From assembly GCA_027485645.1 (NCBI GenBank), contig JAIXQR010000001.1:551632-615631 (forward strand): a DNA stretch of 64,000 nucleotides. The letters are read 5' to 3'. Made by a program: the position numbers and the translations under genes. The DNA comes from a bacterium. Its GTDB lineage: Bacteria; Armatimonadota; Fimbriimonadia; Fimbriimonadales; Fimbriimonadaceae. Below are positions 1 through 64,000 of this stretch, in pieces. Position 1 is the first letter of the stretch; every line of letters begins with the position of its first letter. The notes beneath the pieces are model-generated. The model was not told the origin of the DNA. It ran no database searches and saw nothing but the letters and a program-made list of their open reading frames with translations.

Positions 1-1365
1 CACATTGGCAACTTCAGAAGCTTTCTGACCGCCGATCTCATCGTCCGCACGGCCAAGGCCATCGGCTGGAAAGTCACGTGGGCCGCGAACATCACGGACG
101 TTGGACACCTCACCGAAGATGACGTTGCCGATGCAGGCGGCGAAGACAAGATGGAGAAAGCCCTGCGTAGCAAGGACGGCGAGAACTTCAACAACGTCTG
201 GGAGCTGGCCGAGTTCTACACGGACAAATTCAAACAAGACTGGCAGCGGCTAAACCTGACCGAGCCGACCGTCCGACCGAAGGCAACTCAGCACGTTCGG
301 GAGCAGATTTTGGCAACCGAAGAGCTCATCCGCAAGGGCAACGCGTACGAGACTCCGACCGGCGTCTACTTCAAAGTCGATAGTTTCCCGGCCTACGGCA
401 AGCTCAGCGGTAACACGCAAGAGAACCTCCGAAAGGGCGTTCGAGATGTCGTTCAGGACGACAACAAGCGCGACTCCGCCGACTTCGCCCTTTGGAAGAA
501 GGACGACAAGCACCTGATGCAGTGGTACTCGCCGTTTGGGTGGGGCTTCCCCGGCTGGCACATCGAGTGCACCGTCATGGCGCGCACCTACCTGGGGGAC
601 ACGCTAGACCTGCACAGCGGCGGGGAAGACAACATGTTCCCGCACCACGAGTGCGAAATTGCGCAGAGCGAGGCGCTGACGGGCAAGACCTTCTGCGACC
701 ACTGGGTTCACACCCGCTGGCTTCAAGTGAACGGCGAGAAGATGTCCAAGAGTTCTGGAAACTTCTACACCGTCCGCGGACTGATTGAGAAAGGGATCGA
801 CCCGCTCGCCATTCGATATGCTCTCATCTCGGGCGTGTACGGCAAGCCGTACAACTTCACCGACCAGGGACTTATTGATGCTGGCGGAAATGTTGAACGA
901 CTCCGACGTGCGCTTACGGCCTCGGACGCGGCCCTGGTGTCTGGTTCCGACGGACCAGACGAACTCGGCGCGGTGCTTGAGCCGATCTACGAAGGCGCTC
1001 TAGACGCGATGTGCGACGATTTGAACACTTCGGTCGCGCTTGCTAAGGCGCTGGAAGGCGCAAAGGTTATCAACCGAGACAGTGAAGCGATGTCGAAAGC
1101 CTCGGCCGCTTCGGCCAGAGCCTTCCTCCACAAGATCAATGCTCTACTTGGGATCGTGACGAGCGACTACGACCTGCCGGCCGAGTCGAACGAGGCTGGC
1201 CCGGATGAAGCCCGGATTGACGGCTTGATTGAAGAGCGGAATGCGGCCAAGAAAGCGAAGAACTTTGCTCGAGCCGACGAAATCCGCAAGCAGTTAACCG
1301 ATGAAGGTATCGAGCTTCGGGACACGCCCGAAGGGACAACCTGGACCCGAAAGCCGACCCTTTAG
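1..1365 (+). CDS. cysS: Cysteinyl-tRNA synthetase, 5'-truncated by window edge
   Basis: Class I aminoacyl-tRNA synthetase that charges tRNA-Cys with cysteine in the cytoplasm. The reading frame is open from base 1 and begins at the family's HIGN signature (His-Ile-Gly-Asn), so only the first few dozen residues, including the first zinc-ligand cysteine, lie outside the window. Visible further on are the HIECTVMA zinc/active-site segment, the HSGGEDNMFPHHECE stretch and the KMSKS loop (EKMSKSSGNF). The C-terminal helical anticodon-binding part ends at TAG 1363-1365. The gene converges on lexA and the two stop codons overlap by 3 bases, leaving no room for a terminator between them. Identity is secure; only the start is missing. 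Confidence 0.97.
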   Translation, partial: HIGNFRSFLTADLIVRTAKAIGWKVTWAANITDVGHLTEDDVADAGGEDKMEKALRSKDGENFNNVWELAEFYTDKFKQDWQRLNLTEPTVRPKATQHVREQILATEELIRKGNAYETPTGVYFKVDSFPAYGKLSGNTQENLRKGVRDVVQDDNKRDSADFALWKKDDKHLMQWYSPFGWGFPGWHIECTVMARTYLGDTLDLHSGGEDNMFPHHECEIAQSEALTGKTFCDHWVHTRWLQVNGEKMSKSSGNFYTVRGLIEKGIDPLAIRYALISGVYGKPYNFTDQGLIDAGGNVERLRRALTASDAALVSGSDGPDELGAVLEPIYEGALDAMCDDLNTSVALAKALEGAKVINRDSEAMSKASAASARAFLHKINALLGIVTSDYDLPAESNEAGPDEARIDGLIEERNAAKKAKNFARADEIRKQLTDEGIELRDTPEGTTWTRKPTL

Positions 1366-1994
1366 AAGGATCGGCCTTCGTAGTCTCGAATCAGGCCAAC
1401 AACCTTGCCAATAACGCGTGAACCTTCTCGGTCTACCGGAATCGGCGCGTATTTGGGATTGCTCGAAAGCAACTTGATTGAGCCGTTTGGTTCGTAGTTG
1501 ATCCGCTTGACGGTCGCTTCGTCTCCAAGCAGGAAAGCCACGATGTCCATGTTGCGGGCGTTGGTCTGCGGACGAATGACCACGAGGTCACTTTCTAGGA
1601 TTCCGTCGCCGATCATCGAGTCTCCGATGACGCGGAGAAGGAACGCGTTGTCTGTCTCTTTAACCATCCCAGGTGGAACTGGGATCATGGCGTCTACATG
1701 TTCTTCTGCCAAGATCGGCTGGCCCGCCGCAATCGTACCAAGCAAGGGAAGTTGCATGATGCCCGCATTAGGTTGAAATTCGGGGTGAACAACCTTAATC
1801 GAGCGTGGCGTGTTGGATCGATTGATGTACCCCTTTCGTTCGAGAGCGTCTAGGTGTACGGTGACCCCTCTGAGGGATCCGATCTCAAATTGCTTGCCAA
1901 TTTCCCGGATCGACGGAGGGAATCCTTCCTTCGCGACGTAATCCCGAATGCACGCGAGTATCTCTTCTTGCCGCTTGGTAAGTCCTTTTGCCAT
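1362..1994 (-). CDS. lexA: LexA repressor (SOS response)
   Basis: Transcriptional repressor of the SOS regulon that cleaves itself when stimulated by RecA filaments. The 210-residue length is normal. An N-terminal winged helix-turn-helix (about 1-70, with a PPSIREIG recognition region) precedes an S24-type peptidase domain. The Ala90-Gly91 cleavage site lies in GTIAAGQPI. The catalytic serine is S126 in GDSMIGDG and the general-base lysine is K163 in ATVKRI. All catalytic elements are intact, so the protein should be functional. The start at 1994 lies just downstream of a good sigma70-like promoter on the same strand. Autoregulation is expected from the family, and an imperfect palindrome overlaps the -35 box. 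Confidence 0.97.
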   Translation of the reverse strand: MAKGLTKRQEEILACIRDYVAKEGFPPSIREIGKQFEIGSLRGVTVHLDALERKGYINRSNTPRSIKVVHPEFQPNAGIMQLPLLGTIAAGQPILAEEHVDAMIPVPPGMVKETDNAFLLRVIGDSMIGDGILESDLVVIRPQTNARNMDIVAFLLGDEATVKRINYEPNGSIKLLSSNPKYAPIPVDREGSRVIGKVVGLIRDYEGRSF

Positions 1995-2008
1995 GGCTAC
2001 GTAGACGC

Positions 2009-2037
2009 ATATTACACGCTTTTTGTCTACATGTCAA
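2009..2037 (-). promoter_or_regulatory. Putative lexA promoter
   Basis: On the minus strand, a perfect TTGACA -35 (complement of 2032-2037) is followed after 17 bp by TAATAT (complement of 2009-2014) as the -10. Transcription would start near 2002, just upstream of the lexA start codon at 1994. The -10 matches the consensus at four of six positions and the spacing is ideal. Confidence 0.6.
2023..2037. promoter_or_regulatory. Candidate LexA operator overlapping the -35 box
   Basis: The 15-bp imperfect palindrome TTGTCTACATGTCAA (outer half-sites TTGNC and GNCAA) overlaps the -35 of the lexA promoter, where an autorepressing LexA would bind. The hexamer GTCTAC inside it is also repeated in inverse orientation (GTAGAC) at 2001-2006, downstream of the -10. 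The assignment is inference from position and symmetry, since I know no defined SOS box for this lineage. Confidence 0.35.
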
Positions 2038-2176
2038 GGCAACCTGTCATACTTTTTCTCAAGTTCGCCCGCGAGTTTGGAACTCCGCCAAAATGAGTTT
2101 GGTTTGCAGACCCTATACGGGCGCATTTTGGCGACACGAGTTCACAAGTTGTCGGTCCAGTACAAGGTGATTTAGG

Positions 2177-3892
2177 TTGTCGATTTCAAAATTTCAAGAA
2201 ATGTTCATGGGCAAGGGCTGCGTGGCCTTTATCAGCGTGGGAATGGCGATGGTCTTTTTGGCCGGCGTCGTCGGTCAATGCACTCGTGGCAGTGATATTG
2301 GTGCCCAGCAAGCCAAGGCTCCTGCCAGCACGGTAGTCACGATTGGCGGCAAGCCTTTATCGGGCGAAGTTGTTCTGCGAACGCTAGACACCCAGAAAGC
2401 GCAGATGGCGCAGTACATGCCTTCCGGATTCCCGCCGGAGCAAGAAGCCGGAATGGCCGGGCAGACCATCAACACCTTGCTGCGGCAAGTCGCGGCGCGT
2501 GCAATTGCGGAAAAGGAGAAAGTTGACCTGTCCGATGCCGCCATCACCAAGCACGCAACCGAGCAGCTTGATAAAGCGGTCAAGACCGAAGTCGACCGAC
2601 TCATTGGCGAAAAGAAACTCAAAGCGAACCCAACCGCCGCAGAAGTTGACAAAGCGATCAAGGAAAGCTTCGGACAGACCGTGACCGAAGTCCGAGCGGC
2701 CCAGACCAAGAACTTAGAGGAATCGCTCAAAGATCCGGCTCGAAAAGACACCCTTCTAAACTCAATCGCGGAGCAGCTTTTGCTTGCAAGCTACGCTGAA
2801 AAGGTAGACGCCTCACCGGCAGCCGTCAAGCGAAGCTACGACGTCATCAACGCCAAGCGAATTTTCTTGATCAACTCGGCGGCGACGGATATCGCGACCC
2901 AGGCAAACAAGATTGCCGGCGAACTCAAGGGCGGCCTTAAGTTTGAAGAGGCGATGAACAAGTATTCGCAGGAGCCCGCACAGCCTGGCAAAACGGTCAG
3001 CGACAACGTGACTTCGGTCTCGGGCCAGCAGTTGACCCAGGAAGCCTATGCACCGCTGGCGAGCCTGAAAGCGGGTGAAGTTTCGCCCCCAATCCGAACT
3101 CCAGAAGGCATCAGCATCTACAAGGTGCTTAACGTGAAGAACGAAGCACCGGCTGATTTTGACAAGAAGAAAGCCGACTACGAGAAAACTTTCCGAGAAA
3201 CCCAAGCTCGCCAAAAGCTCGATGCGCAAGTTGACGAGCTTCTGAAGAGCGGCGAAGTTCGATGGCAGAACAAGACCATCGAGGCACTTTACGACCTTGG
3301 TCAGCTCAGCTATGCCACCGATGCCACTCAACGCAATTCGAAGCTGAAGAAGATCGCTGCGGCTGGAAAGGAAGGCGTGGAAAAGGGTGAGCCGGCCGAC
3401 ATCAAGATCGGTGCGCTCGTTTACTACGCGGCGCTCAACCAGCTCAGCATGACGGCAAGTGCCACCGAGCGTGCAGAACTCGCGCCGCAGTTGGCCGACG
3501 CCGTCACAAAGCTCCTTGAGACCACCGAAGACTACAAGCTTCGGGTGAAGCTCATCGATGCAGCGATCGAAGCGAAGAATGCTGCGGAAGCTACGGACAA
3601 CATGTTCAAGTCGGCCCAGTACAACAGCGACTACTCCGCTGCCGGTCAGGCACTTTACGCCGAAATGCAAGCGAAGTTCAAAGAACTGAAGGATAAGAAG
3701 CTGCTTGTTGCGGAAGGCGAAAAGCAGATTGAAGCCGAATTCCAGCGATGGCGAAAGGAAAAAGTTGCTTACGAAAAGGCCGAAGCCGAAGCTAAGGCAG
3801 CCGCTGAAGCGGAAGCGAAGAAGAATCCTGCACCTGCAACGGGCGCAAGCAAATCGCCCGCACCTGCGACCGGCAACGGTACGCCAAAGTGA
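2177..3892 (+). CDS. Parvulin-type peptidyl-prolyl isomerase, membrane-anchored
   Basis: Probable exported folding chaperone/isomerase of the SurA-PpiC-PrsA type. The N-terminus has a hydrophobic segment (about residues 12-35) ending at VVGQC, which is not a convincing lipobox, so an uncleaved anchor is likeliest. Next comes a Lys/Ala-rich helical SurA_N-like region (about 60-215) with a family-like PSGFPPEQEA stretch. A PpiC rotamase domain follows (about 225-320: A-K-R-I-F-L, then FEEAMNKYSQEP, LKAGEVSPPI and GISIYKVL). The long helical C-terminus ends in an Ala/Pro-rich tail with two near-identical SPAPATG-like repeats. The TTG start is supported by AAGGTGA at 2164-2170, six bases upstream; an ATG at 2201 is out of phase. 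The stop overlaps the rsmI start by four bases, suggesting coupling. Confidence 0.85.
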   Translation: MSISKFQEMFMGKGCVAFISVGMAMVFLAGVVGQCTRGSDIGAQQAKAPASTVVTIGGKPLSGEVVLRTLDTQKAQMAQYMPSGFPPEQEAGMAGQTINTLLRQVAARAIAEKEKVDLSDAAITKHATEQLDKAVKTEVDRLIGEKKLKANPTAAEVDKAIKESFGQTVTEVRAAQTKNLEESLKDPARKDTLLNSIAEQLLLASYAEKVDASPAAVKRSYDVINAKRIFLINSAATDIATQANKIAGELKGGLKFEEAMNKYSQEPAQPGKTVSDNVTSVSGQQLTQEAYAPLASLKAGEVSPPIRTPEGISIYKVLNVKNEAPADFDKKKADYEKTFRETQARQKLDAQVDELLKSGEVRWQNKTIEALYDLGQLSYATDATQRNSKLKKIAAAGKEGVEKGEPADIKIGALVYYAALNQLSMTASATERAELAPQLADAVTKLLETTEDYKLRVKLIDAAIEAKNAAEATDNMFKSAQYNSDYSAAGQALYAEMQAKFKELKDKKLLVAEGEKQIEAEFQRWRKEKVAYEKAEAEAKAAAEAEAKKNPAPATGASKSPAPATGNGTPK

Positions 3893-4593
3893 GCGAGCCG
3901 CGGCTATCGGTAGTTTGCACCCCGATCGGAAACTTGGGCGACCTTTCCGATCGGGCGAAGCAAACGCTGACCGATGCTGCGGTCTGGATCGTTGAGGACA
4001 GCCGGGTGTCTGGCAAACTGGCCCAGCATCTTGGCATCAAGCGGCCGATGAAAGTGCTTAACGACCATTCCTCGTCTGGAGTGGTCGAGGGTCTCGTTGA
4101 CCTGATTCGGCAGAACGGTCACGTAGCCGTCCTTTCTGACGGTGGAGCGCCCACGGTCAGCGACCCGGGCACTTTACTGATTGATGCCTGCCATGCGGCG
4201 GCGATTCCGATTGAAGTCATCCCCGGACCAAGCGCCGTCATCGCGGCTCTAGCCGGAAGCGGTTTCTTCGGGCAGCGATTTGCCTTCCTTGGCTTCCCGC
4301 CGCGAAAGGCCGGCGACATTCGCGCCTTGTTTTCGCCATTTGCGGATTCGCCGATGACGCTTATTTTCTTTGAGTCGCCGTTTCGCTTCAATGCCACCCT
4401 CCTCGCGGCATCGGCGGTTCTGGGCGAGCGTCGGTACGCGATTTGCCGAGAACTGACGAAAATGCACGAACAGATCTATCGCGGAACGCTGCCGGACCTG
4501 CCGGACGAGAAAGCGGTGCCGCACAAGGGCGAAGTCACGGTTGTGATTGAGGGCCGCCGAAGCACGAAAGGCGCGGCGAATCTACCGGACTAA
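3889..4593 (+). CDS. rsmI: 16S rRNA 2'-O-ribose C1402 methyltransferase
   Basis: SAM-dependent methyltransferase of the tetrapyrrole-methylase fold that modifies C1402 of 16S rRNA. Diagnostic RsmI motifs are all present: VCTPIGNLGDLSDRA at the N-terminus, VEDSRVSGKL, LSDGGAPTVSDPG, VIPGPSAVIAAL and FLGFPPRKAGD, then IFFESPFR and CRELTKMHEQIYRGTL. The 234-residue length is slightly short but complete. The GTG start overlaps the preceding isomerase stop (GTGA), indicating translational coupling. No odd substitutions were seen. Confidence 0.95.
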   Translation: MSEPRLSVVCTPIGNLGDLSDRAKQTLTDAAVWIVEDSRVSGKLAQHLGIKRPMKVLNDHSSSGVVEGLVDLIRQNGHVAVLSDGGAPTVSDPGTLLIDACHAAAIPIEVIPGPSAVIAALAGSGFFGQRFAFLGFPPRKAGDIRALFSPFADSPMTLIFFESPFRFNATLLAASAVLGERRYAICRELTKMHEQIYRGTLPDLPDEKAVPHKGEVTVVIEGRRSTKGAANLPD

Positions 4594-4647
4594 GCGTCTG
4601 TACCGTTACCGATGGTGTGCCTTGGGCGGACCATGCGTGATTCCGGT

Positions 4648-5598
4648 ATGAAGCTGTTCTCTCCCGTTTGTGTCCTGGGTTTGCTCGCAATGAGCGTCGT
4701 GGCGCATGCGCAAAACGAACCCGCTCCGGATGCATCAACTGCCTATCGGTTTCGGGCCGAGGACGTACTTCGGGTTCAGGTCTACGGCCAGGCTCAGCTC
4801 TCGGCCGAGATGCCAGTGGGCGATGACGGCACGATCACGCCACCGTTCGTAGGTTCGGTACTTGCCGCGGGCAAGTCGGTGAAGGAACTCACCGACGATC
4901 TGGTGAAGCTGTATCAGGACAAGGTCCGACTCCGTGAGCCGCTGGTAAGCATTTCGATCATCAAGTACCGTGAGAATCGCGCGACCATCGGTGGATTCGT
5001 CGGCCGGCCCGGCAACTACCAAATTCGAAAAGGTGATCGTGTTCTCAACCTCCTGAGCGTTGGCGGCGGGCCAATTGCCGACCGGGCGGACCTTAAGCGC
5101 GCCACCTTGCAGCGACAGGGAAGCCGGGAGCTGATTCCGATTGACCTCTACGCCATGCTGTATCGCAACGATACGTCGCAGAACTACGAGCTGCGTGATG
5201 GCGATCAGCTGAGCATTCCAGAAGGCTTGAACCTGTTCGTAAAGGTACAAGGCAAAGTGCAATCGCCGGGTCTTTACGCGTACAAAGAGCCGATGACGCT
5301 AGCCGACGCGATTTCGCAGGCGCGTGGAGAAATCGTTGGCCGGTCGCGACTTAGCAAGACGTTGATCATTCGGCAGAAGCCCGGCCAACCCGGGCAATAC
5401 ACCTACATCAATGCGGACTACGTGAAGTTCATCCGAAAGGGCGACATCACGCAGAACATTGAGCTTCAGCCGGGCGACCTGATTTACGTGCCAGAAACCA
5501 ACACGCCGGACTTCCAACAGATCACGAGCTTGGCGAACGTATTCTTCATTCTCGACCGAGTTGGTAGCGGCCTGTTCGGGCTTCAGTTCTTCCGCTGA
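4648..5598 (+). CDS. Polysaccharide export protein (Wza-like, SLBB domains)
   Basis: Periplasmic/outer-membrane protein of the polysaccharide biosynthesis/export family, which forms the exit channel for exopolysaccharide. I chose ATG 4648 because it directly yields a signal peptide (MKLFSPVCVLGLLAMS, then VVAHAQ). In-frame ATGs at 4612 and 4636 would bury it. A Poly_export domain (YRFRAEDVLRVQVYG to REPLVSISI) is followed by two SLBB-like domains (GGFVGRPGNYQIRKGD and VQGKVQSPGLYAYK), and the C-terminus is hydrophobic (ANVFFILDRVGSGL). Unlike E. coli Wza there is no lipobox cysteine. No polysaccharide synthesis genes are adjacent, so the substrate is unknown. Confidence 0.88.
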   Translation: MKLFSPVCVLGLLAMSVVAHAQNEPAPDASTAYRFRAEDVLRVQVYGQAQLSAEMPVGDDGTITPPFVGSVLAAGKSVKELTDDLVKLYQDKVRLREPLVSISIIKYRENRATIGGFVGRPGNYQIRKGDRVLNLLSVGGGPIADRADLKRATLQRQGSRELIPIDLYAMLYRNDTSQNYELRDGDQLSIPEGLNLFVKVQGKVQSPGLYAYKEPMTLADAISQARGEIVGRSRLSKTLIIRQKPGQPGQYTYINADYVKFIRKGDITQNIELQPGDLIYVPETNTPDFQQITSLANVFFILDRVGSGLFGLQFFR

Positions 5599-5607
5599 TC
5601 TCTGGGC

Positions 5608-6090
5608 ATGAGAATTCTCGGCATCGACCCCGGATTAGAGCGGGTTGGCTGGGCCGTGCTTGACCGGCAAGGCTCGCGCATGTTGCCGGTCGAGTACGGG
5701 TTGATCTTGACCCCTCGCATCGCAACCCCGCTTCGGCTGCACCAGATCTATTCCGAAGTCACCGCGATCGTGGCAAAGCATTCTCCTGGCGTATTGGTGA
5801 CCGAGCGATTGCTGTTCACGGTCAACAAGACCACCGCGATGGACGTCGCAAAGGCGATTGGTGTGGTTCAGTTGGCGGCCGTAATGGCGGAACTGGAGTT
5901 CATGGAATACAGCCCGCCCGAGATTAAGCAGAGTGTGGTCGGGGTGGGGAATGCCGACAAGAAGCAAGTCCAGTTTATGGTGACCAAGCTCTTGAGCCTC
6001 AAGGAGACGCCAAAGCCCGATGATGTGGCAGATGCTTTGGCGATCGCGATCACTCACGCGCTACGAAGCCGCGTGACCGGTCTTCGTTAA
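5608..6090 (+). CDS. ruvC: Crossover junction endodeoxyribonuclease RuvC
   Basis: Resolves Holliday junctions during homologous recombination, acting with RuvAB. The 160-residue protein has the RNase H-like fold signatures: MRILGIDPG with catalytic Asp7, the VTERLLF strand with catalytic Glu66, and the C-terminal DDVADALAIA motif carrying the remaining acidic pair. It starts nine bases after the polysaccharide export gene stops, with no clear Shine-Dalgarno. ruvA and ruvB are not in the window. Confidence 0.94.
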   Translation: MRILGIDPGLERVGWAVLDRQGSRMLPVEYGLILTPRIATPLRLHQIYSEVTAIVAKHSPGVLVTERLLFTVNKTTAMDVAKAIGVVQLAAVMAELEFMEYSPPEIKQSVVGVGNADKKQVQFMVTKLLSLKETPKPDDVADALAIAITHALRSRVTGLR

Positions 6091-6100
6091 ATGCTATTCC

Positions 6101-6139
6101 GTCAGTTTAGATATCCTCGGATTACTGAGCCAAACTGAC
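6101..6139. promoter_or_regulatory. Hairpin between ruvC and the small basic gene
   Basis: A perfect 8-bp inverted repeat, GTCAGTTT (6101-6108) and AAACTGAC (6132-6139), encloses 23 bases. It ends just before the GGGAGGACA ribosome-binding site of the next gene. There is no U-tract, so a leader structure or protein-binding site fits better than an intrinsic terminator. Confidence 0.35.
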
Positions 6140-6152
6140 TTGGGAGGACAGG

Positions 6153-6350
6153 TTGAGAAAAAGGAAGAATCTGCGAATAACACTCAAAGCTAAAGTTCGA
6201 AGAAGTGCTCGAGTGAATGGTGTAGGGCGGAACAACACGAGATTGCACACCGTTCACCGGCTAGCTTCACGCCTTTTTGAGGCAGGGATCCTCAAAGAGC
6301 AAACGATGACAGAGTACGACGCCCTTTGCCTCAAAATCTTAAACGATTAG
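6153..6350 (+). CDS. Small basic protein, unrecognised
   Basis: A 65-residue, strongly basic protein (N-terminal MRKRKNLRITLKAKVRRSAR). The C-terminal half looks helical (HRLASRLFEAGILKEQTMTEYDAL). The TTG start is supported by a strong ribosome-binding site, GGGAGGACA at 6142-6150. It has no signal peptide or membrane segment. The charge suggests nucleic-acid or ribosome binding, but I do not recognise a family. It converges with the hexosaminidase gene 20 bases downstream. Confidence 0.6.
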   Translation: MRKRKNLRITLKAKVRRSARVNGVGRNNTRLHTVHRLASRLFEAGILKEQTMTEYDALCLKILND

Positions 6351-6370
6351 GTTCGCAAACTCGATAACCC

Positions 6371-7990
6371 TCACTCGTTCGCCCAGTCGTTGATCAGCCA
6401 CCAGTTCGCTTGATCATGCGGGATGAACTTGGGGTGGGTGATGGTTTCGAACGACGGCAGGTAGCCCAACGATCCATCGCCGTAGGTTTTTACTCGTCGG
6501 ATGACTTTCTCAACATGCTCCCGCGCCGCGATGCAGCGCTCGACATCGGCCAATGACCCGCCAATTCGGGCGTTGGTGCCCTTCGCGATTCGCTCTAGAC
6601 CTTCAAAAACCTGTCGGCAAACCGTAAGGGCCGTGATGGCCTTTCCAACTTCGCCTTGCGCATAGTTGACGTGGGCCTCTTCGGCATACCGGACAAACTC
6701 AATTGCCAGCTTGCCAAATTCCGTCACGCCGCGGAATGCCGCGTCTGGTGCGAAAACCACCGCCGTATCCAAAATTTGGTACGCGCGCTTTCCAGCATCG
6801 CCCAATATGACTTCTCGGTCTCGAAGCCAGAGAAGGAAAGGATTGCTGTACATCAGCAGTCGGCTCTTGATTTGACTGCGATGACCGCTGTAAGCGAAGA
6901 ACTCACCGGCTGATTGCAACTCGCAACCGACCAAGCGCGCCCATTCCTCGGTGTTTTCGCCGAGTTCCATGTATGCCTTGAGAAACTGTGGGGCGGTCGT
7001 GGCCTTTTGGTATTCCAGAATCGCTTCGTGGCCGCCGAGTCCGGTTGGGTATTCGGCTGGCTTTTCGGTCGGTTCCCCGGCAACGGTCTCCGATAGAATC
7101 TTTCCGGATGCTTTGATGGCCGGCAGGATGGTCTCGTAGTTGCCAAACAGCCCGCACTCCCAAGTCGTGACGCAGACCCCATGATCTCCTCGCCGGGTTG
7201 CCGCTTCGGCGCACTCGGTAACGTTGCGTTCGCTCTGAGGCAGGTGGCACCAGATCGCGCTGTACGTTTGAATCGCGGGGCAAAGAACGGTGCGGAAGCC
7301 GGCATCGCGAAAACGATCGGCAGTGTGCTCGGCGGTTCGGAAGTACTGCCAGTCGAAGATCACCGTCTCGCTTGGCATGGCTTCTAGGGCGAGTGGGTGC
7401 TCGTAAAACATGTCGCCCCAGACGGCGGGAGTTCGACCGGCCTGAACCACCTGCTGAGCGAGCGGGCCGAAGTGCGTGCCGTAGAGGGCTGCCTTGCCAT
7501 CCTTGTGCCCGTCGGCTTCGTACTGGCGAACGCGCGCTTCGCTCGCCGCTCCTTTGCCGAGCTGGAACGTTTCGTCCCCGCCAAGGTGAATGAGATCAGA
7601 TTTGAAGATCGAAATGGCATCTTCGACGACACGGTGGCAGAGGTCCACGAAAGCGTCGTTCGTTGGATCTGCTTGCATCCCTTTGAACCGTTCACAAGCA
7701 AACTGGACGCCGGACTCGCTGTAGATCATGCCCTCGCAGTGACCCAAGAGGTTAAGGAAAGGCACGATTTGCAGATCTGGGTATCGGTCCTGCAGCCACG
7801 CCACATCTTCCGGAGTAACCGCACCCTTGCCCGCAATCCAAGGCATGCACGGGTAGGCGAAACGGTGTTCGAAATACAACCCGAGCGCGTTGTAGCCCGC
7901 GGCCATGGAAAGGTCGGCCATGCGATCGAGGGTCTCCCGGTCCGGATTCTGCTCCCGGGCAATATCGTACGTCCACATTCGGAGTTGCAT
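6371..7990 (-). CDS. GH20 family beta-N-acetylhexosaminidase, cytoplasmic
   Basis: Glycoside hydrolase of family 20, which releases terminal GlcNAc or GalNAc by substrate-assisted catalysis. The hallmark HLGGDE motif is at residues 135-140, so D139 and E140 are the polarising aspartate and acid/base glutamate. The preceding TIM-barrel strand (IVPFLNLLGHCEGM) and the later WGDMFYEHP and FDWQYF strands also fit. There is no signal peptide, and the protein starts directly in the barrel without the usual GH20b domain, which suggests intracellular processing of imported oligosaccharides or muropeptides. The 539-residue length includes a helical C-terminal domain of about 200 residues. Exact specificity cannot be read from the sequence. 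Confidence 0.85.
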   Translation of the reverse strand: MQLRMWTYDIAREQNPDRETLDRMADLSMAAGYNALGLYFEHRFAYPCMPWIAGKGAVTPEDVAWLQDRYPDLQIVPFLNLLGHCEGMIYSESGVQFACERFKGMQADPTNDAFVDLCHRVVEDAISIFKSDLIHLGGDETFQLGKGAASEARVRQYEADGHKDGKAALYGTHFGPLAQQVVQAGRTPAVWGDMFYEHPLALEAMPSETVIFDWQYFRTAEHTADRFRDAGFRTVLCPAIQTYSAIWCHLPQSERNVTECAEAATRRGDHGVCVTTWECGLFGNYETILPAIKASGKILSETVAGEPTEKPAEYPTGLGGHEAILEYQKATTAPQFLKAYMELGENTEEWARLVGCELQSAGEFFAYSGHRSQIKSRLLMYSNPFLLWLRDREVILGDAGKRAYQILDTAVVFAPDAAFRGVTEFGKLAIEFVRYAEEAHVNYAQGEVGKAITALTVCRQVFEGLERIAKGTNARIGGSLADVERCIAAREHVEKVIRRVKTYGDGSLGYLPSFETITHPKFIPHDQANWWLINDWANE

Positions 7991-8074
7991 GACCCGGAGT
8001 GTACAGGTAACGAACGGGTCAATACTGGCTAACCTTGGCCGGTTTGACTTCAGTTATTTCGCAAGTGTGATACG

Positions 8075-9058
8075 ATGCGACTAGTGGCCGCTTCACCCTT
8101 TGCGAAGAAGAACGAATATCGATTGCTTCGGAATCATCAAAAGGTTCAGCTTCAACAACTCTTGATCGAAGCGCGGTCGTACAAGGATCTTTTAACCGAA
8201 GAGGATTCGAAGCTGATCGAAGAGATCGGCAAAATTCTTCCCACCGAGTGGACGCTCGAATCGCTTTTCCAGATCGAGTTGATCCTGCTGAAGCACCGTC
8301 CGATCAAGGTCCTTTTGGGGTTGCGAGCCGGATTTGAACAGGAGTACGCGGCGGTTGGCGGAAAGGGATCGCCACTGTCTGGAGTAGATGAGGACGATGA
8401 TGAGGAACAGATTCGGTCCCGATTTACGGCGCATCACCTCACGTACAGCCGACTGCGAGCGGCATCGCATGTATCGCAGTCGAGTCGGCGTAAGACCTTG
8501 CGAATTGGTATCTGCGCGACGATCATAGTAGTGGCGCTTGCGTGCCTTCTGCTCACCTTGTTCTCGAGCGGGCGAGACATCTACTTGCCTTCCTTTGGTA
8601 TGGCGATGTTGATGGGCTTGCTTGGTGGACTCGTTTCGACGATTGCTCCGTTGCTCGGAGGACAGATATCGGTTACGGCGGATGACGATCAAGAAACGAA
8701 CAGCGCCCTGCGGGCCACCGTGTTCTTCGGGCCGGTCTTGGGTTGTTGTTTCGCCGGAATTCTGTATTTGATCTTCGCTGCGAACATCATCACGCTCGAT
8801 CTGTTTCCGAAGATCCTAACGCCAGACGCCAAAGAGTTCGACAAACTCTCGGCGAAGTTCATGCTGCCGATTGGGAAGGCCGCGCTAGAGAACAACCAAG
8901 AGCTATCGATCGCCCGGATGCGACTGTTCCTGGGCAAGGTTTATCCGGCTTCTGGCCAGGACTTCTGCAAGCTCATGTTTTGGTCATTCATTGCCGGATA
9001 CGCCAATCGCCTGGTGCCGGACATGCTGGCCAAGATTTCGCAGGGCCACCGAAAGTAG
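8075..9058 (+). CDS. Membrane protein, unrecognised
   Basis: 327 residues. A soluble helical N-terminal half (about 1-140) contains an acidic loop (DEDDDEEQ). Three hydrophobic segments follow, at about 145-165 (IGICATIIVVALACLLLTLF), 172-195 and 213-240, then a C-terminal soluble tail with WSFIAGYANRLVPDMLAKI. I do not recognise the family, and the tail motif may be a useful search handle. Either ATG 8075 or GTG 8084 could be the start. A -10-like TACGAT overlaps the ATG, and no Shine-Dalgarno is visible for either. It converges with hemW, five bases apart. Confidence 0.7.
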   Translation: MRLVAASPFAKKNEYRLLRNHQKVQLQQLLIEARSYKDLLTEEDSKLIEEIGKILPTEWTLESLFQIELILLKHRPIKVLLGLRAGFEQEYAAVGGKGSPLSGVDEDDDEEQIRSRFTAHHLTYSRLRAASHVSQSSRRKTLRIGICATIIVVALACLLLTLFSSGRDIYLPSFGMAMLMGLLGGLVSTIAPLLGGQISVTADDDQETNSALRATVFFGPVLGCCFAGILYLIFAANIITLDLFPKILTPDAKEFDKLSAKFMLPIGKAALENNQELSIARMRLFLGKVYPASGQDFCKLMFWSFIAGYANRLVPDMLAKISQGHRK

Positions 9059-9063
9059 GGGTA

Positions 9064-10170
9064 CTAGACTAGGGCAAGCGCGACTTCTGAACAAAAGTGC
9101 CGACCGGCTCCCGTAAGGCGAACCCGGTTTTCAATGGTTTCGGTCCAGCCTCGTTCGTGCGTGCGCTGGAGGTCGAGAGGCTTTATCCAAGCGGCTGGGA
9201 TCCCTTCGCGCAAACGTAGTCCAAGCATGATCCGTTCGAGCCGCTCGGATTCTTCCGTCAGAACTTCGGACTCAAAGGCGAGGGATTTCTGCTCGTTGAT
9301 GGCGGCTACGTAACGCTCGGGAAGCTTTAGATTCGTGTAGCGCATCATGCCTTCTTCGATAGGAAGGCAACCCACCGCCCCTGGCCCGTAGCCAGCGTAC
9401 GGATGGCCGTACCAGTACTCAAGGTTATGTTTGCATTCCAAACCCGGCTTGGCGAAGTTGCTGATTTCGTAGTTTTCAAACCCTTCGGCGGCGCAGCGGG
9501 CGTGGCAGTCTTCGTACATTTCCACCTGCATGTCATCGTCGGGCTGGGTGATCTCGCCGCGTAGGTGCTTTTTGTAGAACGCAGTGTTCGGCTCAATGGT
9601 GAGGCAGTAGAGGCTCAGGTGTTCTGGCTTTAGGGCCATCGCTCGGTCGAGGTTGCGGTTCCAGGCGTGGCGGCTTTGGTTTGGCAGGGCGAACATCAAA
9701 TCGAGGTTGATGTTGTCAAATCCGGCCTCACGGGCAGCCGCAACCGCGCGCTCGATGTCGCCGCTTTGGTGGACGCGGTCGAGACGCTTTAGGTCGCCGT
9801 CGTCAAAGCTCTGCGCCCCGAGGCTGATGCGGTTGAAGCCCGCCTGTCGCATCGCGCTGAACTTGCTGGCGTCGACCGTGCCGGGGTTCGCCTCGCTGGT
9901 GATTTCTGCTCCTTCAATCGGCGGATGGGCATCGAGGACCGCTTCGAAAACGGTCAGGAGGTCTCGTTCAGAGAGATAAGTCGGCGTGCCGCCGCCAAAG
10001 AAAATGGTTTTCGCTGGAACGCCAAACACCGGTGACCGACGGATTTCTTCGGCGATGGCATTCGCGGTCAGAGTCTGGATGTCGCCGGTCTGCGCATACG
10101 AGTTGAAGTCGCAGTATCCGCACTTGCTGGGGCAGAACGGGATGTGAACGTAGACGGCGATGCTGTCCAA
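9064..10170 (-). CDS. hemW: Radical SAM heme chaperone HemW
   Basis: Member of the coproporphyrinogen III oxidase-like radical SAM family; HemW binds heme and delivers it to target proteins. The first radical-SAM cluster ligands are C13, C17 and C20 in CPSKCGYC, lacking the extra cysteine that true HemN carries one residue later. Also present are the SAM-binding GGGTPTYL, the TSEANPGT segment, RISLGAQSF and the C-terminal HemN_C region (LGLRLREGI). The start is TTG 10170. It lies 26 bases downstream of the last member of the tandem paralogue array on the same strand and may be co-transcribed with it. Length (368) is typical. Confidence 0.93.
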   Translation of the reverse strand: MDSIAVYVHIPFCPSKCGYCDFNSYAQTGDIQTLTANAIAEEIRRSPVFGVPAKTIFFGGGTPTYLSERDLLTVFEAVLDAHPPIEGAEITSEANPGTVDASKFSAMRQAGFNRISLGAQSFDDGDLKRLDRVHQSGDIERAVAAAREAGFDNINLDLMFALPNQSRHAWNRNLDRAMALKPEHLSLYCLTIEPNTAFYKKHLRGEITQPDDDMQVEMYEDCHARCAAEGFENYEISNFAKPGLECKHNLEYWYGHPYAGYGPGAVGCLPIEEGMMRYTNLKLPERYVAAINEQKSLAFESEVLTEESERLERIMLGLRLREGIPAAWIKPLDLQRTHERGWTETIENRVRLTGAGRHFCSEVALALV

Positions 10171-10196
10171 GGATTCAGTTTACTGGCGAAGCGCGC

Positions 10197-10892
10197 TCAC
10201 CGCGTCAGACCACCGATCGTCCGGGCCGTTTGCAACTCGGGCCTGCTGCAGGCCTCGATGGCGCTTGCAAGGGGACCTGCTAACGTGCCTTCCTGGTCGA
10301 TTACGCTGCCGCGCTCGTGCAACGACACCAGACTTGGGAGCAAGCTCTTATTCGCACAAATGTTTGCTATGCGCAATAGGGTTTTTAGGCGTGACGATAG
10401 CGTCTCGGTTGACAACAGATCAATAAGATGCTTGATCGTTTCATCCGAAATTTCACGGCGATGATGTGGGTAAAGATGCTTCGTAAGGTAATCCAGCGAA
10501 TTCCATACGCCGGCAACGTGATACTCGTCTGTCGGATGCAACTCCGCAACTGACTTGGCTTTTCTCAGCAGACGCGGTAGGTCCGAAATTTTACTCGTAA
10601 GTACGGTTTTCGGCGGCCGCAGATTAAGCTCTAAAATCAGATTAACCCCCTCGATAATCGATATTAGAAATATGAGGATTGCTACATCCTTGTAAGTCAG
10701 TTCAAAGTCCTGGGTTCTTATCCAAGCAGCCAACGCTACGACAAAGACAGTCGCGACGAGCACCAGATGGATCACGGAAGCAATCAGGCGAGTACTTGCG
10801 ATTCTGGCCTTCCTTCTAGCTTCCGCTTGATGATCGAAGTCGGTGATGATGCTCTCATCAGTTTGAGTGATGTCCGTGCGCAGTTCCTTCAT
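10197..10892 (-). CDS. Tandem-array two-TM protein, copy A
   Basis: One of five adjacent paralogues on the minus strand, in a family I do not recognise. A polar N-terminus (about 1-30) precedes two membrane segments (about 34-60, with HLVLVATVFVVALAAWI, and about 68-90). A soluble helical domain of about 130 residues carries the family signature: SKISDLPRLLRKAKSVAEL, VWNSLDYLTKHLYPHHR, LLSTETLSSRLKTLLRIA and LLPSLVSL. The C-terminus RTIGGLTR nearly repeats that of copy C (RAIGGLAK). ATG start, no obvious Shine-Dalgarno. Base composition looks more AT-rich than the flanking hemW and sugar-kinase genes. Confidence 0.72.
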   Translation of the reverse strand: MKELRTDITQTDESIITDFDHQAEARRKARIASTRLIASVIHLVLVATVFVVALAAWIRTQDFELTYKDVAILIFLISIIEGVNLILELNLRPPKTVLTSKISDLPRLLRKAKSVAELHPTDEYHVAGVWNSLDYLTKHLYPHHRREISDETIKHLIDLLSTETLSSRLKTLLRIANICANKSLLPSLVSLHERGSVIDQEGTLAGPLASAIEACSRPELQTARTIGGLTR

Positions 10893-10954
10893 TGGATGGC
10901 AGCCCTATTGCGAAACATCTCTCTCATTTCGATCCTATTTGAGCAGCCTTGCGC

Positions 10955-11632
10955 CTACTTAGACCTCTCACCAGTGGACGTTGCCACTCTAGTGCCGGCA
11001 TGCTTGCAGGCTTGAAGGGCCTGATCAACCTGAACCGCTAGATTACCGGTTTGGTCGATCGCGTCAGCTCGTGACTTTAGGCGTTCGAGACTCAATACCA
11101 GGGACTCATTTGCCGCAATTTGGGCAAGGCGAGCAAGGACGACAACTCTGGCTAGGTGAGATTCGGTCTCTAGAAGTGAGTTTAGCTGGGCTAATGCGGA
11201 CTGCGAAAAGTGCTTTCTATGTCGGGGCTTGAGCTTCTTTGAGAGATAGTCCAACTCGAACCAAGCCGTGTAAGCCTGTTCTCCAAATCCTGGGTTTCGG
11301 GCAGCAGCATCGATAAGCCGGGAAACCTTTTTTCCATTCCACGGGAGTCCTCGGAATGGCGTGTCTGATTGGCTATAGAAGTGATCGAGTAGGACCGAGT
11401 AAAGGAGCAGCAGTTGCATCAGTGCGAACATTGTTGGATGGCCAAAAATCGTCATCCCTAAAACTTTTCCGACCGGCCAAGAGAGTCCTATTAGGACTAC
11501 TAAGACTGTATAGATGCGCAGCCCGAGAGCTAGCCCTTTAGCTCGATTTGTCTGGTCAGGTCTTTTCAAGTCTCCGAAACTTTCGGTAGCGCTCGATGCG
11601 GGCTGTGGATTGTCGGTTTGTAGTTCGCTCAC
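10955..11632 (-). CDS. Tandem-array two-TM protein, copy B
   Basis: Second paralogue (225 residues, GTG start at 11632). The N-terminal tail is polar, and two hydrophobic segments lie at about 35-62 and 67-86 (TMFALMQLLLLYSVLL). The soluble domain keeps YLSKKLKPRHRKHFS, LLETESHLARVVVLARLAQIA and SLVLSLERLKSRA, followed by an IDQTGNLAVQVDQALQACK helix shared with copy A (VIDQEGTLAGPL). The SELPRLL element is diverged to GKKVSRLIDAA. Function unknown. Confidence 0.7.
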   Translation of the reverse strand: MSELQTDNPQPASSATESFGDLKRPDQTNRAKGLALGLRIYTVLVVLIGLSWPVGKVLGMTIFGHPTMFALMQLLLLYSVLLDHFYSQSDTPFRGLPWNGKKVSRLIDAAARNPGFGEQAYTAWFELDYLSKKLKPRHRKHFSQSALAQLNSLLETESHLARVVVLARLAQIAANESLVLSLERLKSRADAIDQTGNLAVQVDQALQACKHAGTRVATSTGERSK

Positions 11633-11694
11633 TTGCTGGCCAACTCCAGTTTGTAGGATGAGTGCCCGTGTAGGCGTGTTGAATTCTCGACCAT

Positions 11695-12432
11695 TTACTT
11701 TGCCAAGCCTCCAATGGCCCGCACAGATTTAGGTGCGACTTTGCTACACGCCTCGACCGCCAAGGCGATTTGCTCGGCTAGTTTATGAGTGGGATCAAGA
11801 TTGTCTGCGACTAGTCGCAACGTCTTGAGCTCGGGCAGGAGCTTTGAATCTGCAGCGATCGTCGCAAGACGCACGAGCACCACTAGTCGCTCCGGTAGCG
11901 TTTCCGTGGCCAGTAAGTGCTTCAGATTCTCCACCGCACGATCAGCGAAATGCGGCTTGTGGTGAGGATGCAGCTTTTTGGACAGGTAGCTCAGGCAACT
12001 CCAGACATTTACGTACTCGCTCTCATCGTGGGGAGCGAGTACGGCGACTTGTTTTGCCTTCTCGAGCAGTCGCGGCAGTTCGGATGGCTTTGAAGTCCAT
12101 TCTTCCGTTGCGAAATCGAAAATGCCTTTCCGTCGTTTCCGTTCGACAATCACCATCATTCCAGCAAGCATGAAGAACTTGCCAAGATAATCAAAGGGTT
12201 GATGAATGCCAGCGAAGTGGCTGTACATATATTCAGCAAAGGCGGCCGACAAAACGTAAAAGCCAGTGAAGACGAATAAAAGTGGTGTCCAGAATGCCCT
12301 CCAGTCTTCAGAGGGTTTTGGCTTCTTCGGTGTCAGCGCAGTTGAAGGGACGTCGGCCTCCGTCAAAGCGACCGAGATGTCCGATGATGCCCGCATTGGC
12401 TCTAACGGTAGTTCATGTTTCTGCTGAGCCAT
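11695..12432 (-). CDS. Tandem-array two-TM protein, copy C
   Basis: Third paralogue (245 residues, ATG start at 12432). It has the clearest consensus of the family: SKPSELPRLLEKAKQVAVL, VWSCLSYLSKKLHPHHK, LLATETLPERLVVLVRLATI and LLPELKTLRLVADNL. Membrane segments sit at about 45-70 (WTPLLFVFTGFYVLSAAFAEY) and 84-98. The N-terminus is long, acidic and Pro/Thr-containing. C-terminal RAIGGLAK matches copy A, suggesting A and C are the closest pair. Function unknown. Confidence 0.72.
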   Translation of the reverse strand: MAQQKHELPLEPMRASSDISVALTEADVPSTALTPKKPKPSEDWRAFWTPLLFVFTGFYVLSAAFAEYMYSHFAGIHQPFDYLGKFFMLAGMMVIVERKRRKGIFDFATEEWTSKPSELPRLLEKAKQVAVLAPHDESEYVNVWSCLSYLSKKLHPHHKPHFADRAVENLKHLLATETLPERLVVLVRLATIAADSKLLPELKTLRLVADNLDPTHKLAEQIALAVEACSKVAPKSVRAIGGLAK

Positions 12433-12438
12433 GGGAGT

Positions 12439-13059
12439 TTACGAAGTGGCGGGTAGGGCACTGCTGCAGGTGGTGCAGGCGAGGGCGATTTGGTCCTCCA
12501 GGCCGTTACTCGGGGCCTGGGCGCGGAGGGAATTTAGGCTTGGCAGCAGCACAGGATCTCCCGCAACTTGGGAAAGGCGAACCAGAACCGCGAGCCGCTT
12601 TGGGTCGGTTTCCTCAGTCAACATCTCCGCGACATCCGTGATGATCTCGGAAGTGAAGAAGCTCTGATGATGGGAGTAGAGTTCGGTGGAGAGGAACGCC
12701 AACTCCGACCAGACTTCAGTTGACTCGTTCGGCCCTAAGTTGCCGCGTTTGGCCTTCTGAAGGAGCTGAGCGAGCTTGGATGCCTTGAGGCTGACCTCGG
12801 TTGGGATGAATTTTTTATCGAAATCGATCAACCAGATCGTCACGGCCAGGAGGGTTGTCTGGAGGATCGATGCGACCGGGTTTACGACCAATTCAAGGCG
12901 GTTGGTGATCCAGCAGATGACGAAAAGGCACAGCGCCAAGCCGCAGAGCACTAGGCAGGCAATAATCGTGGGCCGCAGCCAGGATGGCCGCGCGGTCAGG
13001 TGAGTTGGCGCTAAGATGCCGTCGCCGGAAGTCGCGCTTGGGCTGGCATTGCTTTTCAA
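12439..13059 (-). CDS. Tandem-array two-TM protein, copy D
   Basis: Fourth paralogue (206 residues) with a TTG start at 13059; GGTGA a few bases upstream may serve as the ribosome-binding site. Membrane segments are at about 32-52 (IIACLVLCGLALCLFVICWI) and 58-78. The soluble domain keeps KASKLAQLLQKAKRGNLGPNE, VWSELAFLSTELYSHHQSFF, LTEETDPKRLAVLVRLSQVA and LLPSLNSLR. The CTTCSSALPATS tail parallels the AIEACS/ALQACK helix of the others. Six bases separate its stop from the copy C start codon. Function unknown. Confidence 0.7.
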   Translation of the reverse strand: MKSNASPSATSGDGILAPTHLTARPSWLRPTIIACLVLCGLALCLFVICWITNRLELVVNPVASILQTTLLAVTIWLIDFDKKFIPTEVSLKASKLAQLLQKAKRGNLGPNESTEVWSELAFLSTELYSHHQSFFTSEIITDVAEMLTEETDPKRLAVLVRLSQVAGDPVLLPSLNSLRAQAPSNGLEDQIALACTTCSSALPATS

Positions 13060-13134
13060 CTTAGGTCACCGATGCATCGAAGCTGGCGGTAGTTTATCGC
13101 AGGCAACCGGCATTTACCAACCTTTTTGTGCCCG

Positions 13135-13811
13135 TCAAGCGAACTTTGCGCAGGACGAGATGGCATCGCGGAGGGCGACGCGGAGGTTGTCGAGAACGTC
13201 GAGATCCTTGGTTCGATCTTTGAGGTCTCGAAGGAGCGGAAGCAACTCGGGGTCGGCGGCGATGCCGGCAATGCGGACGAGGGTTTCGAGCCGGTTTCGG
13301 AGGCGAGGAAGCCTTTGAGATCGCCAAGCGCATCTTCGGTGATGGCGGTTCTGTGCTCAGGATCAAGCTTTTGGGAGAGATAGCTGAGGGCTCTCCAAAC
13401 GCCAAGATTGGCTTCCTCGAAGTCGGCCGAAAGGTGCATGACCTCTACCGCTTTCTTCAGCAACCGGGGAAGCTCAGACGCCTTTGAGGTGAATGGTTCA
13501 GGGGTGAGTTCTACAATTTCTTCCTCGTCTTCTAGCCAAGACTTGTAATCGAACACCGCGAAAAGTACGAGCCAAACTGCGGCCGAGGCTAGTACTAAGT
13601 CTAGATCAACTCGCTTGCCCCTGCTGAAGTCGGAGACCGCATGAATCGAAGACCAAAAAAATGCCCATGCAACGAAGGCTAGCAATGTTCTCGGCGAGGG
13701 AAGTCGGAAGAGTTTACGCACTTGACGTTCGACGGGGCCGCTTACGTCGGCAGAAGCGGAAGCCTCCACGTCCGAAGCAAGGTCGCTCTGTTCCTCCGAA
13801 TGCTGAGTCAA
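13135..13811 (-). pseudogene. Tandem-array two-TM protein, copy E, frameshifted
   Basis: Fifth paralogue and the first to be transcribed. Residues up to about 173 follow the family: two hydrophobic segments (about 38-58 and 70-88), FTSKASELPRLLKKAVEVMHL, VWRALSYLSQKLDPEHRTAI and LKGFLASET. After Thr (codon 13293-13295) the frame is lost. The original frame runs on as unrelated Pro/Ser-rich sequence to 13056. Shifting by two bases at 13291-13292 restores family sequence (LETLVRIAGIAADPELLPLL and so on) to a TGA at 13135-13137. Paralogue alignment suggests about 10 bases were lost between SET and LETLVRI. It is either a real inactivated copy or an assembly error; read-through frameshifting is less likely. 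Confidence 0.72.
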
Positions 13812-13857
13812 CTTTCCTCCACTTGCTCCGGCCTTATCTTAACTCGCAATGCGCCGC

Positions 13858-13890
13858 GAAAGAAAGTGCAGGCCCCTAGATTCCTGCACT
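13858..13890 (-). terminator. Intrinsic terminator after the PfkB-type kinase
   Basis: A perfect inverted repeat, AGTGCAGG (13865-13872) and CCTGCACT (13883-13890), forms an 8-bp stem with a 10-base loop that includes the kinase stop codon. Read on the minus strand, the stem is followed by the pyrimidine/T-rich tail TTCTTTC. It would separate the oxidoreductase-kinase operon from the tandem array. Confidence 0.55.
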
Positions 13891-14853
13891 AACGTCGGCT
13901 CGCCATTCACCCTCCAACCTCGCATGGAGTTCGGCGGACGTTGGGATTCCGGAGACGGCGTCGGCGGACTCGCAGCAGAAGGCGCCGACGCCGCAGCCTA
14001 GGCGGACCGACTCGTGCGGGCCGAGGCCCTGGTGGCGGCCGTAGAGGTAGCCGGCGATTGTCGCGTCTCCGGCTCCGGTGGCCCCGACGACTTGGACGGG
14101 GAAGCAGCGGTGCCAGAGTGCGCCGTCCGCGTCGGAGAGCAAAACGCCTTCTTCGCCGCACTTCAAAACAACCCGCGTGGCGCCGAGTTCATGGGCTTTG
14201 GTCGCACCCTCCGCCGGGGTGCGAGTGTCGAACATGGTGCTGAGGTCGTCTTGGCTCGGCATGAAGTCGTCGACGTGCGGCAACACTCCGCTCAGAATTC
14301 GGGTCCAGTCCACTTGACCGGCTAGGGATTCGGTGTCGGGCACGCTAAGGTCGAGCGAGGTCGATAGCCCAGCGGCTTTTGCGCGGCGGAAGAGGTCGGT
14401 CAGCTCTTCGCCATCGCGCTCGATCATGCTGCGCATGAGGGGTGGATAGCCGAAGTGAAGGTGGTCGGCGAGGCGCAGGGCTTCGTCGGTGACGGTTTGC
14501 GACGAGAACTCGGCGTTCGCGCCGGGGAAGTGCAGGAACATTCGGTCCTGGCCGGGTGGGTTCAGGACGATTGAGTACGAGGTCGATACGTCGTTTCGAA
14601 CCTGAAAGCCGCGGGCGAGGGGGCCAAGGAGGGCGGTGATGTTTTGGCCGAACAGGTCATTCCCGACGAGTCCGACCATGGTCGTCGGTACCCCGAGCCG
14701 GTCGAGGGCGCGGCCGACGTTGCTCACCGCGCCGCCGGTGCTGAGGGTCGCGGAGCCGACTTCGATTAGGCTGCCGGGGATGAATCCGTCGAACCGGTCG
14801 AGCTTCGGAATGATATCGAGGCAGATGTGGCCTGCGACGAGAACGCGTTTCAT
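13876..14853 (-). CDS. PfkB-family carbohydrate kinase
   Basis: ATP-dependent kinase of the ribokinase/PfkB family. I chose the ATG at 14853 because KRVLVAGHICLDIIPKLDRF is the normal family start and the codon overlaps the upstream oxidoreductase stop (ATGA); a longer upstream extension is low-complexity. Family signatures are GGAVSNVGRALDRLGVP near the N-terminus and the C-terminal anion-hole/catalytic GATGAGDATIAGYLYG, where the catalytic base aspartate is intact although the usual DTTGAGD opens with GA. The sugar cannot be named from sequence. Coupling to a Gfo/Idh/MocA dehydrogenase suggests catabolism of a polyol or modified sugar. Confidence 0.87.
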   Translation of the reverse strand: MKRVLVAGHICLDIIPKLDRFDGFIPGSLIEVGSATLSTGGAVSNVGRALDRLGVPTTMVGLVGNDLFGQNITALLGPLARGFQVRNDVSTSYSIVLNPPGQDRMFLHFPGANAEFSSQTVTDEALRLADHLHFGYPPLMRSMIERDGEELTDLFRRAKAAGLSTSLDLSVPDTESLAGQVDWTRILSGVLPHVDDFMPSQDDLSTMFDTRTPAEGATKAHELGATRVVLKCGEEGVLLSDADGALWHRCFPVQVVGATGAGDATIAGYLYGRHQGLGPHESVRLGCGVGAFCCESADAVSGIPTSAELHARLEGEWRADVSAGI

Positions 14854-15974
14854 ACCGATTCGGTGGTGCCGTGGGCTTGCGACTTGAGCGCGGCGGTGAA
14901 GAGCCGATGGCTCAGGAGGGCCTCGGCGAGCGTTGCCACCGGGAACGGCGGGGTTTCGCCGGCAAGCTCGGTCAGGTAGGCCGCCCACATTTGTAGGATC
15001 GCGTCGCTGAAGCCGAACTCGAAGATGTGGCCGGTAATGCTCTTAAAGGCATGTGGCTGGCCGAGGCTTTCCTCGCGCCATTCCTGCGGTTGGCCGCTTT
15101 GGTAGCGGAGGGTCCGCAGGGTTTTCGGCTGGGCGGTGCTGAACTGGGCCGACATTTTGGTGCCGTAGATTTCCAGCTTCCACGAGTTGGTGTCGCCGGG
15201 GGAGATGCGCTTGGTTTCTAAGAGCATAGTGGCTCCGGCTTCGGTTTGGCAAAGCAGGGTCGCGTTGTCCCAGGTTTCGCACGGGACCGGCTCGCCGTTC
15301 GGTCCGAGGCGGGTTTTCACAATGTTCGAGAGCGCGGCGCGGACGTTGGCGGGGTGGAATCCGAGCCGAAACGGGACGTGGCAAACGTGCAGGCCGAGAT
15401 CGCCCATGCAGCCGTACTCGCCGTTGAAGGCAATCTGCCGCTTCCAGTTGATCGGCTTGTTCGGGTCGAGGTCGCTGCAATGGTTAAAGGCAGCGCGGAT
15501 TTCGAAAATCTCGCCGAATTCACCGGCTTCCACGTGGTGGATGATGCGCTGGACGGCGGGATAGAACGGGAACTCGGAGGAGATTCCGATCTTCACTTCG
15601 GGGTGCGCGGCGGAAATCTTCGCGATTTCCTCGGCGGATTCGAGGTCGATTCCGAACGGCTTTTCGGCGAACAAGTGCTTTCCGGCTTCGATGACTTGGC
15701 GGTAGATCGGCAAGTGCAGGTGGTGCGGAACGGCGACGTAGACGGCGTCGATGTCGCTATTCAGCAAGGTCGCGAGGTCGTCGGTGGCGAGGGTGACGGT
15801 CGGCACGTTCTGCTGGAACCAGTCCCGCGCGGCCGGGGCCGGGTCGCAGATGGCGGTGATGACCGGCTTCGCGGGCACGCCTTCGAGGTGGAACCACCGC
15901 GCCGCCGCGCTGGCGAACTCCTTCCCCATGAGCCCACCCCCAATCACGCCGAACTTGAAAGCCTGTACCGGCAT
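14850..15974 (-). CDS. Gfo/Idh/MocA family oxidoreductase
   Basis: NAD(P)-dependent sugar or polyol dehydrogenase of the Gfo/Idh/MocA family. An N-terminal Rossmann motif (FGVIGGGLMGKEFA) comes first, then the AVYVAVPHHLHLPI strand and the family's EKPFG motif with its conserved lysine, giving a two-domain enzyme of normal length (374). Its stop overlaps the downstream kinase start (ATGA), so the two form a coupled operon. It is strongly GC-rich compared with the tandem array downstream. Substrate unknown. Confidence 0.88.
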   Translation of the reverse strand: MPVQAFKFGVIGGGLMGKEFASAAARWFHLEGVPAKPVITAICDPAPAARDWFQQNVPTVTLATDDLATLLNSDIDAVYVAVPHHLHLPIYRQVIEAGKHLFAEKPFGIDLESAEEIAKISAAHPEVKIGISSEFPFYPAVQRIIHHVEAGEFGEIFEIRAAFNHCSDLDPNKPINWKRQIAFNGEYGCMGDLGLHVCHVPFRLGFHPANVRAALSNIVKTRLGPNGEPVPCETWDNATLLCQTEAGATMLLETKRISPGDTNSWKLEIYGTKMSAQFSTAQPKTLRTLRYQSGQPQEWREESLGQPHAFKSITGHIFEFGFSDAILQMWAAYLTELAGETPPFPVATLAEALLSHRLFTAALKSQAHGTTESV

Positions 15975-16373
15975 GGCGCGAGTATACGACGCGGGGCGCT
16001 CTGAGCTTCGCGCCTTGTCCTTCGCGCTCTGTGTGGCCTTGTGCTGCCTTGAGTCTTGAAATTAATTAACGCTCCCCCCTAGGCGGATTAATTAATTACA
16101 CGGCAAATTGGGTTCGAGAGGGGCGCTTTGCGTGGCCTTGTGTGGCTTTGCCTGGCTTTGCGTTGCGATTGTCCAGCACAGTATAGAGAAGGTGAAACGG
16201 CGGAAGGTCAACCTAGGATTTAGAGATTTGTGTTGTTTCGCTGTCGGGCTCCGATTGGATTGGGCGCGGCCGTCGGATGAATCTGGGAGCTTGCGAAAAC
16301 TTGCCGTACACTTGAAGGCGTGGATGGGGCAGACACCGTTCGGTCGAGAAATGAGGGGTTTCCGTTAGAACCC
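15975..16373. other. Non-coding divergent region with palindrome and direct repeats
   Basis: A 399-base region between divergent genes without a convincing ORF. It contains an AT-rich palindrome (16060-16097) and, on either side of it, two imperfect copies of a GC/T-rich repeat (16023-16050 and 16122-16149) sharing GTGGCCTTGTG. A short hairpin GGGTT/AACCC (16356-16373) sits directly before the next start codon. It presumably holds promoters for both flanking genes, but none is clear. Confidence 0.5.
16060..16097. repeat. AT-rich palindrome
   Basis: The perfect 10-bp inverted arms AATTAATTAA (16060-16069) and TTAATTAATT (16088-16097) flank an 18-base centre whose ends can partly extend the stem (CGC with GCG). 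It is striking against the GC-rich neighbourhood. It could be an operator or a cruciform-forming site; no U-tract in the right position argues against a simple terminator. Confidence 0.6.
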
Positions 16374-16847
16374 ATGATTCCGACAATGGCTGATGCTCCT
16401 GATCCGTTCCGAGTGAAGATCGAAAAATTGAAGCCATCGCAGTTTCAAACGCTGGCGGTGCATGACAGACATCGAAGGGTTCTCAGCTATTCCAGCAACG
16501 CTCGAATTGCGCATAGCTACAATCTGGAGAGTGCGAGCGCCACGGCACTGATTGAGCTGGGCGAATCGGCCGAAATCGTCTCGGTCGAGGTTCATTACCG
16601 GAAGCTTGGGCCGCAGTTGCCCTTTGAAGCGATCGAAGGAATCCGGAATGTTGAGGGTTCCGTTCAGATGCCGGACTTGGGTCAAGCGGCCTGCGAAGTG
16701 TTTGTGTGGGAGGGTCGCTATCCGTTCGTCGGATTCAACGATGCCGCGCCGGACCTGTTCGTCTCGGGGCACGGACTACTGTTCGCGATTCGGAATCAGC
16801 GGCTCATTGGAATCGGATTCACCGACATCACGGAGCACCGAATCTGA
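16374..16847 (+). CDS. Hypothetical protein, unrecognised
   Basis: About 157 residues from ATG 16374; a GTG at 16320 or ATG 16386 are alternative starts and no Shine-Dalgarno decides. The protein has no signal peptide or membrane segment and alternates predicted strands (VKIEKLK, SVEVHYRKLG, CEVFVWEGRYPFVGF, LLFAIRNQRLIGIGF), suggesting a small beta-rich cytoplasmic fold. I recognise no family. The next gene begins 55 bases downstream. Confidence 0.5.
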   Translation: MIPTMADAPDPFRVKIEKLKPSQFQTLAVHDRHRRVLSYSSNARIAHSYNLESASATALIELGESAEIVSVEVHYRKLGPQLPFEAIEGIRNVEGSVQMPDLGQAACEVFVWEGRYPFVGFNDAAPDLFVSGHGLLFAIRNQRLIGIGFTDITEHRI

Positions 16848-16902
16848 TGGCGTCCCATCGGGCCGTTGTTCGTGCAACAAGGTTCGAGCCCTTCGAAAAG
16901 CG

Positions 16903-17226
16903 ATGATTGTCGATGACATCGAAAAGTCGTATTGGGGGTCTTGGGCGGCGGCACTTGCTGGGCTAGCGGCTTGCTCGGGGATTTTCCTAGCGATTCTGAT
17001 CGGAAACTATCAAAACATCACCGCATCGGGAAAGCTTGTTATCGGCAAGAAGTACTTTCCGCAGAGGATCATCGTCGGCGAGGAGTTGCAACGCATCGTG
17101 GTGGACATGCGGATTCAGATTGCGTGTATGAGCGTACTTACCGCCGCGCTTCTGATCGCGAGCGCGTGGACCGGAATTCTGGCATGGATCGACTACAAGC
17201 GGCGATATGAAGTTGAGCTGGATTGA
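16903..17226 (+). CDS. Small two-TM membrane protein, unrecognised
   Basis: 107 residues from ATG 16903; the frame is open much further upstream but only this part looks protein-like. There are two hydrophobic segments (WAAALAGLAACSGIFLAILI and MSVLTAALLIASAWTGILAW) separated by a charged loop of about 50 residues, with a basic juxtamembrane end (DYKRRYE). Function unknown. Two hairpins follow the stop codon. Confidence 0.5.
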   Translation: MIVDDIEKSYWGSWAAALAGLAACSGIFLAILIGNYQNITASGKLVIGKKYFPQRIIVGEELQRIVVDMRIQIACMSVLTAALLIASAWTGILAWIDYKRRYEVELD

Positions 17227-17251
17227 TCGGCGTTAACGCGGGATCCTGCAT

Positions 17252-17317
17252 CACAGGAGGATGAGCCTGTGCGAGGCCTCACCCCCTGCCCCCTCGTCCA
17301 CCGGAGTGGAGAGGGGG
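17252..17317. repeat. Two adjacent hairpins, one GC-rich palindromic element
   Basis: CACAGG/CCTGTG (17252-17257, 17266-17271) forms a small hairpin. It is followed by a much stronger palindrome at 17289-17317: CCCCCTC and TCCAC pair with GTGGA and GAGGGGG around a CGGA loop with one bulged G. The second element, preceded by a CACCCCCTGCC run, resembles interspersed palindromic repeats found in some GC-rich genomes. Only one copy is present in the window. Confidence 0.5.
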
Positions 17318-17404
17318 TTCACGCGTCCTCGGCTGCGTTCCGAAATTTGGCTATGCGAACTCACTCGGCCCGAGTCAGCTATTTGAGTTTCTGATTGCGG
17401 TTAC

Positions 17405-17905
17405 GTGGATGAAGTTGGGGCGTTAACTCTTGTGAACGGAAAGTGCGCTGGTAGAGCGCTAGACCGTTTATCTAGGAGCAATTTGCTTTACCTTTTAGCC
17501 TTGTCATCCATTCTCGCTTCCGACGACGCGTGGCCGCAGTTTGAGGTGCGGACTGGTAAGTACGTTATTTCGATCTCGCAAGCGGAAGTGAAACGGGACG
17601 TTCATTGTTGGGGATTTGATCCGTACTTTGAAATGCCGGCGACCAAGGTCGGGATCTCCATCATAAAAGAGGGCCAAACGTACTATCCAAGTTTTTCGGC
17701 GTATTCCGACTTGAGCAGTTTGCATGGCGTGGAATGGAAGAAGAGTGGGGACCGGCTGATCGTCACGGGAAAAGGGGGTGACGCGAGCGTCGGGTACTCG
17801 GTGAAGTGGACTTTTCGGAATGGTGCCTTAGTTCGGCGTGAAGTTCGGGCCAGCGAGTTTCCCGAGAATGAGTATGAGATCACGGAATACGTCTATAAAC
17901 CGTAA
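17405..17905 (+). CDS. Hypothetical protein, possibly secreted
   Basis: Up to 166 residues from GTG 17405, but the first 25 or so residues look spurious. A hydrophobic stretch (SNLLYLLALSSILA) could be a signal peptide read from a later TTG start near 17483. The rest is beta-rich (KYVISISQAEVKRDVHCWGF, KVGISIIKEGQTYYPSF, VGYSVKWTFRNGALVRREV). No family recognised. The gene lies among other small orphans. Confidence 0.42.
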   Translation: MDEVGALTLVNGKCAGRALDRLSRSNLLYLLALSSILASDDAWPQFEVRTGKYVISISQAEVKRDVHCWGFDPYFEMPATKVGISIIKEGQTYYPSFSAYSDLSSLHGVEWKKSGDRLIVTGKGGDASVGYSVKWTFRNGALVRREVRASEFPENEYEITEYVYKP

Positions 17906-17910
17906 GAAGA

Positions 17911-17939
17911 TTAAGTCTCGTCGCAAGCTTCGCTAGAAT
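17911..17939 (+). promoter_or_regulatory. Putative promoter of the 17955 gene
   Basis: TTAAGT (17911-17916) and TAGAAT (17934-17939) are separated by 17 bp. The -10 matches five of six consensus positions, the -35 three. Transcription would begin near 17946, only a few bases before the ATG at 17955, giving an almost leaderless message. Confidence 0.35.
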
Positions 17940-17954
17940 CCGCATCTAACTCAA

Positions 17955-18695
17955 ATGTTTCTCCTCTCCCTCTTTCTCCAAGCTCCGACGCAGGCCGAGG
18001 TTTATCCTCGGTTCTTTATGCGGGAGTTGGTGACCGGACCCCAACTCATTGCGGAGCAGCGGCACGATTTGATCTATCGGAAGACCACCGAGCTTCGATA
18101 TGACGACCGGGGGCAGCCGATTCCGCAGTCGCACATCACGCGGCGGTTGGGGTGGTGTACATATGGCGTCACCGAGGGCGAGCACTTTGGGGAGCCTTGC
18201 CGCGTGGTGCGCTGGTACACGCGGTACAAGCCGGAAAGTGGAGACGCGGATGCGGATGTGGAGCATCGGTTCTATGTGACCCCCGAGGGCAAGATTCTTC
18301 GGCAGGTTTCACGATCGACCTATCCCAAGCCACGGTTGGCGAACATTTTGGTGACCGACGCCGGGCTGCAGGTGATGGTCTCGGATGCCGACGGTAATCG
18401 CGGTTTCGATCTGGAACTTGCCGACCTGAAGCCTTACGTCAACGCCTTTGTGCCGTACGAAAGCGGAACGAAGGAGGTGGTTCTTTACGATCCATTTCGC
18501 AACGGACTCTCCCGGTTCACGGTGTCGCTGGCATCGTATTTCACCGACAGTTGGGACGGGCGGCGGTACAAGGGAAAGTCGTACGCGATCGACAAAGGAA
18601 AGCTGTACTTGACCGATTCTGGGAAGCCGTATCGGTGTGAGCTCAGCGAGTTTGTGGGCTTTGAACCGTTTGTCGAAGGATTACGTTCTAAATAG
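17955..18695 (+). CDS. Hypothetical secreted protein
   Basis: 246 residues with a short N-terminal signal-like segment (MFLLSLFLQAPTQAE). The mature part is beta-rich and polar, with several aromatic strands (LGWCTYGVTEGEHFGEPCRVV, VEHRFYVTPEGKILRQVSRS). I recognise no domain. It may be a lipid- or carbohydrate-binding periplasmic protein, but that is only a guess. The small membrane-protein gene begins one base after its stop. Confidence 0.6.
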   Translation: MFLLSLFLQAPTQAEVYPRFFMRELVTGPQLIAEQRHDLIYRKTTELRYDDRGQPIPQSHITRRLGWCTYGVTEGEHFGEPCRVVRWYTRYKPESGDADADVEHRFYVTPEGKILRQVSRSTYPKPRLANILVTDAGLQVMVSDADGNRGFDLELADLKPYVNAFVPYESGTKEVVLYDPFRNGLSRFTVSLASYFTDSWDGRRYKGKSYAIDKGKLYLTDSGKPYRCELSEFVGFEPFVEGLRSK

Positions 18696-18696
18696 T

Positions 18697-18873
18697 ATGA
18701 ATCCGGTTTTTAAGGCGATCCTTGGCTTGGGCGGTGGCGCGCTGATGGGCTATGGCTACCACATGACCATGCGTTGCACCGGAAGCGTCTGCATCAACTC
18801 GCGGATTCCGGCGGTGCCGATCGGCGTTATGGCGGTTATCGGTCTGCTCGTCGCCCTGAACTCGCGGCCCTGA
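18697..18873 (+). CDS. Small membrane protein, DUF6132-like
   Basis: 58 residues from ATG 18697, one base after the preceding stop. There are two membrane helices (VFKAILGLGGGALMGYGYH and PIGVMAVIGLLVAL) joined by a loop with two cysteines (RCTGSVCINSRIP). The spacing of Cys, Gly and the short turn resembles DUF6132 proteins (C-x-S-G-x-C-x-I-T-S-N-P), which often sit near rhodanese genes; none is adjacent here. The family assignment is tentative. Confidence 0.5.
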   Translation: MNPVFKAILGLGGGALMGYGYHMTMRCTGSVCINSRIPAVPIGVMAVIGLLVALNSRP

Positions 18874-18874
18874 T

Positions 18875-19706
18875 TTAGTCGATCCCGAGTTCGGTCAGCT
18901 CGGCAGCGATTGCGGCCTTGTCGAAGTGTCGGCTTTCGATCGGGAAAAGGAATCCGTTGTTTCCCGGCCAAAGCTGGCTTTCGTTGAAGCCCTTGTTTCC
19001 GGTGCTGATGTTCACATGTGCAAAAGCGGATCCAGAAAGCCCAAGCGCGTCTGGCATGAGGTAGCCCTGGAGAGTGCGGCTGGAGTCAAAGATGCCGGAG
19101 ATCCCTTTTCCTATTGCGGAAGTGCCCTTGCTGGCGACGGTCACCGCTTTGGTAGCTTGAATCGTATAGGTTCCGCCGACTCCGCGCACTCGGGCGTTCA
19201 GTGGCTTTGAGTCGGTCGGTAGCAAACGAATGGCGTAAACCGGATTGGTGAGCTTCGGCAAGACCGCGGGTACGAGGGCTGACTTTCCTTCGGCAAGAAG
19301 GTGAAACGCGGTGACCTCGTCTGGCACGAGATGATTTCGTAGCTCAAAGCGCCAAGGCTTATCGGGGAAATTGCCGTGGACGGTGCCTACCAGAGCGTCT
19401 CCGTTCGGCAAGGCGCGAAGCTGCATTACGATGTTGCCGTTGATGTCTCGGGAGATGAAGTCGTAGCGAGTGCAGCGACCATCTAGGTCATACGTCGCGG
19501 CAGAAGTGTTGTAGAGGTCCGCGTTGGCAGAAACGGCCGGGTTGTCTTGCCAATGGGCGATGATTCGCGTTCCATCGGCAGACTCCTTTTTGATTCGATG
19601 CACGACGGCGATCATCTCGTCCGCCCGCATCTGCGCGCTGGCAAACCAGCCGAGCGACTGGTACGTCGTTGTCCCTGCTGCGAGCGCCATTAGTGCGGTA
19701 ATCATC
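18875..19706 (-). CDS. Hypothetical exported protein
   Basis: 277 residues from ATG 19706, supported by GGGTTGAG directly upstream on the minus strand. The frame extends further into argS but the extra sequence is a low-complexity shadow. The N-terminus MITALMALAAGTTTYQSLGW looks like a signal peptide. The body resembles outer-membrane lipoprotein-sorting (LolA-like) proteins in layout: ADEMIAVVHRIKK, then alternating strands (GDALVGTVHGNFPDKPWRFELRN). That resemblance is weak. It lies 31 bases downstream of the argS stop on the same strand. Confidence 0.55.
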
Positions 19707-19737
19707 TCAACCCTAATGTATTGACGCGCTGAATTGA

Positions 19738-21579
19738 CTAAGAAGTTGGGGCTTCTTGAGCTGCGCGTTCCATTCTTTCCGGCGCCGAAATTCCCAGCAA
19801 GTCCAAGGCGGCTTGGAGGGCGTTTTTGGTAAGGCGGCAGAGGTCGAGGCGAGCTCGGCTGAGCTCCGGCTGTTCCGGTTGCACCACGCGACAAGCGTCG
19901 TAGAAGTGGTGGAACAGGCGCGCTAGTTCGACCACGTAGGTGGTGAGGCGATGCACGCCGTAATCCTTGGCGCAACGCTCGACTTCCCACGGCAGGTCGA
20001 GAATTTTCTTGATCAGGACGCCTTCGCGTGGGTGGACAAGGAGGGCATGGTCGGCGCTTCCAGCTTCGATTTCCCCGGCTCGGGCGAGCACAGAGCAGAT
20101 TCGGGCGTGGGCGTATTGGGCGTAGAACACCGGGTTTTCGTCGCTTTGGCGGGCAGCGAGGTCGAGGTCGAAGTCCATCGCGGTGTCGTGGCTTCGCATC
20201 AGATAGAAGAAGCGGGTGACGTCGCGGCCGATGCGCTGCTGTTCTTCAGCGTCCGCGTTTGGCGCGGTGCTCTGGCCGATCTCGTTGATGAGGTCGATGA
20301 GGGCGTAGATGTTGCCATCGCGCTTGCGCATCGGCGCGGGCTTGCCTTCTTTTAGGAACCGGACGACCTGGAAGATGACGACTTCCAGCTTCTCGCGAGC
20401 GGTGGCGGTGGCCTCTTCGTCGGTTTGGTCGGTGGTCTGGAGCAGGGCGGCAACAACGGCGTTTAGGCGGCCGATGTAGCCGTGGTGATCTGGGCCAAGG
20501 ACGGTGATGAGCTTGTTCGCGTTGGCGGGGCGATTGAACTTGTCCGCGTGGTAGGCGACGTCGCTGGAGATGTAGGTCAGGCGGCCATCGCGTCGGCGAA
20601 GCACGCGGTCTTGGTCGTCGCCGAATTTGGTGCTGCGGAGCCAAAGAGTCTTCCCGCTACCCTCGGCGTCGTCTTCATCCTTCACCGTCTCCTGCGGCTC
20701 GATCTCGGTTTCTTCGACTTTGCCCTTAACGATTTTGACTTTGGTGCGGAACGGCTGATCGTCGGCGACGCCTTTCGCGGTGAGTTCGTCGAGGCGCTGG
20801 GCGACGACGCCGGAGTCGTGGAGCGACTGTTCGGAGAACCAAGTGTCGAAGGTGACGCCGAAGGTCGCGAGATCGCGGGCCTGGGCTTGGAGCATCAGGT
20901 CTTGGCTTGCGAGCTTAACGTCTGCAGGAATCGTTCCTTTCAAGGCTTCGGCGACAGCCACGACATAGTCGCCTTTGTAGCCGTTATCCGGTACCGGCTC
21001 GCCTCGGAGCAGGGCGGCGACGGACTCGGCGAATAGGCGCATCTGCTCGCTGTTCACGCCATCGTTGATGTAGTACTCGCGGTGGACTTCGTTTCCGGCG
21101 GCGGCGAGGACGTTGCAGAGAGCCGAACCGAAGGCGGCACCGCGACCGGAGCCGATGGTGATCGGTCCGTTCGGGTTGACAGAAACGAATTCGACGTTGA
21201 TCTTCTTGCCTTCGGGCTGCGGGCTACGGGTAAGGTCTTTGGTGCCGAGTCCAAGCGCCGGGGTGACATAGGCGGCAATGGCGGTTGGCTTCAGGCGCAG
21301 GTTCAAAAAGCCGGGGCCCGCGACTTCGACGTCGTCCAAAGTGCTGCCACCGTCGGCCTCAAGGATTGCGGTTCGCAGAGCTTCGCCGAGCTGGCGCGGA
21401 TTCATTCCGGCCGCCTTGCTGGCGACCATGGCGAGGTTGCAGGCGAAGTCGCCGTGCTCGAGCTGCTTGGTGTCGGAGATTTCCGGTCGAAAATCGGCCA
21501 GGACCGTCGGAAGAGTTCCGGCAGAAATTTGAGCGGCCACGGCGCGCGCGATGAGGCTTTGAAGGTCGTTGCGAAGCAA
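19738..21579 (-). CDS. argS: Arginyl-tRNA synthetase
   Basis: Charges tRNA-Arg with arginine. Domain order is normal: an N-terminal additional domain (1-110), the catalytic core (EFVSVNPNGPITIGSGRGAA), and a DALR anticodon-binding domain at the C-terminus (VELARLFHHFYDACRV). Length 613. The HIGH signature, usually H-x-G-H or similar in this enzyme, reads T-I-G-S here, so both histidines are replaced. The KMSK-equivalent loop is PMRKRDGN. The rest of the fold is well kept, so I still call it ArgRS. It diverges from the epimerase gene, 45 bases away. Confidence 0.93.
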   Translation of the reverse strand: MLRNDLQSLIARAVAAQISAGTLPTVLADFRPEISDTKQLEHGDFACNLAMVASKAAGMNPRQLGEALRTAILEADGGSTLDDVEVAGPGFLNLRLKPTAIAAYVTPALGLGTKDLTRSPQPEGKKINVEFVSVNPNGPITIGSGRGAAFGSALCNVLAAAGNEVHREYYINDGVNSEQMRLFAESVAALLRGEPVPDNGYKGDYVVAVAEALKGTIPADVKLASQDLMLQAQARDLATFGVTFDTWFSEQSLHDSGVVAQRLDELTAKGVADDQPFRTKVKIVKGKVEETEIEPQETVKDEDDAEGSGKTLWLRSTKFGDDQDRVLRRRDGRLTYISSDVAYHADKFNRPANANKLITVLGPDHHGYIGRLNAVVAALLQTTDQTDEEATATAREKLEVVIFQVVRFLKEGKPAPMRKRDGNIYALIDLINEIGQSTAPNADAEEQQRIGRDVTRFFYLMRSHDTAMDFDLDLAARQSDENPVFYAQYAHARICSVLARAGEIEAGSADHALLVHPREGVLIKKILDLPWEVERCAKDYGVHRLTTYVVELARLFHHFYDACRVVQPEQPELSRARLDLCRLTKNALQAALDLLGISAPERMERAAQEAPTS

Positions 21580-21624
21580 GTCAGAGAGGGTACCGGAAGC
21601 CTAGGAAACGGTAGCCTGAGGACG

Positions 21625-22500
21625 ATGAAAATTCTGGTGACGGGCGGCTCGGGCAGGCTTGGAAAGTATGTGATGGAAGAGCTTGCGGCGGCTGGTCACT
21701 GGGCCATCAATGTGGACAAGAACCCCGGCGAATCGCGCCGTTGGGGCAACTACATTGGGGTTGACCTGAGCAATGCGGGGCAGATTTACGACGTGATGCT
21801 GGAGGTCAAGCCAGACGCGGTGGTTCACCTTGCCGCGGACCCTCGGGCGGGTTACGTTCCGCGGAATCATCAGTTCGTGTCGAACGTCGGCATGACGCAC
21901 AGCGTGATGATGGCGGCGGGGGATCTCGGAGTGAAACGGATTGTGTACGCGAGTTCGGAGCAGGCGAATGGCTGGTCTTCGGGCAACTTGTGTCCGCCTC
22001 GGTTTCCTTTTGGAGAAGAAGACATGACCCGTCCACGAAGTGCTTATGCGCTGAGCAAGTTGATGGGCGAAGAGATCGCAGAGAGCATCGTCGCGACGTA
22101 CCCAGACACGTCGGCGGTGAGCTTGCGCATTAACTTCATTACCGTGCCGGAGGATAGCGAATGGATTGAAAAGCGCGCGGGGCACTGGCCCGGCGGGCAC
22201 ACGAACCTTTGGGCCTACCTCGATGCGCGAGACGCGGCGACGGCCTTTCGATTGGCAGTTGAAGCACCTCGCGAGGTGCTGGGGCACGGGCATCGGGCGT
22301 ACATGGTGGCGGCGGCGGACAACCTCACGACCTTCGAGACTCGAGACGCAATCAGCCGATTTTTCGGTCCGGAGATCGAGGTTTCGCCGGAACTTGATGT
22401 GTTTGGTTCGACCGTCGACTGCGCGCGGATTACAAAAGACCTAGGCTGGCGCCCGGTTCACTCCTGGCGGAATGCCTTAAGCCCGCAAAGCGTTGAATAG
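21625..22500 (+). CDS. NAD-dependent epimerase/dehydratase (extended SDR)
   Basis: 291-residue extended short-chain dehydrogenase/reductase, probably acting on a nucleotide sugar or sugar acid. The N-terminal nucleotide-binding motif GGSGRLG, a VVHLAADP strand, the catalytic YALSK (Y-x-x-x-K) and the upstream SSEQ serine are all visible. ATG 21625 with GAGGA just upstream is preferred. The frame is open far upstream through the argS complement, but only from 21625 is it protein-like. The gene is followed within four bases by htpX. Exact substrate unknown. Confidence 0.85.
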   Translation: MKILVTGGSGRLGKYVMEELAAAGHWAINVDKNPGESRRWGNYIGVDLSNAGQIYDVMLEVKPDAVVHLAADPRAGYVPRNHQFVSNVGMTHSVMMAAGDLGVKRIVYASSEQANGWSSGNLCPPRFPFGEEDMTRPRSAYALSKLMGEEIAESIVATYPDTSAVSLRINFITVPEDSEWIEKRAGHWPGGHTNLWAYLDARDAATAFRLAVEAPREVLGHGHRAYMVAAADNLTTFETRDAISRFFGPEIEVSPELDVFGSTVDCARITKDLGWRPVHSWRNALSPQSVE

Positions 22501-22503
22501 CGC

Positions 22504-23346
22504 ATGAACTTCCTTAAAACGGGAATCTTGATGGCAATCTTCGGTGGCCTCGCGGTTGTCGTTGGGCGTTACTTCTTCGGTCTGCAAGGCGCAGTGATTG
22601 GCCTCGGCGCGGCGGTGCTGTTCCAGAGCATTGCGTACTTCAACGGGCACAAAATGGCGATTCGAATGGCGCACGGTGTGGCGTTCGAAGATCTTGATCC
22701 ACGAACGCAGAATCAACTAGCATGGCTTTCGGCGGCGAACGAGACGTTCTCTCAGCGAGCAGGAATTCCTGCGCCGAAGCTGTACATCTCACCAGACCCC
22801 CAGCCGAATGCCTTTGCAGCGGGCCGGAACCCAAGCGTTGCGGTGGTTTGCTTCAACGAAGGGCTGCTGAACTTAATGCCGCGCGATCAGGTGATCGCGG
22901 TGTTGGCACACGAGCTTGGCCACGTGAAGAACCGCGACAGCTTGCTGATGACGGTAACGGCGGCGTTTGCGACCTTCATTAGCTTTTTGGCGCAGTTGGC
23001 CTGGCTCATTCCGCGGGGCGACAACGAGGAGCGGAACCCGATTGTCGACCTTCTGATGATGGTTTTGGCCCCGATCACCGCGACGGTGATTCAGATGGCG
23101 ATTTCGCGAACGCGTGAATTCGGGGCGGATCGCGCGGCGGCGGATTTGATCGGTTCGCCTCAGCCCATGATCTCCGCGCTCAGATCGCTGGAGCGGGGAA
23201 CGGAGCGTATTCCTAGCGCGACGGCACAGACCGCTAGTGCTCATATGTACATTGCTTCGCCGTTCTCGGGAGGCGGGTTGATGAAGCTGTTCATGACCCA
23301 TCCACCGATCGAAGAACGGGTCCGGGCGCTGCAAACGGCCTCGTAA
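22504..23346 (+). CDS. htpX: Membrane zinc metalloprotease HtpX (M48)
   Basis: Inner-membrane endopeptidase involved in quality control of membrane proteins. Two N-terminal membrane helices (about 5-45), the zinc-binding HELGH at 136-140, two more hydrophobic segments (about 148-172 and 185-205), and the third zinc ligand in EFGADRAAADL. The C-terminal LFMTHPPIEERVRAL is typical. Length (280) is normal. A terminator-like hairpin follows, separating it from the pilus operon. Confidence 0.93.
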   Translation: MNFLKTGILMAIFGGLAVVVGRYFFGLQGAVIGLGAAVLFQSIAYFNGHKMAIRMAHGVAFEDLDPRTQNQLAWLSAANETFSQRAGIPAPKLYISPDPQPNAFAAGRNPSVAVVCFNEGLLNLMPRDQVIAVLAHELGHVKNRDSLLMTVTAAFATFISFLAQLAWLIPRGDNEERNPIVDLLMMVLAPITATVIQMAISRTREFGADRAAADLIGSPQPMISALRSLERGTERIPSATAQTASAHMYIASPFSGGGLMKLFMTHPPIEERVRALQTAS

Positions 23347-23376
23347 ACGGGCGAGCGTACGTAAGCGAAGGAGAAA

Positions 23377-23404
23377 ACGCGTCGGAATGAACGTTCCGGC
23401 GCGT
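23377..23404 (+). terminator. Terminator-like hairpin after htpX
   Basis: An 11-bp stem, ACGCGTCGGAA (23377-23387) with TTCCGGCGCGT (23394-23404), containing one G-U pair and a 6-base loop. It is followed by the T-rich tail TCATTTCGTCTTATTT. Its 5' flank is A-rich, so it could act weakly in both directions. Confidence 0.6.
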
Positions 23405-23432
23405 TCATTTCGTCTTATTTGCACCCAACCCA

Positions 23433-23461
23433 TAGGCAGAGCGGGACCTTTGGTCTACAAT
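23433..23461 (+). promoter_or_regulatory. Putative promoter of pilB-pilT-pilC
   Basis: TAGGCA (23433-23438) and TACAAT (23456-23461) have 17-bp spacing. The -10 matches five and the -35 four of six consensus positions. It lies just after the htpX terminator and about 45 bases before the pilB start, a plausible operon promoter. Confidence 0.45.
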
Positions 23462-23505
23462 CAAAACTCGCTTGGGGAGCGTTCGGCTGCGTTTGTGGCC
23501 GAGGT

Positions 23506-25314
23506 ATGGGAAAAACGAGTATGGCATTGCCGCGAATTTCAATGGAGCAGTACCTCCTGCAAAAAGGTTTCTTGAAGCCTGAACAGCATGAGGAGGCAAA
23601 AAAGGTTGCTCAGCAAACGGGTCAGCCGCTAGATCGGGTGTTGATCTCTTTAAACTTTGTTGGGGAACGAGAAGTCCTTCAGGCCAAAGCGCAGGAGATG
23701 GGCTACGGCTTTGTTGACTTGGATCGCATTCCGGCAATTGAGAGCGGCGCGATCAACGTTGTTCCTGAGCGGATTGTTAAGGCACACAACGCCATTCCGG
23801 TCAAGAAGGACGGCAACACGCTTTACGTCGCAATGACCAACCCGAGCAACATCGTTGCTCTGGACGACATCAAAATCGCTTCCGGGCTTCGCGTTGTTCC
23901 CGTGCTTGCCGTTCCGGCCGCGATTGAAGACGCGATTAAGAAGTATTACTCGGGCAGCTCGGCTGCTCCGGCCCCAGCGCCTGGCTCGCCAGCTACTCCG
24001 GTAGCTGCGGCGGCCGCTCCGACGCAAGTTGCGACCAGCAACTACTCGGACGCGATGAAGAGAGCTATCGCAGAAGCCGGCGTCAACCGCGATATCGCGA
24101 CCAGCGAATCGGGGGCAGACGACGATGAGAAGATGGCGGAGCAAGCGCCGATTATCCGGCTTGCCAACGCTCTCATTCAGCAAGCGATTTCTGACCGAGC
24201 TTCGGACATTCACGTTGAACCGCAGGATCGATCGGTCCGGGTTCGGTACCGAATTGACGGTGTTTTGATGGAAGCCATGACGGTTCCACGAAACCTGATG
24301 GCTCCGCTCATCAGCCGTCTGAAGATCATGGCGGAAATGAACATCGCCGAGCGCCGTATTCCACAAGACGGTCGCATTGAAATTCGAACCAACAACAAGG
24401 AATATGACCTTCGCGTAAGTTCGGTTCCGACTCCGCAGGGCGAGAAGATCGTTATGCGAATTCTCGATAAAGGCTCGGCGATGGTCGGTCTGGTTAAGCT
24501 CGGATTTACCGACGAGAACCAGCTAAAGATCGAAGAACTTTGTAGCCAGCCGAACGGTATGTTCCTTGCCACAGGTCCTACGGGATCGGGCAAGACCACG
24601 ACGCTGAACTCGATTCTTTCCAAGCTCAACACGGTCGGCGTCAACATCTTGACCGCAGAAGACCCGGTTGAGTACCAGATGAACGGCGTTAACCAGGTTC
24701 AGATGAACCGAAAGGCCGGTCTGACCTTTGCGACCGCGCTTCGCGCCTTCCTTCGACAAGACCCTGACATCATCATGGTCGGAGAAATCCGAGACGTTGA
24801 AACGGCGGAAATCGCGATTGAAGCTGCACTTACGGGTCACTTGGTTCTTTCAACGCTTCACACGAACGATGCTCCTTCCGCAACGATCCGTTTGACGGAC
24901 ATGGGCGTTGAGCCGTTCTTGATCTCCGCGACCTTGATCGGAATTCTTGCCCAGCGACTTGGACGACGGCTGGACCCAGATCACCGCGAGAGCTACCAGG
25001 TTCCGGCGGCCGATCTGAAGCGATTTGGACTTCAGTTCACAGACCCCGATGAGCTGGTGACCTTGTTCCGCGGTATTCCACACGAGAACAACCGAATGAC
25101 CGGCTACCGCGGTCGAACAGGTTTCCACGAGTTGCTAACAATGAACGCAGAAATTGCGGAACTTGTTGTTCGCCGAGCCCCTCTACAGGATATTAAGGAT
25201 GCGGCGAAAGCGAACGGAATGAAAGAGCTTAGAGAAGACGGACTGGTCAAAGTGCTCGAAGGCGTCACCGATCCGGGTGAAGTTATGCGAGTCGTGTTCA
25301 CAGCGGGCTTCTAA
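23506..25314 (+). CDS. pilB: Type IV pilus extension ATPase PilB (GspE family)
   Basis: Hexameric ATPase powering pilus/pseudopilus extension. The N-terminal MshEN-like domain (EQYLLQKGFLKPEQHEEA through GYGFVDL) leads to an Ala/Pro linker and the GspE core. The core has DIHVEPQDRSVRVRYRIDG, Walker A GPTGSGKTTTLN at about residue 356, the Asp box, Walker B DIIMVGEIRD and the His box LVLSTLHTNDA. The zinc-binding tetracysteine module normally found near the C-terminus is degenerate: no C-x-x-C pairs precede TGYRGRTGFHELL. ATG 23506 is preferred; 23521 is an alternative. First gene of pilB-pilT-pilC. Confidence 0.93.
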   Translation: MGKTSMALPRISMEQYLLQKGFLKPEQHEEAKKVAQQTGQPLDRVLISLNFVGEREVLQAKAQEMGYGFVDLDRIPAIESGAINVVPERIVKAHNAIPVKKDGNTLYVAMTNPSNIVALDDIKIASGLRVVPVLAVPAAIEDAIKKYYSGSSAAPAPAPGSPATPVAAAAAPTQVATSNYSDAMKRAIAEAGVNRDIATSESGADDDEKMAEQAPIIRLANALIQQAISDRASDIHVEPQDRSVRVRYRIDGVLMEAMTVPRNLMAPLISRLKIMAEMNIAERRIPQDGRIEIRTNNKEYDLRVSSVPTPQGEKIVMRILDKGSAMVGLVKLGFTDENQLKIEELCSQPNGMFLATGPTGSGKTTTLNSILSKLNTVGVNILTAEDPVEYQMNGVNQVQMNRKAGLTFATALRAFLRQDPDIIMVGEIRDVETAEIAIEAALTGHLVLSTLHTNDAPSATIRLTDMGVEPFLISATLIGILAQRLGRRLDPDHRESYQVPAADLKRFGLQFTDPDELVTLFRGIPHENNRMTGYRGRTGFHELLTMNAEIAELVVRRAPLQDIKDAAKANGMKELREDGLVKVLEGVTDPGEVMRVVFTAGF

Positions 25315-25331
25315 AGGACGTAGGCAAAAGT

Positions 25332-26618
25332 ATGCAAAACAATTCAGGAATGACGCCTCCGCCACGAGTCGGAGTTGGAGTTGGACCAGGGATCCCGAGC
25401 GCCGGCGGCTTGATGCCACCACCGCCCGGAGGAGGCAATCCGTTTCCGGCTGAGAAACCAGAAGAGGAACATAGTGGGCCGCCGGCTTCGCTAGAAGACC
25501 TTCACATTGACGAGCTGTTGCACTTGGTCGTCGACCGAGGTGCTTCGGACCTTCACATCAGCCAGAATTCGCAGCCGATCATTCGTGAAGATGGAAAGCT
25601 GAAGCCGCTGCACTACGAAAAGTTCACTCCGCAGGATTCGCAGCGCATGCTGTACGACATCCTTTCGGACGACAACATTAACAAGTTCGAAACGACGCTT
25701 GAGCTCGACTTTTCGTACCAGTTGCCACGCCGTGCTCGGTTCCGAGTTAACTACTACCGAGAGAAGGGAGCGGTTGCTGCGGCATTCCGATTGATCCCGG
25801 CCAAGATCCCAACGGTTGAACAGCTGAACCTGCCAAACATTCTGAAGCAGCTCTGCGAACGGCCTCGAGGTTTGATCCTGGTTACGGGCCCTACGGGTTC
25901 TGGAAAGTCAACGTCGCTCGCGGCGATGATCAACCACATCAACGAGAATCACGCGCACCACATCATCACGATTGAGGACCCGATTGAATACCTGCACGAA
26001 CACAAGAAGTGCATCATCAATCAGCGCGAAGTCGGATCGGATACTCGAAGCTTCTTGAACGCGCTTCGCGGATCGCTCCGAGAAGACCCCGATATCCTGT
26101 TGGTCGGTGAAATGCGAGACGTCGAAACGATCGGTTTGGCGATCACCGCGGCAGAAACGGGCCACTTGGTCTTTGCTACCCTGCACACCAATACGGCGGC
26201 CGAATCGATCGACCGTATGATTGACGTTTTCCCGCCAGGACAGCAAGAGCAGATTCGCGTTCAGCTTTCGAACAACATCGTTGCCATCATTTCGCAGCAG
26301 CTTATGCCGCGACTTGGAAAGCCCGGTCGAGTTCCGGCGAACGAGGTCATGATCGCATCTCCGGCAATTCGCAACCTCATCCGAGAAGCGAAGACCCACC
26401 AGATTCCGTCCATGATTCAAACCAGTGGCTCTATGGGCATGTTCACCATGGACCAGTGCTTGCGTGACCTGTATCTGAAGGGACTCATCTCGCTCGACGA
26501 CGCCTATGCGCGATGTTCGAACAAGGAAGAGCTCACGAAGATGCTCAACACCCCGGCGTCCGGTACGGGCCCCGGCGGCTCCGGACTCCCCGGCGCACCA
26601 CCTTCGCGAGGAAGGTAA
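25332..26618 (+). CDS. pilT: Pilus retraction ATPase PilT
   Basis: Retraction ATPase of twitching motility. The core begins at about residue 50 (HIDELLHLVVDRGASDLHIS) and contains Walker A GPTGSGKSTSLAAMI, the Asp box ITIEDPIEYLHEHKK, Walker B DPDILLVGEMRD, the His box LVFATLHTNTAAESIDRMI and the family's AIRNLIREAKTHQIPSMIQT (AIRNLIRE is PilT-specific). Unusual are an N-terminal Pro/Gly extension of about 50 residues and a short Gly/Pro-rich C-terminus. GGACG upstream is a modest ribosome-binding site. Presence of PilT implies retractile pili, not only a secretion system. Confidence 0.95.
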   Translation: MQNNSGMTPPPRVGVGVGPGIPSAGGLMPPPPGGGNPFPAEKPEEEHSGPPASLEDLHIDELLHLVVDRGASDLHISQNSQPIIREDGKLKPLHYEKFTPQDSQRMLYDILSDDNINKFETTLELDFSYQLPRRARFRVNYYREKGAVAAAFRLIPAKIPTVEQLNLPNILKQLCERPRGLILVTGPTGSGKSTSLAAMINHINENHAHHIITIEDPIEYLHEHKKCIINQREVGSDTRSFLNALRGSLREDPDILLVGEMRDVETIGLAITAAETGHLVFATLHTNTAAESIDRMIDVFPPGQQEQIRVQLSNNIVAIISQQLMPRLGKPGRVPANEVMIASPAIRNLIREAKTHQIPSMIQTSGSMGMFTMDQCLRDLYLKGLISLDDAYARCSNKEELTKMLNTPASGTGPGGSGLPGAPPSRGR

Positions 26619-26674
26619 TTCCTTTTTCAGGAAGACCGAGACAAGAAAGCCAAGTTTAAGAGTGGAGATAGAAA

Positions 26675-27904
26675 ATGCCAGTATTCAGCTACACATTTAG
26701 GGACGCCACCGGCGGACTCCAAAAGGGAACCGCCGACGCAGAAAGCGAAGATATTCTGCGTAAAAGGTTTGAAGAACAAGGATTCGTGATCACCGAGGTC
26801 ACGATGATCAAGTCCAAGTCGGCGAAGCAGAAGAACTACGGAAAGGTCAAGCTCGGTCACCTGTCCGTTTTCTGCCGCCAGTTCTCCACGATGGTTGATG
26901 CTGGTGTTTCGCTCGTCCGATGCTTGGACGTTTTGGGTCGACAGACTCAAGATCCTAAGCTGAAGAAGATTTTGGCGGACATCGGTGAGCGCGTTGAAGG
27001 AGGCGAAAGCCTTTCCCGCGCCATGCAGCGACACCCGCGCGCTTTCAACAACCTCTTTATCGGTTTGATCAAAGCCGGTGAAGTTGGTGGTGTTTTGGAA
27101 GAGTCCTTGCAGCGACTCTCTACGTTCTTGGAAAAGGACGTGGAACTCCGCCGAAAGGTGAAGTCGGCCATGACGTACCCAATTCTGGTTGCGATCATGT
27201 CGGTCGGAATTGTCACGTTCTTGGTCGCTTGGTTCGTTCCACAGTGGTCGGCAATTCTTACCGACTTGGGACTGAAGGCAGATGACCTTCCGGCTCCAAC
27301 GAAGCTTCTGATTGATATCTCGAACGTCATTCAGTACCGCGGTTGGATGATCGTTGTCGGAATCGTCGCGATTGTTATCGCGAACAAGATCTTTACTTCG
27401 ACCCGATTCGGACGCCGCGTTATGGACCGCGTCAAGTTGAAGATTCCGGTCTTCGGCAAGCTGCACCACAAAGTTTGTATGACCCGGTTCAGTCGAACGA
27501 TGGGCACCTTGCTTACCTCCGGTGTTCCGATCTTGCAAGCGATGGAAACGGTTGCTGGAACGGTTGGAAACTCGATCATGGCGGACGCCCTGATGGAAGC
27601 CCGAGCCCGTATCCGAGAAGGAGACCGAATTGGCGACCCGCTGGAAGCATCCAAGCTCTTCCCGCCGATGGTCGTTCACATGATCGGTGTCGGAGAAGAA
27701 TCCGGATCGCTCGACTTCATGTTGCAGAAGATTGCGGACTTCTATGACGCCGAGGTTGAAGCAACCCTCGCGTCGCTTACCGCGGCCATCGAACCGATCA
27801 TGATCGTTTCGCTCGGCTTTGTTGTTGGATTCATCGTTGTCGCGATGTTCCTTCCGCTGGTCGACGTTATCTCGAAGCTGTCCGGCGGCGACTCGGACGA
27901 GTAA
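26675..27904 (+). CDS. pilC: Pilus inner-membrane platform protein PilC (GspF family)
   Basis: Polytopic platform protein that couples the ATPases to pilin assembly. It starts with the normal PilC N-terminus (MPVFSYTFRDATGGLQKGTA). Two T2SSF domains follow (FCRQFSTMVDAGVSLVRCL and FSRTMGTLLTSGVPILQAM), each with a hydrophobic segment after it, and a final membrane helix lies near the C-terminus (PIMIVSLGFVVGFIVVAMFLPL). 409 residues, normal length. GTGGAGA upstream is the ribosome-binding site. The strong terminator after it ends the pilBTC operon. Confidence 0.95.
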   Translation: MPVFSYTFRDATGGLQKGTADAESEDILRKRFEEQGFVITEVTMIKSKSAKQKNYGKVKLGHLSVFCRQFSTMVDAGVSLVRCLDVLGRQTQDPKLKKILADIGERVEGGESLSRAMQRHPRAFNNLFIGLIKAGEVGGVLEESLQRLSTFLEKDVELRRKVKSAMTYPILVAIMSVGIVTFLVAWFVPQWSAILTDLGLKADDLPAPTKLLIDISNVIQYRGWMIVVGIVAIVIANKIFTSTRFGRRVMDRVKLKIPVFGKLHHKVCMTRFSRTMGTLLTSGVPILQAMETVAGTVGNSIMADALMEARARIREGDRIGDPLEASKLFPPMVVHMIGVGEESGSLDFMLQKIADFYDAEVEATLASLTAAIEPIMIVSLGFVVGFIVVAMFLPLVDVISKLSGGDSDE

Positions 27905-27920
27905 GAGAAAGTTCTCGAAA

Positions 27921-27955
27921 AGCCCCTTCGCAAATGCGAAGGGGCTTTTTTGTTT
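27921..27955 (+). terminator. Strong intrinsic terminator after pilC
   Basis: A perfect stem, AGCCCCTTCG with CGAAGGGGCT around a CAAATG loop (27921-27946), which can extend by two further base pairs. It is followed by a clear T-tract (TTTTTTGTTT). Classic rho-independent terminator. Confidence 0.93.
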
Positions 27956-28013
27956 ATGTCTCCATCTAAATGGGACGAAACTTAGGCATGGTAGAGTCCG
28001 TCAAAATTACACC

Positions 28014-28265
28014 ATGGCGCTGAACATCAAGAATGCCGAGGTCGAACGGCTGGCGACCGAGATCGCCCGTGCGACCGGGGAAACGAAGACGGAGGCGATC
28101 CGCAAAGCTCTCGTGGACCGGCAGAAGCAGTTAGATTTGCCGACGCTGGAAGAGCGCTGGCAGAAGATACGCGACGACATGGAACGGGACGTCTGGTCTC
28201 AATTGCCTCCAGAAGTGCGCGGGAAGCGAATCCCCAAAGAAGAGTACGACGCCCTGTTCGAGTAG
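28014..28265 (+). CDS. vapB: VapB-type antitoxin
   Basis: 83-residue antitoxin of the Rv0623/PSK family, expected to bind the co-encoded PIN toxin and repress the operon. The N-terminus ALNIKNAEVERLATEIARATGETKTEAIRKAL is the diagnostic DNA-binding region, and the C-terminal half (LEERWQKIRDDMERDVW) would wrap the toxin. ATG 28014 is chosen over upstream in-frame sequence because it starts the domain exactly. Only two bases separate it from vapC. I could not see a clear operator palindrome in the short upstream region. Confidence 0.88.
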   Translation: MALNIKNAEVERLATEIARATGETKTEAIRKALVDRQKQLDLPTLEERWQKIRDDMERDVWSQLPPEVRGKRIPKEEYDALFE

Positions 28266-28267
28266 TC

Positions 28268-28666
28268 ATGGTTGTAGACACCTCGGCTTTGGTCGCAGTC
28301 TTGCTTGAAGAACCGCTGGCAGACACAATTGGTCCTCTCCTTTTAGGCGCATCTCCGATCATCGCGGCTCCGAACTACTTGGAGGCTCATATGGTTCTTT
28401 CCAAACACTACGGAGTTCGGACCGGGGCCATTCTGCAGGCAAGGCTCGCCCAACTTGGCATCAAGGTCGTCGAATTCACCCCCGAGCACGCCGTGGTCGC
28501 CGCTCAGGCGTTCGATGAATTCGGCAAAGGGCGACATCCGGCGAGTCTCAACTTTGGTGATTGCATTGCCTACGCGCTGGCAAAGACCACTCACCAACGG
28601 CTCCTGTTTGTCGGGCAAGACTTTTCGCAGACCGACGTCCGTCCCGCGTTGGTACTGACCGACTAA
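28268..28666 (+). CDS. vapC: VapC-type PIN domain ribonuclease toxin
   Basis: 132-residue PIN-domain endoribonuclease, toxin of a type II toxin-antitoxin pair. Acidic metal-binding residues are in place: D4 (VVDTSAL), E39 (NYLEAHMVL), D98 (FGDCIAYALA) and D118 (LLFVGQDFSQTDV). The tail matches the common C-terminus of this subfamily. The catalytic set is complete, so it is probably active. The pair sits between pilC and the prepilin peptidase gene, likely a later insertion. Confidence 0.9.
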   Translation: MVVDTSALVAVLLEEPLADTIGPLLLGASPIIAAPNYLEAHMVLSKHYGVRTGAILQARLAQLGIKVVEFTPEHAVVAAQAFDEFGKGRHPASLNFGDCIAYALAKTTHQRLLFVGQDFSQTDVRPALVLTD

Positions 28667-28743
28667 CGTTCGTATCTGGCCGCCCAGGCGATGGCAGTAG
28701 CGCTTCGGAAGATTCAGACCCTGATCACGCGCTAAACTACGGC

Positions 28744-29724
28744 GTGCCGATTTGGACCTTGCTGATTGGGTTTGTGCTGGGTGCGGTCACCGGGAGCTTC
28801 CTCAACATGGTGATCTACCGGTTGCCCCGGGCGATTTCTTTCCTGAACCCGTCGAGCAGCATGTGCCCGATTTGTAAGGCGTCGCTGAAGTGGATCGACC
28901 TCATGCCGCTGTTTAGCTGGCTCTCCACGAAGGGCAAGTGCCGCTACTGCGCGGCTCCGGTGCCATCACGCTACTTTTGGGTCGAAGTTCTGACCGGTCT
29001 GCTTTTCGCCGGCGCTTGGTACCAGTTCCAGATCCAGTCCGACCGGGGCGGTTGGATGGGATTCGTGATGGCGATGCTCGCCTGTCTCGTCGCGGTGATC
29101 TATATCGACTGGGAGCTCTTCATCATTCCGGACGAGCTAAACGCCTTGATGCTGGTTATTGGGGTGGCGGCGATGGGTTACACGGGGCAATGGATGACCG
29201 CGCTGACTGGCGCGTTTGCGGGATGGGCGGTCATGTGGGGGATTTCGTTCTTCCTGGGGCGCCTCATCTTGGGCAAAGACGCGCTTGGCGATGGCGACAT
29301 CAAGCTGATGCGCGGTGTCGGAGCGATGCTTGGCCCCATTTTGACCTCGATCAGCGTGGTGATTGGGGTGTTTGCCGGACTTGTGATCGGCTTGATCCTC
29401 ATTGCGGTGAACAGCAAGAAGCCCGAAGGAGAGGGAGAATCACCAGAATTTGAGGGTGAGGCTCTCCCGGTTGAGCCAATCGTGACCTATATAGTCAGGG
29501 GCGTTTGGTATCTGCTGTGTCTTGACATAGTTGCGCTGTTCATCCCGTCGTTGTATAAATTGATAGGGGAAGAGCCGCCTCCGAAGGGGATTGACGAGAA
29601 CGACACTTGGGAACCTACCGCCACGACGATTCCGTTTGGACCGTATTTGGCGCTCGGTTCGATCATTTGTCTGCTCTTTGGCGATTCGATTGAGAAGGCA
29701 GTGAAGGCTTACTTCAACTTTTAA
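28744..29724 (+). CDS. pilD: Prepilin peptidase / N-methyltransferase PilD
   Basis: Polytopic aspartic protease that cleaves and N-methylates type IV prepilins and pseudopilins. The GTG start at 28744 gives the normal first helix (PIWTLLIGFVLGAVTGSFLN). Two C-x-x-C pairs (CPIC and CRYC) form the cytoplasmic zinc-binding loop, which points to the bifunctional class. The protease aspartates lie in IDWELFIIPDELN and GDGDIKLMRGVGA. At 326 residues it is longer than usual because of an extra C-terminal segment (about 230-326) with two more hydrophobic stretches. It precedes a large operon of its likely substrates. Confidence 0.92.
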   Translation: MPIWTLLIGFVLGAVTGSFLNMVIYRLPRAISFLNPSSSMCPICKASLKWIDLMPLFSWLSTKGKCRYCAAPVPSRYFWVEVLTGLLFAGAWYQFQIQSDRGGWMGFVMAMLACLVAVIYIDWELFIIPDELNALMLVIGVAAMGYTGQWMTALTGAFAGWAVMWGISFFLGRLILGKDALGDGDIKLMRGVGAMLGPILTSISVVIGVFAGLVIGLILIAVNSKKPEGEGESPEFEGEALPVEPIVTYIVRGVWYLLCLDIVALFIPSLYKLIGEEPPPKGIDENDTWEPTATTIPFGPYLALGSIICLLFGDSIEKAVKAYFNF

Positions 29725-29916
29725 AGCGTCGATTTTCGTTGCTTGTGTCGAGAGGGTTTGAGTTCGGGTAGAACCCGTCTGGGGTTGCTGCAGGCTTCTG
29801 TACGCAAAAAGGGGGACAGTTTGGTGAGGTTTAGTAAATTTTCTGGCCGTGTCGGTGAGGAACATGCGGGGCTTGTATCCCGTCTAGAATTGCGGGAGAC
29901 CCAAGGCGTCCAACGC

Positions 29917-30744
29917 ATGAAAGGCCGAAACGGATTTACATTAATTGAATTACTGGTGGTGATTGCCATCATCGCCATCCTGGCAGGGATCACTTTTCCT
30001 GTTCTGGCCCGGGCAAAAGACGGCGCGTACCGAAGTTCTGACATCAACAACATGAACTCGTTGCGGACTGCGCTCCAGCTCTACAAGGCGGACCAGGGCG
30101 CGTATCCACCAGCTCTGTTGGGTTACGTAAACCGGTACGAGTCCGGTGCAAATGCCGGCAACATCATTCCGGCAAATCAGCTGAGCTTGGCCTTGTATCC
30201 GAAACGGGTTGACAGCATCGAGACGTTCCGACCCGCTTACAACCGAGCAAGCAATTCTCTCGGCACCACGGCGGTCTGGCCATCCCGATGGGACAATCCG
30301 TTGAACACGGACCCACTTGCCGAGCAGCGATTTGGCCCGGCCGACGGGATCGTGCAGCGAGCCTTCAATGACGGAACTGGCTGTACCCCGGTAGACAACG
30401 AATACTATTTGGTCAGCGGCTACGACGTCGCGAAGGTTACTGGCTCGGCAACTCCCGACCGAGTTGAGTTGCGATACACCCTCTTCTGGACCGGATACAG
30501 CGTCCCAACCGCGCCTTGCGCCACCGACGGTAGCGGCCTTGGTTCTTCGGATGATGATCCGAGACAGCTCGGATACTCCGAGCCGCCAGAATCCACGGTG
30601 ATTACTTGGAACAGCTACTTCCGAGAACACGCCAATGGAAACGCCACCCGAGCGAAGCGAGACGTCGTCCTCTTCCTGGGTGGAAGCGCAAAACCTTTTG
30701 ATAGTGCCGCCGTCGCCGAACGGTCTTGGCAGGTGAACCCGTAA
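29917..30744 (+). CDS. Type II/IV pseudopilin, 275 residues
   Basis: Prepilin-type protein with a textbook class III signal: MKGRNG, then FTLIELLVVIAIIAILAG, with Glu5 conserved. ATG 29917 is chosen because it gives the short positively charged leader; the frame is open upstream to 29743 but that part is not protein-like. The globular part begins NNMNSLRTALQLYKADQGAYPP, as in GspG/major-pseudopilin proteins, and includes a cysteine pair (GCTP and APCATD). It should be processed by PilD. The 192-base gap upstream probably holds the operon promoter; TAGAAT at 29885-29890 is a possible -10, with no good -35. Confidence 0.88.
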   Translation: MKGRNGFTLIELLVVIAIIAILAGITFPVLARAKDGAYRSSDINNMNSLRTALQLYKADQGAYPPALLGYVNRYESGANAGNIIPANQLSLALYPKRVDSIETFRPAYNRASNSLGTTAVWPSRWDNPLNTDPLAEQRFGPADGIVQRAFNDGTGCTPVDNEYYLVSGYDVAKVTGSATPDRVELRYTLFWTGYSVPTAPCATDGSGLGSSDDDPRQLGYSEPPESTVITWNSYFREHANGNATRAKRDVVLFLGGSAKPFDSAAVAERSWQVNP

Positions 30745-30761
30745 TCCCGGAGGTCGTAATT

Positions 30762-32690
30762 GTGAACGCACCCCAAACCCGCTCCTTTGGCTCCGCTATG
30801 CGCCGTGGTACGACCCTCGTGGAAGTGCTCGTGGTCATGGTGATCTTGCTCGTCGGAATCTTGGCGGTCGTCCAGATCTTTCCTCGAGGCTTTCAAATCC
30901 TCACGCTAGCAAAGAAGAACTCCCAGGCAACCCAGCTTTCGCGAGACGAAGCGGAACGGCTGAAGTCGCGCACGGACGGTATTCCTGAGCAAATTCTCGG
31001 CGATGCCTTGCCAAGCCAATTGTCGCTGCATCCGGAATGCACGATTGACTCTGGCGGAGTCGTTTACAACGCTTCTTCCATTCCGCAGGGTAACTGGGCA
31101 AGTAATGTTGCCGCGAACCATCGCCGCCGAATCCTCGGCGAAGCCCATCGCGTTCCTGCACCACGACGGCTTACGAACGGCACCTTTGGCGGCTTACTGA
31201 TTCCAACTTTCGGTCCAATCGATCCGGCGGCTGCCTACATCGTGAACAGCAGCGATCTGGCGAAGAACTCAAACCCCCCACAGGACCTCGCCCGGATCTC
31301 CGGTCGCCTGTACCGATCGGGCTTCACCTACTCGCCTTTCGAGTACTTCGTCCAGGACCCATCGAATCCGACGGTTGCGCTGTACCTGCCGACTGGACCC
31401 ATTACGCTCTTCCGCGTTAGCTTCTACGCTCTGATCCAAACGGCTTCGGGTGTGGAGAAGCGGTACTTCCGAAACTTTGAGGTGCCCGTTGCTCTCACCC
31501 CTCCGGATGCGGCAAGCGGTAACCAGCCTTTCCACCGAGTTGAGCTGAACGCTGATTTAGTAGCGCCGGTCCTGGCGGTCGGTGAAAGCTTCATCGCGCT
31601 GAATCCAGACTCGCTCAAAGTCGCTCGAGCGATGCGTAGCGTCTCCGTTTTCTCGGACAATCCGTTCGAGTACATCCCGGTTGATGACACCCTCGGAACC
31701 ATCCTCGTGAACCCCCTCACGAACGGATTGACCGTTCCGACGACGAACGGACGACAGCCAGTTGGAGTTGTCCTGGACTACACGGTCAGAGACTGGCGCA
31801 TGCTGCGAAGTGACTTCCGAATCACAAACATCGAGCAGGGGCAGTTCCGATTGCCACTCGCGCCGCTGAAAGTCACAGGGCAGAATGGTCCGGACGGACT
31901 GCGGCTGACTTCGATGGGCGGAGCCGATGACCCAATCCTAGAAGGACAGACCGACCAAACGTCGTTCCTGACGATTGTCGACCTTGAAACCGGTTCCTAT
32001 GTCTGTGAACACCGACCTGGTACGAAGGCTGACATCACGGTGACGGTCAACAAGAGCCTGGGTCTGATCAACTTCCTGGACACCAATGCCACGAGGGACA
32101 ATATCCAGATCTTCTTGATCGATCCTGTTTCCGGTGCCAATCGAGAAGTTGACATTGAAGGACGTGCCTTCCGAGCCGTTTATATGGCGAAAGAAGAATG
32201 GGCGGTTCAAGTCATTAAGCCAGCCTCGCAGTACTTCGCTTCACCCATCCTGCCCGCGGCCGGTGAGTTCTACATCGGCGGATCGAGCAGCAATCTTGGC
32301 GGCTCTACCACCCGAATTTACTTCCCAGCGGAAGATGTTGAGCAGAAAGTGACGATTTCCGAGATCCACTACCTGGACGGCGGCGGCAACCGACGCACGC
32401 TCAGCGGAAAGGACTTTGTGATCCGAAACGATGCTGGAAACGTGATTCCTCGCCCGTACATCGACATTCGAGACGCAGATTCGGCGGCGGTTACCTTCGC
32501 TTACGATGCAGCACCGGCAGTTCGAGGAGTCAAGGGCGGATCCATCTCCGTTCGAACGCTCTGGAATCCAGACAGCTTCGGTCTCAGCGCTTCGAGTCCC
32601 GATAATGTCCGGGCCCTGGAACGATTCATCCGCGGCTACCGCCGAACAACCGTGCAAACGTTTATTGAACGTGGCGAGGTGCAGAATTGA
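30762..32690 (+). CDS. Giant prepilin-leader protein, 642 residues
   Basis: Prepilin-type leader MNAPQTRSFGSAMRRG followed by TTLVEVLVVMVILLVGILAV, with Glu5 present, then FPRGFQILTLAKKNSQATQL. The GTG start at 30762 is supported by GGAGG at 30749-30753. Minor pilins are normally 150-250 residues; here about 600 residues follow the helix. They are rich in beta structure and Asn/Thr/Pro (for example GEFYIGGSSSNLGGSTTRIYF). I recognise no known passenger domain. It overlaps the next start by one base, indicating a tightly coupled operon. Probably an exposed tip or minor pilin, by inference. Confidence 0.78.
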   Translation: MNAPQTRSFGSAMRRGTTLVEVLVVMVILLVGILAVVQIFPRGFQILTLAKKNSQATQLSRDEAERLKSRTDGIPEQILGDALPSQLSLHPECTIDSGGVVYNASSIPQGNWASNVAANHRRRILGEAHRVPAPRRLTNGTFGGLLIPTFGPIDPAAAYIVNSSDLAKNSNPPQDLARISGRLYRSGFTYSPFEYFVQDPSNPTVALYLPTGPITLFRVSFYALIQTASGVEKRYFRNFEVPVALTPPDAASGNQPFHRVELNADLVAPVLAVGESFIALNPDSLKVARAMRSVSVFSDNPFEYIPVDDTLGTILVNPLTNGLTVPTTNGRQPVGVVLDYTVRDWRMLRSDFRITNIEQGQFRLPLAPLKVTGQNGPDGLRLTSMGGADDPILEGQTDQTSFLTIVDLETGSYVCEHRPGTKADITVTVNKSLGLINFLDTNATRDNIQIFLIDPVSGANREVDIEGRAFRAVYMAKEEWAVQVIKPASQYFASPILPAAGEFYIGGSSSNLGGSTTRIYFPAEDVEQKVTISEIHYLDGGGNRRTLSGKDFVIRNDAGNVIPRPYIDIRDADSAAVTFAYDAAPAVRGVKGGSISVRTLWNPDSFGLSASSPDNVRALERFIRGYRRTTVQTFIERGEVQN

Positions 32691-34924
32691 TGCGACGCAA
32701 ATTGGCTTACACGATCGTTGAGTTGCTCACGGTTATCGCGATCTCCGCGATCTTGTTGACCCTGATCATCCTTCCGGTTATTCAGAGCTTCAACCTCACT
32801 CGGCAAGCACAAGCCCTTTCGGATGCTCAGGAACTCGGCAAGCGATTGACTGAGCGCATCAGCCGAGAAGTTTCGAACGCCGTTGCGGTTCGCGGTGCAT
32901 CTGCCGTGTTCGTTGACGTCAACGGAACTAGCGTTCGCGTGCCAAGCACATCGCTTGTCGTACGCGTTCCACAAGTTAACAACGACGGTTCCGTTCTGTT
33001 GCCTCGACAGGACCTTGACGTTCTGGCACCATACACCCGTATGGACCTGATCATTCCGGCGCAGACCGGACAGCGCGGCCCAACCGGTGGATTCATCGAT
33101 CCGATCACCGGGAAAGAAGACCCTACGCTGCAGAACTTTAAGGGCCAAACGCAGTTGCCCGTCGCTCCCGGAGCAACGATCGTTCGGTACTTCGTTGGTC
33201 TTCGCGATCCGTTCCAGCCTTACAACAACCCATACGACGGGTTGCTGCTGGCTCGAAATGGAACGCGGGACAATCTGTACGTTCTCTATCGTGCCGAGGT
33301 TCAGCCTCGCATTTTCCAGACCATTGCCGGAAACGACGTTTACGCGGCGAATCTTCAGTACTTTGAAGCGGACGCGAACAATCAGCCGATCCTAGACGAT
33401 CCTCGATTTTTCGTGCCGAACTTCGACGGCGCTGGAGCACCGATCACGAACGATCCTAAAGCGGACCGAATTCGGAACTGGCTGCGACGCTCTGTGGTGC
33501 AGACCGAAGTCTCGCGCTACGACATGTTGCAGACGGTTTACGATTTGAACAGTCGTCGCGTTCGAAACCGAGCCGGCGTGCCTACGGTTGTTCCATTGGT
33601 TCAATTCCGCCCCACGCGAGTGGCGAGCGAACCTGCGGAAGGGCAGATTGCCGTTCGATTGGGTCAGGAAACGGATAACGCCGATCGAATTGCGCCCGAC
33701 GTCTTCACTACCAAGCTGGGGCTTTGGAGCAACGCCACGGTTCGAACTTGGCCAGCTGGCTGGTCTAACACGGTTGCCACGAACGATTACTTGGTCGGTC
33801 GAACAGACGCTAACAACGGTTTGCCCGGAAGCGCCCCTGGATTTAGCATCTACGCTTACGACCCAGATGGTCCGATTGCGGATGACTTCTTGGGCGGAGT
33901 TGAAGTGTTTGACCTTGCGACATACGACTCGGCGCAGCTGAGCGGTCAGCGATATCCGTTCACCCAGGCGATTCAAGCGGCTAACCTGCGATCGAACTGG
34001 CTGAACATTCCAGCCGTTCGAAGCATCTTTACGCCGTACGCCTTTGATGGTGCAAAGGGCCGGATCATCGCCAGCTTTGGCATCAACGAAGTCGGAGACC
34101 CTTCGGTGGCGCCGCCGATTGATAACCCAGGCAATCTGCCAACGATTGGAGCGGGATTGGCCGAGACGCCTCGTACCGCGACCAGCCTCGCTGGCAACTT
34201 CTACGATGCAGCCTACAGCACGGTCAATCAGAAGTTCAACAAGGTTTGGGATCTTTGGGAAACCGACACCACGAACGCTTTTGGCGTCCGCAATCTCGAT
34301 CAGAGCCGAATTCATCGGTTCATCGACCTGCGGTTGCTCAATCAGCCCGACGGCACCACAAGCCCATTGAATCCTAATCTCGGATTCAAGGTCGCAATTG
34401 TGCCAGGCAGCGAAATCGTAACTGGTCCCGACCAAAATGCCGGGCCGAACTTTGGACAGCCTGTTCGCTACGTTCGCGTCAGCACGAACCCTGGGCCAAA
34501 CCAGTACCGAATCAACTACACCGCGCAGCCAGAGCCTGGTGTGAGCAATGCGGTTCTGGACTACTCGTTGCTCGGTCTTTCTGGAACCGCGCTTGGAGGA
34601 TTCGACCCGGATGTTTACGATCCGCAGAACTTTACGAGCGCGATCATCCAGCCACAGTTCAAGGCCGGATACCTTCAGTTGAACTCGGATCCGAACACGC
34701 CGATTCCCGCCGGGAACATTCGCGTCTCGTACCGATTCCAATTTACGGGAGCTCAATCCAGTGCCGCACCCGGCGCGAAGACAGATATCTTCGCCGTGGA
34801 CTATGACTCTCGTGAACTGATGTCTATCTTGCTTTCGATTCGCAACTATCCGCAGTCCAACTTGCCGAACCCACAGAACGTCACGTTGAAGGCGACGGCA
34901 AAGGTACGGAACTTCATCCGATGA
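32690..34924 (+). CDS. Giant prepilin-leader protein, 744 residues
   Basis: N-terminus MRRKLA then YTIVELLTVIAISAILLTLI: a prepilin-like helix with Glu5, but the residue before the expected cleavage site is Ala instead of the near-universal Gly. The helix continues as QSFNLTRQAQALSDAQELGKRLTERI, resembling GspJ/PilW-type minor pilins. About 680 further residues are beta- and Pro/Asn-rich, with repeats of the type YRAEVQPRIF and YRFQFTGAQSS. ATG 32690 shares its first base with the preceding stop. Function of the large domain unknown. Confidence 0.75.
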   Translation: MRRKLAYTIVELLTVIAISAILLTLIILPVIQSFNLTRQAQALSDAQELGKRLTERISREVSNAVAVRGASAVFVDVNGTSVRVPSTSLVVRVPQVNNDGSVLLPRQDLDVLAPYTRMDLIIPAQTGQRGPTGGFIDPITGKEDPTLQNFKGQTQLPVAPGATIVRYFVGLRDPFQPYNNPYDGLLLARNGTRDNLYVLYRAEVQPRIFQTIAGNDVYAANLQYFEADANNQPILDDPRFFVPNFDGAGAPITNDPKADRIRNWLRRSVVQTEVSRYDMLQTVYDLNSRRVRNRAGVPTVVPLVQFRPTRVASEPAEGQIAVRLGQETDNADRIAPDVFTTKLGLWSNATVRTWPAGWSNTVATNDYLVGRTDANNGLPGSAPGFSIYAYDPDGPIADDFLGGVEVFDLATYDSAQLSGQRYPFTQAIQAANLRSNWLNIPAVRSIFTPYAFDGAKGRIIASFGINEVGDPSVAPPIDNPGNLPTIGAGLAETPRTATSLAGNFYDAAYSTVNQKFNKVWDLWETDTTNAFGVRNLDQSRIHRFIDLRLLNQPDGTTSPLNPNLGFKVAIVPGSEIVTGPDQNAGPNFGQPVRYVRVSTNPGPNQYRINYTAQPEPGVSNAVLDYSLLGLSGTALGGFDPDVYDPQNFTSAIIQPQFKAGYLQLNSDPNTPIPAGNIRVSYRFQFTGAQSSAAPGAKTDIFAVDYDSRELMSILLSIRNYPQSNLPNPQNVTLKATAKVRNFIR

Positions 34925-37900
34925 GGAGCCTCGAATCCATGAGAAACAGAAGTCACAACCCGCAGCGTGGTCAGACGATCATCGTCGCACTGATCGTCCT
35001 GGGCTTGCTGCTCATCCTTGGGCTTGTCTTTCTCGGCATCATCAACAACAGCATTCAGGGCAGCGCACGACAGCAAACCCGAAGCGTTGCGAATGACCTT
35101 GCAGAAGCTGGAGTTCGGTACGCGCACTCGCAGTTGCTTCGAAGCCCTGAGGGTGCCGACTGGCGCGGAGCAACCACCCCGCCGACTCCGGTAAACGGTC
35201 AGCCGAACTTCACTCGGGACCCCGACGCGATCTACACGCGACTTTCCTCTGGCTTCAGCCTCGCTAACGGGCAGTTCGATCGAGGAGGTCCAGATGGACT
35301 TGGTCCTTTTGTTCGAATCAACTTCGAATCGGGCCGAGCTTTGGTCCGGGTTCGGTATGCGCCGAGCGACGCGAACATTTTCACCGCCAATCCAGCCGGT
35401 TCGCTCCGCAGCCCAGGCGCCGTTCGAAACTACTTGGTCATCGAATCGGTCGGCCGATCTGGTCGATACGTTGAGAACGACCCAACGACGGCGCAAACGG
35501 GAACGGCAATCCAGTTCCAAGGGTTCGCCAACGCAACCGTGTTCAACACTGCCCTTGGCGAGTTCCGCCGACGGGTTCAAACGGCGAACAACCGCATTCT
35601 GACGGCCTTTGTTCCGATCGGAATCACCGAAACGGCTCGCTTCATTACGAACAAGAACCGAGAGACGCGACCCGCAGAAATTGGTGTGCCTTCTGATCTC
35701 GGTGCGACCTACGTGAATCCGGCGACCGGAATTCCATTCAGCGTCGGTCAGTTCCTGCCAACGCAACTTGGTCTGAGCTCGATTGAAGAGGCGCAGAACC
35801 TCAGCGTGCTCTACAACATCGGTGGGCTTGGCTCGCTCCACAGTAACGCGGATGTCGCGGTCTACGGAACCGTCAACCTGTTTGCCAACGCAACGCTGGG
35901 CGACCAGTTCACGGTCGCCGGGAACATCACCGGTGCCGATGGCGCGCAGTTGGTCGTTCGAAACCGCGAGTTCAGCAGCTCAACGTCATCGTGGAACACC
36001 TTCACGACGACTTTGAACGCGGGCAACGAACTCGAAAGCCGTTCTAATACTTTCACCACCGCACGCGGAATCGTCCGAGACGGACTTGCGAGCACGGATA
36101 GCGACGGATTTTCCCGCGGCGTCGGATACAAGACCCCGCCGTCCATCGCGATCACGGATCCCGAGACGAACGAAAACCGCTACGTCCAAATGACTCGAGA
36201 AAGCGGGCTTGCTGCCGGTAACGGTAACAGCGGCCGCTTCGGTCATGGATCGGGAATCTACATCGACAACTTTGCTGACCGACAGTCTTCGCTCACGGAG
36301 TCTGGTCGACAAGGTACGGGCGGTAGCTCCTCTGCGGTCTTCGATTGGCTCAACCCCAATCACCCCGAGAGCAAATACTGGTTCGGTAGCTTCTACTTGC
36401 CTCCTGGCGCAAACATTGAGTTCCGCAACGATGGATTCATCATCTCGCGAGACGGACGTGCTCCGGCAGAAGAGCGGTTCTGGAAGAACCCAGCGGGCGT
36501 GAGCTCGAACAGTAGCTCGATTCGGTACCGCTTGGGACCAGGCACCGACGGCCGAGTCCACGTGGTCAACTCGTTCACCGCTGGCTTGGGAAGCATCGAT
36601 GGCACTTTGAGCCAGAACGACTACCAGCTTGGACCTGCCTTTAACGGCACGATTTACACGGAAGGCAACGCTCGCGTTCGCGGCGTCATTCCAACGGACA
36701 TTCAGATCACGCTGGTCTCCAACGCTTCGGTCTACGTTGAGGGAAGCCTCACGAAGGGAATCATCGGAAACGATTGGACGGCCCGAAACCCAGGCGATCC
36801 AGAATTCACGCTTCGCGGTGCACGAATGCAGCGACCTAGCCGGTCGATGCTTGCACTACTGGCGCGAGACTATGTTGTCGTCAACACGACGATGTTTGTT
36901 GGCCCAAGCCCGCTTCAGCCGCTTGAGAACGGCCGAGATGCCTCGACGATTCGACTTCGACAAGACGCTGGTGCGACTCCGCTGTCTCTGATCAGCGAGT
37001 TCGTGCTCGGCGCGGGCGCGCCAGGGGACACCTACAACCCAGCAGCATGGGTTTCGGCGCCGGTCAGCTATCGCGACGCTCTCACTAACACTCAGCTTCC
37101 GACCAGTTTGCTGATGTCTCACACCATGGAAGATGGCGCGGCTGACCGCAGCTTCTTCTCGATGAGCGTCAACCCAGGCCTGTACGATGGCGCGGTTCAA
37201 CCACCGGCATCGACGTACTTGTGGCCAAACACCGAATCCAATGCAGCGGCTGCCATCCTTGGCTCGGCAGCGGCAACGATTCCGATCAACGGTTTTGGTG
37301 TCGAGAACTGGCAGCGATATCCTAAGTTCGATTCCTCGGCTTACACTTTCCTGGATCCAACGAGCTTTAACACGACCGGCCTCGGCTTGACGTGCACGGC
37401 TTCGTCGGGTGCGTACCAGCTGTTCCCTGAATCGACTAACACCTTCGTCATCTCACCAAACCAGCTCAACAACCTCGCTTCGAACGACTATCTGTTGCGC
37501 AAGATTGCTCTCGCGCCGCACGACATTCGCATCGAAGCGCTGATGTACGCAGAAGAGGGTTCCTTCTTCGTGATTCCTGGCACCTGGTTCAACGCCGATC
37601 CGAACGATCGACGCGACACGTACCTGGCTCGACTCGACGCTTTACGCGCCGGTCGAACGGAGGCTGAAGCTCGACAGCTCGCGGACGACGAGCGACGAAC
37701 CAACTTCGGTTCTTCCTCGCTAACGCCGTTCTTCGGCGAACCGCTCGATGTTCGAGTGATCATCACCGGTGCCGTCTCGGAGAACATGCCACCGAGCATG
37801 AGCGAACAGAGCGAATGGATTCGAAAGTGGGGCTGGATTCCTGGAAAGTTGGGTGCCACGGATCAAAACATTCCGGCTTCTCACGCCCGGTCTAATCCTG

Positions 37901-38103
37901 GCTTCGACAATGCAGCCAGTAACTTTGCCTCGAACTTGATCATCGGCTACGATCCGGTTTTGGCTTCTGGCCGAAGCGATGGATTCGCAAACGTTTCGAG
38001 CGAGCAGCGCATCTTGCGCCAAGACTCGGTTGGACGAGTACTCCCGCCGTTACCTCGGTTGCCGGTTAGCCCGGCCCTGGCCTACTTTGGAGATTTGAAC
38101 TAA
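34921..38103 (+). CDS. PilX-like N-terminal domain protein, 1060 residues
   Basis: One N-terminal hydrophobic helix (QTIIVALIVLGLLLILGLVF) is followed by an amphipathic stretch ending NDLAEAGVRYAHSQLL, the layout of PilX/GspK-type pilin-like proteins, though without Glu5. A long beta-rich region follows (LGSLHSNADVAVYGTVNLFANA, IYTEGNARVRGVIPTDIQI, NASVYVEGSLTKGI), reminiscent of the right-handed or bactofilin-like repeats seen after PilX domains. ATG 34921 overlaps the previous stop (ATGA); ATG 34939 with GAGGAG upstream is an alternative. GspK caps pseudopilus tips, and a similar role here is inference. Confidence 0.72.
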   Translation: MRSLESMRNRSHNPQRGQTIIVALIVLGLLLILGLVFLGIINNSIQGSARQQTRSVANDLAEAGVRYAHSQLLRSPEGADWRGATTPPTPVNGQPNFTRDPDAIYTRLSSGFSLANGQFDRGGPDGLGPFVRINFESGRALVRVRYAPSDANIFTANPAGSLRSPGAVRNYLVIESVGRSGRYVENDPTTAQTGTAIQFQGFANATVFNTALGEFRRRVQTANNRILTAFVPIGITETARFITNKNRETRPAEIGVPSDLGATYVNPATGIPFSVGQFLPTQLGLSSIEEAQNLSVLYNIGGLGSLHSNADVAVYGTVNLFANATLGDQFTVAGNITGADGAQLVVRNREFSSSTSSWNTFTTTLNAGNELESRSNTFTTARGIVRDGLASTDSDGFSRGVGYKTPPSIAITDPETNENRYVQMTRESGLAAGNGNSGRFGHGSGIYIDNFADRQSSLTESGRQGTGGSSSAVFDWLNPNHPESKYWFGSFYLPPGANIEFRNDGFIISRDGRAPAEERFWKNPAGVSSNSSSIRYRLGPGTDGRVHVVNSFTAGLGSIDGTLSQNDYQLGPAFNGTIYTEGNARVRGVIPTDIQITLVSNASVYVEGSLTKGIIGNDWTARNPGDPEFTLRGARMQRPSRSMLALLARDYVVVNTTMFVGPSPLQPLENGRDASTIRLRQDAGATPLSLISEFVLGAGAPGDTYNPAAWVSAPVSYRDALTNTQLPTSLLMSHTMEDGAADRSFFSMSVNPGLYDGAVQPPASTYLWPNTESNAAAAILGSAAATIPINGFGVENWQRYPKFDSSAYTFLDPTSFNTTGLGLTCTASSGAYQLFPESTNTFVISPNQLNNLASNDYLLRKIALAPHDIRIEALMYAEEGSFFVIPGTWFNADPNDRRDTYLARLDALRAGRTEAEARQLADDERRTNFGSSSLTPFFGEPLDVRVIITGAVSENMPPSMSEQSEWIRKWGWIPGKLGATDQNIPASHARSNPGFDNAASNFASNLIIGYDPVLASGRSDGFANVSSEQRILRQDSVGRVLPPLPRLPVSPALAYFGDLN

Positions 38104-38105
38104 TC

Positions 38106-41100
38106 ATGTTGCGGAACCTTCTGTTGACCACCTTGGTCGCGGCCTCGAGCCTTTCGCTCGCGGCGCCCCAGAGCTTCTCTAGTCGCGTTACGAACGTCCG
38201 AGCGGGCGTCGTTGTGCTTGAGGCAGACAGCGGCGGAGGACTTCCGGCACGAACCACGGCACCTTTTGCGTGGCTGAATCTCGACCGATCTATCGGCGTT
38301 AAGCCAGCCGGATGGAGCATCGATAATCCGTACTCTCCTGGCGCGGTTTCCACTTCGACGGCCTTGCGCTGGTCTTCGCTGATTCCTTCGCTCGGCGGTG
38401 CGCCGGTTCCGGTCATTGCAGACCGAATTTCGCGAAGCGAAGCCGCTTATTGGGAAGTTTTCCTTTCCGGGGTCACCGATGCCCAACTTTCAAACTACGA
38501 CGTGCTGTTGGTGGCGCCGTCAATCAACGTTCAGCTCAACACCGTTGAGCGAGAGAAACTGAGAAAGTTTGTGGACCAGGGCGGTGTGCTTTGGGTGGAC
38601 TACGGTGCTACCCAAAACCCCGTTGACGTGATCAACAACATGCCGGTGGCGGTTCGGCTTGAGTCGACTCCGGGAAACTTAGTTCAGCAATCGGATTTTA
38701 GGCAGTCGGTTCTATCTTCGCCCTTCGGTCTCACCGCCTCGGATCTGGGATTACTCAATATTCCAGTGGGCAATCCTTGGCTGATGGGAGAGGTGCGACC
38801 TGCCGATCTCACGCTGCCAAACCTCTTTCTCGGTTTGAGTGGCGAGAGCTACAACCGTCTGCAAAGCGTTGCGAAGATCGGAAACACCCTTGATTCGATC
38901 TCCATTGGAAGAATCGGAGACGGCTTCATCGTTCTCACCGCGCGTGGCATCGCTCACAAGCTGAACGAGACGACAGTTCGGAACGCGACAACCGGCCGAT
39001 ACATCGTTAGCCCGAACCAGGGTTACCGAGCGGGAGACACGCTTGCCACTACTCGCGGCAACGTGGCGGCTCGATTTGCGATCAATGTCATCAGCCTCAG
39101 CAGTTCGTTCCGCCAGCAGAATGGCGGTAGCCGAAGGCAGGGAAGCATCGCGACGAGCGTGGTTGCTCCGCCATCCTTACGATTTAGCACCACCGCCGGT
39201 ACGGGAAGTCCAAACCCCGCCGCGAACACGCAGCCAGTCATCTTCAAGAACATTTTGGTCGTCAACGGGTCGGACAACCGACTTCGGGCGTACGACACCG
39301 ATCCTTCGCGAGATATCGATGGCGACGGCAACCCGGACGACGGAGCGCCCGACTTCAACCTCGGATCGCCTTACGACCTGATTTGGACGAGCCGACCGCT
39401 TTCGAGTCCGTCATCCTCGCCGACCGCGACGACGATTGAGAATCCTTCCATCGTCCTTCGATCCAAAGATCAGGTTATCGTTACCGAACTGAATGGTTCG
39501 GTCTCTAGCTTCCCGCTGTTGCCAACGAATCCGGCAACCGGATACTTGCGACAGGACGCGACGGTCACGAACCTGGGACACGATTTCCAAGTCACTCCAC
39601 CGAACGGAACCAACGTTAACGTTGGTGGAGTTGTCAACTCGCCGACCGTGCACGAGGGTCAGGCCTTCGTGGCGGATAACGCGACGAACAGCGGACAGAC
39701 CCGAGGGCGAGTTTGGATGTTTGACCTGGCTACCGGCACGCGGATTGCGAGCACGACCAACTTTGTCCTTGGTGGCACGGGTTCGCGGGTCACGATGCCG
39801 CAGGTCAGCTTCTCGCCAACCATTGGCTACGTCCCGATTCAGGACAACAGTGGCGGCTTCGACCGACTTCTTTACTACCCAACCCTTCCGACCGGAACGA
39901 ACGTCAACTCGGCGGCCGGTATTGCCAGCATCTGGATTGGTGCACGAGGCGAAAAGCCGTCGGACGTGACGGTGGATACGGGCTCGAACCGACTGTTGGT
40001 CTCGACGCGAGCTAGCAGCCAAGGTGGGTTGCCAGTCTTCACGCCAAGCGTTGGTTCCGTCTATCGCAACCTTGCACCGCGATTGACGGTTATCGATCAG
40101 GCCGGAAATCCGTGGACCCAAGCCCAGATGGCGGCTTTCTTCACCGATACCGCGCCGATGAACATGGACGCGGGCGTGGTTGGCTTCCAACTTCGAACGG
40201 GTGTAACTTGGCCAAACGAAGACGGCTCGACGGCAAACGACGTCGATCTACGAATTGACTACACAGTCGATTGGGGTGCCGGCAACGTTGAGGAGCTTAC
40301 GGGCGCGTTCCGCGGCAACATCAACCTTCCCGATAACGGAAACAATCGACGGATCATCGGCTCGATCGCGATGGGCCCAACCGGAACGCTCTTCCTGAAC
40401 AGCACTGGATCCATTGCGGGAGACGGCGGCGCGTTCTATGGAATTCGAGAAGAGGGTCGGGGCATCTTCAAGTGTCTCATCCGGTACGAAGTCTTCGATC
40501 AGCATCGCATCGCGATGAACGACGGTTCCTCCATCAACTACGAACCGACGATCATCGACGTCGATAACGTGAACGACTACGTTCCTTCGGCGAACGCCGC
40601 CGACGCGCGACTTCGAGGATTCCTGCTTCGGGGCTCTCCGGTCATTCGAAACGGACAGGTATTCATCGCTGCTCAGGCAACGAAGTTTGTAACCGTTCCT
40701 GGCTTTGGTCGGGTACCCGCACCGGTCGCCGTCCTGATGGCGTTCAATGCAGATCCTGGTTTGCCGGAGATTCCGGTCGGACGATTCCCAGCAGGTTCTG
40801 CGCTAGTTCAGCCGGACCTTGCGCGAAGCTCGGCGGCTTCTAGCGGTGGGATCAAGCAGCCAGACCAATTCAGCATTCTCAACACGAACTACGATTACGA
40901 TGAAACGCGTGGCGTGGTCCGAATTAGCAGCTTGATGGGTAACGACCGCGGCGTGGTGCAGAACGCACTTAGTCTTAGCCAGCCGGTCATCGTTCGCCGC
41001 TCCGACGGCACCGATCGTCTGGTAGAGCCCAACAACGTTGGTGGTCGCTGGAGTCCGTTGAACTGGTACACCACGATCAACGGCACCACCCTTGAGAACA

Positions 41101-42869
41101 CGCCGAACGTGCTGTTGCTCGCGGGATCCACGATCTACATGGTCGGCGAGAGCGTCGTTCCTGGCATTCTCTCCGGCGAAGGCACGTTGTCGAATACCGG
41201 CGTGATTGTCGCTTACGACTCGGACGTGCCTTCTAACGACCCAGATCTCCGCAACCCAACCGCGCGGCCATGGCAGAAGCAGGTGGTGCAGGACCTCGCA
41301 CCCGGCACCGCGAACTTCGCCGGAAACCGGCACGTTCGCTGGCCATTGCTTAGCGGTCTCACGGGCTTCTCCGATTACATCGTTCGCCTAAACCAAACTC
41401 GACTTCGAAACTCTTCGACGGGAATCGGCATCATTGGCGGAGACGAGACGATCGTCGCTTGGGGCAGCGCGGGAACGTACGCTTTTGGCGATTCGAACAT
41501 CATTGTTTGCGACCAGAACCGAGTCGGCCTGTTTGATCCTTCGGGCGACGCCATCTTCTCGCTCGACGCGGTCTTGGCACCGGGAAGGGCAAACGATGCT
41601 GGCGCATCGCAGCCGTTGCCGCTGGCGCGCCCAACTCGAGCCTATTCGCTCGGTACCGGTGAGTTTCTGCTCGTCGACAGCGGTTCAAACACCGTCGGTC
41701 GGGTTGATTCTGCCGGAGTCGCGCGTCGATTGATCTCCGAATTCATCGTGGATCCGGCTAACGTGCCCGATGGCTATCAGGCAAACGAGACGCTCAAGCT
41801 TTCCGGACCTCGCGATGCCGTCACCTGGACGGAGATTGCGGTTCTTGGTAGCAATCCGATCTTCACTGGCCAGCAGGCCGTCGAGTACTGGGTTCACACC
41901 CTGATCGCGGATGCCGGTAACAAGCGACTCGTTCAGCTGGTTGACCGGTATGGATACGACGTGGCCTCGGGCCGCGTTCGCGAACCGATTGCGGTTGGCG
42001 GAGTGGCGCAGCTTGGTGTGCTTCGATGGCACAGCCCGGCGAGCATCTCGGGTCGCGATTTCAGCTACAACAGCCTTTCCCGAGTCTTCGTCCCCGGAAC
42101 AAACTCCACTCCGGCCAGATATGTCTACATCGCTGGTATCGGCAACACGTTGCCGACCAACACGGGTGTAGGCCTGGACACGAGCGGCGCAGGTGATCCG
42201 TTGCCTAGCGGCGGTGGTAACGGCGGAGTCGTTGTTCTTGACCCGGCGAATCCTCGCTACGTTCAGGTTATCAACCAGCTTGCGGTTCCTGACTGGTCCA
42301 ACACCCCGGTCTGGTTCGATGCGACCAACGGTAGCGGTCAGTTCATCACGGCAAATAGCCTTGGCGATCCTCGGTTGATCAACCGACGGGTGGGTGCCAC
42401 GCGGCTGATGAGCAACGTCACTTCGGTGACCGCGCGGGTTCAGCAGGTTGCCGGAAACTCCATCGTGATGGTGATGGTCTCGGATGCAAACGGTGTCTTT
42501 GAGTTCCCGCTTCCATCGGGAACGAGCTCGGTGGGCGGCGTGACTTGGATGATGCCGACCGACGTATATCGCGGTATCCGTCCGATCTTCGCTCGCAATA
42601 TATCATCGCCCGAGGACAAGAACCCCGAGAACTTCCGACCGATGTATGCCAAGCGCATGTCGAACGGAGAGGTCTTGATCGTAAACGGCTACTTTGGTCG
42701 TCGCCGCAACGGCAATAACTTCTATGGAGAGATTCTCCAAATCAACCCAACTTTTTACGATCTCGCAGCCGAGAACCTTGGCTTCCGAATATCGTCCATA
42801 AGTTACGAACTCGGGCCGATCCAAGGCACGAGGGGCCTTGTGCAACCGATCTTTGCAGATCGACGCTAA
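38106..42869 (+). CDS. Giant secreted NHL/propeller-like protein, 1587 residues
   Basis: Begins with a signal peptide (MLRNLLLTTLVAASSLSLAA). Residues about 120-185 resemble a glutamine-amidotransferase-like/DUF4159 module (YDVLLVAPS, then REKLRKFVDQGGVLWVDYG). The rest is beta-rich with propeller-type repeats: NILVVNGSDNRLRAYDTD, followed by a calcium-binding-like DIDGDGNPDDG, VIVTELNGSVSSF, and NHL-like blades (FLLVDSGSNTVGRVDSAG and LIADAGNKRLVQLVDRYGYD). It starts two bases after the PilX-like gene stops. It probably acts outside the cell, as a surface or secreted cargo of the pilus-like system. No enzyme active site recognised. Confidence 0.75.
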   Translation: MLRNLLLTTLVAASSLSLAAPQSFSSRVTNVRAGVVVLEADSGGGLPARTTAPFAWLNLDRSIGVKPAGWSIDNPYSPGAVSTSTALRWSSLIPSLGGAPVPVIADRISRSEAAYWEVFLSGVTDAQLSNYDVLLVAPSINVQLNTVEREKLRKFVDQGGVLWVDYGATQNPVDVINNMPVAVRLESTPGNLVQQSDFRQSVLSSPFGLTASDLGLLNIPVGNPWLMGEVRPADLTLPNLFLGLSGESYNRLQSVAKIGNTLDSISIGRIGDGFIVLTARGIAHKLNETTVRNATTGRYIVSPNQGYRAGDTLATTRGNVAARFAINVISLSSSFRQQNGGSRRQGSIATSVVAPPSLRFSTTAGTGSPNPAANTQPVIFKNILVVNGSDNRLRAYDTDPSRDIDGDGNPDDGAPDFNLGSPYDLIWTSRPLSSPSSSPTATTIENPSIVLRSKDQVIVTELNGSVSSFPLLPTNPATGYLRQDATVTNLGHDFQVTPPNGTNVNVGGVVNSPTVHEGQAFVADNATNSGQTRGRVWMFDLATGTRIASTTNFVLGGTGSRVTMPQVSFSPTIGYVPIQDNSGGFDRLLYYPTLPTGTNVNSAAGIASIWIGARGEKPSDVTVDTGSNRLLVSTRASSQGGLPVFTPSVGSVYRNLAPRLTVIDQAGNPWTQAQMAAFFTDTAPMNMDAGVVGFQLRTGVTWPNEDGSTANDVDLRIDYTVDWGAGNVEELTGAFRGNINLPDNGNNRRIIGSIAMGPTGTLFLNSTGSIAGDGGAFYGIREEGRGIFKCLIRYEVFDQHRIAMNDGSSINYEPTIIDVDNVNDYVPSANAADARLRGFLLRGSPVIRNGQVFIAAQATKFVTVPGFGRVPAPVAVLMAFNADPGLPEIPVGRFPAGSALVQPDLARSSAASSGGIKQPDQFSILNTNYDYDETRGVVRISSLMGNDRGVVQNALSLSQPVIVRRSDGTDRLVEPNNVGGRWSPLNWYTTINGTTLENTPNVLLLAGSTIYMVGESVVPGILSGEGTLSNTGVIVAYDSDVPSNDPDLRNPTARPWQKQVVQDLAPGTANFAGNRHVRWPLLSGLTGFSDYIVRLNQTRLRNSSTGIGIIGGDETIVAWGSAGTYAFGDSNIIVCDQNRVGLFDPSGDAIFSLDAVLAPGRANDAGASQPLPLARPTRAYSLGTGEFLLVDSGSNTVGRVDSAGVARRLISEFIVDPANVPDGYQANETLKLSGPRDAVTWTEIAVLGSNPIFTGQQAVEYWVHTLIADAGNKRLVQLVDRYGYDVASGRVREPIAVGGVAQLGVLRWHSPASISGRDFSYNSLSRVFVPGTNSTPARYVYIAGIGNTLPTNTGVGLDTSGAGDPLPSGGGNGGVVVLDPANPRYVQVINQLAVPDWSNTPVWFDATNGSGQFITANSLGDPRLINRRVGATRLMSNVTSVTARVQQVAGNSIVMVMVSDANGVFEFPLPSGTSSVGGVTWMMPTDVYRGIRPIFARNISSPEDKNPENFRPMYAKRMSNGEVLIVNGYFGRRRNGNNFYGEILQINPTFYDLAAENLGFRISSISYELGPIQGTRGLVQPIFADRR

Positions 42870-42884
42870 CGGAACACTAGATTT

Positions 42885-45800
42885 ATGAAGGGATCGATGA
42901 TTCGCCGTAGTTTGACTCTGGGCTTGGTTCTGCTTGCCGCATGGACCGGGGTGGAGCAGGCAATTGCCCAAACGGTTGACTTCCCGATGCTGAAAGGGAA
43001 CAATGCGCGTACAGGACGAGCCGGAAACCCGCTCTCCTCGACCGCTGGCATTGCAAACCTGCGTTGGTTCACTCCGTATGGCACCGATGAGACCACGACG
43101 GTCGAAGTCGACAACACGGACGCCAGCGACGCCTTCACCCAAATCGACAACGGTTCCAACCCGCTTGCTTATCCGGGCGGTCCGTACGACACCAATGCGT
43201 ATGGCTTGGTCACGACGTTCCCCGTCTATGGTCCTCAAAAGACCACGTACAACAGTGCGACCGAATGGACGCCGCCGATTGTCAACGGAACGACGAACTA
43301 CGAAGCTTCAGGACCTTACTTAGTTGCGCGCCGACGAGCGGCGATCGGGGCAAATCCGGTCGATTACACGTCGCGAAGTCCGTCGTACGTCTACACCCGC
43401 TGTATTCCTTCTGCGGTAGGCAGTGATCCTTCGGTGCCGCTGAACAACGGTCAGCGACGCATTTTCCAGTGGCGCGTCGGTGGTCCGACCAGCTCGGCTC
43501 GACAGTATGCGCTTTACGTTTGGCTTCCAACGGGTCCAACTCGAATCGGTCCAGGCGCCAACGACCTTCTGTATCCGCAGCGCTACTACGTTTACGAAAT
43601 CATTTACGGAAACAACCAGCGCTTCGTCGAAGTCGTGGACACCTATGCATCAGGTGGCGGCTGGGTTCGCCTCGGAGCCGGTGGACGACCTACAAACGTT
43701 CTCTTCCCGTATAGTGGTCGAAACGCGATCCGCGTGAGCCTTCGCAACACCATGCCGCGAGACGACGCTGGCCAGTTGACGATGCCCAACGCGCCGGAAA
43801 ACTACATCGTTTATGCCGATGCCCTGAAGGCGGTTCCGGCTTCTGGTGGATACACGGCCGGACCGGTTGTGAGTGGACTTGGTACTTCGGACATCCGAAC
43901 TCTGGCAGCAAACAACACTGTCACTTCGGAGCAGGTTTCGACTTCTGGCGAGCTCGTCACGCGAACGACCGCGACGATCACCAGCTACAACCACAACTTT
44001 AACTCGTCAAACCTCGCTCGAAACACCCGCTTTACCTACTCGCCGGTCGGCAATTCGATCGGGGAAGGGAACATCGATGACGACAACACTCAGGTCACGT
44101 TTGATGCTGGCTGGACCGTATCGGCTCAGCCCGAATATGTCAACGGTTCGGGCCGAGAGCTTGTCACGACGAACAGCGTTGCGAGCCTTCAGCGAGCTAC
44201 GTACGCCAACAACCTGTCGGATGGCGATTACGAGGTTTACGTCTATCTGCCTGGTGCGTTGACCGGCAAGAACTTCGGCTCCCGAATTCGGTACGAAGTT
44301 TACGAAGGCACTACGGTCACGAACATTGAGGTCAATCAGCAGACCGGTGGTGGCTGGGTGCGACTTGGCGCGCGGCGCTTTAAGCATCGAACCACGACAA
44401 GTGCGACCCAACCGGTTCCGGCGCCGCTTCGAGTTTCGGTAACGAACTACAGCCCCGGCGCGGGCGACGTTGGCCGACTCTCGCTTGCTGACGCCGTTCG
44501 CTTCCGCGGAACGGGAAGCCTCGCTGTCAACTCGACCCCAGTCCTTGCCAGCGTCATCTTGAACCTGAGCGGCGGCGGAACGGGCACCGAGCGAGTCGCG
44601 ATCATTGCCGACGAGTCCGGCCGAATCCACTGCATCGATGCCACCGGTCGAACCGATGGAACCACCGATGTTTACTGGACCTATCCGAGCCTGAAGCGAA
44701 GCGATACGTACATCGACCCTAACCTTTCCGAAGGCATTGATGGACGAACTCCGGCGACGGCGGACTCCGTTCCGGTCGCAGAAATGCCAAACGGATTTGA
44801 CACCAGTTCGGCACTCGTTCAGCGCATCGGCGGCGTGGATTACCTCTACATTGCGGCAACGAACGGGCGCGTGTACTGCCTCGAAATGGCGGGCCGAGGT
44901 GACTACGACACCAGCACTCGAACCCCCGGCACGACTCGCCGTGTTTGGACCTTCCCCGACGATTTCCCCGGCACCGCCAAGGCGACCACGCTTGGAGAAG
45001 CGGCCGGTTCGATCTCGATCGGAGTTGTTTCGGGCCGAACATCGGTGATCATTCCAACTCGAGAAGGTCGCGTTTACGCGGTTGACGCTATTCCGACTGA
45101 TGCACAAGACGCTACGGACAAAACCACGAACATCCGATGGGTCTATCCGCCGGCGAACCAGCCGCCACTTGGCCCGATCACGATGACGCCGTCGGTTGAG
45201 TTTGATCGCGTTTACGTGGGTGCAAACCAAGACACCGATGCTTACAAGCAGCTCATCGCGCTGAACATAAATACCGGCGCACCGGTTTGGTCATTCCCAG
45301 CAACGGCGAATCTTGGAACAAGCAGCGAAACGAGCACGCGAAGCTGGCTCAGCAGCCCGGTCACCGTACCGGCGGCGACGCTTGGCGGCGGAATGCCGAA
45401 CACAGTGTTTGCGCTCAATGAGAACGGATATCTGTTCGCGCTTGACGCAGCAACCGGCGTCCAGCTCTGGAGCTCGAATGAGCTTGGCGCTGGCTCGAAT
45501 ACCAGCTTGACCTACACCGTTCTGAGCACGTTTGACAACCTCGGCTCGCGGGCGAACTCGCCGGTGATCTTGGTGCCAACGGAAGACGGTCGCTTTGTGG
45601 CCATGTTCGCTCGAACAACGGAAACAAACCGGTACGGCACTCGCCGAGCTTGGGAGTACGTCGCCGAGGGCGAAACGATCAATGCCCCAATCGCGGCAGG
45701 AAACAACTTCCTCTACGGGGCTGACTCAATCGGCTTCTTGTACGCGTTCAACAACGACACCGGTTCTCCAATCACGCCTGGCCTTCAGCCAGGACAGGAA

Positions 45801-48800
45801 ACGATCGTTGAGAACGACACTCGCGGTGATATCTTCCGAGAGACAAAGGTTGCGCTCATCACGCGGGAGGCTTATGATCGCCTCCGCTTGGGCTCGACCG
45901 ATCCAAATCACCTGTCTTACAACGATCTGATCGATCCCGGCACCCGCCAGATTCAGCCAGCGTTCCGAGTCACTCGAAGTCCGCTCGCGTTTGAATGGGG
46001 CGAGACGGGCTACTTCGTGGCATACGACTTCCCGTACGTGGTCTCGAACCGATCTAACGGAAACAACGTTCCACCGCCAATCGTGAACTTCAGCTTCTCG
46101 GTGCAGGGCGAAGGGAACCGCAGCTTGCCGGTCGAGGCTCGCCAGTTCCGCAACCCGCTTACCGCGCCGTTGAACCTGGTCGATCCATCGCTCACGAACG
46201 CCGGTTACGCGATCATTGCTTACACCTTGCAGGGTGGCGGTGCAAACGCGCTCCCACCAGGAGCAGCCACGCTTTCGGTCTCCATTTCGAGCCAAGCGAT
46301 TGTCTCCTCGCAGGTTCTGCAGAACATCGCGCTGGACCCAACGCTGAGCCGCGTTGCCTTCTCGGTTGCTAACCCGCTTGCGGTCGTCATGACGCTTGCT
46401 AGCCCGAATGTTGTGCCAGTGGATTCGCCGGTTGGAATCGGATTGAGCCGGTCTCCGTCGAGCCCAGACAACCTTATTAACGGTTCGCCGGACGTTGCCG
46501 GAACCGCCAAGGCGGAGCACAAGCTGCTTCAGACTGCCGGTCAGATTGATCACGGCGCGGCCCGAACGGCTCGCCTGTATATCATCGACCGCTCGATGAT
46601 GTCGCTCGTGCGACCCGATGGGCTCGGTTTGGATAACGTCCGAATCGATCGCGGCGGACTGGCGTGGCAGGGCCAAGGCAACACGGTTTACAAGTCGCTT
46701 GCGACTGCCCTGTATCCGAACTTTGAAGACTTGCCGACGCGAGTACCAAACAACAGCATCGACTACCCAGATATCCGCCAAGAGAACGTTCGAATCACGA
46801 AGGATCCGAACGGACGAACGGAGAATCCGGTCTTTGCGACCGGTGGTGTGAGCTTGAACGCGCCACGAATTTTGGATGGCGGCGCCGAGCGACCTCTGCG
46901 ACAAGGCGACTTGCCTGAGGATCGCGTCTTCAAGGCCACTGTCTTTGACTTTGAAGTTAACGTTCCAAGATTCCAGCCACCTAACGTTGGGCGAGTTCGC
47001 TACAACCAAGGTCTGATTGGCACGGCAGGCGTTCCTGGCGACCCAACTCAGTTGATGACCGATAGCAACGGCACGTTGCTCGATCAGGGATACATTGGAT
47101 CGATGCGGGTCTTCGTTGACTCGCTCCAAAACGGTGCCTTTGAATCCGGACGAGAAGCCTTCCGAACGTTCTCGGTGTCGGCCAGCGTTCTCGCTCAAGA
47201 GAAGCTTAGAGTCATCACTCCAACGGTCGATCCGAGCTCGAATGAGAGCATCGTTGACCTTGGATCGCTACCAGGTGGAGCTGGAAAAGTCCTGACCGCT
47301 GGTACCTACGGCCCCGGCACCTCGCGCTTCAGCCCAACCTTCAAGAACTTCACCGTTCTCAACGAAGGAAACGTCAACATGCTGAACGTTCGGCTTGCCA
47401 AGACCTTCCGCCCTGGCGGCGCTTCGGCAACCTCGCCGTTTGCCTTCGAAAGCCGAACGAACGACCAGCAAGCCTGGTTGGATGGTTCGCTTGATCTGTG
47501 GGCTAACTTCGGTGTGGACTTTGCTCCGACCTACAGCGGCACGAACCGGCAGATCATCCAGAAGTCGCGTGTAACCGACTCCGTTCCAACGCAGCTGGTG
47601 GTTAACCCATCGCGCCGAGAAAACGCGGTACTGGGTGTCGCGAGCTCGCCATTGATCTCGGGTCTCCCTTCGGCGGAACCAAGCGTTTCGGTAACCGTAC
47701 CGATCGGATTCCCGGTCGGAACGTACAGCCAGGTCGTCCGGGTCATCGAAAACCAGACCTTGACCGACGCCCGCCCAGAATCGCTGGACGGAATCAACTC
47801 GACCGGTGGTCGCGTGATGGAAACATTTAGCGATCCGTCGTTCCGATTGATCTTCAAGAACCGAGAATCGCGGCTGACCAACCGGGCAACGACGTATTCC
47901 GATCCGCAGGTGGACAACTTGCTGGCCGCGAACTCGACGCTGGCCTATAAGAACATTCAGCCGTCGATCTTGCGAACGATGGGCGGACACTTGGCTCTGG
48001 CTTGGTCTAGCAACCGACCTCAGGCCGTTCCGACGCCTGGCGCGCCAACCGACGTGTTGGTCAACGAGCCATGGCGCATCTACTTCTCTGGATTGGGCTC
48101 TGCGGCGACGTTTAACGACACCACCGTGGCAACCCCCGGCGGCGCCGGATACTCCGCGATTCGAGATCTGAACTTCTGGAACGCGGCAAGCACAAATTCT
48201 TGGTGGAGAGGCAGTGCATCGAGCACTTCTGGCTACCCAGCACCGGGTTCCAACTTTGCAACGCTCTTCGGCCTTCCGGTCGCTCCGGATGCGAACTCGA
48301 TTCGGTTCTATCATCCAAGCTTCCCAGCCACGGGTAACGGGAATGCGACGAATCCTGGAGTCGTCTCGACCGCATACGGCAGTACCGTGATGGCGTTTGT
48401 CGGCGAAGCACGAGACGGCAGCGGACAGCAGATCAGCCGCATCTTTGCCAGCGAAGTCACGGTCGACGCAAACGGCGTCGTCGTTGCCTCTGACCCGATT
48501 CCGCTACCGTTCGATTCGACCTCACGAAAGGGCAAACCAGCCGTGATTCAGACCGGACCGAATACGGCAATCGTGTTCTATCCGGCGACTTCGGGCAACT
48601 TCACCGGATTGATGGCCGCGAACCTGAATGCCGCGGTTGACCCGCTCACGGGAAGCCGATGGAGCGCGCCGATGTCGATTCCGTTCGGAAGCACCTTCGA
48701 AAGCATCGCGGGTGTATCGGGCGTGCTGCGCAACTATCAGGCCAACCCGCTGACGCCGCTGATCGAGCTGGTCGTCACCGGCAAGGTCCGAGGCGTGTCG

Positions 48801-49832
48801 AACGCGGAAGGCTTCATTGTCCGCTTGCAGCCGAGCGGCAGCCCGCTGACCTTGCCAGCGCTCAATGGCGGCATGAACCCGACTGCCTTGGCATATCCGT
48901 TCCAAGGACGCACGGAGCAAGTAACGTACGTTTCTTCTGGCCTCTACCGAGCGCAGGGCGTCATGTGGAACTATCAGCAGCCGATTGGGCTGTCGATGAC
49001 CCTAAACGGATCTACAACGGACATTCTGCGGGCGGGAACGCGCAACGTAGATCCGCAGACGGGAATTGTTTCCTACGACACGATTCTCGGCGGAAAGGTC
49101 TATCTGGAGCCATCGAACGGAAAGGTCCGGTTCAGCTCCGGCGTACCGCCGCGAAATGGCGTGCTGCTGTTGCAGTACTCGCCATACTTCCTCCGACTCA
49201 CCGATGGCTCGGTTGGCTATAACACGCCAAGCGTGGCCTTCGATAACCACCGAACGAGCGACATCTCCTGGTGGGATAACGGAGCATGGAACGATGCGCG
49301 GCTTCGAAACGACCGAGTGGTGACCACGTTTGTTCGGGAAGGTGGTGCCGGCCAGGCGCCTCGACCGGTCATGCGCTCACTCCGACTTGGCGTTCGCTTG
49401 CCATTCAACTTTGCGACCGACGACAGCGGGTATCCCGTGTCGGTCGCCGTCTCCGGAAACACTCAGCCATTCATGGTTGATCCGGTGACAAAATCGATCT
49501 ACTTCACGGCAGCAGATGAGGGTCGTGCCGTGACGGTCACCTATAGTGCATACTTGCCCGGACCGGGACAAGGAACGGTCAGTTCGTTCTCCACCGGGGC
49601 GACGGTAGGATTGATCGACGAAACAGTCGAATCGATTGTGCCGATCGAACAGGCCGTGAACGAAAGCGGACTTTCGATGTTCTTGGATCCTTTTGATCCA
49701 AATTCCTCGGACGTTCGGCTAAGACGACCGACAATGTTGTGGATGGTTTGGTCTAGTACCAGAGCTGGCTCGCCAGATCTGTACCTCCAAACATACGCAC
49801 CACGGCTTGCTCCGGCAGGCTCTGGAAAGTAA
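42885..49832 (+). CDS. Giant secreted PQQ-propeller / golvesin-like protein, 2315 residues
   Basis: Signal peptide (SLTLGLVLLAAWTGVEQAIAQ). Two golvesin/xanthan-lyase-CBD-like domains end at about residues 258 and 487, each with a Y-x-V-Y-x-x-L-P-x-G strand and a GGGWVRLGA motif. A PQQ-like beta-propeller follows at about 560-1000, with repeated aromatic blades (VYWTYP, VWTFPD, IRWVYPP, PVWSFPA, QLWSS and AWEYVAEG). After these lie CARDB/Ig-like segments (FTVLNEGNVNMLNVRLAKTF) and a C-terminal part ending MVWSSTRAGSPDLYLQTY. ATG 42885 is assumed; ATG 42897 is also possible. It is the last gene of the operon; a hairpin follows. Probably a cell-surface or secreted adhesin/scaffold, by inference. 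Confidence 0.78.
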   Translation: MKGSMIRRSLTLGLVLLAAWTGVEQAIAQTVDFPMLKGNNARTGRAGNPLSSTAGIANLRWFTPYGTDETTTVEVDNTDASDAFTQIDNGSNPLAYPGGPYDTNAYGLVTTFPVYGPQKTTYNSATEWTPPIVNGTTNYEASGPYLVARRRAAIGANPVDYTSRSPSYVYTRCIPSAVGSDPSVPLNNGQRRIFQWRVGGPTSSARQYALYVWLPTGPTRIGPGANDLLYPQRYYVYEIIYGNNQRFVEVVDTYASGGGWVRLGAGGRPTNVLFPYSGRNAIRVSLRNTMPRDDAGQLTMPNAPENYIVYADALKAVPASGGYTAGPVVSGLGTSDIRTLAANNTVTSEQVSTSGELVTRTTATITSYNHNFNSSNLARNTRFTYSPVGNSIGEGNIDDDNTQVTFDAGWTVSAQPEYVNGSGRELVTTNSVASLQRATYANNLSDGDYEVYVYLPGALTGKNFGSRIRYEVYEGTTVTNIEVNQQTGGGWVRLGARRFKHRTTTSATQPVPAPLRVSVTNYSPGAGDVGRLSLADAVRFRGTGSLAVNSTPVLASVILNLSGGGTGTERVAIIADESGRIHCIDATGRTDGTTDVYWTYPSLKRSDTYIDPNLSEGIDGRTPATADSVPVAEMPNGFDTSSALVQRIGGVDYLYIAATNGRVYCLEMAGRGDYDTSTRTPGTTRRVWTFPDDFPGTAKATTLGEAAGSISIGVVSGRTSVIIPTREGRVYAVDAIPTDAQDATDKTTNIRWVYPPANQPPLGPITMTPSVEFDRVYVGANQDTDAYKQLIALNINTGAPVWSFPATANLGTSSETSTRSWLSSPVTVPAATLGGGMPNTVFALNENGYLFALDAATGVQLWSSNELGAGSNTSLTYTVLSTFDNLGSRANSPVILVPTEDGRFVAMFARTTETNRYGTRRAWEYVAEGETINAPIAAGNNFLYGADSIGFLYAFNNDTGSPITPGLQPGQETIVENDTRGDIFRETKVALITREAYDRLRLGSTDPNHLSYNDLIDPGTRQIQPAFRVTRSPLAFEWGETGYFVAYDFPYVVSNRSNGNNVPPPIVNFSFSVQGEGNRSLPVEARQFRNPLTAPLNLVDPSLTNAGYAIIAYTLQGGGANALPPGAATLSVSISSQAIVSSQVLQNIALDPTLSRVAFSVANPLAVVMTLASPNVVPVDSPVGIGLSRSPSSPDNLINGSPDVAGTAKAEHKLLQTAGQIDHGAARTARLYIIDRSMMSLVRPDGLGLDNVRIDRGGLAWQGQGNTVYKSLATALYPNFEDLPTRVPNNSIDYPDIRQENVRITKDPNGRTENPVFATGGVSLNAPRILDGGAERPLRQGDLPEDRVFKATVFDFEVNVPRFQPPNVGRVRYNQGLIGTAGVPGDPTQLMTDSNGTLLDQGYIGSMRVFVDSLQNGAFESGREAFRTFSVSASVLAQEKLRVITPTVDPSSNESIVDLGSLPGGAGKVLTAGTYGPGTSRFSPTFKNFTVLNEGNVNMLNVRLAKTFRPGGASATSPFAFESRTNDQQAWLDGSLDLWANFGVDFAPTYSGTNRQIIQKSRVTDSVPTQLVVNPSRRENAVLGVASSPLISGLPSAEPSVSVTVPIGFPVGTYSQVVRVIENQTLTDARPESLDGINSTGGRVMETFSDPSFRLIFKNRESRLTNRATTYSDPQVDNLLAANSTLAYKNIQPSILRTMGGHLALAWSSNRPQAVPTPGAPTDVLVNEPWRIYFSGLGSAATFNDTTVATPGGAGYSAIRDLNFWNAASTNSWWRGSASSTSGYPAPGSNFATLFGLPVAPDANSIRFYHPSFPATGNGNATNPGVVSTAYGSTVMAFVGEARDGSGQQISRIFASEVTVDANGVVVASDPIPLPFDSTSRKGKPAVIQTGPNTAIVFYPATSGNFTGLMAANLNAAVDPLTGSRWSAPMSIPFGSTFESIAGVSGVLRNYQANPLTPLIELVVTGKVRGVSNAEGFIVRLQPSGSPLTLPALNGGMNPTALAYPFQGRTEQVTYVSSGLYRAQGVMWNYQQPIGLSMTLNGSTTDILRAGTRNVDPQTGIVSYDTILGGKVYLEPSNGKVRFSSGVPPRNGVLLLQYSPYFLRLTDGSVGYNTPSVAFDNHRTSDISWWDNGAWNDARLRNDRVVTTFVREGGAGQAPRPVMRSLRLGVRLPFNFATDDSGYPVSVAVSGNTQPFMVDPVTKSIYFTAADEGRAVTVTYSAYLPGPGQGTVSSFSTGATVGLIDETVESIVPIEQAVNESGLSMFLDPFDPNSSDVRLRRPTMLWMVWSSTRAGSPDLYLQTYAPRLAPAGSGK

Positions 49833-49848
49833 AGGTTTGTTAACAATT

Positions 49849-49878
49849 GGAGATTCAGGACGCAAAGTTCTGGTCTCC
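49849..49878 (+). terminator. Terminator-like hairpin after the giant-protein operon
   Basis: GGAGA plus TCAGGAC (49849-49861, one bulged T) pairs with GTTCTGG plus TCTCC (49867-49878), including two wobble pairs, around a GCAAA loop. It is followed by TCTTGTAT, a poor U-tract. It lies 17 bases after the 2315-residue gene. Confidence 0.5.
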
Positions 49879-49904
49879 TCTTGTATAACGAACCGTTGAG
49901 ATGT

Positions 49905-49941
49905 GAGAACCCGTCCTTGAAGGGCGTTAGGATGGGTTCTC
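49905..49941. promoter_or_regulatory. 12-bp hairpin upstream of the pilM promoter
   Basis: GAGAACCCGTCC (49905-49916) pairs with GGATGGGTTCTC (49930-49941), with a single G-U wobble and a 13-base loop. It ends eight bases before the -35 box of the pilM promoter. Without a T-tract it could be an operator for a dimeric regulator or a second, factor-assisted terminator. Confidence 0.4.
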
Positions 49942-49948
49942 AATGCTG

Positions 49949-49978
49949 TTGACAGGTTCAACAGCCGAGTGATACTAT
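49949..49978 (+). promoter_or_regulatory. Putative pilM operon promoter
   Basis: Consensus -35 TTGACA at 49949-49954, then 18 bp, then TACTAT (49973-49978) preceded by TG at 49970-49971, giving an extended -10. Transcription should begin near 49985. A GGGGGAGAGGG run before the pilM start (49993-50003) provides the ribosome-binding site. Confidence 0.65.
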
Positions 49979-50013
49979 GAACGCCCAGTGAAGGGGGAGA
50001 GGGAAGTCGCGGG

Positions 50014-51213
50014 ATGGCGAAAAAGCTAACAAGCGTGCTTGGAATCGACATTGGAAGTCGGAAAATCAAAGTTTGTGAGGTACGGACACAGGGACGAGAA
50101 CCTGTTGTAACCGCCCTCGCAATCGTTGATACGCCCGAAGGCGCTGTCGATCACCAAGGTATTTATAATGCAGAGGCAGTCAGTGCTGCTCTCAAGCAAG
50201 CGATTGCACAGTCAGGCGCCGGTTCCGGCCCTGCTGTCGTAACGATTGCCGGTCAGAGCTCGGTTTTGGTTCGAACGCTTGAGGTTCCAAAAATGAACCC
50301 AGCGGACCTTAAGGAGCATATGCAATGGGAGATCAGCCGAAACATCCCGTTTGCAGAAAGCACCGTGGTCTCGGACTTCAAGCCGCTTGGCGGCGACGAT
50401 CCAGCTTCGGCAAACATGGACGTCGTTATGGCCATGGCACCACAGTCGGCCATCGACACCGTGGTTGACGTCGTCAAGAAGGCCGGTCGACAGATCGCTG
50501 CCATCGACGTTGAACCGCTAAGCATGGCTCGCTCCCTGCAGATTAGCTACGGCGATGAGTTCGCCGACAAGACGATTTGCTTTGTTGACATGGGTGGCAC
50601 CACTTGCGCCATCAACATCTACTACGGAAGCAAGCTCATCATGCCTCGCCAGATTCCAATCGGCGGAGACTTGATCACAAAGGCGATTGCCGATGATCGA
50701 GTCATTCCGATTTCGGACGCTGAAGCGGTGAAGCTGAACGAGCTCGTGATTCCTGAAAACGCGGCCGAAGCTCGATCGGCGGTTGTTAACCCGTTTGACG
50801 TTCCTGGGGTTCCAACCCAGGAGTTCCAGCCTTACAATCCGTTCTCGGATGACCCGGTTCCGGCTGCCGAGCCTTCGACCGAAATTGCTCCTGCATCGAT
50901 GGGCGCTTCTGACCGTCTCTTTAATGCAGTGGCCCCAATTTTGGACGACTTCATTTCAGAAATCCGCCGTTCGGTGGACTACTTCCAAAGCCGAGGCGGA
51001 ACGGTCGACCGCATTGTGATGGCTGGAGGCGGATCGAAGATCAAAGGACTCAACGACTTCGTCTCTAAGAGTGTCGGCGTCCAGTGTGACGCGTACGACC
51101 CAACTCGCCGTCTAAATGTCAACGCGAAGAAGGTCACGCCTGAGTTCGTTCACGAGCATCAGCAAGAGTTCGCAATGGCAATTGGCAATGGACTGTACAT
51201 CTTCTTCGATTGA
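50014..51213 (+). CDS. pilM: Type IV pilus assembly protein PilM
   Basis: Actin-like ATPase-fold protein on the cytoplasmic side of the inner membrane that binds the PilN tail. FtsA/PilM motifs are visible: SVLGIDIGSRKIKVCEV (phosphate 1), the VVTIAGQSSVLVRTLEVPKM segment, LKEHMQWEISRNIPF, CFVDMGGTTCAINIYYG (phosphate 2) and VMAGGGSKIKGLNDFV (adenosine motif). About 40 extra Pro/Ala-rich residues (PGVPTQEFQPYNPFSDD and following) are inserted near residue 265-305. It heads the pilMNOP-secretin operon behind a good promoter. Confidence 0.94.
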   Translation: MAKKLTSVLGIDIGSRKIKVCEVRTQGREPVVTALAIVDTPEGAVDHQGIYNAEAVSAALKQAIAQSGAGSGPAVVTIAGQSSVLVRTLEVPKMNPADLKEHMQWEISRNIPFAESTVVSDFKPLGGDDPASANMDVVMAMAPQSAIDTVVDVVKKAGRQIAAIDVEPLSMARSLQISYGDEFADKTICFVDMGGTTCAINIYYGSKLIMPRQIPIGGDLITKAIADDRVIPISDAEAVKLNELVIPENAAEARSAVVNPFDVPGVPTQEFQPYNPFSDDPVPAAEPSTEIAPASMGASDRLFNAVAPILDDFISEIRRSVDYFQSRGGTVDRIVMAGGGSKIKGLNDFVSKSVGVQCDAYDPTRRLNVNAKKVTPEFVHEHQQEFAMAIGNGLYIFFD

Positions 51214-51222
51214 GGTGAATGC

Positions 51223-52095
51223 ATGAAGCTGAACCTACTTCCACAAACCGTATCGACGGCGAACAAGAGTCGCAATGCCTGGATCGGCTCGATCCTGATT
51301 GCGATTGTTGGAATCGCCGCCGGAGTCGGACTCACCGTCATCTCCTCACAAAAACTTGCTGATGCCAAGGCCCGAGAAGCCGAATTGCGGCCTCAGGCTG
51401 CCTCGGTTGTTGCCCTTGCGGCGCAAGCGGACGAGGTCATAGCAAAGGGATCGGACATCATCCGAAACTCCACCCTTGCCAATGACATGATCAAGAACAA
51501 TTCGAAGTACCCCGATCTCTACGATAAGGTGCTCACTCGAATTCCGCGCTTCTTCCGAGTCACCACGCTTTCTGCGCAAGCAACGGGCGATCAGTCCGCC
51601 GTCGTAACGATCGACGGAGTGCTTGATACCTACCAGCAGTACTCAGATCTTGCTCTTAGCCTGCTTCGCATCCCAGGAGTTACCTCGGTGCAGCGAAGCG
51701 GAATCGTTGACCGAAACCTCGTGATTCCTGGAATCGACGAAGTTGACCAGTACGGTCGACCTCGAACGAGCAACACGGCAGAAGCGATTCCGGACAACGA
51801 AATCGATCGACTTGCTTACTACGAACGACAGGGTGCGATTCGAGAGGCGACGGGAGTTGGTGGCTTTGGTGACACGACGACGACCCAACGACTTGCCGGT
51901 CCAAACAGCTCACTTGTTCGTATGGTGATCAATATCTCCGCTAACCTTCAGGTCCCAGACGTTCGAGGAACGCTGCAGGGCACGGGTGGTGGCGGTGCGG
52001 CAGCGGCTCCTGGCATTCCAGCCGGAATCCCTGGTCGAGGAACGACAACTGGCCCAGCTGGCGGCGGCGGTAGCGCTCAGCAGGAAGTAGATTAA
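51223..52095 (+). CDS. pilN: Type IV pilus alignment protein PilN
   Basis: Inner-membrane protein whose short cytoplasmic tail docks on PilM. The first residues MKLNLLPQ match the conserved PilN tail (I-N-L-L-P). One membrane helix (about 20-42), a coiled-coil region (KLADAKAREAELRPQAA) and a ferredoxin-like periplasmic domain (VTIDGVLDTYQQYSDLALSLLRIPGV) follow. The C-terminus is a Gly/Pro/Ala tail of about 40 residues, absent from typical PilN. The stop overlaps the pilO start by one base (TAATG). Confidence 0.88.
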   Translation: MKLNLLPQTVSTANKSRNAWIGSILIAIVGIAAGVGLTVISSQKLADAKAREAELRPQAASVVALAAQADEVIAKGSDIIRNSTLANDMIKNNSKYPDLYDKVLTRIPRFFRVTTLSAQATGDQSAVVTIDGVLDTYQQYSDLALSLLRIPGVTSVQRSGIVDRNLVIPGIDEVDQYGRPRTSNTAEAIPDNEIDRLAYYERQGAIREATGVGGFGDTTTTQRLAGPNSSLVRMVINISANLQVPDVRGTLQGTGGGGAAAAPGIPAGIPGRGTTTGPAGGGGSAQQEVD

Positions 52096-52916
52096 TGAAA
52101 CTGAGTCCGTTACCTATCTACATGATCGGCGTGTCCATCGCGCTTATCGCTGCGAGCTACGGTTTCTTCCACCAGTGGACACCGAACGATACGGAAGCGA
52201 ATCGTTTCAATGCAACCTCTGAGGAGCTTCAGGCAGTCATCGATCAGCGACCTGCAGCGCAACGACGAGTCGACACTGCAAAGTCTCTCGTTGAAGCGGA
52301 AGCTGCCAAGTGGCGAGCCATCGTTGCTCTCAGAACTCCGGCGACGAGCCGAGCCGAGCGAGGCGTCGATATTTCGGTTAACCCATATCAGCTGATTGCA
52401 GACACGCAAGGATATCGAAACGATATTCAGCGAGCGATCAACGCTCAGGTGCGAGCCGGTGGTGTGGTGGTTGTTCAGGGGCCTTACGTTCCCGGACCAG
52501 ACACGACTTCCCCGGTGAACGAGGTTCTCCGCACGTTCTACAACTATCCTCCTTTCGCTTTCCCAGTGGTCATTCTTGACCTCGGGCAGGTCACGGTTCG
52601 TGGAACCTACGATCAGATCAAGGCGAACTACAAGGCTTACTCGAAGATGCCGCGATATCTGGCCATTGCGGATGGGCTTCGACTTGAAGGAACGGGTGCA
52701 ACTTTGACCGGAACTTACAACCTCTCGGTTGTCGGATTTATTCGCGGTAAGAAGATTGCTGCTCCGATCGGCGACGCAGCAGGCGCACCTGCCGCGGGTG
52801 GAGTTCCAGGTATTCCTGGCGTTCCGCCGGGAGTCACGCCGTTCGGTGGTCCTGGTGGACCTCCTCCGGGTGCCATTGGTGCTGGCGGTCCAACTGCAGC
52901 AGGGGCGGGACGATAA
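52095..52916 (+). CDS. pilO: Type IV pilus alignment protein PilO-like
   Basis: Assigned by position and layout: a short N-terminus, one membrane helix (about 8-27, PIYMIGVSIALIAASYGFF), a helical/coiled stretch (ATSEELQAVIDQRPAAQRRVDTAK) and a periplasmic ferredoxin-like domain (VVILDLGQVTVRGTYDQIKANYKAYSKM). The C-terminal 45 residues are Gly/Pro/Ala-rich. Sequence conservation of PilO is always weak, so position between pilN and pilP carries much of the weight. Confidence 0.78.
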   Translation: MKLSPLPIYMIGVSIALIAASYGFFHQWTPNDTEANRFNATSEELQAVIDQRPAAQRRVDTAKSLVEAEAAKWRAIVALRTPATSRAERGVDISVNPYQLIADTQGYRNDIQRAINAQVRAGGVVVVQGPYVPGPDTTSPVNEVLRTFYNYPPFAFPVVILDLGQVTVRGTYDQIKANYKAYSKMPRYLAIADGLRLEGTGATLTGTYNLSVVGFIRGKKIAAPIGDAAGAPAAGGVPGIPGVPPGVTPFGGPGGPPPGAIGAGGPTAAGAGR

Positions 52917-53671
52917 TGAGATTACAGAACATGAATCGGTTCGGAACCTTTGGTCTCGCAGTATTGGCGCTTGCGGTCGTAGGCTGTGGCGGTGGCGCAG
53001 CTTCTGCGCCGGTTACTGCAGCGCCTGCAGCGACTCCAAAACCAGTTAACTTTGAGCCAAACGTTGATGCCGGCGTTCCGGTGACTCAGTCCGCAGATGC
53101 GGCCGAGTACGTGAAGCTGGCCGCCGTGACATCGGGCAAGTATCCAAAGCACGATGCCAACGGTTCTGCCTTCAAACTCCGAGGCTCCGAGCTTGAGTAC
53201 GAAGCGCAGCAGGGAATGGAGCGGGTTTTCTCGAGCTCCGGCTTTGCGGTTGAGTACGAAGAGCAAGAAGTTATTCCACCAGTGGCTCGATTCGAGGCAG
53301 CGCCGTTCCGGCGACTCTCGGGAATCGTTGTTGGTGTTTCGGTCATCGCGCTCCTTGAGATGCTTGATGGCACGACGATGTTGATTCGCCCTGGAATGGC
53401 TATTCCAGGCACCCAGTGGGTCGTTCAGTCGATCGACGAAGAAAAGGCGATCATGCGACGCAATACCAAAGAGAACGTTCAACCTAAGTTGGTTGTCGTT
53501 CGATTGGAAACCGCGCCTATCGGCACCGGCTTTGCTCCACCGATTGGTGGACCTGGTCAGGGCGGACCTGGACAGGGCGCGCCTGGTGGAGTTCCACCGG
53601 GAGGATTCGCACCGGGTAACGTGCCTCCACGTGGTGGCGGCGGCGGACGAAATCAAGGTGATGATTTTTAA
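52916..53671 (+). CDS. pilP: PilP-like pilus assembly lipoprotein
   Basis: N-terminal signal with lipobox (GLAVLALAVVGC), so a lipid-anchored periplasmic protein. PilP links the PilNO complex to the secretin. The middle region is natively polar (residues 30-130). The C-terminal beta domain (FRRLSGIVVGVSVIALLEMLDGTTMLIRPGM to WVVQSIDEEKAIMRR) matches the PilP/GspC homology-region layout. It ends in a Gly/Pro/Gln-rich tail of about 50 residues. The start codon overlaps the pilO stop (TAATGA); ATG 52931 is also possible. Confidence 0.8.
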   Translation: MRLQNMNRFGTFGLAVLALAVVGCGGGAASAPVTAAPAATPKPVNFEPNVDAGVPVTQSADAAEYVKLAAVTSGKYPKHDANGSAFKLRGSELEYEAQQGMERVFSSSGFAVEYEEQEVIPPVARFEAAPFRRLSGIVVGVSVIALLEMLDGTTMLIRPGMAIPGTQWVVQSIDEEKAIMRRNTKENVQPKLVVVRLETAPIGTGFAPPIGGPGQGGPGQGAPGGVPPGGFAPGNVPPRGGGGGRNQGDDF

Positions 53672-53734
53672 CAGGATAACGAAACGTCATCTTGTACATC
53701 AAAGAAGAAGAGGCTTACAATTAGGAGCAGAAAA

Positions 53735-54442
53735 ATGAAACTGACACTCAAAGCATTCGCGGGGCTGATCGTACTGGGAGGTCTTTACACCACCAGTCTG
53801 GCTCAGGACAACAAGGACGAGCAGATTGTCGCTTCCGTCCAATACGAACAATCGGACGTGCGGGAAGCGCTTCGTGCCCTGTTCAAGTCTGCGGGCGTTG
53901 CTGGTTACACCATCGACCCAACGGTCCAGGGAACGGTTACGGCCAACCTTACGAACGTGACCCTTGGAGTGGCGTTGAACGCGCTTCTTCGACAGGTCGA
54001 TGCAACCTACCGAGTTGAAAGTGGAATCTATCAGGTTCTCCGAAAGGAAGCCGACCAGACTCCGACCAATTTGAACCCTAACGATGTCGTTGCTCCGGTT
54101 ACGAACCGAGTTATTCGACGAATCCAGATCAAGTACGCGGATCCACAGCTGATCGCGATTTTGATTGGCACCCAGGGTGGAAGCACGAACTTCTCGCAGC
54201 TTGTTGAGCAGTCGACGATTACGCTCGGTTCGCTCTTCGGCGGTGGCGGCGGCCAAGGCGGCGGCGGCTTCGGTGGAGGCGGCGGTGGCTTCGGCGGCGG
54301 CGGTCAAGGTGGCGGCGGCTTCGGCGGCGGCGGTGGCGGCTTCGGCGGTGGTGGCGGCGGCTTCGGCGGCGGCGGCGGCGGTTTTGGTGGCGGCGGTGGC
54401 GGCTTCGGCGGCGGCGGCGGCGGTGGCGGCCGAGGCTTCTAA
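53735..54442 (+). CDS. Truncated secretin-like protein (N0/N1 domains plus Gly tail)
   Basis: Secreted protein (signal peptide MKLTLKAFAGLIVLGGLYTTSLAQ) with a secretin N0/STN domain (VQYEQSDVREALRALFKSAG to LNALLRQVDATYRVESGIYQVL) and the start of an N1 domain (RRIQIKYADPQLIAILIGTQGG). It then becomes almost pure Gly/Phe/Gln repeats to the end. The secretin beta-barrel is absent. AGGAGCAG upstream is the ribosome-binding site. The following gene has the same N0-N1-Gly order plus a barrel, so this looks like a half-length duplicate, perhaps an accessory subunit or pilotin-like partner of the secretin ring. Confidence 0.82.
   Translation: MKLTLKAFAGLIVLGGLYTTSLAQDNKDEQIVASVQYEQSDVREALRALFKSAGVAGYTIDPTVQGTVTANLTNVTLGVALNALLRQVDATYRVESGIYQVLRKEADQTPTNLNPNDVVAPVTNRVIRRIQIKYADPQLIAILIGTQGGSTNFSQLVEQSTITLGSLFGGGGGQGGGGFGGGGGGFGGGGQGGGGFGGGGGGFGGGGGGFGGGGGGFGGGGGGFGGGGGGGGRGF
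54239..54439 (+). repeat. Gly-codon microsatellite-like repeat in the truncated secretin gene
   Basis: About 67 consecutive codons, nearly all GGC/GGT, interrupted by TTC and a few CAA, in units of the type (Gly)5-6-Phe-Gly. A related tract occurs in the secretin gene at 55166-55303. Such tracts are prone to slippage and recombination between the two genes. Confidence 0.85.
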
Positions 54443-54481
54443 GCTCGTCGTCTAACAACAGATTTGAGAGGGAACCACAGG

Positions 54482-56185
54482 ATGAACTTACGAGGACAAG
54501 GATTGAAAACAGTGCGGAACTGCATGATTGCAATGGGGATTGCAATTTCCGCTTCTGCCTTCGCGCAGCAACCGGCAGATGTGCGTCTTGACGTAAATCT
54601 GAAGGACGCCGACATGATGGCGGCGACCCGAACGATTTTCCAGCGAACTGGAATTCAGTTCTTGGTCAAGCCAACCACCAAGGCGTACTCACGCATCACG
54701 CTTAAGCTGAATGACGTCACCGCAGAAGATGCGGTGAAGTACATCTGCGAAGCAGCCGGCGCATACTTCATGCGAGATGAGTTAGGGGTCTACATCATTA
54801 GCCCAGAACCATTCAAGGCTCCGGCAGAACCAGCAGTTGCCCCTAAGAAGGCTTCTAGCGTGTACCGCGCAATCCAGATCCGACATGCTTCGGCTCAGGA
54901 AACCTTCGACGCAATCGTGTACGACATCAAGTCGGACCCAATGCGTGGATGGGAGAACCTGAAGCGATTTACGCGACTCAGCCAGTCCGACGTCACCCGA
55001 ATCTTCGGTGGTTCGGAAGTTGACGTGTACGGTCAGCAAGCCATTCCAGCATTTGACATCCGCGGAAATAACTCCTCGGTTCCAAACAACCGACCGATCT
55101 CGGGCAGCACCGACTCGGCTTCCGACATCCAACTCCCAGGAGATGCTGCTCGGCAGTTCTCGCCGGGAGGCGGTGGCGGCGGTAGGGGCGGCGGCGGCCA
55201 GGGCGGCTTCGGTGGAGGCGGCGGTGGTATCGGCGGCGGCGGCGGCGGCGGTATTGGTGGCGGCGGCGGTGGCCAGGGCGGCTTTGGCGGCGGACAGGGT
55301 GGCAACATCCAGCTCACCGGTGGCCAGGGCTTGGTTCCAACCGGAATCACCTTCATCAGCTACGACCCATCGACCAACAGCTTGATCGTTGAAGCGGATG
55401 ACGAAGCAGCCATAAACAAGCTGCGAGATGAAATCATTCCTCTCTTCGACGTGGCTCCTCGACAGGTCCAGGTCAAGGTCGAATTCATTTCGATCCTCGA
55501 TAACCTGAGCAAGTCGCTCGGTTACGAGTTCCAGTATCAGCGCGGTTCGGTGTTTGCTGGTGAAAGACCAGGAAGCTTTGCTCCAACGAGCAGCCCGATC
55601 TACCTGAACTACCAGACCGGAAACGTCGCGATGCGACTCCGAACGTCGCTCTCGACGAGCAACAGCCGACTTGAGAACGCTCCGATCGTTCGAACGCTGA
55701 ACAACATGCCGGCAACGGTGTTCAGCTTCACTTCGCAGACGGTCTTTAGTCCGTTCACTACATTCGTCTCTGGTGCCGGTGCTCAGACCGGATTTAACCA
55801 GAGTCAAATCACGGTTGGAACTTCGCTCTCGGTTGCTCCTCGAATCAACGCTGGCGACAACACGATCACCATGTTCCTGAGCCCATCGATCGGTGGCTTC
55901 CAGGGTGAATCGGTTTCCCCAGACGGCTCTCAGCGAGTCCCGAACACTACAAACCAGGGTGTTACGGTTGTTGCTCGAGTTCGAAACGGCGAAACGATCG
56001 TTCTCGGTGGCTTCGTTGGTAAGGAAGATCGAACCTCGATCCAGAAGGTTCCAGTTCTCGCGGATCTGCCGGTCATCGGTCAGTTCTTCCGAAACTCGAG
56101 CCGAAGCCGAGCTAACTCGGAAACCCTCATCTTCGTCACCCCGACGATTATTGAGGACGAAGATTCGGTCGGCGGACCTCGCTAA
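54482..56185 (+). CDS. pilQ: Type IV pilus outer-membrane secretin PilQ
   Basis: Secretin forming the outer-membrane pore for the pilus. ATG 54482 with GAGAGGGA upstream gives a signal peptide (MIAMGIAISASAFAQ). An N0 domain (VRLDVNLKDADMMAATRTIFQ) and N1 domain (VYRAIQIRHASAQETFDAI) come first. A 46-residue Gly-rich tract then splits the N1 region from FISYDPSTNSLIVEADDEAAINKL. Last is the secretin barrel, ending KVPVLADLPVIGQFFR and TLIFVTPTII, which are diagnostic. No AMIN domains are present. A hairpin follows before aroK. Confidence 0.93.
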   Translation: MNLRGQGLKTVRNCMIAMGIAISASAFAQQPADVRLDVNLKDADMMAATRTIFQRTGIQFLVKPTTKAYSRITLKLNDVTAEDAVKYICEAAGAYFMRDELGVYIISPEPFKAPAEPAVAPKKASSVYRAIQIRHASAQETFDAIVYDIKSDPMRGWENLKRFTRLSQSDVTRIFGGSEVDVYGQQAIPAFDIRGNNSSVPNNRPISGSTDSASDIQLPGDAARQFSPGGGGGGRGGGGQGGFGGGGGGIGGGGGGGIGGGGGGQGGFGGGQGGNIQLTGGQGLVPTGITFISYDPSTNSLIVEADDEAAINKLRDEIIPLFDVAPRQVQVKVEFISILDNLSKSLGYEFQYQRGSVFAGERPGSFAPTSSPIYLNYQTGNVAMRLRTSLSTSNSRLENAPIVRTLNNMPATVFSFTSQTVFSPFTTFVSGAGAQTGFNQSQITVGTSLSVAPRINAGDNTITMFLSPSIGGFQGESVSPDGSQRVPNTTNQGVTVVARVRNGETIVLGGFVGKEDRTSIQKVPVLADLPVIGQFFRNSSRSRANSETLIFVTPTIIEDEDSVGGPR

Positions 56186-56200
56186 CCAAGGAATCACAGA

Positions 56201-56236
56201 AGGGCGGGATACGTTTAGCGTATCCTGCCCTTTATC
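56201..56236 (+). terminator. Hairpin between pilQ and aroK
   Basis: A 13-bp stem, AGGGCGGGATACG (56201-56213) with CGTATCCTGCCCT (56219-56231), one G-U pair and a TTTAG loop, followed by TTTATC. It looks like an intrinsic terminator with a short U-tract. It ends only five bases before the aroK ATG, leaving no space for a Shine-Dalgarno. Confidence 0.65.
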
Positions 56237-56764
56237 ATGTCAAAGGCTTGGATTTTAGTGGGCATGATGGGCGCGGGAAAGTCTTCCATCGGTCGCACCC
56301 TCGCCGAGGCGACGAACCGGGAGTTTATCGACACGGACTTGCTCATCCAAAATCGGTTTGGTCGAACCGTGAGTCAAGTTTTTCAAATTTACGGCGAAGA
56401 AACGTTCCGTGCGCACGAGACGAGCGTCCTTGCGGGACTTGAACCCGGGGAGTTCGTCATTGCCACCGGCGGAGGAATCGTCACGCGACCGGAAAACTGG
56501 GTGGAACTCCGGCGACTCGGTTTAACCTGCTTCCTCGATGCTAGTTTAGACACCTTGTGCGAGCGGCTTGAGGTCAGCAAAAAGAAGCGCCCGTTGCTCG
56601 AAACCGACAACTGGCAGCAACGGCTCGAAGACCTCATTGCCGTTCGCAAGCCGCTCTATGCGATGGCGGATTTTTCGGTCGAAGTGAACCACAACGATCT
56701 TGGCCTCACTGCCGAATCGGTCCAGCGAGCGTTTGAGGAGAGAACGAATGAGAATGCAAGTTAG
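56237..56764 (+). CDS. aroK: Shikimate kinase
   Basis: Phosphorylates shikimate at O3 in aromatic amino acid synthesis. Walker A GMMGAGKSS at residues 9-17, the substrate-binding DTD (FIDTDLLIQ), the GGG motif (VIATGGGIV) and the lid/adenine region (KKRPLL to RKPLYAMAD) are all present; 175 residues is normal. It overlaps aroB by 17 bases. No Shine-Dalgarno is visible because the upstream hairpin runs almost to the start codon. The order secretin-aroK-aroB is the same as in many proteobacteria. Confidence 0.95.
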   Translation: MSKAWILVGMMGAGKSSIGRTLAEATNREFIDTDLLIQNRFGRTVSQVFQIYGEETFRAHETSVLAGLEPGEFVIATGGGIVTRPENWVELRRLGLTCFLDASLDTLCERLEVSKKKRPLLETDNWQQRLEDLIAVRKPLYAMADFSVEVNHNDLGLTAESVQRAFEERTNENAS

Positions 56765-57749
56765 AACGCACTCGAACGTTACGCATATTGATTTTCTGCC
56801 GCTTGCCGAGCTTCAGGAGCGGCTTCCGAGCAAGGCGGTCATCGTGACCGATGACGTGGTGTCGAAGCTCGTGGAAAGTGATCACCGGCGGGTGACGGTC
56901 CCTTCGGGCGAACCCAGCAAGTCGATGAGTACGTACGTCGACGTCGTTCAGCAGATTCTCAGCCTGGGGATTGACCGAAACACGATCATTGTCGCGCTCG
57001 GCGGTGGTGTGGTTGGTGACCTTGCCGGTTTCGTGGCCGCTACGATTCTGCGAGGGGTGACTTTCCTCCAGGTTCCAACGACCTTGCTTGCGATGGTTGA
57101 TTCCAGCATCGGCGGAAAGGTGGGGGTGGATACGCCCCAGGGAAAGAACCTCGTCGGCGCCTTCAAGCCAGCCGACCAAGTGCTCATTTGCCCCGAATTT
57201 TTGGACCAGCTACCCGCAAGGCAGCTGACCAACGGGATGGCGGAGGTTTGGAAGTACGGCTTTATAGGCAACGCACCGGAACTCGAGAAACTTCGAGGCG
57301 GTCAGTCTCCGTTAACCGAGATCATCTTCGACTGCCTGGATCACAAGGCTCGGGTGGTCGAAGAGGACGAGTTTGAGACCAGCGGACTGCGGGCGACGCT
57401 TAACTACGGCCACACGGTGGGTCATGCCATCGAGAAGGTGCTCGGCTACGAGATGTTCTTGCATGGCGAGGCGATCAGCATCGGAATGGTTGTTGAAGCT
57501 CGGCTCGGGGAACTCATCGGTCTGACGGAGCCGGGTACGGCCGCACAGGTGGCAGAAGACTTGGCATCGGCTGGGCTGCCGATTTCTTGGGACGGATTGC
57601 GGGACACCGAACCATTGATCGCGGCGATGCGTTCAGATAAAAAGGCGACAGGTGGAAACCTCGCATTTAGCCTATTGACCCGGCTTGGCGATTGTAAACT
57701 CGTGCGAGACGTGGATCAAGAATCCGTGCGAGCGGCACTAACGGCATGA
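56748..57749 (+). CDS. aroB: 3-dehydroquinate synthase
   Basis: NAD- and zinc/cobalt-dependent enzyme that converts DAHP to 3-dehydroquinate. The family motifs GGGVVGDLAGFVAATILRG, PTTLLAMVDSSIGGKVGVD, GKNLVGAF, LNYGHTVGHAIE and LHGEAISIGM are intact, including the zinc-ligand glutamate and histidines. ATG 56748 is chosen because GAGGAG lies eight bases upstream. 333 residues, slightly short at the N-terminus. It overlaps both aroK and the following small gene (ATGA). Confidence 0.95.
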   Translation: MRMQVRTHSNVTHIDFLPLAELQERLPSKAVIVTDDVVSKLVESDHRRVTVPSGEPSKSMSTYVDVVQQILSLGIDRNTIIVALGGGVVGDLAGFVAATILRGVTFLQVPTTLLAMVDSSIGGKVGVDTPQGKNLVGAFKPADQVLICPEFLDQLPARQLTNGMAEVWKYGFIGNAPELEKLRGGQSPLTEIIFDCLDHKARVVEEDEFETSGLRATLNYGHTVGHAIEKVLGYEMFLHGEAISIGMVVEARLGELIGLTEPGTAAQVAEDLASAGLPISWDGLRDTEPLIAAMRSDKKATGGNLAFSLLTRLGDCKLVRDVDQESVRAALTA

Positions 57750-57973
57750 AACTAGCCCGAATGGTAATCACAATGATGGCGGTAGCCCTCCTTTTTGGTG
57801 GCTTTCTCGCTAGCCTGTCGGCTGCTATCCAAGGCACGGCGGCGGAGTACGCGCAAAAAATCGATGTGCCGCCTGTCCGGATGCTTGCAACGATCATCTT
57901 TGTGGGCGCGCTGATTCTTGCGTTCATCCCAGATAAAGAAGGCATGGAACAGCCGGAGGATCCCGCCGAGTGA
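57746..57973 (+). CDS. Small two-TM membrane protein
   Basis: 75 residues; ATG overlaps the aroB stop (ATGA), and its own stop overlaps the next gene's GTG (GTGA). There are two membrane helices (MVITMMAVALLFGGFLASLS and MLATIIFVGALILAFI) and an acidic C-terminus. Family not recognised. The tight coupling to the pseudokinase gene suggests it may be a membrane partner of that protein. Confidence 0.62.
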   Translation: MKLARMVITMMAVALLFGGFLASLSAAIQGTAAEYAQKIDVPPVRMLATIIFVGALILAFIPDKEGMEQPEDPAE

Positions 57974-59694
57974 TCGGCACCGTTCTAGCGAATCGATACG
58001 AACTCATGTCGGTCCTTTCCGACGGACCGGTGTTTAGCGTTTGGTCAGCCCGAGACGTCACTTCGCAACGCGATGTGTGCCTTCGGATCCTCAAATCGCC
58101 CTGCGATCAGGAGCCTGCATTTGTTTCGGCCCTCACGAAAGCGCTTGATCGCTACCGAAAAGCGTCGAGCCCTTATCTCGAGCCGATGCAACGGGTGATT
58201 TCGGAAGACGCTTACGTCTTCGTGGTGGGAGAACTCACCCGTGGGCCAACCTTGGCTGACCGCATTCGAAAACTCGCTCCGTTTTCCGTTCAGGTTTCGG
58301 TCGGGATGGGAATTAGCCTTTGCCGGGCGCTAGAGCCGCTCCACCGGCACAATTTGGCCCACGGCGATGTTAGCTCCAGCCACGCGATTGTCCTCGCCAA
58401 TGGCGATATTCGCCTGCAAATGGCCGGCCTATGGGAAGCCTACGGAGGGAGTGAAGACGCCGGCCGTGCGGTCTTGCCGCTGATGGCCCCGTACCTGGCT
58501 CCGGAAGTCGCGGAGGGCCAAATGCCGAGTCCGGCCTCCGACATCTATGCCGTCGGCATCTTGATGTTCGAACTGCTGACGGGTCGCCCGCCGTATTACG
58601 CCGACACCCCGCTTGCTCTGATCAACGAACACCGCACCCGGGAAGTCCCGAGCGTGCGTGGGCATAACGCATCGGTTCCCGACGTGCTCGATCGCATCGT
58701 GCAAAAGGCGATGGCGAAGAATCCGGAGGCGCGGTACCAAGATGCCTCCGCGCTCTTGTCTGACCTGCGGCTGGTTCAAGAAGCGTTGCGGTTCGGAAAG
58801 TCGATCACCTGGCCACTGCGCCCAGAGGATGCGGCGAGCGTTGGAAACGAGCCTGGGCCGGTCGCGCCAAAGATGTCGGCCATCCGAGACGAGAACGCGC
58901 AAGAAGCGGTTAAGAAGCGCCGAAGAGAGCGCGACGTTCCGGTCTGGATGCTGATGGTACTCAGCTTCTTAGCCATCGTTCTGCTGACGATGGTTGCGTT
59001 CTGGAGCTTTGATACGCTGCGGCGTCCGAAAACCGTGCGGGTACCCGATATCCGCAATCTCAGCATTTCTGAAGCGCGTACGATGCTCACGCGGCTCAAG
59101 CTTGATTTGCGAATTCAGGAGAAAGAGGCAAACGAGAAGGTGGAGGTCGACCGAATTTTGCGTGTCAATCCCGAGCCCGGCCGAGACGTTCGGGAAGGGG
59201 GCACGGTGAACGTCGTCGTGAGCTCTGGCAGCACCTACGTGCAGATGCCCGATGTCAAGAACGAGACGATCGATAGTGCGCGAAACATCCTGGAGAACTT
59301 GAACCTATCGCCAGATTCGATTACCGAACAGCGATCTAGCAATGAGGTCGAGTTCGGTCGAGTTCTTGGGACAGACCCGCCGGCGCGAAGTAAGGTCTTG
59401 CGCGCGTCAAAGGTGAAGCTAGTCGTCAGCGCGGGCAGCGTGACGCAGCCTTCGGAGATCACCAAATCTTACGTTTACACGCTTCACGTGACGGTGACCG
59501 GCGTGGATGCGCGGACGATGGTGAAGATTGAGCTCTCCGATATTCAGGGTGCCCGAACGGTTTATGAAGGCAGCCACATCGAAGGCGATGTGATCGATTT
59601 TGAGGCCACCGGCTTTGGTGCCTCGGCCACGTTCCGAATCTATTACGATGACGAAGTCGTAAAGGAGTTCGAGAAGAAAGCAGATGAACGGTGA
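57970..59694 (+). CDS. PASTA-domain Ser/Thr kinase-like protein, predicted pseudokinase
   Basis: 574 residues in the PknB/PrkC layout: a cytoplasmic kinase fold (about 1-270), a membrane helix (about 326-347, VWMLMVLSFLAIVLLTMVAF), two PASTA domains (about 352-420 and 421-490, opening VRVPDIRNLSISEA and VQMPDVKNETIDSA) and a C-terminal beta domain (500-574). The kinase part keeps APE and DIYAVG (D-x-x-x-x-G). It has lost the glycine loop (SDGPVFSV), the VAIK lysine (VCLRIL has Arg), the HRDLKxxN loop (HGDVSSSH, Asp only) and the DFG aspartate (QMAGLW). Probably catalytically dead, a scaffold or cell-wall sensor. GTG start. Confidence 0.85.
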   Translation: MIGTVLANRYELMSVLSDGPVFSVWSARDVTSQRDVCLRILKSPCDQEPAFVSALTKALDRYRKASSPYLEPMQRVISEDAYVFVVGELTRGPTLADRIRKLAPFSVQVSVGMGISLCRALEPLHRHNLAHGDVSSSHAIVLANGDIRLQMAGLWEAYGGSEDAGRAVLPLMAPYLAPEVAEGQMPSPASDIYAVGILMFELLTGRPPYYADTPLALINEHRTREVPSVRGHNASVPDVLDRIVQKAMAKNPEARYQDASALLSDLRLVQEALRFGKSITWPLRPEDAASVGNEPGPVAPKMSAIRDENAQEAVKKRRRERDVPVWMLMVLSFLAIVLLTMVAFWSFDTLRRPKTVRVPDIRNLSISEARTMLTRLKLDLRIQEKEANEKVEVDRILRVNPEPGRDVREGGTVNVVVSSGSTYVQMPDVKNETIDSARNILENLNLSPDSITEQRSSNEVEFGRVLGTDPPARSKVLRASKVKLVVSAGSVTQPSEITKSYVYTLHVTVTGVDARTMVKIELSDIQGARTVYEGSHIEGDVIDFEATGFGASATFRIYYDDEVVKEFEKKADER

Positions 59695-60328
59695 ACTTGC
59701 CCCCTCCATCCTGTCGTTTCCGCTGATCGAGCTTGGCCAAGCGGTGCCAACCATGGTCGAGAACGGCGCCGACTGGATCCACTTTGATGTGATGGACGGG
59801 CAGTTCGTGCCGCCTATTACCTTTGGCGATCAACTCGTTCGAGACCTGCGGCGCGTCACCAGCGCAAAGTTTGAAGTCCACTTGATGACCCTGACGCCCG
59901 AGCGCCAGTTTGACGCATTTATCGCCGCGGGTTGCCGCCGAGTGATCTTCCACGCCGAGGCCACGGTGCATGCCCATCGGCTCGTTCAGCAAATCAAGGA
60001 AGCGGGAGCTGAGGCAGGAGTCGCAATCAACCCTGCGACGCCGGTATCCGCGCTTGAGCCGATCCTAGCGGACCTTGATCTCGCGCTGGTGATGACGGTC
60101 AACCCAGGCTGGGGCGGGCAAAAGCTCATCGCTTCCGCCCTAGACAAAGTCCGGCAGATTCGAGCTTTGCGGCCTGAAATGCCGATTGAAGTCGACGGCG
60201 GCATCGACGCCTTCACGGTGGCGGCGGCGAAGGAAGCGGGGGCAAATGTCTTCGTGGTAGGTAGTCATCTTGCCCGGGCCGAAAATCTTGCGGAGGCGAC
60301 TCGGCACATCAAGGGCTTGTTGGCATGA
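59684..60328 (+). CDS. rpe: Ribulose-phosphate 3-epimerase
   Basis: Interconverts ribulose-5-phosphate and xylulose-5-phosphate in the pentose phosphate and Calvin-type pathways. The TIM barrel shows LAPSILSFPL, IHFDVMDGQFVPPITFG (metal ligands), FEVHLM, the MTVNPGWGGQKLI phosphate/substrate loop and IEVDGGID. 214 residues. It overlaps the end of the pseudokinase gene by 11 bases. In Firmicutes the PASTA kinase prkC is also followed closely by rpe, usually with rsgA between. Confidence 0.96.
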   Translation: MNGELAPSILSFPLIELGQAVPTMVENGADWIHFDVMDGQFVPPITFGDQLVRDLRRVTSAKFEVHLMTLTPERQFDAFIAAGCRRVIFHAEATVHAHRLVQQIKEAGAEAGVAINPATPVSALEPILADLDLALVMTVNPGWGGQKLIASALDKVRQIRALRPEMPIEVDGGIDAFTVAAAKEAGANVFVVGSHLARAENLAEATRHIKGLLA

Positions 60329-60621
60329 AGCCGTTTACCGCGCTGTGCCTGGTGGTCTGCTTTGCGGCACTGGGTAGCTATCCGTGGACCGTTGGCGCTC
60401 CTCCCTCGGCTTCCGCGACAAAGGCGGTGAAGCAGGCCTATGTCAACCGGTCCATCATTCACCTCACCACGGTCTGCGTAGCGCTCATTGGTGCAGGCGT
60501 GGGTTCGGCCCTGATTCTGCGAAAGGCGCGCGAGGAGTACCGGGTCACGGCGAAGCGGAACCTTGAAGAACTGGTTTTAGAAGCCAATCGACAGCGAGAG
60601 AAGAACGATGCTGCCGGATGA
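60325..60621 (+). CDS. Small membrane protein, unrecognised
   Basis: 98 residues with a signal-like first segment (FTALCLVVCFAALGSYPW), one membrane helix (about 46-66, LTTVCVALIGAGVGSALIL) and a C-terminal charged coiled-coil-like tail (REEYRVTAKRNLEELVLEANRQREK). Four-base overlap with rpe and 14-base overlap with ribD place it inside the operon. No family recognised. Confidence 0.6.
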   Translation: MKPFTALCLVVCFAALGSYPWTVGAPPSASATKAVKQAYVNRSIIHLTTVCVALIGAGVGSALILRKAREEYRVTAKRNLEELVLEANRQREKNDAAG

Positions 60622-61609
60622 TGTTCGGTGGATGCGGCGAGCCATCGCGATTTCAAAGCGCGGTCTCCCGGCTCCGAATCCGCACGTGGGCTGCGTGCTC
60701 GTTCGAGAAGGCGTCGTGCTTGGCGAAGGCTTTCATGACCTCGCTGGTGGGCCGCATGCAGAAGTCGCGGCGATTCGCAGCGCTAAGGCGGATCTGAAGG
60801 GCGCTACGGCTTACGTGACGCTTGAGCCCTGCAATCACACCGGACGCACTGGACCATGCACGCAGGCGCTTCTAGCCGCGGGGATCGCGCGCGTTGTGGT
60901 CGCGGTACTAGACCCGAACCCAAAGGCGGCGGGCGGGTTGGAATTGCTCGAAAACGCCGGGGTGGAAGTCGTGTCTGGGCTTTTGGCAGATGAGGCGCGA
61001 GCGGCGAACGAGCAGTTCCTCTTCGCTCACAAAAACGGTCGACCGATGATCACGGCGAAAGCCGCTATTTCGCTCGACGGTCGTATTGCGTTGCCAAGCG
61101 GTGAATCGAAATGGATTACGGGCGAGCCTGCGCGGCGAGATGCTCATCGCCTGAGGGCAGAATGCGGGGCCGTGCTCGTAGGGCGCGGAACGGTGACTGC
61201 CGACGACCCGAGGTTAACCGTGCGACTGAATCGGCGGGTGAATCAACCGGTACGGATCGTCCTAGACCCGGCGAGCAAGCTCGCGGGGACCGAGAGCGTC
61301 TTTAGCGATGAAGCCGAGACGATTCATGTCACGGGCGCAATCAATCTGTCAGTCCTGACGGCGGCGTGGTTTCAACGGGGCATCACCGGAGTTTTGGTAG
61401 AGGGTGGGGCGACGACGGTTCGGCACTTCTTGGCTGCCGACCTTGTGGATCGGCTTGTTTTGTACGTCGCTCCAAAAATTCTGGGCGCGGGCAAAAGTTG
61501 GGTGGAAGATCTCGTGCGAGCGGACCTCAGCAAAACGGCCGGTTGGAGCTTTGAAGGACTAAAGCGAGTTGGTGAGGACCTTCGGCTGACCTATCGCCGG
61601 TCCCGCTAG
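60608..61609 (+). CDS. ribD: Bifunctional riboflavin biosynthesis protein RibD
   Basis: N-terminal pyrimidine deaminase (about 1-145) and C-terminal pyrimidine reductase (146-333) acting in early riboflavin synthesis. The deaminase zinc motifs are HAEV (GGPHAEVAAI, catalytic Glu) and PCNHTGRTGPC; the reductase shows KAAISLDGRIA, CGAVLVGRGTVTADDPRLTVR and LVEGGATTVRHFL. Full length and intact. ribE, ribA and ribH are not adjacent, so the pathway is scattered. The start overlaps the preceding small gene. Confidence 0.95.
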   Translation: MLPDDVRWMRRAIAISKRGLPAPNPHVGCVLVREGVVLGEGFHDLAGGPHAEVAAIRSAKADLKGATAYVTLEPCNHTGRTGPCTQALLAAGIARVVVAVLDPNPKAAGGLELLENAGVEVVSGLLADEARAANEQFLFAHKNGRPMITAKAAISLDGRIALPSGESKWITGEPARRDAHRLRAECGAVLVGRGTVTADDPRLTVRLNRRVNQPVRIVLDPASKLAGTESVFSDEAETIHVTGAINLSVLTAAWFQRGITGVLVEGGATTVRHFLAADLVDRLVLYVAPKILGAGKSWVEDLVRADLSKTAGWSFEGLKRVGEDLRLTYRRSR

Positions 61610-61674
61610 TACCAAAGCCCCGAATTGGTAACTGACGGTTCCTCCACGCGTTCGATCCTGTACAAAAGAACCGC

Positions 61675-62700
61675 GTGAAGAAGATGAAAGTTGTCAGCTC
61701 CCTCGCATTAGTTTCCGTGTTTGCCGCTTCAGCCGTCGCCCAGGAAGGCCGGGGTTACATTCGAGAGAACACCGTTCTCCCGGTCATTCTGGAGCAGGAT
61801 CTTCGACTGCGGGACGCCCAAGCTGGCGACCGAGTAACGGCTCGACTTGAGGATGATCGGTACTTGCCAAGCGGCACTCGGCTTGAAGGCGAAGTCTTAG
61901 CGGCTCGACAAGCAAACGGGGATCGCCCGGCGTACATCGAGTTTCGGTTTGACCGAATGGTGTTCCCGAACGGTCGCGACCAAGCGATTTCCGCCACTCC
62001 GATCGCCTGGGACAAGCGGAACCTATCGCAAGATCGAGATGGGCGTTTCGTGGCGAAGGGCAACGACAAGCGGCGCAAAGAGAACAGCGTGCTTGGTGGA
62101 GCGGTGGGTGGACTTGTACTCGGTGCGCTGGTGAAGAAGCCCGGTGAAGGACTCTTGCTTGGCACGCTCGCCGGAATCTTGGTTGCCGAAACGGGCAAGA
62201 AGAGCACCGCCGATCTGACCCTTGCTAGAGGCACCAAGATCGGGGCGTGGTTCTCGGAGCCGTTTACGGTCCAAAACTGGGACCGAAACCAGATCATCAT
62301 CCAGGACGAGGATTACTACCGACGAGACCGCATCAACGACCGTGAAATCTCCGTCGAGTGCGACGACCGACGCTTCCGGTACTCCCAATCGGAGGCGCCG
62401 TACCGCGAAGGTGACCGGTACTTCTTGCCGCTTCGACGAACCGCCGAGCAGCTTGACTTTGAAGTTGACCGAATCAGCGATGACGTGGTCTACATCCACG
62501 GCGAGAACGGAGTGCTCCGACTCACCGCCGGCTCACGCGACATTCGGCTGAACGGAAAGCGCCGGACGCTGAAGGACGCGGTTCAGCTTCGCGGGAAGGA
62601 GTGGTTCGTCCCGGCCGATGCCTTTGCGTTGATCTCGCCGAAGGCGATTCGGATCAACGGCAAAGACATTGACTCGGATCGCATTAGCTCAGATCGATAA
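61675..62700 (+). CDS. Secreted glycine-zipper protein with amine-oxidase-N-like domain
   Basis: 341 residues with a signal peptide (VSSLALVSVFAASAVA). The first domain (IRENTVLPVILEQDLRLRDAQ, GDRVTARLEDDRYLPSGTRLEGEVL) resembles TrbI/VirB10-like outer beta folds. A glycine-zipper stretch follows (VLGGAVGGLVLGALV and GEGLLLGTLAGILVAE), then a C-terminal part (LRLTAGSRDIRLNGKRRTLKDAV, GKEWFVPADAFALI) laid out like copper amine oxidase N-terminal domains found in cell-surface proteins. GTG 61675 or ATG 61684 may be the start. It converges with pdxT and overlaps it by 12 bases. Function unknown. Confidence 0.68.
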   Translation: MKKMKVVSSLALVSVFAASAVAQEGRGYIRENTVLPVILEQDLRLRDAQAGDRVTARLEDDRYLPSGTRLEGEVLAARQANGDRPAYIEFRFDRMVFPNGRDQAISATPIAWDKRNLSQDRDGRFVAKGNDKRRKENSVLGGAVGGLVLGALVKKPGEGLLLGTLAGILVAETGKKSTADLTLARGTKIGAWFSEPFTVQNWDRNQIIIQDEDYYRRDRINDREISVECDDRRFRYSQSEAPYREGDRYFLPLRRTAEQLDFEVDRISDDVVYIHGENGVLRLTAGSRDIRLNGKRRTLKDAVQLRGKEWFVPADAFALISPKAIRINGKDIDSDRISSDR

Positions 62701-63267
62701 GAACCACTGGTGCATGTGCCGATCGTCGGTGAGCTCGGGATGGAAGGACGTCCCGAGCATATTTCCCTGACGAACGGCGATCACTTGTCCCTCGACCTCG
62801 GCAATCACGTTGACGCCAGCTCCGACCCGGGTCACGATGGGTGCGCGGATAAAGACGGCCATGATCGGCTTTGGCAAGCCCGTCACTTTGACGGGAGCTT
62901 CAAAGCTATGTACTTGGGGACCGAAAGCATTTCGCCGCACGGATACGTCAAGGATGCCAAGGCTGAACTGATCGGGGCGAGATTCGATCTCCTTCGCCAT
63001 CATGATCATGCCCATGCAGGTGCCCCAGATTGGGAGACCAGCGGCGACCTTTTCAACGAGGGCTTCGGCCAGGCCGAAGCGCTGCATGAGTTGCCCTACC
63101 GTGGTGCTCTCTCCGCCCGGAATGATGATGCGGCCGCAGCCTTCTAGATCCTCTGGAACCTTCACGTACCGGGCCGTTGCGCCACAGGCTTCCACGGCGT
63201 GTCGGTGTTTTTCGTAGTCGCCTTGGATGGCGACGATCCCGACAGTGTGATCGGGGAATTTGAACAT
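62689..63267 (-). CDS. pdxT: Pyridoxal 5'-phosphate synthase glutaminase subunit PdxT
   Basis: Class I glutamine amidotransferase that supplies ammonia to PdxS for PLP synthesis. The N-terminus VGIVAIQGDYEKH, the IIPGGESTT loop, the nucleophile Cys84 in GTCMG and the HPE of the catalytic triad (GTSFHPELTDD) are present. 192 residues, normal. pdxS, usually adjacent, is not in the window. It is divergent from the arginase gene, 59 bases apart. Confidence 0.95.
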   Translation of the reverse strand: MFKFPDHTVGIVAIQGDYEKHRHAVEACGATARYVKVPEDLEGCGRIIIPGGESTTVGQLMQRFGLAEALVEKVAAGLPIWGTCMGMIMMAKEIESRPDQFSLGILDVSVRRNAFGPQVHSFEAPVKVTGLPKPIMAVFIRAPIVTRVGAGVNVIAEVEGQVIAVRQGNMLGTSFHPELTDDRHMHQWFLSI

Positions 63268-63326
63268 GAGAGAGAGGATACTTGGTGTCCCGGTACCGCG
63301 CCGGACCGGAAAAGTACACTCGCCAC

Positions 63327-64000
63327 GTGGTTGACATCATTGGCGCACCGTTTGATCTTTGCGGAATGCGCTTAGGCAGTCGCCTAGGGCCGGCAGCAAT
63401 TCGGCTGGCCGGGCTCGCCGAAGCACTTCAGGGCTTAGGGCTGGCGGCACAAGATCTCGGCGATGTGGCCGTGGACTTGAACCCCACTTCGGGGCCGGGG
63501 ATGCGGAACTTTCAGCCACTTTTGGAATGCATCCGGCTCTTGAAGTCCAAGGTCGCCGGGTCCATCGCGGCAGGGAGATTGCCCGTAGTGCTGGGCGGGG
63601 AACACACCCTTGCGGTTGCCGGAGTCAGCGCCGCGCTGAAAGCCTACGGCGAGAACCTCGCCGTGCTTTGGATTGACGCCCATGCGGACGTGAACACGCC
63701 GGGTTCGAGCGCGACCGGAAACATCCACGGCATGCCCATTTCGGCGCTATGGGGAACGCCAAGCGAAGCGGAAGCCGAGGTGGATGCCCAATGGCAGGAA
63801 CTGCTGAATTTGCTCGGTCCAGCAAAACTTGAACCCACGAAGACCGCTTGGTTTGGGCTTCGAGACGTGGATGTTTCCGAGCGTCACCGAATGCATGGCT
63901 TGCCGGTGACGATGCACGATGTCGATCGATACGGGGTGGACGCTTGCGTGGGAATGATCACGCGCTGGCTTGGTGACTTCCGAGGAACTCACCTTTGGAT
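63327..64000 (+). CDS. Arginase/agmatinase-family ureohydrolase, 3'-truncated by window edge
   Basis: Manganese-dependent ureohydrolase, most like arginase (arginine to ornithine and urea). The frame from GTG 63327 reads VVDIIGAPFDLCGMRLGSRLGPAAIRLAG at the start, then LGGEHTLAVAG with the first metal-ligand His. The WIDAHADVNTPGSSATGNIHGMP motif follows, with the Asp-x-His-x-Asp metal ligands and the substrate-binding region typical of arginase (N-T-P-x-S-S-x-T-G-N-x-H-G-M-P). The third metal motif lies beyond the window. The symbol rocF would fit but is left blank because the C-terminus is not seen. Confidence 0.9.
   Translation, partial: MVDIIGAPFDLCGMRLGSRLGPAAIRLAGLAEALQGLGLAAQDLGDVAVDLNPTSGPGMRNFQPLLECIRLLKSKVAGSIAAGRLPVVLGGEHTLAVAGVSAALKAYGENLAVLWIDAHADVNTPGSSATGNIHGMPISALWGTPSEAEAEVDAQWQELLNLLGPAKLEPTKTAWFGLRDVDVSERHRMHGLPVTMHDVDRYGVDACVGMITRWLGDFRGTHLW

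Follow-up and report, generated by a model that had tools for sequence, protein, structure and literature searches.

Five neighboring minus-strand genes, designated p1-p5 and located at 10197-13811 of the window (the whole 64,000-nucleotide stretch of DNA analyzed here), constitute one protein family through a homologous C-terminal domain, which structural models predict to be an armadillo-like helical solenoid carried behind a membrane hairpin. Among the genomes searched, the family occurs only in this species and in a sister species of the same genus (G014), where all five genes have one-to-one orthologs in identical order. We tentatively read p1-p5 as a lineage-restricted set of specialized, membrane-anchored cytoplasmic solenoid docking proteins, four of them intact and one newly frameshifted, an interpretation that we hold with somewhat less than even confidence.

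Gene Layout and Genomic Context

A preliminary description of this DNA had proposed five adjacent minus-strand genes, and the open reading frame (ORF) table bears this out to the nucleotide, with p1-p5 forming a single run. Gene p1 (10197-10892, 231 aa) encodes an N-terminal tail, a predicted transmembrane (TM) hairpin and the C-terminal, predicted armadillo-like domain (~10197-10598), and its G014 ortholog lies at L012:10818-11510. The most divergent copy, p2 (10955-11632, 225 aa, domain ~10955-11341, ortholog at L012:11576-12238), has the same layout in its AF2 model, while p3 (11695-12432, 245 aa, domain ~11695-12096) is the best-conserved copy, p4 (12439-13059, 206 aa, domain ~12439-12792) begins with a TTG start, and p5 (13056-13811) is a disrupted copy. 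Upstream of the run lie genes for a PfkB-type sugar kinase and a Gfo/Idh-type protein, and downstream lies hemW. The intergenic gaps amount to ~64 nt between the kinase gene and p5, 6 nt between p4 and p3, 62 nt both between p3 and p2 and between p2 and p1, and 26 nt between p1 and hemW, every gap from the kinase gene to hemW being at most ~65 nt. From the common strand and these short gaps we infer that p1-p5, between the kinase gene and hemW, are likely carried on a single transcript; scans of the locus for promoters and terminators gave results at chance level.

The GC content of the p1-p5 stretch is 53.6%, against 57.5%, as the AT-richness remarked on earlier had implied, and only one of 302 sliding 3.6-kb segments is equally low or lower. 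This composition agrees with a lineage-specific insertion, but fast evolution alone could also account for it. The annotated neighbors comprise tRNA synthetase genes, hemW, the PfkB-type kinase and Gfo/Idh-type genes, GH20 and ruvC (the last two named partly through sequence inspection), and no defense, toxin or mobile genes were found among them. When window positions 10170-22000 are compared with genome G011 (L066), the block running from pfkB and gfo through argS is inverted relative to hemW-GH20-ruvC, which places p1-p5 at a rearrangement junction.

On the plus strand, 8075-9058 encodes a membrane protein of 327 aa whose N-domain is helical and whose TM region is rich in glycine. In G000 and G014 its gene forms an insertion between those for GH20 and HemW, and within the phylum the protein has only sporadic distant relatives (G007, 34%; G008, 27-38%; G083; G103). 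It was considered as a partner of the p-proteins and set aside, two relatives that were inspected having no p-like neighbor. Also on the plus strand, 17955-18695 encodes a protein with no Pfam match; several other species of the genus carry divergent homologs of it (24-34% identity) close to hemW. A 230-aa minus-strand ORF at 21601-22293 agrees with G014 at 99% of third bases but is 63% identical in amino acids, and it is probably not a real gene in that frame.

Relationship Among the Five Proteins

Searching the genome itself with p3 returned the remaining four copies at E-values of 3.6e-30, 1.0e-19, 5.8e-18 and 3.1e-13, and nothing else at E ≤ 1. The C-terminal domains (~120-130 residues) align pairwise above shuffled sequences with local alignment z values of 11.7-46, which establishes p1-p5 as one family. 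For the N-terminal membrane halves, the observed pairwise score was reached by 48-953 of 1000 shuffles, and these halves therefore share an architecture with no demonstrable common ancestry; across the two species, N-halves of different paralogs likewise gave no mutual match at E < 0.01. Thus, the plan that the preliminary description had ascribed to all five proteins (two membrane helices followed by a helical domain) stands as homology for the C-terminal domain but not demonstrably for the N-terminal half, and by hydropathy the second TM helix is clear in some copies only, although both AF2 models nonetheless contain a helical hairpin.

Divergence between the copies is as large as had been described, with 25-38% identity between paralogs, and the sequence boxes then named are present, in degenerate form in p2 and p4. 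Residues that are invariant across nine intact proteins all fall in the C-domain and consist of leucines, one W, the H of the PHH box, an R, and a late A and C.

Recent duplication at the DNA level was rejected, as there are no long direct repeats. Domain swapping between paralogs was suspected because interspecies synonymous agreement jumps within p1, p2 and p5, but neighboring housekeeping genes used as controls are patchy as well (0.48-0.80, with 25-codon blocks from 6 to 25); the mosaic is therefore not family-specific and leads to no recombination conclusion for p1-p5. Over 151-25314 as a whole, synonymous agreement with G014 varies strongly between genes (0.48 to 0.80) and within genes, a variation that may reflect patchwise recombination between the two sister species.

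Predicted Structure and Topology

The AF2 models of p3 and p2, which were built on shallow nine-row alignments with the same rows for both and are hence not independent, contain two long N-terminal helices followed by seven helices, in the same helix order. The pLDDT is ~85-93 over most of the C-domain in both proteins, with an overall pLDDT of 70-72 and a pTM of 0.50-0.54. In VIA-align comparisons the closest solved folds were nearly all armadillo (ARM)-type for both models, although the Z values of ~10-11 involved are reachable by a common all-helical arrangement. For p3 these folds included APC (3nmz_B, Z 11.1, rmsd 3.2, 122 aligned), SPIN90 (6dee, Z 10.7) and beta-catenin (Z ~10.6), and for p2 SPIN90 (Z 10.7) and SARM1 (Z 10.1); Foldseek searches against the PDB gave E-values of 0.03 or weaker throughout. 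The models support an armadillo-like arrangement as a fold, rather than as kinship or function, and at that level the earlier guess of a HEAT-like C-domain finds support, an armadillo/HEAT-type solenoid being predicted in both.

Like ARM proteins such as beta-catenin, APC, importin-alpha, the ARM domain of SARM1 and designed ARM proteins, the predicted C-domain stacks two-helix units over ~100-125 residues (Z ~9-11). In contrast to them, the p-proteins are bacterial and membrane-anchored, comprise only ~three units, share 6-19% identity with them and match no ARM or HEAT profile, the likeness being one of fold only. Bacterial HEAT-repeat and PBS-lyase HEAT-like proteins are similarly composed of all-helical hairpin repeats, and the LLPxLxxLR box resembles HEAT-type helices by eye, but no member of the p-family has a Pfam HEAT match. 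Basic residues occur ahead of TM1 and behind TM2, and by hydropathy and charge both termini would be cytoplasmic.

Distribution and Database Searches

Single-sequence searches covered 61 genomes, and profile searches covered 20 genomes of the genus, two of which carry the family, and 291 genomes of the phylum, the latter with the full protein and with the C-domain alone. Across these 291 Armatimonadota genomes, copies were found in the two sister species only; profile matches at 0.002-0.5 in other genomes, which span no more than brief TM segments or pieces of long frames, were treated as chance. The hemW neighborhoods of 15 other genomes of the genus hold nothing that the family profile recognizes, the cluster being absent, and the ORFs upstream of hemW in ten of these 15, read by eye, include none of the p-type. 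Distribution beyond the phylum was covered for near relatives: a p3 scan of GTDB 220 contigs, which reaches close relatives only, returned just the G014 contig (deposited as "Chthonomonas calidirosea isolate ME-09jul19-71"). Phage and plasmid records searched with p3, and viral contigs searched with p3 and p1, yielded no homolog.

Comparison of nine members with Pfam at E ≤ 5 gave a best value of 0.029, with no credible match and no ARM or HEAT family. NCBIfam, PHROGs and PADLOC likewise gave no credible match (the best PHROGs or PADLOC value, 0.013, was to PADLOC Csx1 and confined to a TM stretch), PDB sequences yielded nothing beyond membrane segments of GPCRs, none with an E-value better than 0.5, no hit under 0.4 came from the viral fold library, and literature searches returned nothing on the family. 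These results uphold the initial view that the family is an unrecognized one. Profiles easily miss very divergent short helical domains, and the search beyond the phylum reached close relatives only, so that p1-p5 could in principle be undetected members of a well-known family; given the consistently negative results from Pfam, NCBIfam, PHROGs, PADLOC and PDB sequences, we consider this very improbable.

Orthologs and Evolutionary Rates

In a tree of the C-domains each copy groups with its own G014 ortholog, with bootstrap values of 99-100% for p1, p2, p4 and p5 and of 94% for p3. Judging from this pairing and from the five one-to-one ortholog pairs in the same order, the duplications predate the split of the two species. 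Whole intact orthologs share 41-78% identity, compared with 75-99% for most neighboring genes. The expansion had been described as either old or fast-evolving, and both terms apply, since the duplications are older than the species split and rapid evolution is seen in p2 and in the membrane halves.

The rates differ along the proteins. Between the two species p1 is 70% identical overall (N-half 48%, C-domain 85%, C-domain dN/dS 0.099), p3 is 78% identical overall (membrane half 66%, C-domain 90%, C-domain dN/dS 0.105), and p5 is 32% identical in the membrane half and ~85% in the C-domain (dN/dS ~0.2). Running against the pattern of p1, p3 and p5, p4 (75-76% identity, dN/dS ~0.29) reaches 80% in the N-half and 72% in the C-domain, and p2 is divergent throughout (41% overall, C-domain 45%). 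By these values, purifying selection between the species acts on the C-domain in most copies. In p1, p3 and p5 the domain is conserved alongside a rapidly changing membrane half, which speaks against its bearing a fast-evolving recognition surface, and the rate pattern would fit a generic anchor joined to a functional domain more readily than a recognition domain that is hypervariable.

Surface sensing and partner-specific interaction had been suggested for the cluster as possible roles alongside immunity. The immunity role, in which the membrane proteins would have diversified against competitor toxins or for phage defense, has to be weighed against this pattern. In bacterial toxin systems, tandem arrays of immunity genes consist of adjacent divergent paralogs of a small protein. 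p1-p5 resemble such arrays in their tandem diversification and in the rapid change of their membrane halves; the 41% identity of the p2 orthologs, the lowest GC of the window bar one position, and the occurrence in only two of 20 genus genomes would also fit. However, among the annotated neighbors of p1-p5 neither a cognate toxin gene nor a secretion gene was recognized, and no defense or mobile gene was found there, PADLOC and PHROGs gave no credible match beyond the TM stretch noted above, and the family is absent from the plasmids, phages and viral contigs searched. Moreover, both species hold the same five copies in the same order, with most C-domains constrained. An immunity or defense array thus found no direct support, and we regard it as quite improbable.

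Disruption of p5

The fifth gene had been taken for an intact family member, and its first part is indeed in frame, from 13811 to ~13294. There, three-frame translation reads ...LKGFLASETG and then departs from the family sequence; compared with the uninterrupted G014 gene (L012:13753-14433), ~10 nt have been lost near 13293, and an out-of-register open frame continues to 13056. In another frame, from 13293, the sequence reads RLETLVRIAGIAADPELLPLLRDLKDRTKDLDVLDNLRVALRDAISSCAKFA followed by a stop, matching the intact G014 copy (SETRRDRLETIVRICAIAADPELLPLLRDLKDRTKD...), with the continuation RLETLVRIAGIAADPELLPLLRDLKDRTKDLDVLDNL... and the stop near 13135. The listed p5 ORF is consequently missing the domain's second half and ends in ~80 out-of-frame residues, the missing half persisting out of frame as a minus-strand remnant at 13135-13293 (RLETLVRIAGIAADPELL...). 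Because this remnant is, in its own frame, 85% identical to G014 p5 with a dN/dS of ~0.2, the disruption would be either a recent ~10 nt deletion or an assembly error.

The frameshift bears in opposite ways on two further explanations. The five proteins could be subunits of one membrane assembly, with a fixed position for each paralog and solenoids that bind each other, which would fit the retention of five orthologs in identical order, the probable cotranscription and the combination of a common domain with differing membrane halves. A complex of fixed stoichiometry should, however, tolerate poorly the disruption of p5 while the other copies show no visible decay, and a hetero-oligomer is to us unlikely. 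Conversely, the frameshift, the lack of the cluster in other members of the genus, and the location at the pfkB-to-argS inversion relative to hemW-GH20 seen in the comparison with G011 would all be consistent with a lineage-specific accessory family that evolves fast and matters little, was acquired at a rearrangement breakpoint and has started to decay. Yet dN/dS values of 0.1-0.3 in several genes and a deep paralog divergence kept through speciation show that the genes have been retained by selection, and such an inconsequential family appears distinctly unlikely.

Implications

Under the docking interpretation that we tentatively favor, each protein would comprise a short polar N-terminal tail, a predicted two-helix membrane hairpin and, on what we infer to be the cytoplasmic side, a predicted armadillo-like solenoid of ~three two-helix units. 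The hairpin would act as a rather generic anchor tethering the solenoid to the membrane's inner face, the groove of the solenoid would dock a protein or peptide partner, either a client or another paralog, and the five copies, probably cotranscribed, would have split into separate specificities. Partner binding would be the most natural reading of an armadillo-like fold. The even conservation of p4 across its halves and the divergence of p2 throughout count against this interpretation, as do the shallow alignments, the pTM of ~0.5, and Z values and Foldseek E-values that common helical arrangements could also produce. It is conceivable, if doubtful, that p1-p5 encode a set of five co-expressed armadillo-like adaptors anchored in the membrane, differing in membrane segment and partner, which together make up a hitherto undescribed docking system invented in one Armatimonadota lineage.

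Taxon-restricted tandem families with a common fold class are of a known kind, and the p1-p5 family itself is unrecognized by the libraries or the literature. It presents a clean case of a taxon-restricted family, from a phylum that has received little study, which grew by tandem duplication, retained its five distinct copies through speciation, and joins a conserved armadillo-like domain to membrane segments that change rapidly. Without a function, its interest lies chiefly in annotation and evolution; if the domain docks partners, the family would provide a small bacterial equivalent of the eukaryotic ARM adaptors.
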